Below are positions 1 to 34,346 of a stretch of DNA of 34,346 nucleotides, in pieces (the first letter of the stretch is position 1; each line of letters opens with the position of its first letter). The position numbers and the translations under genes were made by a program. The notes beneath the pieces were generated by a model that made no database searches, had not been told where the DNA came from, and worked only from the letters and a program-made list of their open reading frames with translations. The stretch comes from Bacteroidia bacterium (GTDB lineage Bacteria > Bacteroidota > Bacteroidia > NS11-12g > UBA955), in the NCBI GenBank assembly GCA_025450395.1, contig JANWHK010000039.1, forward strand, positions 1 through 34,346. Reading direction: 5' to 3'.

Positions 1-2
1 AT

Positions 3-1184
3 CTCCTGATCGAGTCTTACGGTAAAACCGCCGGGAGTGAAACCATCATTGATACAATGGGTATCCGTAAGTTAAAACAGGGCGATACCTCTTCGATCGT
101 TCCGATGTTGGCCACAAGGTTGGTGGAGTTGGGGCTTGCGCCTGACAGTTTTATCAGCCATTACAGGGATAGCCTGGTTTATTCAAAGCAACTGGCTTTA
201 AGGATTATTGAAATACAGAAAACCAGTAACCTGACGGATGACGGCATCATCGGTAAATCAACACTCAAACTACTGAATTCCTCACGTAATGACAAGATCG
301 GTGAAATACGCGCAAATATGGAACGCATCAGGTGGTTTGGCATTGAACCTGTAAAGCCGTATGTCCGTGTTAATTTGCCGGAATTCATGTTGTTCATGTA
401 TTACCCGGACAGCGTAAAAACGATTCCGGTATGTATTGGAAAAGGCAAGGAGAGATATTTCGACCAGAAAACAAAAAAATATAAGGTGTCAAAAGATTAC
501 CTCGACAGACCCATGGACTATGAGACCCCCCAGGTTTTTTCCAATATTGATTTTGTGATATTAAATCCGACCTGGACAGTTCCATCCAGTATTGTGGGAA
601 GGGAAATGTACAACCTCATTGTCAAGGATCCCGGATACCTGACCAGGAACAATTTCCAGGTGTTCAAGGATAAGGAAGTAATCAATCCTTACAGTATTAA
701 CTGGCGTAAACTGAGTCCCGGAAATATTCCCTATACCATCAGGCAGAATGCCGGGAATGATAACTCACTGGGGAAAATAAAGTTCACCTTCAAGAATCCA
801 TTTGATGTGTACTTGCACGATACACCCTTGAAGGGAAAGTTTAAACTGAACAACCGTGCAATAAGCCACGGATGTGTGAGGGTTCAGGCTCCAATTGACC
901 TGGTAGGTTTTGTTCTGAAAGACAACAAGATAGTGACATATGATGATGTACTTATAAAAATGGGTTTGCCACCGACAGATACAACAAGGGCAAAGAAATG
1001 GCTGGAAGACAGCACAAGATATGAAAGGGTGGTGAAACGCACTTACCCGGTGAAGCTTGAGAATAAAATGACTGTATTCTTTGATTATCGTACGATTGTT
1101 TTTGATGTATATGACCGTCCGAGGTGGATCTTTGATGTGTATGATAAAAACGCGCAAATCGTTGAGGCAATGGGTCAACCCTAA
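3..1184 (+). CDS. L,D-transpeptidase (YkuD/YcbB-like) family protein, 5'-truncated by window edge
   Basis: Catalytic motif HDTPLKGKFKLNNRAISHGCVRVQ (SHGCVR). Frame stays open upstream of the track ATG at 57 to the window edge (LLIESYGKTAGSETIIDTMG...). Confidence 0.9.
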   Translation, partial: LLIESYGKTAGSETIIDTMGIRKLKQGDTSSIVPMLATRLVELGLAPDSFISHYRDSLVYSKQLALRIIEIQKTSNLTDDGIIGKSTLKLLNSSRNDKIGEIRANMERIRWFGIEPVKPYVRVNLPEFMLFMYYPDSVKTIPVCIGKGKERYFDQKTKKYKVSKDYLDRPMDYETPQVFSNIDFVILNPTWTVPSSIVGREMYNLIVKDPGYLTRNNFQVFKDKEVINPYSINWRKLSPGNIPYTIRQNAGNDNSLGKIKFTFKNPFDVYLHDTPLKGKFKLNNRAISHGCVRVQAPIDLVGFVLKDNKIVTYDDVLIKMGLPPTDTTRAKKWLEDSTRYERVVKRTYPVKLENKMTVFFDYRTIVFDVYDRPRWIFDVYDKNAQIVEAMGQP

Positions 1185-1255
1185 AACAGCTTTGCTTTTT
1201 ATCGTTTAATCAAACAATTTCATCCTTGAGTTAAACACTTTCAACACTTTACATT

Positions 1256-1263
1256 TAAATTTG
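1256..1263 (+). promoter_or_regulatory. Candidate Bacteroidota -7 promoter element (TAAATTTG) upstream of the TonB receptor gene
   Basis: TAAATTTGC matches TAnnTTTG 12 nt before the ATG at 1276. The -33 element is weak or unclear. Confidence 0.4.
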
Positions 1264-1275
1264 CACCTTTCTTTT

Positions 1276-3648
1276 ATGAAACACCTTTTTTTAACGACAT
1301 TTTTTCTCTGTGCCATCATTTCAGGATATGGTCAAAACAGGGTGACCCTGAGCGGGTATGTGAAGGACTCAGCTAACGGGGAGGCTTTGGCTTCGTGCAA
1401 CATCTCCGTGGAAGGTTCCAAATCAAATACTGTTTCCAACAGTTATGGATTTTACTCTTTATCACTGTTACCGGGAACTTACAACATCAATTTCAGTTCT
1501 TCAGGTTTCGAGGCCATCACAATTTCAATCAATATTACACAAAACGAGACCCGCAACATTGACCTGGCAAGAATGGTGGAGGAAATGAAAGGTGTGACGA
1601 TTACCGTAAAGAAAAAGGACAACCAGGTGGAAAAGGTGGATATGAGTACAAACGACCTGAATATTTCCCAGATAAAAAAGATACCTGCCTTTCTTGGAGA
1701 AGTCGATATCATCAAGAGTGTACAATTATTGCCGGGCGTGAGTACTGTTGGCGAAGGTGCCACCGGGTTTAACGTAAGGGGAGGAAGTATTGACCAGAAC
1801 CTAATCTTATTGGATGAAGCGCCGGTGTTTAATTCATCGCATTTATTCGGTTTTTTCTCGGTATTTAATCCGGATGCTGTGAAAGATGTCAAGCTAATCA
1901 AGGGAGGAATGCCGGCGATGTATGGTGGACGCCTGTCCTCGACCCTGGACGTGAGAATGAAGGATGGAAATACAAAGAAATTTGAGGTGAATGGAGGGAT
2001 AGGCATTATTTTCAGCCGTCTATCCATTGAGGGACCCATTGCCAGGAAAAACCTGAAAATCAAGAATAAATCTTCATTTATTATTGCCGCAAGGCGAAGT
2101 TATATTGATGCACTTGCAAAACCTTTCATGAAAAAAAACTCCAATTTAAAGGACGCCATATTTTATTTTTATGACCTGACGGCGAAAGTGAATTATACGT
2201 TTAACGCCAACAACAAGATATTCCTTTCCGCCTATGTGGGTCGCGATGTGTTTGGTGCGCCCGGAGCTAAATTTGACTGGGGCAACAAGACAACTTCATT
2301 CAGGTGGAACCATTTGTTCTCCAAAAAGATATTCTCGAATTTTACCATCTATTACAGTAAATATGACTACCAATTAGGTTTTGGTTCAGGGAAAAATACA
2401 TTTGAATGGAAATCAGATATAGTCAACTACAGTGCAAAAACTGATTTCACCTATTATATCAACCCGAAACATACCTTGCAGTTCGGTCTCATCTCTACCT
2501 ATTACATTTTCAGCCCCGGCAAAGCGGTATCTGAGGATGAAGGTAATACAACTGAATTCGGCCTGCCTAAAAAGTATGCCATGGAAAATGCTGTTTATCT
2601 TGAAAACGAACAAAAGGTGAACCTGAAATTAACCATCAGGTATGGCTTGCGTTTTTCAAACTTCAATTACCTCGGCAAAGGTTCGGCATTGATACTGGAG
2701 AGGAATGAGTTTGCCAAGCGCTCTCTGGTGGTAGACAGGATAGAATATAATAAGCAAAACGAAGTGATCAAGTCGTATTATAACCCTGAGCCAAGATTCT
2801 CGGCAAATTACAGGCTGAACAAAAGTACATCCCTGAAACTGAGTTATAACCGCATGGCTCAATACCTGCACCTGATCTCCAATACAGCTGCGAGTGTTCC
2901 CCTGGATGTATGGACTCCCTCAACCAATAATATCAAGCCGCAGTTAGCTGACCAGGTTGCTATCGGATATTTTAAAAATATAGGCAAGGATATCGACTAT
3001 GAACTATCTGCTGAAGTTTATTACAAGGAATTGCAGAACCAGATAGATTATATAGATGGCGCGGAACTCCTGCTGAACAGCCAGCTCGAGGCCGACCTCC
3101 TGAATGGAAAAGGCAGGGCATACGGACTGGAATTATATATGAGGAAGAACACCGGTAAATTGACCGGATGGATCAGTTATACACTTGCAAAATCAGAGCG
3201 GAAAGTAGATGGTATAAGTCAAAACCAGTGGTATAACAACCGCTTTGACAGGAGACACAACATGAATATCACAGGCAGCTATGAACTCACCAAAAAATGG
3301 TCAGTTTCTGCAAGTTTTGTTTTGGGTTCGGGAACCCCCACCAACCTGCCGAATACCAAATACAGTTTCCAGGGTATACAGGGTATCCCGCAAAACGCCA
3401 GTGACCTGAGAAATAATGTGACCATCAAGCCATTCCACAGGCTGGACATTTCAGCCACCTATATCCGTAAAAAAACGGCAAAACGTGAAAGCAACTGGGT
3501 GTTTGGGGTCTATAACGCATACAAAAGGAAAAACCCGTTCTCCTATTATACCCGTCCTGACCCGGCCAATACCACACAAACACAGGTTGTACGATATGCC
3601 GTCATTGGCAGTATCGTTCCCTCAATATCCTGGAACTTTAAATTTTAA
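1276..3648 (+). CDS. TonB-dependent outer-membrane receptor with N-terminal carboxypeptidase-regulatory-like domain
   Basis: Signal peptide MKHLFLTTFFLCAIISGYGQ, then VTLSGYVKDSANGEALASCNISVEG (CarboxypepD_reg-like), plug motif VRGGSIDQNLILLDEAPVFN..., beta-barrel and C-terminal WNFKF. ATG at 1276 preferred over the upstream TTG at 1261. Confidence 0.93.
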   Translation: MKHLFLTTFFLCAIISGYGQNRVTLSGYVKDSANGEALASCNISVEGSKSNTVSNSYGFYSLSLLPGTYNINFSSSGFEAITISINITQNETRNIDLARMVEEMKGVTITVKKKDNQVEKVDMSTNDLNISQIKKIPAFLGEVDIIKSVQLLPGVSTVGEGATGFNVRGGSIDQNLILLDEAPVFNSSHLFGFFSVFNPDAVKDVKLIKGGMPAMYGGRLSSTLDVRMKDGNTKKFEVNGGIGIIFSRLSIEGPIARKNLKIKNKSSFIIAARRSYIDALAKPFMKKNSNLKDAIFYFYDLTAKVNYTFNANNKIFLSAYVGRDVFGAPGAKFDWGNKTTSFRWNHLFSKKIFSNFTIYYSKYDYQLGFGSGKNTFEWKSDIVNYSAKTDFTYYINPKHTLQFGLISTYYIFSPGKAVSEDEGNTTEFGLPKKYAMENAVYLENEQKVNLKLTIRYGLRFSNFNYLGKGSALILERNEFAKRSLVVDRIEYNKQNEVIKSYYNPEPRFSANYRLNKSTSLKLSYNRMAQYLHLISNTAASVPLDVWTPSTNNIKPQLADQVAIGYFKNIGKDIDYELSAEVYYKELQNQIDYIDGAELLLNSQLEADLLNGKGRAYGLELYMRKNTGKLTGWISYTLAKSERKVDGISQNQWYNNRFDRRHNMNITGSYELTKKWSVSASFVLGSGTPTNLPNTKYSFQGIQGIPQNASDLRNNVTIKPFHRLDISATYIRKKTAKRESNWVFGVYNAYKRKNPFSYYTRPDPANTTQTQVVRYAVIGSIVPSISWNFKF

Positions 3649-3656
3649 ACCAAGCC

Positions 3657-4529
3657 ATGAAACACCTATTATATCTTTTCCTTTCGTTAATGATCATTAC
3701 AGGCAGCCTTACTTCATGTGAGGATCCCATCGACCTGGACCTTGGACCGCCGGTGGAACAGCTGGTGATTGACGCTGTCATTGACCAGACCGATGATACA
3801 CAATTTGTGTATGTGTCAAAATCAGTGGCATATTTAAACAATGGAATTCCCAAGGGTTACACTGTAGATTCACTTGGTATCATTGATACTTCAACTTTCG
3901 AGTTTCGCAAATTCACACATAGGGGCAACGGTGTGTACTATTATGTACCGCCTTCAGCCAATACATTCGAGTATGGCAAACATTACCAGTTGCTGGTATG
4001 GGATGGCGCCAACACCTATGTCTCCCAAAGCAAGTTGAATTCACCGACGGCGGTTGATTCGTTCACATATAAGTACGAAGATCCGGGAAGGTTTGGAAGT
4101 TCGAAAGGTTTTTACCTGACCTTATGGGCAAAGGATAAAGTAGGCAAAGGGGATTATTATTGGTTCAGGTTATACAGGAACGACAGTATACAGGTCAAGG
4201 CCAGTGACATCAGTATTGCCATTGACAATGCCTATAACCAGGATGGTAACGGTGACGGTGAACTATTCATCATACCTATCAGGGAAAACTTTACCCAAAG
4301 GCCCTACGAGTCAGGTGAGACGGCCATGATTGAAATTCTGTCAATTACCCCGGAAATGTATTTATATCTCAACCTGATTACAACACAGCTGAATAACCAG
4401 GGTTTGTTTGCAGTACCTCCTTCAAATATTCCGAGCAATATAATCTGCGTCAACAATCCAAATAACAAGGTGCTCGGGTTTTTCTGCATGGTGGGCAAGG
4501 TGAGAACACAGACTTTGATATTGCCTTAA
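3657..4529 (+). CDS. DUF4249-type lipoprotein paired with the TonB receptor
   Basis: Lipoprotein signal MKHLLYLFLSLMIITGSLTSC followed by EDPIDLDL, directly downstream of a TonB receptor. This is the usual DUF4249 context. Confidence 0.85.
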   Translation: MKHLLYLFLSLMIITGSLTSCEDPIDLDLGPPVEQLVIDAVIDQTDDTQFVYVSKSVAYLNNGIPKGYTVDSLGIIDTSTFEFRKFTHRGNGVYYYVPPSANTFEYGKHYQLLVWDGANTYVSQSKLNSPTAVDSFTYKYEDPGRFGSSKGFYLTLWAKDKVGKGDYYWFRLYRNDSIQVKASDISIAIDNAYNQDGNGDGELFIIPIRENFTQRPYESGETAMIEILSITPEMYLYLNLITTQLNNQGLFAVPPSNIPSNIICVNNPNNKVLGFFCMVGKVRTQTLILP

Positions 4530-4619
4530 AACAGGGATCTTAGTCATCCCGGTTTACATAAAATAAATTTGCCCTTTTTGCCTTAATTGTTTTAATTTGA
4601 AAGGCAAAATGGATAGGTT

Positions 4620-5165
4620 GTGAATACCAGGTACGAGCAGATAAAAATAAAACCCGCCGGGAAGGAAGACCTGGCATCTCTGATGGACATTGGTTACACA
4701 ACTTTTTATGAAACATTTGCGGAAAATAACAGGGCTGAAGACATGGCCGTGTACCTGGCAGAACAATTTCACATTGAATATATAACAGAAGAGTTCAGGA
4801 ATGAGAAAAACAAATTCCTTTTAGGCATGAAGGATGGAGAGCTGATAGCTTATGCCAAGATAAGGGAAGGTTCAACAGCCGGAGACCTTCCAGCTGAAAA
4901 GGTCATGGAAATAGAAAGAATTTATGTGTTAAAGGCTTTCCAGGGGCAAAAGGCCGGACTTGCCTTAATGCAATATATCATGGATTATGCCTTGCAGAAA
5001 CATTTTGAAACCATTTGGCTGGGTGTCTGGGAACATAATGTCAAGGCTATCGGGTTTTATAAACATTTGGGTTTTGAGGTTTTCGGCAGCCATGTATTTA
5101 TGCTTGGAACCGATGCCCAGAATGACCTGTTAATGAAAAAGGAACTCGGGAACTTAAAACAATGA
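4620..5165 (+). CDS. GNAT family N-acetyltransferase (PaiA-like)
   Basis: GTG start. GNAT core MEIERIYVLKAFQGQKAGLALMQYIMDYALQKHFETIWLGVWEHNVKAIGFYKHLGFEVFG. Confidence 0.87.
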   Translation: MNTRYEQIKIKPAGKEDLASLMDIGYTTFYETFAENNRAEDMAVYLAEQFHIEYITEEFRNEKNKFLLGMKDGELIAYAKIREGSTAGDLPAEKVMEIERIYVLKAFQGQKAGLALMQYIMDYALQKHFETIWLGVWEHNVKAIGFYKHLGFEVFGSHVFMLGTDAQNDLLMKKELGNLKQ

Positions 5166-5962
5166 AAATACAGCCTTTTGAACATAGCGATATTGAATTC
5201 CTGCCGGCATTGCAACCTCCGGACTGGACAAATATCATCCCGCATTTTCAATTCTACATGAACTCGACCTATTGTTTCCCGGTAAAGGTCATGCACAATG
5301 AGCAATTGGTAGGAGTGGGGACAAGTATTCTCCATGAAGATACAGCCTGGTTGGCCCACATCATTGTTCATCCGGAGCAAAGGAACCAGGGAATAGGAAA
5401 GGTTCTGACCCAGGCCCTGTTAGACGGTATTGACCGGACCATTTTTAAAACCGTTTACCTGATGGCTACCCCGCTTGGGGAACCGGTTTATAACAAGCTT
5501 GGTTTTGTTCACGAAACGGAACAGTTGTTTTTTAATGAAGGCCGCCCGTTTTCTCAATACAGGATTCCTTCGGGTATTATGCCCCTGAATGAGGAATACC
5601 GCGAAGACCTTTTGAAATTGGACCGGGAGGTTTCGGGGGAGAACAGGTATGTACGGCTGGTAGAACATTTGTCAGATGCATGGGTGTTTGTTTCCGACCG
5701 GCAATTGAAGGGTTATTATCTTCCGGGTCTTGCAGAAGGTTTGGTCGTGGCAAATGATGCAACGGCTGGTCTTCATTTGATGCAATACCGTCTTATTAAT
5801 AATGCCATAGCTATTTTACCGAAAGATAATACGGTCGCTTTAAAGTTTCTGTATGACAATGGGTACAAGGTGTTCCGTAAAGCCCAGCGCATGCGTCTTG
5901 GCGAGACCAGGGCATGGCAGGCCCATCACTTCTACAACAGGGTGAGTGGTCAGATTGGGTAG
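5162..5962 (+). CDS. GNAT family N-acetyltransferase (two-domain length)
   Basis: ATGA overlap with the upstream GNAT. Motif AWLAHIIVHPEQRNQGIGKVLTQALLDGI...VYNKLGFV. Confidence 0.87.
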   Translation: MKIQPFEHSDIEFLPALQPPDWTNIIPHFQFYMNSTYCFPVKVMHNEQLVGVGTSILHEDTAWLAHIIVHPEQRNQGIGKVLTQALLDGIDRTIFKTVYLMATPLGEPVYNKLGFVHETEQLFFNEGRPFSQYRIPSGIMPLNEEYREDLLKLDREVSGENRYVRLVEHLSDAWVFVSDRQLKGYYLPGLAEGLVVANDATAGLHLMQYRLINNAIAILPKDNTVALKFLYDNGYKVFRKAQRMRLGETRAWQAHHFYNRVSGQIG

Positions 5963-6052
5963 CCCATTTATTAAATCCTTAGGCCATTTGTTAATCGCAG
6001 ACTTCAAATGTTTGACGATTTCCTGAGTTTTGTACATCTGGATTTCAAGCCG

Positions 6053-8314
6053 ATGAAAAAATATTTATTATGTATCCTGGGTATCATGATGTTTCACAAC
6101 GCCATGTCACAGGTTGTGGATGATTTCGAGGATGCCGATTTAAACCTTGACCCTGCCTGGAGTGGTATGTTGAATACATTTACGACCATCAATGGGGAAT
6201 TGCGCAGCAATTGCAGTGCACTGAATAGTGTTTTTTATATTTCCACCCCAAATGTAAGGGCTGACAGTACGGAATGTCGCATAGACTGCCGTTTGTCGTT
6301 CAATACATCTTCCGTCAATTATGTCGATCTGGTGTTAATTTCGGATTCGATGAATCTTGCCCTTGCAAAAAATGCATATTTTATCAGGCTTGGAGGCAGT
6401 ACGGATGAAATATCCCTGTTCAAGTTGAAGAACGGCATTGAGACCAAGATTATCGACGGGACAGATGGTATCCTGAATACTTCAAATAACCATTACCTAC
6501 TGATCATGCAAAGATTCAACGATTCGTTTGTGTTGAAATACCTCAAATCTGGAGCGAGTTCTTTTACAGAACGCAGTGTCAAGGATGCGGATATATTTAC
6601 TTCAGCATATTGCGGGCTGAGGATAAGGCAAAGCGCCGCATCTTTCCACAACAAGCATTTTTTTGATAACCTGTATATTGGTCCTGTCACCCGGGATTCC
6701 ATAGCACCTGCCTGGGATACCGCGAATTTGTATGACCTGCTGATAACGGAACTGATGATCGACCCTGAACCTCAGGTGGCATTGCCGCTTGCCGAATATA
6801 TAGAGGTTACGAATGTGTCGCGCCGGTTTATACAATTAAACGGCTGCAAAATACACGACCCGACGTCATTTAAACTCTTGCCTGACCTGGTGTTGGCTCC
6901 CGATTCCATTGTCGTGTTAAAGATCATTCCTTCGTTGAATAATGCGGAGGATAAGATATGGCTAGAAAACCAGTTTGGAGAAATAGTCCACAAGGTTGAC
7001 TATACCGATGAGTGGTACAAGGATGAGGTCAGGAAAGCAGGTGGATACAGCCTGGAGATGATAGATTATACGCAGCCTTGTATCGGTTTTGATAACTGGA
7101 AAGCCAGTGTGGATATCAGCGGCGGGACGCCCGGGCGTTTAAATTCGGTGAAAGGAAATATCCCGAAAGATAGTTGGGCACCTTCGCTGTTGGAGTGTAG
7201 TATTGGCAATGACAGCATCCTGGAATTTTATTTCAATGAGCCTGTGGATTCAATTTCCCTGTTATCCACCATGTTCAGGGTGAATGGTCAATTGAGTTCA
7301 TTCAGGTTAAAACGCCTCAATTCAAGTGGAGATATTGTCACATGGCTCATTTCTTTTACCCCTGATAAAACTTTGGTTTACACGATTCTTTTTTCCGGTA
7401 TCAGTGATTGCAGTGGTAACCGGCAAATGAACACGGAAATTCCGCTACAATGGCCATCACCAAGCGTGAAAGGAAATCTGCTCATCAATGAGGTTTTATT
7501 CAATCCGCATTCCGGTGGCAGCGATTTTGTTGAAATATATAACAATTCTCCCCTGGCTTTTGACCTGTCCGGGCATTTTCTTGCGGATGTGGATGAAGCC
7601 GGACTGCTTAAAAGCAGCTACGCTATTAGTTCAAAAGTATTGCTGATCAAGCCCTTTCAATATGTATTGATATCTGCAGATACAGCCAATATTTGTATGA
7701 CGTATGATTGTCCTGGCGCAAATGCATTAAAGATACAGATGAATCAATTTCCATCTATGCCGGATGACGAAGGAACCATCCTGTTATTGAACCAGCAGAA
7801 AGTATGCATCGATAGCCTGCATTACCGGAAGGATTGGCATTTTCCGCTTATCAGCGATCAAAACGGTGTAAGCCTGGAACGTTTGGCTTTTGCCATGAAT
7901 ACAAATCTAAAGGACAACTGGCACAGCGCTGCCTCAACTGTAGGGTATGCCACCCCCGGATACCGGAATTCACAAATTGCGCATCCATTTGAAACGGATA
8001 AATATTTTTCACTACAAAGCAAGACCCTTTCCCCCGATGAGGATGGGTTTGAAGATGTAATGGTTTTGAATTATGTTTTACCCGGACCTGATTATATTGC
8101 TTCCATTTTCATTTATGATATGGAGGGCAGGTCCATAAGGCATTTGGTCAACAACAGGACCTTGGGTACAGAAGGTATGCTGACCTGGGATGGCACAGAT
8201 GAAAATGGACAAAAAACACCAATAGGCATATATATCATCTGGATCGAATGCATCCACCCGAATGGAGAAAAGATTCGGCAAAAGATGAGCGTTGTGGTTG
8301 CAGCGAGGATATAA
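6053..8314 (+). CDS. Secreted multidomain protein with lamin-tail-like domains and a FlgD-Ig-like/T9SS-type C-terminal region
   Basis: Signal peptide MKKYLLCILGIMMFHNAMSQ at ATG 6053. LLITELMIDPEPQ...AEYIEVTNVS and LLINEVLFNPHSGGSDFVEIYNNS are lamin-tail signatures. The C-terminus IFIYDMEGRSIRHLVNN...WDGTDENGQKTPIGIYIIWIE is FlgD-like. Confidence 0.85.
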   Translation: MKKYLLCILGIMMFHNAMSQVVDDFEDADLNLDPAWSGMLNTFTTINGELRSNCSALNSVFYISTPNVRADSTECRIDCRLSFNTSSVNYVDLVLISDSMNLALAKNAYFIRLGGSTDEISLFKLKNGIETKIIDGTDGILNTSNNHYLLIMQRFNDSFVLKYLKSGASSFTERSVKDADIFTSAYCGLRIRQSAASFHNKHFFDNLYIGPVTRDSIAPAWDTANLYDLLITELMIDPEPQVALPLAEYIEVTNVSRRFIQLNGCKIHDPTSFKLLPDLVLAPDSIVVLKIIPSLNNAEDKIWLENQFGEIVHKVDYTDEWYKDEVRKAGGYSLEMIDYTQPCIGFDNWKASVDISGGTPGRLNSVKGNIPKDSWAPSLLECSIGNDSILEFYFNEPVDSISLLSTMFRVNGQLSSFRLKRLNSSGDIVTWLISFTPDKTLVYTILFSGISDCSGNRQMNTEIPLQWPSPSVKGNLLINEVLFNPHSGGSDFVEIYNNSPLAFDLSGHFLADVDEAGLLKSSYAISSKVLLIKPFQYVLISADTANICMTYDCPGANALKIQMNQFPSMPDDEGTILLLNQQKVCIDSLHYRKDWHFPLISDQNGVSLERLAFAMNTNLKDNWHSAASTVGYATPGYRNSQIAHPFETDKYFSLQSKTLSPDEDGFEDVMVLNYVLPGPDYIASIFIYDMEGRSIRHLVNNRTLGTEGMLTWDGTDENGQKTPIGIYIIWIECIHPNGEKIRQKMSVVVAARI

Positions 8315-8325
8315 AATATGGATAC

Positions 8326-8354
8326 ATCACGTAGGGATGAAATATGGGTAGCAA
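8326..8354 (+). repeat. REP-like palindrome with conserved tail, copy A
   Basis: ATCAC-GTA-GGGAT stem (one mismatch) + GAAATATGGGTAGCAA tail. Confidence 0.7.
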
Positions 8355-8373
8355 GCACGAAATCATAACAAAA

Positions 8374-8402
8374 ATCCCGGAGGGATTAAACATGGGTAGG
8401 GA
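8374..8402 (+). repeat. REP-like palindrome with conserved tail, copy B
   Basis: ATCCC-GGA-GGGAT perfect stem + TAAACATGGGTAGGGA tail. Confidence 0.65.
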
Positions 8403-8431
8403 TCGAACATCGGGAATAAAAAAATACACAA

Positions 8432-8893
8432 ATGTCAAACACATACACCAAAATTCATATCCAATTTGTATTTGCAGTCAAATACAGGCATGCCGTCATT
8501 CAGTCGTCATGGAAGAATGAATTATACCGATATATGACAGGGATCGTTCAAAAAAACAAACATAAATTATTAGTGATAAATGGTATGCCGGATCATATTC
8601 ATATATTGGTTGGTCTGCGGCCTTCACAATCAATATCTGATTTACTACAGGATATAAAGGGCAGTTCAAGCAGATGGATCAATGAGGGTAAATTCGTCAA
8701 GGATAAATTTGAATGGCAGGAAGGATATGGAGCATTTTCATATTCCCCTGGTGAATTGGACAATGTAATTAATTATATTAAAAATCAGGAAATACACCAT
8801 GGAAGAATTTCATTCAAAAATGAATACATCCAATTACTTAAGAAATTCAATATTGAATACGATGATAAATATATTTTTAGGGAATTAATTTGA
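8432..8893 (+). CDS. Y1 (HUH) transposase, IS200/IS605-TnpA / RAYT-like
   Basis: HUH motif in GMPDHIHILVGLRPSQSISDLLQDIKGSSSRWIN, and tyrosine motif NYIKNQEIHH. Confidence 0.92.
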   Translation: MSNTYTKIHIQFVFAVKYRHAVIQSSWKNELYRYMTGIVQKNKHKLLVINGMPDHIHILVGLRPSQSISDLLQDIKGSSSRWINEGKFVKDKFEWQEGYGAFSYSPGELDNVINYIKNQEIHHGRISFKNEYIQLLKKFNIEYDDKYIFRELI

Positions 8894-8924
8894 CACGTAC
8901 AATGATTAAAAAATTACAGGTATT

Positions 8925-8990
8925 CCGTACCTACGGCACGGGAAAATTACATAAATATTGGTGCTACCTATATGAAGTCCCTAGCGGGAC
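8925..8990. repeat. Downstream palindromes of the same element: CCGTA-CC-TACGG and GTCCC-TAGC-GGGAC
   Basis: Perfect short stems at 8925-8936 and 8977-8990. The preceding ATTGGTGCTACCTATATGAA resembles the inverted tail of copies A, B and D. Confidence 0.55.
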
Positions 8991-9045
8991 AATTTAATAT
9001 TATAGATTACGATTTCAGAACAAGAGACAAATCCAATGCACAATA

Positions 9046-9075
9046 ATCCCGTAGGGATGAAATATCGGTAGCCAA
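9046..9075 (+). repeat. REP-like palindrome with conserved tail, copy D
   Basis: ATCCC-GTA-GGGAT perfect stem + GAAATATCGGTAGCCAA tail. Ends 1 nt before the stop codon of the minus-strand gene at 9077. Confidence 0.7.
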
Positions 9076-9076
9076 T

Positions 9077-9964
9077 TTAATCCAATCCAACCCTCAACCC
9101 AAAGGAATTATTGATATAACCGCTGGCAAACGTGGTGAGGTCCGGCACGACCAGGAAATTAATACCGGGCCTGCCTTCAAGGAACAAATGCAAACGTTTC
9201 CAAAACGGTCTTTTTTTGCCAATCCTGAAATCCAGGCCTAGCGGGATATACACAGAAGCCCCGTAATTGCTTTTCATTCGGAAAGATTCAGTTTTGCTGT
9301 CACTGGCATAGGTATGAGACCTCCCACCGCCGTAACTTTCGGGTTGAATAGAATATGCATTGGTGCTTTGAATGGTTAAGAAGTTATTTAAGGACATTCC
9401 TGCAGAAATACCCACCCCACTGTACAAGCTCCACCTTGCAGCAGCGTCTGTTTTAAAGATATAGGAAGCATCCAGGCGCAACTGGTTTGAATTGTATTCC
9501 ATACTTAAACCTCTGGTGTGTACTGAATCATAATATAAATTCCCCTGAGGTGTGGAAATGGTATCAAACTGTTTTGCCACCTGATGGCTCATGGATGCAG
9601 AAAAACCTATGTCTGACCAATATGAAAAACCTAAACGGAACTGACGGTTTGGGTTGAAATGCTTCGTGCGTTTATTGCGTGTTTGAAATCCCAATTGGAT
9701 ATAAATGGTATTGTTTGAAGAATTGCTATAGGACCGATAAGGGTGAAAACCGGAATAATCGCCTTTTAATATGTCTGATCCGGGGGCAAGGGACCTGAAA
9801 TCATGGATATTGACATGAGCTCCGGGCGCGACTGCAAAACCATTGTGAATATACATATCCGTGAGTTTGAGTTGTCGACCGCTGCTATCCTGTGCCTGAA
9901 GGCAGGAGAGCCCCGACAATAATAAAAGTGAAATGAGTAATAGTTGTTTTTTTAGTTTATTCAT
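9077..9964 (-). CDS. Outer-membrane beta-barrel protein (paralog 1)
   Basis: Signal peptide MNKLKKQLLLISLLLLSGLSCLQAQ and alternating beta-strand pattern. Clear similarity to the adjacent ORF (LKL..YI.NGF, YYDSV, ARW..Y.G.GIS.G.SLNN, SVYIPLG.DFRIGKKR.FWK..HLF.E.RPGINFL..PD.TTF). Confidence 0.8.
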   Translation of the reverse strand: MNKLKKQLLLISLLLLSGLSCLQAQDSSGRQLKLTDMYIHNGFAVAPGAHVNIHDFRSLAPGSDILKGDYSGFHPYRSYSNSSNNTIYIQLGFQTRNKRTKHFNPNRQFRLGFSYWSDIGFSASMSHQVAKQFDTISTPQGNLYYDSVHTRGLSMEYNSNQLRLDASYIFKTDAAARWSLYSGVGISAGMSLNNFLTIQSTNAYSIQPESYGGGRSHTYASDSKTESFRMKSNYGASVYIPLGLDFRIGKKRPFWKRLHLFLEGRPGINFLVVPDLTTFASGYINNSFGLRVGLD

Positions 9965-10002
9965 GAATGGTTTTTGTTTGTAATTCATTTTGAATTTATG
10001 TA

Positions 10003-10887
10003 TTAAAGTTTAATTCTGAACCCAAGTGAATTCTGTATGTACCAGAGTCTAAAAGTGGTAACATCGGGTATCATCAGGAAATTGATACCTGGCCTCGCTT
10101 CAAAAAACAGGTGGATAGGTTTCCAGAATATTCTTTTTTTGCCAATTCTGAAATCCACACCTAACGGTATATATACTGAAGTCCTGTAATTGGTTTTTGC
10201 CCTGAAATTTTCTTCTTCCCTCTCTCCCGGAAATCCTTTCCAAAAAGAGTTATTCTCCTCTATCGAAAATCGCGTTGTATGATGAATGCGCACTTCATTG
10301 TTTAATGAAATACCACCCGATATGCCAGCCCCGGCGTATATATTCCACCTGGCTTTTGCATTGGTCCTGAAGATGAGGGAAAAATCTGCACATACATAGT
10401 CAGACCTGAAGCTAATGCCGATTTGATCCGTTTGAACAGAATCATAATAAATATTTCGGCCACTGGGGTATTGGACTGTATCGTAGGGTTTTCGTGTTTC
10501 TTTATATAAGCCGATTGAAAAGCCTGTTCCTGAAAAATATGAAACTCCGATACGGAACTCTGGATTGGGGTTAATTTTATCGGTGTTTCTTTGCCTTGGA
10601 TGGAATCCAACTTGAATTGACATTACATTCCGGTAATTTCCACTATAGTCACCATAAGCTATGCCTTTTGAATATCCTGAATCAGTATGCTTTAAAATCT
10701 CAGATTCAGGCACAAGTATTCTGAAATTAGGTACATCATTCATGACATTGCCATGAAGTTCAAATCCATTTTGTACATAAAAGCTGCTAAGCTTCAAACG
10801 CCTATTACTGGTATCCTGCGCATATAACCCTGCCATGCAGGAAAATACGGGCAAAAACAGCAAGATGCGATGTAGCAATAGATTCAT
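10003..10887 (-). CDS. Outer-membrane beta-barrel protein (paralog 2)
   Basis: Signal peptide MNLLLHRILLFLPVFSCMAGLYAQ. Same conserved blocks as the 9077-9964 gene. Confidence 0.8.
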   Translation of the reverse strand: MNLLLHRILLFLPVFSCMAGLYAQDTSNRRLKLSSFYVQNGFELHGNVMNDVPNFRILVPESEILKHTDSGYSKGIAYGDYSGNYRNVMSIQVGFHPRQRNTDKINPNPEFRIGVSYFSGTGFSIGLYKETRKPYDTVQYPSGRNIYYDSVQTDQIGISFRSDYVCADFSLIFRTNAKARWNIYAGAGISGGISLNNEVRIHHTTRFSIEENNSFWKGFPGEREEENFRAKTNYRTSVYIPLGVDFRIGKKRIFWKPIHLFFEARPGINFLMIPDVTTFRLWYIQNSLGFRIKL

Positions 10888-10963
10888 GACCTATCAACTG
10901 ATAAACCCTGTAATTATTGCCATCATGACAATATACTTACCAAAGATTTTCTGAAATTTATCC

Positions 10964-10990
10964 CTGTCACCCTGAGCCTGTCGAAGAACC
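10964..10990 (-). repeat. Interspersed repeat copy (GGTTCTTCGACAGGCTCAGGGTGACAG on minus strand)
   Basis: Aligns with the two units at 20926-20973: [ATCC/GTTC]TTCG...CTCAGG[G/A]T[G/A]ACA. Confidence 0.6.
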
Positions 10991-11030
10991 CTAGCCCCTA
11001 AATCCTAGCTCCTATTTCCTTTCCCCTTCC
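10989..11030. repeat. Degenerate 7-nt tandem repeat tract H1
   Basis: CCCTAGC CCCTAAA TCCTAGC TCCTATT TCCTTTC CCCTTCC in constant 7-nt phase. The stop codon of the FtsB-like gene lies inside it. Confidence 0.6.
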
Positions 11031-11305
11031 TCCACAATGATAAAAAGATCCTCATTGTCCTTCTTCATCAGGTATTTTTCGCGGGCGAACTTTTCGAGGT
11101 TGCGGATATTGGAAAACAATTCCTTTTCCTCTTTCCTCACATTAATGATTTCAGCCTTGTAATAGTCGCGTTTTTCCTCCAGGTCAGACACTTCCCTGCG
11201 CAGTTGTACGAGTTCAATGAAGTTATTGCTGTCGAATACCGTCATCCAGGTGATGGCGATCAAGCCGATTAACCAGTACTTGTATTTATTCCAGAGGTTT
11301 AACAC
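11012..11305 (-). CDS. Septum formation initiator family protein (FtsB/DivIC-like)
   Basis: About 97 aa: short N-terminal TM then coiled coil, ending NLEKFAREKYLMKKDNEDLFII. Confidence 0.88.
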   Translation of the reverse strand: MLNLWNKYKYWLIGLIAITWMTVFDSNNFIELVQLRREVSDLEEKRDYYKAEIINVRKEEKELFSNIRNLEKFAREKYLMKKDNEDLFIIVEEGERK

Positions 11306-11364
11306 GTCTACAAAGTTAATTTGTCGAAATCAGTAAAACAAACCGGGAAATAAGACCTTGTCTA

Positions 11365-11799
11365 TTAAAATGGAGTGTCAGGACCGTAATATTCCACCGA
11401 ATTGTTGATGGTCTCAATCAGGTGAATCTTATGCAGTTTAACATGCTCAGGCAAACGAGGGGCTAGCCTGTTCCATATAGCGACAACTATGTTTTCAACA
11501 GATGGCAGCACATCTTTCAGGAACGGGACATCCACATTCAGGTTCTTATGGTCAAGGTGCACAACCACTTCATCTTCTATGATGACTTTCAGTTTCTTAA
11601 GGTCCATTACAAAACCTGTATCCTCTGAGGGACGGCCTTTTATCGTAACATATAGATCAAAGTTGTGTCCATGCCAGTTCTCATTGGCACATTTTCCGAA
11701 CAATTCTTCGTTGTGTTCCTTGCTGTATTTGGGGTTAAACAGTTTATGGGCGGCATTGAAATGGGCTCTGCGGGTAACAAATAAGACAGGCGTTTGCAT
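11365..11799 (-). CDS. 6-carboxytetrahydropterin / 6-pyruvoyltetrahydropterin synthase family (QueD/PTPS)
   Basis: HFNAAHKL, KCANENWHGHNFDLYVTIKG, GFVMDLKKLK, LDHKNLN, PSVENIVVAIW. Confidence 0.92.
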   Translation of the reverse strand: MQTPVLFVTRRAHFNAAHKLFNPKYSKEHNEELFGKCANENWHGHNFDLYVTIKGRPSEDTGFVMDLKKLKVIIEDEVVVHLDHKNLNVDVPFLKDVLPSVENIVVAIWNRLAPRLPEHVKLHKIHLIETINNSVEYYGPDTPF

Positions 11800-11862
11800 T
11801 TAGTTAATAATATGCTGCAAATTTAGTCCAAAATTATTTATTTTTGGGAACTAGTCTTTAAT

Positions 11863-12828
11863 ATGATCATAATCACGGGAGCCGCTGGATTTATAGGGAG
11901 TTGTTTGGTACAGAAATTGAACGATGAGGGTTATGTCGACCTGGTATTGGTCGACGACTTTACACAGGCGGAAAAAAAACCAAACTGGGAAAATAAAAAA
12001 TACAGTGAACTGGTGGAGAGGGACATTTTTTTTAAATGGGCGGAAGGCAAAGGCAACCGGATACAGTTTATCTTTCACATCGGAGCCAGGACTGACACCA
12101 CTGAATTTGACACCGGATTGCTGAACACCCTGAATTTCGAATATACAAAAGACATTTGGAATCTATGTGTGAAGGAGGGTATACCACTGGTGTATGCCAG
12201 CAGTGCAGCAACCTATGGCATGGGTGAATACGGATTTAATGACGATGACAAAAATATGGAGAAACTCAAACCCCTGAACCCTTATGGGCAAAGCAAGCTC
12301 GACTTTGACCTCTGGGCCTTGGGACAGCAAGAAAAGCCTTATTTCTGGACCGGGTTAAAGTTTTTTAATGTCTATGGCCCCAATGAATATCATAAAGGCA
12401 GGATGGCTTCTGTCGTATTCCATGCGTACAACCAGATAAAAGCGACAGGTGAACTGAAATTGTTCAGGTCACACAAGCCTGAATATGCAGACGGTGAACA
12501 AAAACGGGATTTTGTATATGTAAAGGATGTGGTGGATGTTATGTATTACCTGATGTTAAAACGCAAGGACAATGGCATATATAACCTGGGAAGCGGGAAG
12601 GCCAATACATTTAACGATTTAGCCAGGGCGGTTTTCAGGGCTATGGACTTGCAGCCTGTGATACATTACATCGATACTCCGATTGACATCCGTGATAAAT
12701 ACCAGTATTTTACTGAGGCCAACATGCAAAAACTTATCAGTTCCGGTTACACCCAGGCCTTTATGGGCATAGATGATGGGGTAAGAGATTATATCCAACA
12801 TTATATGTCAGGAAAAACGATTTATTAA
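11863..12828 (+). CDS. hldD: ADP-L-glycero-D-manno-heptose-6-epimerase
   Basis: MIIITGAAGFIGSCLVQKLN (NAD-binding GxxGxxG), YASSAATYG, NPYGQSKLDFD, FNVYGPNEYHKGRMASVVFH, typical of HldD/RfaD. Confidence 0.93.
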   Translation: MIIITGAAGFIGSCLVQKLNDEGYVDLVLVDDFTQAEKKPNWENKKYSELVERDIFFKWAEGKGNRIQFIFHIGARTDTTEFDTGLLNTLNFEYTKDIWNLCVKEGIPLVYASSAATYGMGEYGFNDDDKNMEKLKPLNPYGQSKLDFDLWALGQQEKPYFWTGLKFFNVYGPNEYHKGRMASVVFHAYNQIKATGELKLFRSHKPEYADGEQKRDFVYVKDVVDVMYYLMLKRKDNGIYNLGSGKANTFNDLARAVFRAMDLQPVIHYIDTPIDIRDKYQYFTEANMQKLISSGYTQAFMGIDDGVRDYIQHYMSGKTIY

Positions 12829-12829
12829 T

Positions 12830-15800
12830 TTGAAAAAGATAATCTTTTTTGTTCTTTTTATCCTCAGTTTCGGTTGTGGTATCATGATCGAGAATACCTC
12901 ATTGGGGAATCAATTTGATTTTAAGGATGCCAATGCCTTGCTCAAAAAGAAATTAGATAAAAGAGAAGAAATACAGAAAAGCATTCTTACCCATCCGGAC
13001 CTGCTCAGGGTCATCAATGACTTTGATATCAATAGCGAATTATGCCAGGAACTCAGCAGGAACAACCTCTCGCTGTTCGCCTATAAAAATAAATGCCTGA
13101 GTTTCTGGTCGGATAATTTCATACAGCAGTATAATTTCAAAACCTCGGAACAATTCAGCAAAACTATACTTTATAACCGGAATGGATGGTACCAGATGGT
13201 GTCAGTGAAAAAGGGAAATTACGATATTTATTGTTATTACTGGTTCTATAAACAGTACCCCTTCAATAATGAATATTTTGTCAACAGCTTTAACAGTGAC
13301 CTTAAATTCAATCATATTGAAATTATAAAACACCCTGAGGAAATCAACAAGGATATCAGCGGGTACGAAGTGAACAAGACTCTGCCGACGGTCACCCAGT
13401 CTTCATACAACCAGTTCAAGATGAAGAGAAGGATTGAACTGATCTATATTATTTCAGCTGTATTTTTTCTCGTATTTGCATTTGTAAATGCCAATAGGGA
13501 GAAGGTTTTTAATGTCAGGCAATTTGTGATGTTGCTGGCCTCTTTTGTTTTTGTTTTTTGCACCCTGTCATTTTTTGATATCATTTTAAAACACAAGATC
13601 AATACTACCCTGTTCTCACCGGTCCTGGCAGCTTATTCGCAATTTATTCCCTCGCTGGGCCACAGCCTGCTGTTCACCTTTGCCTTGCTGAGTTTCCTGG
13701 TATGGCTTCAGCAAGCGCTTACAATCGTGCATGTGAAACCCGGCAGGCATATACTCGCAACCATTATTATTTCTTTATTGTCATGGTTATTGCCGGCAGT
13801 AATGTTTATTTATGCACTTCCCAAATTCATATTGAATTCACAGATCAATTACGATTTCAAGTCATTGACGAACGTCAACAATTATACATTGATCGGCATG
13901 TTCAATATATTCCTGATGTTCATTTGCATTATTATCGGTTTCAGGGTATTTGCAGCGTTCTCTCATAGCCGGTTCAGGCAGAAAAATTTCCTGCTCGTTC
14001 ATTTCATCATATGTCTCATCCTGGTACCGTCAATTTATTTGGTACAGAAAGAAAACAGTTTCCTGCTGATCTGTTTTGCTATCTATGGCCTTTTATTGCC
14101 TTTCCTGGTCCTGTTTACAGATAAGATAAGGTTTACCCATATACTGATTTCCGCTTCCCTTACTGCTGCATTCCTGTCGGTGCAGCTGGAGCAATTGAAC
14201 AGTTTCAAGGAAAAGGAACAAAGGAAGGTATTCGCCAATAAACTGATCACCAAGGAGGATTTTGAAAGTGAACTCAAATTGCTGGAAATAGAAAAGGAAC
14301 TGATAGGATCGGCTGTATTCGACTCGTTTTTCTATTACAAGCAGAATGACTACCAGGAGCTGGAGCTTAATTATAAGTTTACCTTCTTCAATGATTTTAT
14401 CAAGAACTTTGATATTGATTTTCTGCGTTACGACAGCTCCGGAATAGATGTCACCCCCAATAACCTCACATTTGATTATATCAATTCGCTCTATAATAAA
14501 TCAACCAACAAGAGCATAACAAATTATTTTTTATACATCAAGGACCTGCATTACCTGGGCGGCTACCTGGCTAAATACGAGATATGCCCGGAAGACAGGG
14601 ACATAGGATATGTGTTCCTGATGCTCACGCCCAAGGTGAAGAGCGACCTGTATAACCTCGATTATTTTTTCAGCAAGATCACATACAGCCATTTAAGGGA
14701 AAATCAGTATTCGTACGCGGTTTACCAGAAAAATGAGCTGGTAAAGGGCCTTGGTTCTTACCCGTTCAAGTTATCGGATAATATTGATTATAAATCCATG
14801 GAGGATGCATCCTTCTTTGAACAGAACGGTTTTTCGCAGTTATTCAAGAAAATTGATGAGGATACTTTTATCATTGTGTCTTTCAAGGCTGCGAGTTGGG
14901 ACAGGGTATTCGGGATATTCACGTTTATTCTCCTGTTTTTTATCGGCATACTGGCGATGGTGTTTTTATTGATCTATTTCCTCGTCTTCATCCTGGGCAT
15001 ATTTACCTTTAACCCTGTCATACTGAAATTATATGGAACCATCACGAGGTACCTGCGGATTGTGAACCTCAACAAGCTTTACCTCGAGACCAAGATCAGG
15101 CTGTCATTCCTGATACTGGCTGTGTTGATCTGTTCGGTGGTTATTTATTTTACGGTGCAGAATGTGAACAGGAGCTTCAAGATCAAGCAATATGAACTTC
15201 TGGACAAAAAAATGTCACAGATTGCCAATGAGATTGAGATCGGTTACCAGAAAAAGGACGAAAGACCTATACGGAACCTGATCAAGCACCTGGCAAATAC
15301 GTATGAGGTGGATATCAACCTGTATTTTAAGGATGGCACCTTGTACCAGACCGCCAATAACCGCATCTATTACGAAGGCTGGTTCTCATCCTTTATCAAT
15401 CCTGTGGCACATTACGAGCTGATACAGAATAAGCAGTACAGCATCAAGCAGATTGAAAAGATCGGCAACCTGGAATACCTCTCGTATTACAATACTGTTT
15501 TTGATGAGAACAGGAACCTGATCGGTTACGTGCATCTGCCTTATTTTTCAAAGTCACTCGATCTGAAGAATGAGTTCTCGAATTATCTTGGAAGTCTAAT
15601 CAATATCTCCACCTTATTGCTTATGATATCCCTGCTGATGGCATCCTATATCGGCAGAAGCCTTGTGCGTCCGCTTAAACTGATGATAGAGAGCCTTGCC
15701 AGGATCCGGCTGGGTGCAATGAATAAACAGATTGACTGGAACCGCAATGATGAAATCGGCCAGTTGGTGGAACAATACAATATCATGCTGAAAAAACTTG

Positions 15801-16507
15801 AGATCAGCACCGAGAGACTGGCGCAAAGCGAAAGGGAAGGCGCGTGGAAGGAAATGGCGAAGCAAGTGGCGCACGAAATCAAGAACCCCCTCACGCCCAT
15901 GAAATTACATCTCCAGCACCTGCAGATGTCTATAGACAAGGATGATGAGCACCTGAAGGAAAAGATCACCAGCATCAGCCAGATACTGATAGAACAGATC
16001 GATCAGTTGAGCAGGATGGCGGATGAGTTTTCATCCTTCGCCAAAATGCCAATGGCGATACTCGAAACCTGCAGCCTGCACCAGGTGCTGAATTCAAGTA
16101 TTGACCTGTTTAAATCACAACATGACCTCAGGATCATTTATCCCGCGAAGCATAAAGACGCGCTTGTATACATCGACAAGGACCAGATGAAAAGAGTATT
16201 CAACAATATCCTTAAAAACGCCGAACAGGCAGCAAAGGAGGATGAATCCTGTATCATAGAGGTTGACACGGTCCTCGAAGGCGATTATATTACCGTCAGT
16301 TTTAAGGACAATGGCAAGGGGATTGAAGAGGGTTTCAAGGAAAGAGTATTCACACCGAATTTCAGTACCAAGAATTCGGGGATGGGCTTGGGCCTTGCCA
16401 TCTGTAAAAAAATAGTTGAACAGGTTAATGGAACTATCACATTTAACAGTGAAACTAATAAAGGAGCCACTTTTTACGTTACTTTACCTGTTGTCAAATC
16501 GATATAA
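12830..16507 (+). CDS. Large multi-pass membrane sensor histidine kinase (HAMP-HisKA-HATPase, NtrY-like core)
   Basis: TTG start 1 nt after the hldD stop. H-box KQVAHEIKNPLTPMKLHLQHLQ, N-box NILKNAEQAAKE, G-boxes DNGKGIEEGFKERVFTPNFSTKNSGMGLGLAICKKIV. Many hydrophobic TM segments in the N-terminal half. Confidence 0.9.
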   Translation: MKKIIFFVLFILSFGCGIMIENTSLGNQFDFKDANALLKKKLDKREEIQKSILTHPDLLRVINDFDINSELCQELSRNNLSLFAYKNKCLSFWSDNFIQQYNFKTSEQFSKTILYNRNGWYQMVSVKKGNYDIYCYYWFYKQYPFNNEYFVNSFNSDLKFNHIEIIKHPEEINKDISGYEVNKTLPTVTQSSYNQFKMKRRIELIYIISAVFFLVFAFVNANREKVFNVRQFVMLLASFVFVFCTLSFFDIILKHKINTTLFSPVLAAYSQFIPSLGHSLLFTFALLSFLVWLQQALTIVHVKPGRHILATIIISLLSWLLPAVMFIYALPKFILNSQINYDFKSLTNVNNYTLIGMFNIFLMFICIIIGFRVFAAFSHSRFRQKNFLLVHFIICLILVPSIYLVQKENSFLLICFAIYGLLLPFLVLFTDKIRFTHILISASLTAAFLSVQLEQLNSFKEKEQRKVFANKLITKEDFESELKLLEIEKELIGSAVFDSFFYYKQNDYQELELNYKFTFFNDFIKNFDIDFLRYDSSGIDVTPNNLTFDYINSLYNKSTNKSITNYFLYIKDLHYLGGYLAKYEICPEDRDIGYVFLMLTPKVKSDLYNLDYFFSKITYSHLRENQYSYAVYQKNELVKGLGSYPFKLSDNIDYKSMEDASFFEQNGFSQLFKKIDEDTFIIVSFKAASWDRVFGIFTFILLFFIGILAMVFLLIYFLVFILGIFTFNPVILKLYGTITRYLRIVNLNKLYLETKIRLSFLILAVLICSVVIYFTVQNVNRSFKIKQYELLDKKMSQIANEIEIGYQKKDERPIRNLIKHLANTYEVDINLYFKDGTLYQTANNRIYYEGWFSSFINPVAHYELIQNKQYSIKQIEKIGNLEYLSYYNTVFDENRNLIGYVHLPYFSKSLDLKNEFSNYLGSLINISTLLLMISLLMASYIGRSLVRPLKLMIESLARIRLGAMNKQIDWNRNDEIGQLVEQYNIMLKKLEISTERLAQSEREGAWKEMAKQVAHEIKNPLTPMKLHLQHLQMSIDKDDEHLKEKITSISQILIEQIDQLSRMADEFSSFAKMPMAILETCSLHQVLNSSIDLFKSQHDLRIIYPAKHKDALVYIDKDQMKRVFNNILKNAEQAAKEDESCIIEVDTVLEGDYITVSFKDNGKGIEEGFKERVFTPNFSTKNSGMGLGLAICKKIVEQVNGTITFNSETNKGATFYVTLPVVKSI

Positions 16508-16509
16508 TT

Positions 16510-19500
16510 ATTAATAAGTTAAAAATCATATGGTTTTTTAATTTCATTTTATTCTGCAGCCTGTCAGAAGCACAATCGGTTTCAGGTAATTTAAAGCATA
16601 GACTCGTAAGCGTCAACCGGGATACCATTGTTTTGGATACGCTCAACATCGTCATGCAGAGTGTGGATGTATACCTCAATGGTGCAAAAATAAACAAGGG
16701 GTTTTATGTTGATTATGAAAGGTCTGCCCTGGTGTTTGATTCCAGCCTCCTGAACCGTGAAATAGAGGTGTTTTACCGCGTGTTTGAATTCAGGAAACGA
16801 TTTTTCTATGCCCATAAGCCGTTTATACTGATAGAACCCACTTTTTTCCAGGAACCGAGATATTATTACAACTACGATAAAAGTCCGGCCGGAAATGGCC
16901 TGTTGTTCACTGACGGGTTGAACGTCAACGGAAACATTGCAAGAGGCCTGGGTTTTGGCAATAACCAGGATGTAGTGCTGAACAGTAACCTGAACCTGCA
17001 GTTAAACGGCAACCTGGGAAAGGGCGTTTCCATATTGGCAGCCATCAGCGACGAGAATAACCCGATACAACCCCAGGGCAATACACAGCAGATACAGGAT
17101 TTTGACAAGGTATTCATTTCCATCACGAAGGACAGCAATACAATCACTGTGGGTGACTTCCTGATGGTAGCCAATACCAATAATTATTTCATGAAATATT
17201 ATAAAAAGTCAAGAGGTGTGCAGTTTGATTTCAATAAAAAGGGTAATATCAAGTATAATTTTCATGCAGATGCTGCCGTGTCCAGGGGAAGGTTTGTGCG
17301 AAATGAAATACAAGGTCAGGAAGGCAACCAGGGACCCTACCGTCTGCAGGGCAGCAATGGCGAATTGAACATCATTGTCATTTCCGGTACTGAAAAGGTA
17401 TATGTGGATGGGGAGAAACTGGAAAGAGGCCAGCAGAACGATTACGTGATAGATTATAACACGGGAGAGATCATTTTTATGCCGCGCAGGCTGATCACCA
17501 AGTTTAACCGTATTGTCATTGAATTCCAGTACAGCGACCGGAATTATTCACGTTCTGTATTTACAATCGGAAATGAATTCAAGACTAATAAATGGTTGAG
17601 TTCCGTGAATTATTTTACAGAGCAGGATAACAGGTTCCAGCCTACTGACACATCAAACAGTTCCTCGATCCAGGGCATACTTGAAAATGCTGGTGACAAC
17701 CCTGCGGTTTACCAGTTTGAGAAAAGATATGACCAGTTCCAGCCCGATAGGGTAAACTACCGAAAGATCGATTCGCTGACAAATACCATCTATTTGTATA
17801 CAAATTCTCCGACAAGTGACACCGTGTTTTATACAACTGCTTTTTCACTTGTGGGCCAGGGCAAGGGTAATTATATCCAGTTGTCGACTTCTGCAAACGG
17901 AAGGGTCTACGCATGGGTACAGCCTGTGAACAATATACCGCAAGGGAGTTATGAGCCCTACATCGTGCTGGTGGCACCAAAACGCATGCAGATGTTGACA
18001 GCCAATACCAGGTTTAAACCCAGTGAGCATTTTGAATTTACTGCCGAAGGAGCCTACACCAATAATAACCAGAATACATACAGCAGCCTTGACAAGCGTA
18101 ATGACGATGGACTTGGTTTGTTTTTGGCGGCCAGGCAGAAAGATCTTAAATATAAGGAACTCAAGATCAGCAGTGGCTTGAAAATGGAATATATAAGCCG
18201 CAATTTTACCTATGTGGAACGTTACCGTGCGGTGGAGTTCAACAGGATATGGAACAGGCAGCTGAACAATAATACCAGTACCGTTCTGCAGGCAAACGAG
18301 ATTGTGTCTACGATTAACACGGCATTGCTTTTCAAGGAAAAACACAACCTGGTCATCGAAGCTTCAAATTATAACAAGGGTAAGATATTTAAAGGTTACA
18401 GGGGTTATGGCAATTACACATTCGGGGGTAAAAAACTACAGGCCAACCTGAACGGCGAACAGGTGTATATTGAAGACCGCACTTTTACTTTCCTGAACAA
18501 GAACCAGTCACATCATTATATTTTTGAGAGTGTTTACAGTTTGGATAAGGTGAAGTTGGGGGTCAATGCAGGTATTGAAGAAAGCAGGTTCAATACGGAT
18601 ACCGGTTCAGTTCTTGGCTCCTCATCTTTCAGGTACCACCAGGTGTCTGCTTTTTTCCAGGGCATCAACAGCTTGAAATGGCTTTATAAACTGGAGGGGT
18701 CGCTCAGGAATGATTTTTCTCCTGACAGCGGAGGATTCAGTTTTGCCTCTACGGGTATTAACCTGTTAGGAAACCTGGAACACGTCAGTAAAAAATTGAA
18801 CCGCCTGAATATTGTCGGTTCATTCAGGCAGCTCAACCTGGCAGGTATACAGAATGATGACGAGGTAATCCTTGGAAGGATAGAGTATAATGCCGCATTC
18901 TTCAAGAAGGTGGTCACCAGCTCTACCTATTACCAGATTGGTACCGGGCGGGAACAGAAAAGACAATTTTCATTTACGCTGGTCCAGCCCGGAAACGGTA
19001 CACATGTATGGAATGACTACAACGGCAATGGCATAGAAGAGGTCAATGAGTTTGAACTGACTGTGTATAAGGACCAGGGTAAATATGTAAAGGTATTCCT
19101 TCCGACCAACGAGTTCATTAAAAGCAATACCAATGAGTTTAACCAGACTTTCCGTATACAGGCCCCCAGCACCTGGCAGAACGGGAATGCATTTAAAAAA
19201 TTCCTGAACAGGTTCAATACCATAACCTCCTATAAGGCCGACAGGAGAATTACCGATAACAGCCTGCTCACTATTATCAATCCATTTAAATTGAATGTGA
19301 CGGATTCATCATTGATCGCGGTGAACAGCCTGATCAAGCAAACCACCTTTTTTAACCGTTCAAATGCAAGGTTTGGAATAGAACACAACATACAGACCAA
19401 TAAAGGCAAACAGTTCCTGAGCAGCGGTTTTGAGTGGAGGCAATACGACAAACACAGCGCAATATTGCGTTTTGGACTTACCCGGAAAATCAATTTATTG

Positions 19501-19968
19501 TTAAACGGGGAACTTTCCTCAAAGCAGAACAGGAACGATTTTTTCGAGAACAGAAATTATAAGTACCAGGCGAGAATCATTAATCCTGAGATATTTTACC
19601 AAACGCAGAAAGGCATAAGGGTGGGTACTTATTTTAAGTATACTGAAGCAGTCAACGCGCCGGAATACGGGAATGACCAGGCTTATATACAGGAATATGG
19701 ACTTGACTTCCGGTATTTTATCATTAACCGCGGAAATATCGATGCAAAAATAGCATCACACCAGATCAAGTTTACAGGGAATCCTAACAGTCCTTTGGCA
19801 TTTGATATTTTGAATGGTTTGAGCAACGGTCATAACCTGACCTGGAATGTCAGTTTCGGGGGTAAAGCCAAAGGTAATATACAGATCAATTTATCCTACG
19901 AAGGCAGGAAAACACCGGTGTTCAAGACCATACACATCGGCAGGGCAGAAGCAAGGTATATTTTTTAA
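16510..19968 (+). CDS. Large outer-membrane beta-barrel protein of unknown function; probable non-canonical (ATT) start
   Basis: Beta-strand-rich with C-terminal ARYIF. The track start (TTG 16633) lacks a signal peptide, but the same frame upstream is open and encodes (I)NKLKIIWFFNFILFCSLSEAQS. No ATG, GTG or TTG in frame between the in-frame stop at 16459 and 16633. Confidence 0.7.
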   Translation: MNKLKIIWFFNFILFCSLSEAQSVSGNLKHRLVSVNRDTIVLDTLNIVMQSVDVYLNGAKINKGFYVDYERSALVFDSSLLNREIEVFYRVFEFRKRFFYAHKPFILIEPTFFQEPRYYYNYDKSPAGNGLLFTDGLNVNGNIARGLGFGNNQDVVLNSNLNLQLNGNLGKGVSILAAISDENNPIQPQGNTQQIQDFDKVFISITKDSNTITVGDFLMVANTNNYFMKYYKKSRGVQFDFNKKGNIKYNFHADAAVSRGRFVRNEIQGQEGNQGPYRLQGSNGELNIIVISGTEKVYVDGEKLERGQQNDYVIDYNTGEIIFMPRRLITKFNRIVIEFQYSDRNYSRSVFTIGNEFKTNKWLSSVNYFTEQDNRFQPTDTSNSSSIQGILENAGDNPAVYQFEKRYDQFQPDRVNYRKIDSLTNTIYLYTNSPTSDTVFYTTAFSLVGQGKGNYIQLSTSANGRVYAWVQPVNNIPQGSYEPYIVLVAPKRMQMLTANTRFKPSEHFEFTAEGAYTNNNQNTYSSLDKRNDDGLGLFLAARQKDLKYKELKISSGLKMEYISRNFTYVERYRAVEFNRIWNRQLNNNTSTVLQANEIVSTINTALLFKEKHNLVIEASNYNKGKIFKGYRGYGNYTFGGKKLQANLNGEQVYIEDRTFTFLNKNQSHHYIFESVYSLDKVKLGVNAGIEESRFNTDTGSVLGSSSFRYHQVSAFFQGINSLKWLYKLEGSLRNDFSPDSGGFSFASTGINLLGNLEHVSKKLNRLNIVGSFRQLNLAGIQNDDEVILGRIEYNAAFFKKVVTSSTYYQIGTGREQKRQFSFTLVQPGNGTHVWNDYNGNGIEEVNEFELTVYKDQGKYVKVFLPTNEFIKSNTNEFNQTFRIQAPSTWQNGNAFKKFLNRFNTITSYKADRRITDNSLLTIINPFKLNVTDSSLIAVNSLIKQTTFFNRSNARFGIEHNIQTNKGKQFLSSGFEWRQYDKHSAILRFGLTRKINLLLNGELSSKQNRNDFFENRNYKYQARIINPEIFYQTQKGIRVGTYFKYTEAVNAPEYGNDQAYIQEYGLDFRYFIINRGNIDAKIASHQIKFTGNPNSPLAFDILNGLSNGHNLTWNVSFGGKAKGNIQINLSYEGRKTPVFKTIHIGRAEARYIF

Positions 19969-20003
19969 AATTATTATGCGTAATATTGTCCTCTACATTC
20001 TAA

Positions 20004-20948
20004 ATGAAAACCAGGATAGGTATACTTGGCCTTGGTGGCGTCGGAGGTTTTGTCGGTGGACAATTGGCTGAAAAATATACAGGCTCAGCGACTATCGAAG
20101 TCATATTCATTACCAGGCCTGCTAGTGAAAAGATCATTCAGGAAAAGGGTTTGAAGCTTATTATAGCGGAAAAGGAAAAGACCATAAACCCGGACATTGT
20201 TTCATCTGATCCGAATCGCATCGGCCAGCTGGATTTATTGATCTGTGCAACCAAAAGTTATGACCTGGAGGAAAGTTTGGTTCCGCTCAAAACCTGCATA
20301 ACAGAAAATACCATTATTTTGCCTTTGTTGAACGGGGTGGATGCTGCGGGAAGGATAGAGGCCATGTATCCGATGGCAGAGGTAGTACAGGGTTGTATTT
20401 ATATTGTGTCGCGCATTCTTGAACCAGGAGTTGTAAAGGTAACAGGCAATAGCCATGCCTTGTATTTTGGTTCTGGCGATATATCGATTAAAAAGCTGGA
20501 TAGATTGCAGGATATTTTGATTATGGCCGGTATCAACTCCTATCTGTTCGGCAATATCCATCAGACAATCTGGGAGAAATTCCTGTTTATTTCAGCCATT
20601 GCAAGCATGACGAGTTACCTGGATAAGCCCTTGGGAGAAATCCTTGAGAATATGGAATCCAAAGATATGCTGACACAATTATTGCAGGAATTCATAGAGG
20701 TTGCAAAGGCCCATCATGTTAATTTTGATGCGGATATATTTGAAAAGACGCTTCTCAGGATGGAAAAACTGCCTTACGAGACCACCTCTTCCATGCACAA
20801 TGATTTTAAGAAAGGCGGAAGGACGGAATACCGTTCACTGACCGGATATGTAGTGGATCTTGGGGACCAGTATGGTATTGAAACAAAAATGTATGACAAG
20901 GTACTGGCGGTATTGAAGAGAAGGGATCCTTCGGGTGCCTCAGGGTAA
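20004..20948 (+). CDS. Ketopantoate reductase (ApbA/PanE) family 2-dehydropantoate 2-reductase
   Basis: MKTRIGILGLGGVGGFVGGQLAEKY Rossmann motif, LLICATKSYDLEESL, ILPLLNGVDAAGRIE, IWEKFLFISAIASMTSYLD. Confidence 0.9.
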   Translation: MKTRIGILGLGGVGGFVGGQLAEKYTGSATIEVIFITRPASEKIIQEKGLKLIIAEKEKTINPDIVSSDPNRIGQLDLLICATKSYDLEESLVPLKTCITENTIILPLLNGVDAAGRIEAMYPMAEVVQGCIYIVSRILEPGVVKVTGNSHALYFGSGDISIKKLDRLQDILIMAGINSYLFGNIHQTIWEKFLFISAIASMTSYLDKPLGEILENMESKDMLTQLLQEFIEVAKAHHVNFDADIFEKTLLRMEKLPYETTSSMHNDFKKGGRTEYRSLTGYVVDLGDQYGIETKMYDKVLAVLKRRDPSGASG

Positions 20949-20973
20949 CATCCTTCGAGAACCTCAGGATGAC
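20926..20973. repeat. Tandem pair of a 24-nt repeat overlapping the 3' end of the PanE-like gene
   Basis: ATCCTTCGGGTGCCTCAGGGTAAC / ATCCTTCGAGAACCTCAGGATGAC. The stop TAA (20946-20948) lies in the first unit. Confidence 0.75.
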
Positions 20974-21040
20974 AAAATGCTTTTTGACTCGACAAATTCT
21001 ACTTGCAATTCAAGCGCAAATTCACTTAATTGCATACGAT

Positions 21041-21496
21041 ATGACAGAACTGACAATACGCATCGACTGGAGCGAACTTGATTTATACGGTCATGTCAAC
21101 AATGTGATGATTTTTAAATATATCCAGGCGGCCAGGATAAATTATTGTGAAAAAATCGGAATGGACATCCTGAACGATAAGGAAAAGCCTGGTTTTATTG
21201 TGGCTGCCAGCAATGTGCTGTATAAGAAGAAGATATTATATCCGGGGCAACTCAGGGTGGAATCCCAGGTGCAATGGTTGAAAAATACAAGTTTCCAGTT
21301 GGACCATTTGATCTATAATGAACATAATGAAACGGTAGTGGAGGCCTATGATATCATTGTCGTATATGATTATGAAAAGAATTCCAAGACAGCCATCACC
21401 GATGAATTGCGTAAAACTATAGAACAGGTAGAGAACCGAATGTTCAGCAGTTTGTCAAAAGATTCCGCACAAGCACAATACCCGGATATAGAGTAA
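21041..21496 (+). CDS. Acyl-CoA thioesterase (4HBT/hotdog fold) family
   Basis: IRIDWSELDLYGHVNNVMIFKYIQAARINYCEKIG, the hotdog D..GHVNN motif. ATG at 21041 preferred over the 20969 start. Confidence 0.87.
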   Translation: MTELTIRIDWSELDLYGHVNNVMIFKYIQAARINYCEKIGMDILNDKEKPGFIVAASNVLYKKKILYPGQLRVESQVQWLKNTSFQLDHLIYNEHNETVVEAYDIIVVYDYEKNSKTAITDELRKTIEQVENRMFSSLSKDSAQAQYPDIE

Positions 21497-21572
21497 TGGT
21501 TGTTGACAGTTGACATAAGTTATTTTCTGTTAACGAGCAGCAGATGGCCACCATACGGCAGACATGCTACGC

Positions 21573-21614
21573 ATGACGCCGCATGGCAAAGCATTCCACC
21601 CGAAGCGGCGGAAT
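21573..21614. repeat. Palindrome-rich GC segment in a convergent intergenic region
   Basis: CATGC-TAC-GCATG (21573-21585) and ATTCCACC-CGAAGC-GGCGGAAT (21593-21614, one mismatch). Confidence 0.4.
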
Positions 21615-21653
21615 TCGCCATGACCGTGTCCTTAAATGATTTCTCCTTCCCCA

Positions 21654-21737
21654 ATTGTAATTTGTAACTTGTAACTTGTAAATTGTAATTTGTAAATTGT
21701 AATTGTCCTCCTCCTTCGTACTTCGTCCTTCGTACTT
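21654..21737. repeat. Degenerate 7-nt tandem repeat tract H2
   Basis: ATTGTAA TTTGTAA CTTGTAA CTTGTAA ATTGTAA TTTGTAA ATTGTAA TTGTCCT CCTCCTT CGTACTT CGTCCTT CGTACTT, all in one 7-nt phase. It overlaps the first two bases of the GT39 stop codon. Confidence 0.85.
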
Positions 21738-23466
21738 ATTTCCTCTTGTACACAACAAACCCATTCCTGTCCCACAATTCCTTCAAGGTGCTACAAGTAT
21801 CCAGGCCTTCGCGGTCGTTGGTCTTGGCGATGAAAAAAGCAGGGCGGTCGGTCTTTCCATGTATCAGCCATTCTTTCTGCAGGTCGTCGAGTTCAGCTCT
21901 TTCTTGCTCGCTGAGTTGCAGGAATGAATTCGCATTTTTTTGAGCGAAATAGGATTGGTTCACTTTATATAATCCATCGGTGGATTTGAGGGGTTGGATC
22001 TGCGCGTAAAAATAGGGCGCATAACTCTTGTACCCAGTGTGAAAAATGTAGCAGTTATCCTTGCTGTGGGACTGGAAAAATCCTATGGCGGCACCCTGAG
22101 TATGCTGTTCAATTTTAGGGACCAGCATAATTGAGGCCATTGAAATGACCAGCACATTGCCGAGCAATAAGCAACCGAAGGTGATGATGGGTTTGCCTTT
22201 CCAAAGGTTAATGATCAATAAAACAATACCCAGCATGAGTATCACACCCGGAATGATATCGCTTAAATGCCAGCTGACGGGAGCTGCAAAATTAGCCCGT
22301 GTGAATGCATTGTCGAGCTGGCTCAGGAACCAGGGTTTATAGTAGATCATCAACACCGGAAAAATAATCAATGCGGCAGCAATGAATGTGCCAAGCAGGA
22401 TGAGGCTTAATTTATAATACCACCTGAACCTGAATATGCCATGGTTGATGCTCTCCATTGCATATGCGCCCATAAAAGTGAGCGGTAGCCAGCATAGCGA
22501 TGAATAATGGATGATCTTGGTCTTGACAATGGAGAACAGGATAAGCACAACCCAGAATAAGCACTGCATCGTGGTGCGGAAAAGGTTTTCCTGGTAAGTG
22601 TAAAATTCATTCTGTTTCCAGCCTGCCATGGCGATAATGGAAATGGGGAAGCATCCGATAAGCAATACCAGCGGGTGGTAGTAGATCGGTTGCTGGTGCC
22701 CTGCTACATCCTGCGAGAACAGCTCGAGTTGGTATTGTATGAATTCAACTATGAAATAAGGTCCGTTCCTGAGACTTTCAGGAATGAACCAGATGCTGGT
22801 GACCAAACCCGTAGTGAGGATAAAGATGATGAGGTTGTTTAGGCTGAAAAACCAGGTCATCCGTTTGGCAAATACCATTGAGAACAGAACCAGTAATCCC
22901 ACCAATAAAGCCACCGGTCCCTTGCAAAGGATGGCTATGCCTGTGTAAAGGCCTGCGAGCAGGAAATGCCGGTTCGGGTTATATGCACTGCTGTTAAGAA
23001 GCAGGACTTTGTAGAATTCGTAAATGCTCAGGAAAATGAAGAAGTTAAATACAGGGTCGATCAGGCCGGTCTTGAAATAGAAATGCGGTGTGATGGCTCC
23101 TATGTACCCTAATACCCACCAGTGTGCTATATGGCCCTTGAAAATGGTTCTGCCAATGCGATAGATAAGGCATAATGTCAATATGCCGAACACGACATTC
23201 GGAAAACGGGCGGCAAATTCATTGACCCCGAAAATTTTCATGCTAAGGACCTGCATCCAGATAAAAAGCGGAGGTTTTTCCCAGAAAGCCTGGTAATTGA
23301 TCTGGACCTGTGAATAATTTTGGGTGACCAGCATCTCACGCGCGGATTCGGCGAAATTGATTTCGTCCCAATCGAAAAGATGCACGGAGCCTAGGCATGG
23401 TATGAACAGGATACAACCTATGCAGGTGATCCAAAGATAATGAAAAGGATTGACCTGTTGGTTCAT
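21736..23466 (-). CDS. Glycosyltransferase family 39 / ArnT-like integral membrane protein
   Basis: FDWDEINFAESAREMLVTQNYSQVQINYQAFWEKPPLFIWMQ (DE.....AR.M and KPPL motifs) with many TM segments. Confidence 0.9.
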   Translation of the reverse strand: MNQQVNPFHYLWITCIGCILFIPCLGSVHLFDWDEINFAESAREMLVTQNYSQVQINYQAFWEKPPLFIWMQVLSMKIFGVNEFAARFPNVVFGILTLCLIYRIGRTIFKGHIAHWWVLGYIGAITPHFYFKTGLIDPVFNFFIFLSIYEFYKVLLLNSSAYNPNRHFLLAGLYTGIAILCKGPVALLVGLLVLFSMVFAKRMTWFFSLNNLIIFILTTGLVTSIWFIPESLRNGPYFIVEFIQYQLELFSQDVAGHQQPIYYHPLVLLIGCFPISIIAMAGWKQNEFYTYQENLFRTTMQCLFWVVLILFSIVKTKIIHYSSLCWLPLTFMGAYAMESINHGIFRFRWYYKLSLILLGTFIAAALIIFPVLMIYYKPWFLSQLDNAFTRANFAAPVSWHLSDIIPGVILMLGIVLLIINLWKGKPIITFGCLLLGNVLVISMASIMLVPKIEQHTQGAAIGFFQSHSKDNCYIFHTGYKSYAPYFYAQIQPLKSTDGLYKVNQSYFAQKNANSFLQLSEQERAELDDLQKEWLIHGKTDRPAFFIAKTNDREGLDTCSTLKELWDRNGFVVYKRK

Positions 23467-24113
23467 GACTTGAATTTAATAATGGGGTTGAGCCAGACAG
23501 GTGTTTTGAATATCATGTGCATAAAATAATAACTTAAAAGTGCGATTGTAAAACCTATCAGTGCACCTGCGTATACATCCATGAGGTAATGCTGTGCCAC
23601 ATATACCCTGGAGTATCCCGAAAGGCAGGCCAGTAAAAACAAGAGGAACTGTACCCAGCCGTTCTTGCTTACGAAACCGACCAGTGCAAGGGACGAGAAT
23701 GCCGCAAGGGTATGGCCGGAAGGAAAACTGTTGTTGGAATGTAAACGGATACCCTTGACATGGTGGAAGGGAATGTGTTGTTCATTCAGCCAGTGATAGG
23801 GCCTGTTGAAATCAGTAAAGAGCTGGTGCTTGAATAAAAAAATAAGTAAAGTGCTTAAACACATAGTCACCACAATAGTCAAAAACATTCTCTTTTCGGT
23901 AAATAAACCCAGTATAATCACAAATATAATGTAGGCAAGTTCGGGTAAACGGGTCACATGATACATCATGACATCCGTAAATGCAGTGAAATGAGAGTTG
24001 ATAAACAGGAGTGAAACGGACTTGTCATACAGGAGGATATATGGCAGGACACCTACTGCCAGAATAAGATGGCACCTGATTGAAACTGTTTTATCTTTGA
24101 AATAGGAATTCAA
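23463..24113 (-). CDS. PAP2-family phosphatase, translationally coupled to GT39 (ATGA overlap)
   Basis: SFPSGHTLAAFSSLALVG and SRVYVAQHYLMDVYAGALIG are PAP2 motifs. TTG start. Confidence 0.9.
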   Translation of the reverse strand: MNSYFKDKTVSIRCHLILAVGVLPYILLYDKSVSLLFINSHFTAFTDVMMYHVTRLPELAYIIFVIILGLFTEKRMFLTIVVTMCLSTLLIFLFKHQLFTDFNRPYHWLNEQHIPFHHVKGIRLHSNNSFPSGHTLAAFSSLALVGFVSKNGWVQFLLFLLACLSGYSRVYVAQHYLMDVYAGALIGFTIALLSYYFMHMIFKTPVWLNPIIKFKS

Positions 24114-24117
24114 TTTA

Positions 24118-24145
24118 AAATTTTTACAAATATTGGTAAAAATTT
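24118..24145. promoter_or_regulatory. 10-bp perfect inverted repeat in a divergent intergenic region
   Basis: AAATTTTTAC-aaatattg-GTAAAAATTT, between divergent PAP2 (-) and START-like (+) genes. Confidence 0.4.
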
Positions 24146-24203
24146 ATTTCCCAAGTAATAAAAATTGATTTAAATTGCGTGTATATTTTTTAATCAAGAA
24201 ATT

Positions 24204-24599
24204 ATGCCGAAAAAACAGAGTAGAGCACAAGTGGTTTTAGAGTTTCCAATTAATTGCTCTCCAAGTATTCTATATAACTATATTAATAATGCTTCAGGAC
24301 TTCAGGAATGGTTTGCACGCAAGGTGACTACCAAAAGCAGGACGGATTATGTGTTTGAATTTGATGATGGGCAGGAGACAAGGGCTACACTGTTGAAATC
24401 GGTCAATAACAGGCTTTCAAGATTCAAGTGGGAAAATACACCTGAGGATGAGTATATGGAAATGGAGATTATAGTGGATGAACTGACTGAGGATGTGGCT
24501 GTAAAGATTACTGAATTCTGCAACATCGATGAAAAAAGGGAAATTGCGGAACTTTGGACCAGCCAGTTTGAAACCCTGAGGGATGTAGTCGGCGCCTAG
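24204..24599 (+). CDS. START-like / SRPBCC-fold domain protein
   Basis: 131 aa: VVLEFPINCSPSILYNYINNASGLQEWFARKVTTKS...VFEFDDGQETRATLL...WTSQFETLRDV, resembling the AHSA1/START-like family. Confidence 0.75.
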   Translation: MPKKQSRAQVVLEFPINCSPSILYNYINNASGLQEWFARKVTTKSRTDYVFEFDDGQETRATLLKSVNNRLSRFKWENTPEDEYMEMEIIVDELTEDVAVKITEFCNIDEKREIAELWTSQFETLRDVVGA

Positions 24600-24653
24600 C
24601 CTGTTTTTGGAACACAGTTTGCTCTTTAAGCAATAGTTCCCAGATTATTCTCA

Positions 24654-26096
24654 ATGAAAAAAATCAATCTGCTCGTTTTAAAAGCATTTATCGGCCCTTT
24701 TCTCGGGACCTTCTTTATTTCAATGTTTTTATTCCTGATGCTGTTTTTATGGAAATACATTGACGATCTTGTGGGCAAGGGTCTGGAATGGCACGTTGTG
24801 GCGCGACTCTTGTTTTTTTCACTTGCAGATCTTATACCCATGGCTTTGCCTCTGGCTGTGTTGCTTTCCAGCCTGATGACCTTCGGCAATCTGTCGGAAA
24901 GTTATGAGATGGTGGCACTCAAGGCCTCTGGTGTAAGTATTTACAGAGCGCTTATGCCTGCATTCCTTATCATCATTCTGCTGAGTTTTGTGACATTTTA
25001 TGTCTCGAATATCGTGATTCCAAAAGCCAATCTTGAAGCCAAGAGTTTATTGTGGGATATCAGGAATAAAAAACCCGCATTCGACATCAAGGAAGGTGTG
25101 TTCTACAATGGAATAGATGGTTACCAGATCAAGATCGGCAGCAAGGACAAGGATAATGAAACCATCAATGACGTGCTGATCTATGAGATCAAACCCGGTT
25201 ATAGCGAATTGTCCATTGTCAGGGCTGAATCAGGTAAAATGAAATTAAGCGATGACAAACGTCTCTTGTATTTCACGCTGTTTAAAGGTACCCGTTATGA
25301 AGAACTGGTCGAAAATGCGGACTACCAGAAAAACCTGCCTTCCACAGTTACGTATTTTGATGAGCAGAAAATAACTTTTGACCTGAGTGACCTGGACCTG
25401 AAAAAAACCGATAAGGAATTGTTCAAGGGCAGTGCAGTGATGATGAATATCAACGAATTGCAGAAGGCCATAGATACCACAAGGAAGGAAATAAAAAAGA
25501 AAAAAACCGCTGCCAGGGATTTTCTGAGGCCTTATTACCCAGACGTCAGGCACATGATGCAAGGAACGAATGTAAAGGATAGTCCGGCACTGAAGAATGA
25601 CACCATCATAAAGAATTTTTCGAAAGAGAACAGGTATGCCATACTTGAGCAGGCTCTCGGTACGACAAGGAACCTGAAGAGCATGATTGAATCCTGCACA
25701 CAACAATTGGAAGATATCAAAAGTGATGACAGGATGTATACACTCAAGTGGCACGAAAAGTTTACGCTCTCATTTGTATTGATAGTTCTTTTCCTGTTGG
25801 CGGCTCCGCTTGGCACCATTATTCGAAAGGGAGGCATAGGCATGCCCATGGTAGTGTCCATTATCATGTTTATATTGTATTATGTCATCAATATGATTGG
25901 TATAAAAATGGGGAAGGATGGCATCATCGCGGAATGTGTAGGCGCATGGATGGCGAGCTTTGTATTGCTGCCTGTTGGTATATTTGTGCTAAATCGCGCT
26001 GCAAATGAATCCGCTATTTTTGACAAGGATAAATACCAGAAAATGATAGAACGCATCAATATGTTTTTTACAAAGCGAAGAAAAGGGATGAATTGA
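24654..26096 (+). CDS. LptF/LptG (YjgP/YjgQ) family LPS export permease
   Basis: MKKINLLVLKAFIGPFLGTFFISMFLFLMLFLWKYIDDLVGKGL..., PMALPLAVLLSSLMTFGNLSESYEMVALKASGVS, C-terminal TM bundle. Confidence 0.93.
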   Translation: MKKINLLVLKAFIGPFLGTFFISMFLFLMLFLWKYIDDLVGKGLEWHVVARLLFFSLADLIPMALPLAVLLSSLMTFGNLSESYEMVALKASGVSIYRALMPAFLIIILLSFVTFYVSNIVIPKANLEAKSLLWDIRNKKPAFDIKEGVFYNGIDGYQIKIGSKDKDNETINDVLIYEIKPGYSELSIVRAESGKMKLSDDKRLLYFTLFKGTRYEELVENADYQKNLPSTVTYFDEQKITFDLSDLDLKKTDKELFKGSAVMMNINELQKAIDTTRKEIKKKKTAARDFLRPYYPDVRHMMQGTNVKDSPALKNDTIIKNFSKENRYAILEQALGTTRNLKSMIESCTQQLEDIKSDDRMYTLKWHEKFTLSFVLIVLFLLAAPLGTIIRKGGIGMPMVVSIIMFILYYVINMIGIKMGKDGIIAECVGAWMASFVLLPVGIFVLNRAANESAIFDKDKYQKMIERINMFFTKRRKGMN

Positions 26097-26185
26097 TAAT
26101 TGATAATTGATAATGAATAATTGATAATTGACAATGGACAATTGACAATGAATAATTAATAATTAATAATTAATAATTAATAATG
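26091..26185. repeat. Degenerate 7-nt tandem repeat tract H3a
   Basis: AATTGAT AATTGAT AATTGAT AATGAAT AATTGAT AATTGAC AATGGAC AATTGAC AATGAAT AATTAAT (x4) AATG. The LptF/G stop TGA (26094-26096) is in the first unit. Confidence 0.88.
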
Positions 26186-26227
26186 TAAGACTGATGTCCT
26201 CCACCCTTGTCCTTCTTCCTTTCCCCA

Positions 26228-26347
26228 ATTGTAATTTGTAACTTGTACTTTGTAACTTCCTCCTCCTCCTTCGTACCTCGTACCTCGTACTTCGTACATT
26301 GGTCTCCAATTGTAACTTGTACTTTGTAACTTCCTCACACCTCGTAC
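26228..26347. repeat. Degenerate 7-nt tandem repeat tract H3b
   Basis: ATTGTAA TTTGTAA CTTGTAC TTTGTAA CTTCCTC CTCCTCC TTCGTAC CTCGTAC CTCGTAC TTCGTAC ..., then a second ATTGTAA CTTGTAC TTTGTAA CTTCCTC block. Confidence 0.82.
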
Positions 26348-26355
26348 TTGGCTTC

Positions 26356-26394
26356 GTTAATTTATTGTTAATAAGCAAATTACAATAAATTAAC
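26356..26394. promoter_or_regulatory. 13-bp perfect inverted repeat upstream of the gliding-type surface protein gene
   Basis: GTTAATTTATTGT-taataagcaaatt-ACAATAAATTAAC. Confidence 0.6.
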
Positions 26395-26400
26395 TTACTG

Positions 26401-26434
26401 TTTGGAATTAATCAATAAAAAACCTTTATTTTTG
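26401..26434 (+). promoter_or_regulatory. Candidate Bacteroidota promoter (TTTG ... TATTTTTG)
   Basis: TTTG at 26401-26404, 22-nt spacer, TATTTTTG (TAnnTTTG) at 26427-26434, ATG at 26438. Confidence 0.5.
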
Positions 26435-26437
26435 TCT

Positions 26438-28960
26438 ATGCGTTTTCTTGTGTGTGTGTGCATCTTATTTAATTGTTTTCACTTAAAGGCCCAGAGAGAA
26501 GTTAATGTCTGGCATTTCGGTTCCGGGGCCGGCATCGATTTTAATGCCACTCCACCATTGGTGGTGACGGATGGCAAATTACAAACCATGGAAGGGTGTG
26601 CTAGTATTTGTGATGCTTTTGGCAAGCTCCTGATGTATACGGATGGTGATACGGTTTATAATGGCAATCACCAGATGATGGTCAATGGTTATGGTTTGCA
26701 TGGTGATTATTCTTCAGCCCAGTCAGCCATGATCATCAAGTTGCCGAAAAGCGATTCTCTGTATTTGATATTCAACCCGGCAGAAAACTACGGTATTGTT
26801 ACTGGATTTTATTACAGCGTCGTGAATGTTTATGCGAAGGGAGGAAAAGGGGAGGTAATCACCAAGAATGTATTGTTGAAGGCCAATATGCACACAGAGT
26901 CTGTTTCGGCGGTTAAACATGCGAACGGTGATGATGTTTGGGTGGTTTTCAAGAATGATAATTCAAATGAATTTGTGTCCTACCTGGTGACCCCGCTTGG
27001 TGTGAGTAATGTAATGACTTTCTCTCAACCTGGTCCGACTATCGGGACAGGTAATCCTGCCGGATTTACGTATTGTAGCAAGTTTTCCCCTTCAGGAAAA
27101 AAATATGCCATTTGCATCCCTGCTAAAGGAGTTTGCCTGTATGACTTTGACAATAAAACTGGATATCTTGCTAATCTCATGATTATACCATTGTCGGGTT
27201 GTTATGGAGTTGAATTTTCGCCAAATGAAAAAAAACTATATGCATCTTCTCCGGGGAAGGGTCTTTACCAATATGATATTTCTTCCAATAATCTTTCCAA
27301 CATCATTGCAAGTGAATACCTATTCGCACAAAAAAGTTTTGGATCCATACAATTAGCCCCTGACAAAAAGATATATGTCGCGCAATTAACGTCTAATTAC
27401 CTTACTGTAATCCATTCTCCCAACCTGGCAAAGGCAGCATCAGATTACAGGTATGATGATTTGTTTCTGAAAGGGAGGCTGTCGCAATATGGGTTGCCAC
27501 CCTTTATTTCCACATATTTCAGTGATACGATTATCTCATCAATCAATTACACTGGGAAATGCATAGGCGATGCTTTCCAGTTTGAATGTACAAACATGAA
27601 AAGTGGGGATTCCATTGCCTGGGATTTTGGCGATCCGGGTTCAGGCCAGAATAATTTTTCCCAATTGCTGAAATCATCTCACGTGTATAACTCAACCGGT
27701 AAATTTATTATTCAGGCAGCTATTTTCAGGAAAAACATCAATAACCATTTTGTACCGGATGGAGTATTGGATACCTTCATCATGGTCAGCGGATATCTTG
27801 GTAAAGCGAACGAATATCCTTTAACACTTTCGAAATGTATCAATGATTCTGTTCTTGTACAGGCTGCAAGCGGTGGAACAGGTCTGGGCAAGGTGCTTTG
27901 GAATGATATCCCCGGAAGTATTCTTTCACGCACCATTACAAATCCCGGACTATATGTTGCCACTGTGTACAAAACGGGCTCAAACTGTTTTTACAAGGAC
28001 AGCTTAAATGTGACTGACAAGCTTTACACCTTAAAACCGGATTTGGGACCTGATACTGTATATTGTTTGCCTTTAAACCAGGCACTGAACAAAACACAGG
28101 GAACGCAACTGGCTTATGCGGATAAATTTTTATGGAATACCGGAGCGACAAGCAAGACGATTACCGTTACCAAAACCGGAACATACAGTGTCATTGCTGA
28201 AAACAATAATAAATGTCCAAGTGCGGATACCATTCTTGTTTCAATAGCCTATTTTTCTGATTATACCAGGCTGCGCGATACGGCTTTCTGTAAGGATAAT
28301 AACCTGAATAAATTAACACTGAAAGTAAATAATTATCAGTCGGTTGCCTGGAACACGGGTGAAAGTGGAACTGTGGTGACTATTGCGTCATCGGGTAAAT
28401 ATTGGTATACGATAAGGAATCAATGTGGAATTCTAACAGACAGTTTTGATGTGCAGTTAATGGATGCACCGGTTGTTGATCTTGGAAAGGACCTGACGGT
28501 TTGTTCCGCCAATGGTTTTGAATTGAAAAGCAATGTGAGCGGAAATTCATACTTGTGGTTGCCTGGAGGTGAAATATCACAGTCCATCATCTCTTATGAC
28601 TACGGAATGATTTCACTTGAGGTAGGAAACACGATTGGTTGTAAAGGCAGGGATGAAATATTCATCAATGACAGTTGCAGGCAGGAATGTTTTGTGCCGA
28701 ATGTCTTCACCCCGAATACTGATGGTTTAAATGATGTATTTAAACCCGCCAATAATGATATTGGGTCAAAAGGTTATGTCTTCAGGGTCTATGACCGCTG
28801 GGGGAGTATATTGTTTGAAACAGACAATGTCAAGGCCGGATGGAATGGCATGGTCAATGATAATCTTTGTGTCTCAGGAATTTATTTTTATACCCTTGAA
28901 TTTGTCACCACCAAACGCAAAACCATCCACATGAAAGGCACATTTACTTTGTTGTATTGA
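26438..28960 (+). CDS. Secreted PKD-containing protein with gliding motility-associated (T9SS type B) C-terminal domain
   Basis: Signal peptide MRFLVCVCILFNCFHLKAQ, PKD-like SIAWDFGDPGSGQ...SHVYNSTGKF, C-terminal CFVPNVFTPNTDGLNDVFKP...VYDRWGSILFETDN...GWNG...VSGIYFYTLEF. Confidence 0.92.
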   Translation: MRFLVCVCILFNCFHLKAQREVNVWHFGSGAGIDFNATPPLVVTDGKLQTMEGCASICDAFGKLLMYTDGDTVYNGNHQMMVNGYGLHGDYSSAQSAMIIKLPKSDSLYLIFNPAENYGIVTGFYYSVVNVYAKGGKGEVITKNVLLKANMHTESVSAVKHANGDDVWVVFKNDNSNEFVSYLVTPLGVSNVMTFSQPGPTIGTGNPAGFTYCSKFSPSGKKYAICIPAKGVCLYDFDNKTGYLANLMIIPLSGCYGVEFSPNEKKLYASSPGKGLYQYDISSNNLSNIIASEYLFAQKSFGSIQLAPDKKIYVAQLTSNYLTVIHSPNLAKAASDYRYDDLFLKGRLSQYGLPPFISTYFSDTIISSINYTGKCIGDAFQFECTNMKSGDSIAWDFGDPGSGQNNFSQLLKSSHVYNSTGKFIIQAAIFRKNINNHFVPDGVLDTFIMVSGYLGKANEYPLTLSKCINDSVLVQAASGGTGLGKVLWNDIPGSILSRTITNPGLYVATVYKTGSNCFYKDSLNVTDKLYTLKPDLGPDTVYCLPLNQALNKTQGTQLAYADKFLWNTGATSKTITVTKTGTYSVIAENNNKCPSADTILVSIAYFSDYTRLRDTAFCKDNNLNKLTLKVNNYQSVAWNTGESGTVVTIASSGKYWYTIRNQCGILTDSFDVQLMDAPVVDLGKDLTVCSANGFELKSNVSGNSYLWLPGGEISQSIISYDYGMISLEVGNTIGCKGRDEIFINDSCRQECFVPNVFTPNTDGLNDVFKPANNDIGSKGYVFRVYDRWGSILFETDNVKAGWNGMVNDNLCVSGIYFYTLEFVTTKRKTIHMKGTFTLLY

Positions 28961-29011
28961 TCCCTTTGTTCCTATGGTTATACCTCTGAATTAGGGTTTG
29001 ATAATTACTTT

Positions 29012-29175
29012 CATTATTCATTATTCATTATTCATTATTCATTATCCATTATCAATTATCAATTATCCATAACTCATAATTCATAATTCCTCATTTGTAA
29101 CTTGTAACTTGTAACTTGTAACTTGTAACTTGTAATTTGTAACTTGTAATTTGTAACTTGTAATTTGTAACTTGT
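29012..29175. repeat. Degenerate 7-nt tandem repeat tract H4 (longest)
   Basis: CATTATT x4, CATTATC x2, AATTATC x2, CATAACT, CATAATT x2, CCTCATT, then 11 TGTAAYT units, all in one continuous 7-nt phase. Reaches the stop codon of the minus-strand gene at 29175. Confidence 0.92.
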
Positions 29176-31271
29176 CAAAGTCTTATTCCCCAAATTCCCC
29201 TGCCGAAAGTCGAGGCATACAACACACCTTCATGTTCAAAATATTTTAATTCCGTAACGATGGTTGCCGGAAATTCATCTCCGAACGGTTCCCACTTCCC
29301 GGCCTTTAAAACAAATACACCATTGTTGTTGCCGCATATCCACTGGTTTTTAGCACACACTATTGTATTCGTTGGCACATTGGGCAAGCCATCTGACTGG
29401 TTGACGAAGGTCTGGCCACCGTCATCAGAAAAGTAGACCTTGTGAAGCCCGGAATTTTTTTTGTCAAAGGCCTCCAGGGTGATGGCAATTTGTCCATCCT
29501 GGTTTATGAAAATATCAGTGATGCTTCTCCAACTCAAAATCGGTAAACGGTTTGTATAATCAAGCCATGTCTGGCCACCATCTGTCGTGTGAAATAACTT
29601 GTTTTTTAATTCTCCCCCCCAGGTCGCATCATCCTTGCACAACCATATTTCATTCGCGTTGTCGGGATTGACCCAGAATGCTTTTATTTTCCGGCTTGCA
29701 TCCAAACGGGAGGTCAGTATTTCAAAATATTTGCCTTCCGCTTTTTTGTATAAATGCAGGTTAGCAAGGTAAAAAGTCCTGGATTCACTGTGGTAACTCA
29801 TCCTGAAATCATGTCCTGTTTCAGTTCCGGCGTGTTTGTATTCAAAAGTGGAACCGGCATCACGCGTGGTATAATTCATCATGGCAAAACCTGTGGCAAA
29901 ACCGGTACTGTCATTCAATGCTGCAACCCTTCCGCCATCGCCATACAATTTTGTACAATACCAGGCACCTCTTTTTAAAGTAAAAATGCCATTATCCTGG
30001 GTGCCGCACATCATATATCCCTTTGCGGATTTGTCAAACCCGAAGACCATGCAGGTATTCAGGTTCACCGATTGATTGGTGAGGGATACCCATGTTTGTC
30101 CCTCATCACCTGAAACATCCACACCCCCGTCAGTGGCAAGGTATACCTTGTCCTTGTAAAAAGTGATGCCGGTGATATCATCATGTGCGTTATTGGCTTG
30201 TCCCTTTACAGGATGGGTGACCTGGATGAAATTCATGCCATTATCTTTACTTTTATATAACCTCATGGTGCCCAGATACAGAGTTTCAATGCGACTGGCC
30301 TCATCATAATGAGTTGCAAACTTCAATCTGGGAACATTCAATTGGCCGGCATTAAGGTTTTTTATCCTGTACTTCCTTAAGCTGTCAGTTGAAGATTCAA
30401 GAATATATACCGATCCGTCCTGGGCAGCTACGTAAAACCTGTTTCTTGATTTTTGGGAAAAAGTGGCCATGTAACTGGAATATTCACTTTTGACTTTTCC
30501 AAAATGTTTACAGATATCATTTGTTATGTCTTCCCAGTTTTGGCCACCGTCCCGGCTGTATAAGACGCCATTGCCACATACAAAAATAGAGTTTTCGTCA
30601 TGCGGGTTGACCACAATCGATTTAAGGGTGAATCCCGCTTCATGTACCTTGTTCCATGTTTTGGCGCCATCGGCTGAAAAAAAGATACGACGGTCACTGA
30701 TGGACAGCAGTTTTTTTTCCTTCTTCTTGTCAATGATGGCGATATCCCTGGATTGTTGAAGATTGTATTCTTCGGGTTCAAATTGCAGGCTGTTCCTTAT
30801 CCAGGTTTCACCGTTGTCGAAAGATTCTATTAGTCCGTAACCATATTGTCTTGAATTGCCTATATCCAGCGCTGTACATGCTATCAAATGGTTTTCGTCA
30901 CTGTTGAACCGGATGATCTGGTATATGCCTGTTGCAAATGGAAACCTGAGTTTCTGTATCCAGGTTTTACCGTTGTCGGTGGTCTTGAACAGTCCCGAAG
31001 TGGCATGACCGATCAATATCTCCCCGTCATTTTTTGGGTGTAAATTCACACAGATAAACCTGCCTGCGCCATGTGGGGTTATTTCGCCATTCTCGGCCAT
31101 GGGTTCAGGCGCTCCAAAGGGGCCTAAAGGTTCCCAGGTGCCAAATTCCTGTATCCTTAGTGAAACAAGAGCCTTCCCGGTTTTCTCTGCAGGAATATTT
31201 TTAGGTCTTTTGCTCTTGCATTGAGCAAAAATGAGACTTACACATAAACAAATAAATATGCACTTATTCAT
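29175..31271 (-). CDS. BNR/sortilin-like beta-propeller lipoprotein (sialidase/photosystem-stability-like repeats)
   Basis: Lipobox MNKCIFICLCVSLIFAQC. Repeated TTDNGKTWIQ, SFDNGETWIR, SRDGGQNWED, SGDEGQTWVS, TTDGGQTWLD, SDDGGQTFVN Asp-box motifs. Confidence 0.88.
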   Translation of the reverse strand: MNKCIFICLCVSLIFAQCKSKRPKNIPAEKTGKALVSLRIQEFGTWEPLGPFGAPEPMAENGEITPHGAGRFICVNLHPKNDGEILIGHATSGLFKTTDNGKTWIQKLRFPFATGIYQIIRFNSDENHLIACTALDIGNSRQYGYGLIESFDNGETWIRNSLQFEPEEYNLQQSRDIAIIDKKKEKKLLSISDRRIFFSADGAKTWNKVHEAGFTLKSIVVNPHDENSIFVCGNGVLYSRDGGQNWEDITNDICKHFGKVKSEYSSYMATFSQKSRNRFYVAAQDGSVYILESSTDSLRKYRIKNLNAGQLNVPRLKFATHYDEASRIETLYLGTMRLYKSKDNGMNFIQVTHPVKGQANNAHDDITGITFYKDKVYLATDGGVDVSGDEGQTWVSLTNQSVNLNTCMVFGFDKSAKGYMMCGTQDNGIFTLKRGAWYCTKLYGDGGRVAALNDSTGFATGFAMMNYTTRDAGSTFEYKHAGTETGHDFRMSYHSESRTFYLANLHLYKKAEGKYFEILTSRLDASRKIKAFWVNPDNANEIWLCKDDATWGGELKNKLFHTTDGGQTWLDYTNRLPILSWRSITDIFINQDGQIAITLEAFDKKNSGLHKVYFSDDGGQTFVNQSDGLPNVPTNTIVCAKNQWICGNNNGVFVLKAGKWEPFGDEFPATIVTELKYFEHEGVLYASTFGRGIWGIRL

Positions 31272-32031
31272 ATTGTTTTTCGGCTTCATCCATCATTTTA
31301 TGTGCAAGATTCAGGCCAAGGTATTTATCTATGGCATTGTGCAGGATATAGAGGAAAGGGGTCACCACAATGGCCACCGAAAATTTATAGATGTAATTCA
31401 TGATACCTATGGCAAGCACCTGCTTGATGGACCAATTATTCCCGATATAAAACGCGATGAACAGTACCACAAAACTGTCAATGAATTGGGAGACCAGTGT
31501 GGAACCCGTACTTCTCAGCCAAAGATATTTTTCGCCGGATTTTTCCCTTATAAAATGGAAAACATACACATCCACCAATTGCCCGACAAGGAATGCCACC
31601 AGTGAACCGATGATGATCCACAACCCCTGTCCGAATACAGCGCTATAGGCATTCTGCATGTCCGGTACCTGTTTTGTTGAGCCACTGCCAATCCACCATC
31701 CTGCCGGTGTGACCTTGATGGCAAGAAATACCATGATAAACGCATAGGCGATCATTGCCGCAGTGATATAACTCAACAGCCTCACACCTTTTTTACCGTA
31801 ATATTCATTGATGATATCTGTCATGATGAATACCACGGGCCAAAGCAATACACCACAGGTCAGTTCAAATGAAAGATGTTCAAATCCGAGCAGGTTGATA
31901 TCGAATTTCCTGAAATTAAATGTGTTTTCAAATGAAAATATCTTGGCGCCGATAAATTCTGCGACAATGGCATTGGTGACGAAGAAACTGCCAAGTATGA
32001 TGAATAATTTTGTTTTTTTGTCCAGTGTCAA
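31264..32031 (-). CDS. Queuosine precursor transporter, YhhQ/VUT family
   Basis: VVFIMTDIINEYYGKKGVR, DVYVFHFIREKSGEKYLWLRSTGSTLVSQFIDSFVVLFIAF, multi-TM. Confidence 0.92.
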   Translation of the reverse strand: MTLDKKTKLFIILGSFFVTNAIVAEFIGAKIFSFENTFNFRKFDINLLGFEHLSFELTCGVLLWPVVFIMTDIINEYYGKKGVRLLSYITAAMIAYAFIMVFLAIKVTPAGWWIGSGSTKQVPDMQNAYSAVFGQGLWIIIGSLVAFLVGQLVDVYVFHFIREKSGEKYLWLRSTGSTLVSQFIDSFVVLFIAFYIGNNWSIKQVLAIGIMNYIYKFSVAIVVTPFLYILHNAIDKYLGLNLAHKMMDEAEKQYE

Positions 32032-32039
32032 TGCTTATG

Positions 32040-33446
32040 CTAATTAAGGATAAATTCTTCGCCTTTTATGGGTATGGCAATGTTTGTAAAACCGGCAAAT
32101 TTAAGTTTGTCAGCCCATGCCATCTGCGTATCGTATTCACCGTGCACGAGGAAAAGTTTTTTCACTGCCCCGGCATTCTGGCATGAAAGGTAATCAAGCA
32201 TTTCATTATAGTCGCCATGCGCGCTGAAATTTTCCATGGTTTCGACATGTGCATTGACTTTAAAGATATCGCCGAAGATGGTGACTTCCGGATCCCCGGC
32301 CTTGATATGCCCTGCAAGTGACCTGGGAGATGCATATCCGACAAGTAGCACGGTATTGTTTGGGTTTTCTATATTGTTTTTCAGGTGGTGTTTGATCCTG
32401 CCGGCTTCTGCCATGCCACTCGCGCTGATGATGATGCAGGGTAGTTTAGATGTATTGATCTTTTTTGATTCTTCCGGAGATTCAACATAATGCAGGTAAG
32501 GAAAACTAAATGGATCGCCGTCCCTTGTAATATATTCCAGGATGTCCTTGTTAAAATACTCCCTGTGTTTCGACATCACTCTAGTAGCTTTAACAGAAAG
32601 TGGACTGTCTACATATACATCTATTTTGGGGAGTTTGCCTGCATGAGCGAGCCGGTCGAGTGCATAAATGATTTCCTGTGTCCTGTCTACGCTGAACGCG
32701 GGAATAATGATCTTGCCCTGTTTTTCAACACAGGTTTCTTGAACAATCCGCAGCAAGTGAGGTTCAACTTCATCCTGAGGCTCATGAAGCCTGTCTCCAT
32801 ATGTACTTTCACAGATGATATAGTCAGATTGCGGAAACGGAAGCGGACCATTCAATATGGCGTCAGCTTTCCTGCCGATGTCGCCAGTAAATGTCAGGGT
32901 GATCACGGATTGGTCGGCCTTTGTTAAACGGAGAAACAAAGCCACACTGCCCAGTATATGCCCATTTTCGGTTGTGCTCACAGTCACTTCATCATCAATT
33001 GTCATTGTGCCATTCAAAGGCATTTCAACCATGTTTGCCAGTGTTTTTTTAGCATCTTCCTCGTCATAAATAGGTTCTGCCAATGGTTGGTTTTTCTTTG
33101 CTTTTCTCCGGTTGATATATTTAAGGTCACTCTGCTGTATCCTCGCACTGTCGAGCAACATAATGCCACACAAATCAATCGTTGCTGACGTGGCATATAT
33201 CTTTCCCTCAAACCCGTCCTTGACGAGTTTTGGCAACAATCCTGTATGGTCGATATGGGCATGGGAAAGTATCACATAATCGATTTTTTTGGGGTCAAAA
33301 CCCCAGGTGTCATTCAATATCAGCGTGTCTTTGCCCTCGCCCTGGAACATTCCGCAATCCAGCAAGACGTTCCTGCCCTTATCTGTTGTCAACAGATGTT
33401 TACTGCCTGTAACGGTTCTTGCAGCGCCCCAACATGTCAATTTCAT
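32040..33446 (-). CDS. MBL-fold metallo-hydrolase with beta-CASP / RNA-specificity domains
   Basis: LSHAHIDHTGLLPKLVKDGF (HxHxDH), FTGDIGRK, ESTYGDRLH, IIPAFSVDRTQEIIYAL, ISASGMAEAGRIKHHL, FSAHGDYNEML. Confidence 0.93.
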   Translation of the reverse strand: MKLTCWGAARTVTGSKHLLTTDKGRNVLLDCGMFQGEGKDTLILNDTWGFDPKKIDYVILSHAHIDHTGLLPKLVKDGFEGKIYATSATIDLCGIMLLDSARIQQSDLKYINRRKAKKNQPLAEPIYDEEDAKKTLANMVEMPLNGTMTIDDEVTVSTTENGHILGSVALFLRLTKADQSVITLTFTGDIGRKADAILNGPLPFPQSDYIICESTYGDRLHEPQDEVEPHLLRIVQETCVEKQGKIIIPAFSVDRTQEIIYALDRLAHAGKLPKIDVYVDSPLSVKATRVMSKHREYFNKDILEYITRDGDPFSFPYLHYVESPEESKKINTSKLPCIIISASGMAEAGRIKHHLKNNIENPNNTVLLVGYASPRSLAGHIKAGDPEVTIFGDIFKVNAHVETMENFSAHGDYNEMLDYLSCQNAGAVKKLFLVHGEYDTQMAWADKLKFAGFTNIAIPIKGEEFILN

Positions 33447-33526
33447 AGGACAATATTAGGGCTTTTTTGGAAAAGAAAGACAAGCTTTTTCAATCAATAA
33501 ATAGTAATCGGTTGAAATTTTTAAAA

Positions 33527-33554
33527 TTCGTAACCCGTTATTCGTAACCCGTAA
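33527..33554. repeat. Degenerate 7-nt tandem repeat tract H5 (short)
   Basis: TTCGTAA CCCGTTA TTCGTAA CCCGTAA, ending 6 nt before the stop of the OmpA-type gene. Confidence 0.7.
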
Positions 33555-33560
33555 CTATCC

Positions 33561-34346
33561 CTACAACTCCAGTATCACAAACTCCACCCGCCTGTTATTA
33601 TACCGACCCTCTTCTGTATCATTGGTATCAATAGGCTGTGTCTGCCCATATCCCTTGAATTCCAGCCTGTTCTCTTCAATGCCATTATCGATCAGGAATT
33701 GTACGACCGCTTTGGCGCGGTTTTCGGAAAGGGTATGGTTGTCTTTTTTGTTGCCTTTGTTGTCCGTGTGTCCGCTGATCTCTACGCGCATTTCCGGGAA
33801 CTTCAGCATGAGGTCCACGAGGCTGTCAAGGGTTTCAAACGATTCATCCAGCAAGGTCCATTTACCTGTTTCAAATTGTATGTTCGTGAGTATGAGTTTC
33901 TGCCCGATCTTCGGATGCAGGAAAATATCTTCTTCAGGCAAGGGCATCGTATCGACCTTTGCTTTTTCATTAAGTTCACAACCCGAAGCGTTACAGGGGC
34001 ACTCATAGGCACTTGTTTCCTCCATCAGCATCAGGTCGTCTATATAGTAGTAAATCTCGAAGATATGGTCGCTTGCAGTGCTGTCCAGCTTCAACATCCT
34101 GAATGAATCCTTCGGGGTAAAATTGCCGAAATACAAGTATTTCTCGCCACCGTTTGCTGTAAAACTACCGCTGATAACCATCCATTCTTCGCGACATCCC
34201 AATACAATACCTGCATGCGTTTGCAGTACAATATCGTCAGGGTCGTCATCCTCTGCTTTACCGAAAGTTTTCAGTTCATTGGTGCACAAGACAGATACGC
34301 CATTGGCGGCATGCGTATTTTCAGCCTTTAATTTCAACTTGAATTG
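33561..34346 (-). CDS. OmpA-family protein, truncated at its 5' end by the window edge
   Basis: C-terminal OmpA domain LTNIQFETGKWTLLDESFETLDSLVDLMLKFPEMRVEISGHTDNKGNKKDNHTLSENRAKAVVQFLIDNGIEENRLEFKGYGQTQPI...RRVEFVIL. Frame open to the window edge. Confidence 0.92.
   Translation of the reverse strand, partial: QFKLKLKAENTHAANGVSVLCTNELKTFGKAEDDDPDDIVLQTHAGIVLGCREEWMVISGSFTANGGEKYLYFGNFTPKDSFRMLKLDSTASDHIFEIYYYIDDLMLMEETSAYECPCNASGCELNEKAKVDTMPLPEEDIFLHPKIGQKLILTNIQFETGKWTLLDESFETLDSLVDLMLKFPEMRVEISGHTDNKGNKKDNHTLSENRAKAVVQFLIDNGIEENRLEFKGYGQTQPIDTNDTEEGRYNNRRVEFVILEL

Follow-up and report, generated by a model that had tools for sequence, protein, structure and literature searches.

Roughly a hundred heptamer arrays occupy intergenic sites in an uncultured Bacteroidota bacterium

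A heptamer tract between two convergent genes

We analysed a 34,346-nt stretch of DNA (the window), in which a tract of heptamers at 29012-29175 occupies most of the 214-bp gap separating two convergent genes (Table 1). The sense strand of the tract (GTTACAA, ATTATGA, AATTGAT) is aligned with the minus-strand gene at 29175-31289, and its 3′ end on the plus strand shares one base with the stop codon of this gene (TGA, plus-strand positions 29175-29177). The first-pass annotation had described a tract that keeps its 7-nt phase while its words switch in blocks, and this was borne out: the tract consists of 23 heptamers and a trailing TGT, with the phase unbroken throughout and the words following one another on the plus strand in the order of the three tract rows of Table 1. 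TRF, run on the window, divided the tract into two period-7 arrays, at 29010-29089 and 29095-29175. Read on the minus strand, the words form the chain TACAAGT, GAGGAAT, TATGAAT, TATGGAT, AATTGAT, AATGAAT, in which most neighbours, aligned in register, differ at one or two positions; the odd heptad GAGGAAT departs from this. Because identity within the TGTAAYT block is higher at lag 14 (0.985) than at lag 7 (0.919), part of this block is a 14-nt repeat. The RNA of the array was no more structured than shuffles (z +1.7), and no terminator or known RNA family was found for it.

Further heptamer arrays lie in the same window (Table 1). The window also contains, at 8432-8893, an IS200-like Y1 transposase (PF01797), present in one copy and possibly a RAYT. 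GTAG-led palindromes occur in the genome as well, for example GTAGGGGTTGAA..TTCAACCC and GTAGGGGCAGAA..TTCTGCCC.

Table 1. Heptamer arrays and neighbouring genes in the window
Position	Strand	Feature
21655..21737	-	Second array set, with TTGTAAY words followed by TTCGTAC words, in sense relative to gene 21736-23466
26091..26184	+	AATTGAT-type array, in sense to the LptF/LptG gene 24654-26096 and overlapping its stop
26229..26297	-	TTGTAAY and TCGTACY arrays, deeper in the gap after the LptF/LptG gene 24654-26096
26402..28960	+	852-aa convergent gene whose product ends in a CHU_C type IX secretion domain; stop 49 nt from the window tract
29012..29088	-	Window tract: AT-rich heptamer blocks (CATTATT x4, CATTATC x2, AATTATC x2, CATAACT, CATAATT x2 on +)
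29089..29095	-	Window tract: lone odd heptad CCTCATT, in phase, separating the two main word groups
29096..29175	-	Window tract: 11 TGTAAYT units and TGT, with GTTACAA/ATTACAA in sense; in part a 14-nt repeat
29175..31289	-	704-aa gene, Sortilin-Vps10/BNR-like; stop codon abutted by the window tract, tract in sense
33526..33555	-	Short heptamer pair (ATTCGTAACCCGTT, ~2 copies), sense TTACGA; stop codon of gene 33561-34337 ~5 nt away, same orientation

Abundance, placement and strand of the arrays

The genome is a 2.46-Mb assembly of 211 contigs (68.5% complete), and arrays were sought in 895 kb (36%) of it by mismatch-tolerant detection, with order-4 Markov sequence as the control and with genes taken as long open reading frames (ORFs), not as gene-finder calls. 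At the chosen threshold 92 arrays had period 7, and a further 37, 26 and 14 had periods 14, 21 and 28, respectively; the other periods (3-6 and 8-13) gave 0-2 arrays each, with none at 4, 5, 8, 9 and 13. The genome-wide excess of period 7 that had been proposed as a check on the tract is thus present in these 895 kb, as the Markov control yielded no period-7 array at the same threshold. Merging left 91 arrays, 84 of which belong to seven word families (AATTGAT, TTATGAA, TTACAAN, TACGANN, CRGTRAT, AGTACGA and TAGGANN) that occur on both strands; the exact family boundaries depend on our grouping, the periodicity result does not. Nine of the 91 arrays lie inside ORFs, some of which are doubtful short ones. 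As beyond-chance 7-nt tandems, mainly intergenic and present at many loci, the arrays match in these respects a heptanucleotide long simple sequence repeat of the LSSR/STRR kind. Their sense strand is composed of A 0.42, C 0.12, G 0.17 and T 0.30, and G3 tracts are absent from the main words.

Successive anchors of the same family were spaced 7 nt apart in 371 of 384 cases, and amplification proceeded by 7 or 14 nt at a time. A common phase between arrays of different families in one gap was tested for and none was found. Since neighbouring arrays of different words elsewhere keep no common phase, the phase-perfect word switch in the window tract reflects local contiguity and is not a genome-wide rule.

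We noted a strict placement of the arrays relative to genes. A strand was defined for 73 intergenic arrays; on the sense strand, 44 of these have their 5′ end within 10 nt of an ORF, 42 of them at stop codons, and 1 has its 3′ end that close. Within 10 nt of stop codons 42 arrays are in sense and 0 in antisense, against ~10 and ~9 for random placement. Start codons are avoided (2 arrays nearby versus 8 expected), divergent gaps hold few arrays, and the genes seen to flank arrays are unrelated to each other. Because the family strands had first been chosen from stop-adjacent arrays, we reran the strand test using words derived from one half of the contigs, and this split-half retest gave a mean of 20.9 arrays on the correct strand versus 1.1 on the wrong one. 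On ten previously unused contigs, the gene on the 5′ side of copies of a dispersed 30-mer (see below) was in sense in 8 of 9 cases. This strand polarity, which was unexpected, the stop anchoring and the words common to different loci are new beyond the first-pass annotation.

Three candidate causes fail to account for the polarity: stop-codon supply, with three families lacking sense stops; RNA folding, for which sense and antisense showed no clear difference (p = 0.13); and replication strand, with both genes of convergent pairs following the rule. Outside this genome, we used a sample of 120 stretches from many phyla, selected only for TTATGAR x3. Here, 81 array ends fell no more than 10 nt from the 3′ end of a gene (51 ± 5 expected); among those near gene 3′ ends the TTATGAR word was in sense in 30 and in antisense in 17, and the sense strand had more G than C. 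By this sample, the placement rule also holds elsewhere, in weaker form.

Origin and spread of the arrays

In the nearest relative compared, G013, the same two genes are convergent with 11 bp between their stops and no array; the 704-aa protein shares 62% amino-acid identity with its G013 ortholog. Nine further orthologous loci carried no array above the detection threshold (ten congeners with G013), and in the G001 ortholog a degenerate purine-rich heptamer run lies directly 3′ of the stop. As the nearest relative has the same gene pair without the array, the window array is a lineage-specific gain. Here a 20-mer of the TTACAAN family matches 129 times, compared with 2 times in G013 and never in 15 other congeners, and AATNGAY matches 104 times versus 3 in G013, the G013 counts being lower bounds since its contigs break in arrays. 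Congeners carry period-7 arrays built from other words, and the copy bursts are lineage-specific. A universal vocabulary was rejected, as TTACAAN x3 occurred in only 5 of the 297 genomes of a phylum survey and the reversed control also matched, 81 times in one genome. That control pattern brought up an AACATTG heptamer burst (81 matches) in a member of another family of Bacteroidota (G135; loci L313, L317, L321 and L324).

Exact copies of a 30-mer of mixed TACGA words are present at 19 loci. The outer flanks of this mixed-word core (30-32 nt) are unrelated, and short linkers recur: the core is preceded by GGAAT and followed by TTGGAACC or GGGGGAACC. Since slippage acting separately at every locus could not be expected to yield an exact 30-mer at 19 loci, we infer that blocks were copied between loci. 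In a check for phage carriage the core had no match in viral contigs. Twelve stretches of viral contigs (L381-L392) contain TTACAAR x3 arrays.

Our preferred explanation, to which we assign a probability of about 0.6, is that the window tract belongs, as one array among many, to a lineage-specific heptanucleotide satellite of the LSSR/STRR kind that has spread through the intergenic DNA of the species. Arrays would gain and lose whole units (7, 14 or 21 nt at a time) through slipped-strand copying or unequal exchange. A point mutation would alter one unit, and local re-amplification would turn it into a block, switching words block by block with the phase intact; mixed-word blocks would also be copied from locus to locus. 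Arrays would persist mainly just 3′ of stop codons, where a change of length would be harmless, so that slippage would be the growth step and neutrality the reason for persistence. The 1-2-base word steps and the lag-14 excess fit a course in which units first acquire point mutations and whole-unit blocks are then re-amplified. Of the two origins offered by the first-pass annotation, the amplification of mutated units agrees with these word steps and with copying by 7 and 14 nt, whereas a single 7-nt template is disfavoured by the 14-nt higher-order alternations and the several word families. A growth gradient with the newest units at one end was rejected, period-7 identity being equal in the proximal (0.79) and distal (0.80) halves. 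MutS is present in the genome, and 7-nt loops are generally held to escape MutS.

The unit-phased periodicity, the common vocabulary, the exact copies at many loci, the empty site in the nearest relative, the stop anchoring and the polarity were all observed directly. Slippage at each locus falls short by itself, since the seven common families and the identical 30-mer at 19 loci need copying between loci. The polarity (44 of 73 arrays anchored by the 5′ end versus 1 by the 3′ end) is not predicted by slippage and neutrality, and the satellite explanation does not account for the unit length of 7.

Arrays with a role in the sense RNA directly 3′ of the stop codon, for example as protein sites affecting mRNA 3′ ends, termination or re-initiation, would be kept in position and strand by selection, which agrees with the strict orientation near stops (42 versus 0) and with the same placement published for the heptamers of Xanthomonas and Nostoc (PMC4692102), whose G-rich words are unrelated to these. 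We nevertheless consider such a function unlikely, because the words vary between congeners and between loci, the orthologous locus has no above-threshold array in ten congeners, the flanking genes seen are unrelated, and the RNA is unremarkable in structure, with no terminator and with sense and antisense folding alike. A doubtful, broader possibility is a word-independent directional process that, in several phyla, lays fixed-strand heptamer arrays from gene ends, with the 5′ end anchored at the stop and the 3′ end growing outward; if true, the published quadruplex-based reading of the placement would be a special case.

The anchored 5′ end and free 3′ end, the exact dispersed core with its recurring linkers, and the Y1 transposase in the window would also suit templated or transposase-mediated insertion that adds repeats on a fixed strand at the gene 3′ boundary. 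This is improbable, however: no reverse transcriptase (RVT_1) was found in the genome, which is 68.5% complete, the 14-nt higher-order repeats and several families oppose one template, no target duplication was seen, and the transposase is single copy and better suited by the separate GTAG-led palindromes. More improbable still is that the polarity is a by-product of stop codons, arrays with TAA, TAG or TGA in every sense frame being tolerated where they run over the end of a gene. AATTGAT, TTATGAA, CAGTAAT and ATTAGGA words have sense stops, and some genes terminate inside an array, but TTACAAN, TACGANN and AGTACGA words have none; TTACAAN even has an antisense stop, yet is in sense in 12 of 12 anchored arrays, as is TACGANN in 13 of 13. 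The stop-free families refute this reading as the sole cause, and it may contribute for the other families. An assembly or chance artefact can practically be discounted, for although the genome is metagenome-assembled in 211 contigs with some arrays at contig ends, arrays also lie within contigs between intact genes, other periods yielded almost no arrays, and the Markov control yielded none.

Known heptamer systems

Scattered reports of heptamer arrays go back decades, and we know of no cause given for the number seven, the placement or the spread. The STRR sequences of cyanobacteria (Calothrix PCC 7601) are tandem heptanucleotides in intergenic DNA, as are the arrays described here; the words and the phylum differ. 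The likeness to STRR suggested by the first-pass annotation was apt, but its statement that no characterised equivalent was known from Bacteroidota has to be corrected, since TAACTGA heptamers have been described in Beggiatoaceae, Cyanobacteria and five Bacteroidetes (MacGregor 2015, PMC4679880), and TTATGAR x3 was present in many Bacteroidota in our scan of GTDB genomes. TTATGAR x3 arrays (L166-L285) were seen in Bacteroidota, Cyanobacteria, Treponema, Lentisphaerae, Chloroflexi and candidate phyla, often beside other heptamer arrays.

The TAACTGA repeats are species-specific intergenic direct repeats of up to 43 copies and, like the arrays here, have other heptamers alongside and are absent from the shorter gaps of close relatives (PMC4679880). 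In Beggiatoaceae, however, they lie before start codons and have one dominant word, whereas the arrays here follow stop codons and comprise seven families, TAACTGA not among them. According to PMC4679880 and PMC4692102, the LSSR surveys of Mrazek et al. 2007 have heptanucleotides as the most abundant class and propose slippage as the cause; those descriptions do not mention the block switching and the sharing of words between loci seen here. A telomerase-like or other RNA-templated system would use a single template word and a reverse transcriptase; the arrays have several word families and 14-nt steps, and RVT_1 was unmatched in the 68.5% complete genome. REP/RAYT elements are GTAG-led hairpins near a Y1 transposase; the RNA of the window array is unstructured, and the GTAG-led palindromes of this genome are a repeat separate from the heptamer arrays.

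The closest likeness in placement is to the heptamers GGGAATC and GGGGA(C/T)T of Xanthomonas and Nostoc PCC 7120, which form quadruplexes, prefer four units and, as here, lie stop-proximal on the coding strand (Rehm et al. 2015, PMC4692102). The words here differ in being AT-rich and not G-rich or quadruplex-capable, in the several families per array and in the orthologous locus of congeners, which has no array. AT-rich arrays that follow a placement rule published for G-rich words make the rule separable from quadruplex formation, and congeners with and without arrays make gain, growth and polarity testable. The heptamer arrays are, in sum, an already known kind of bacterial repeat, here with a strict placement and with words copied from site to site.
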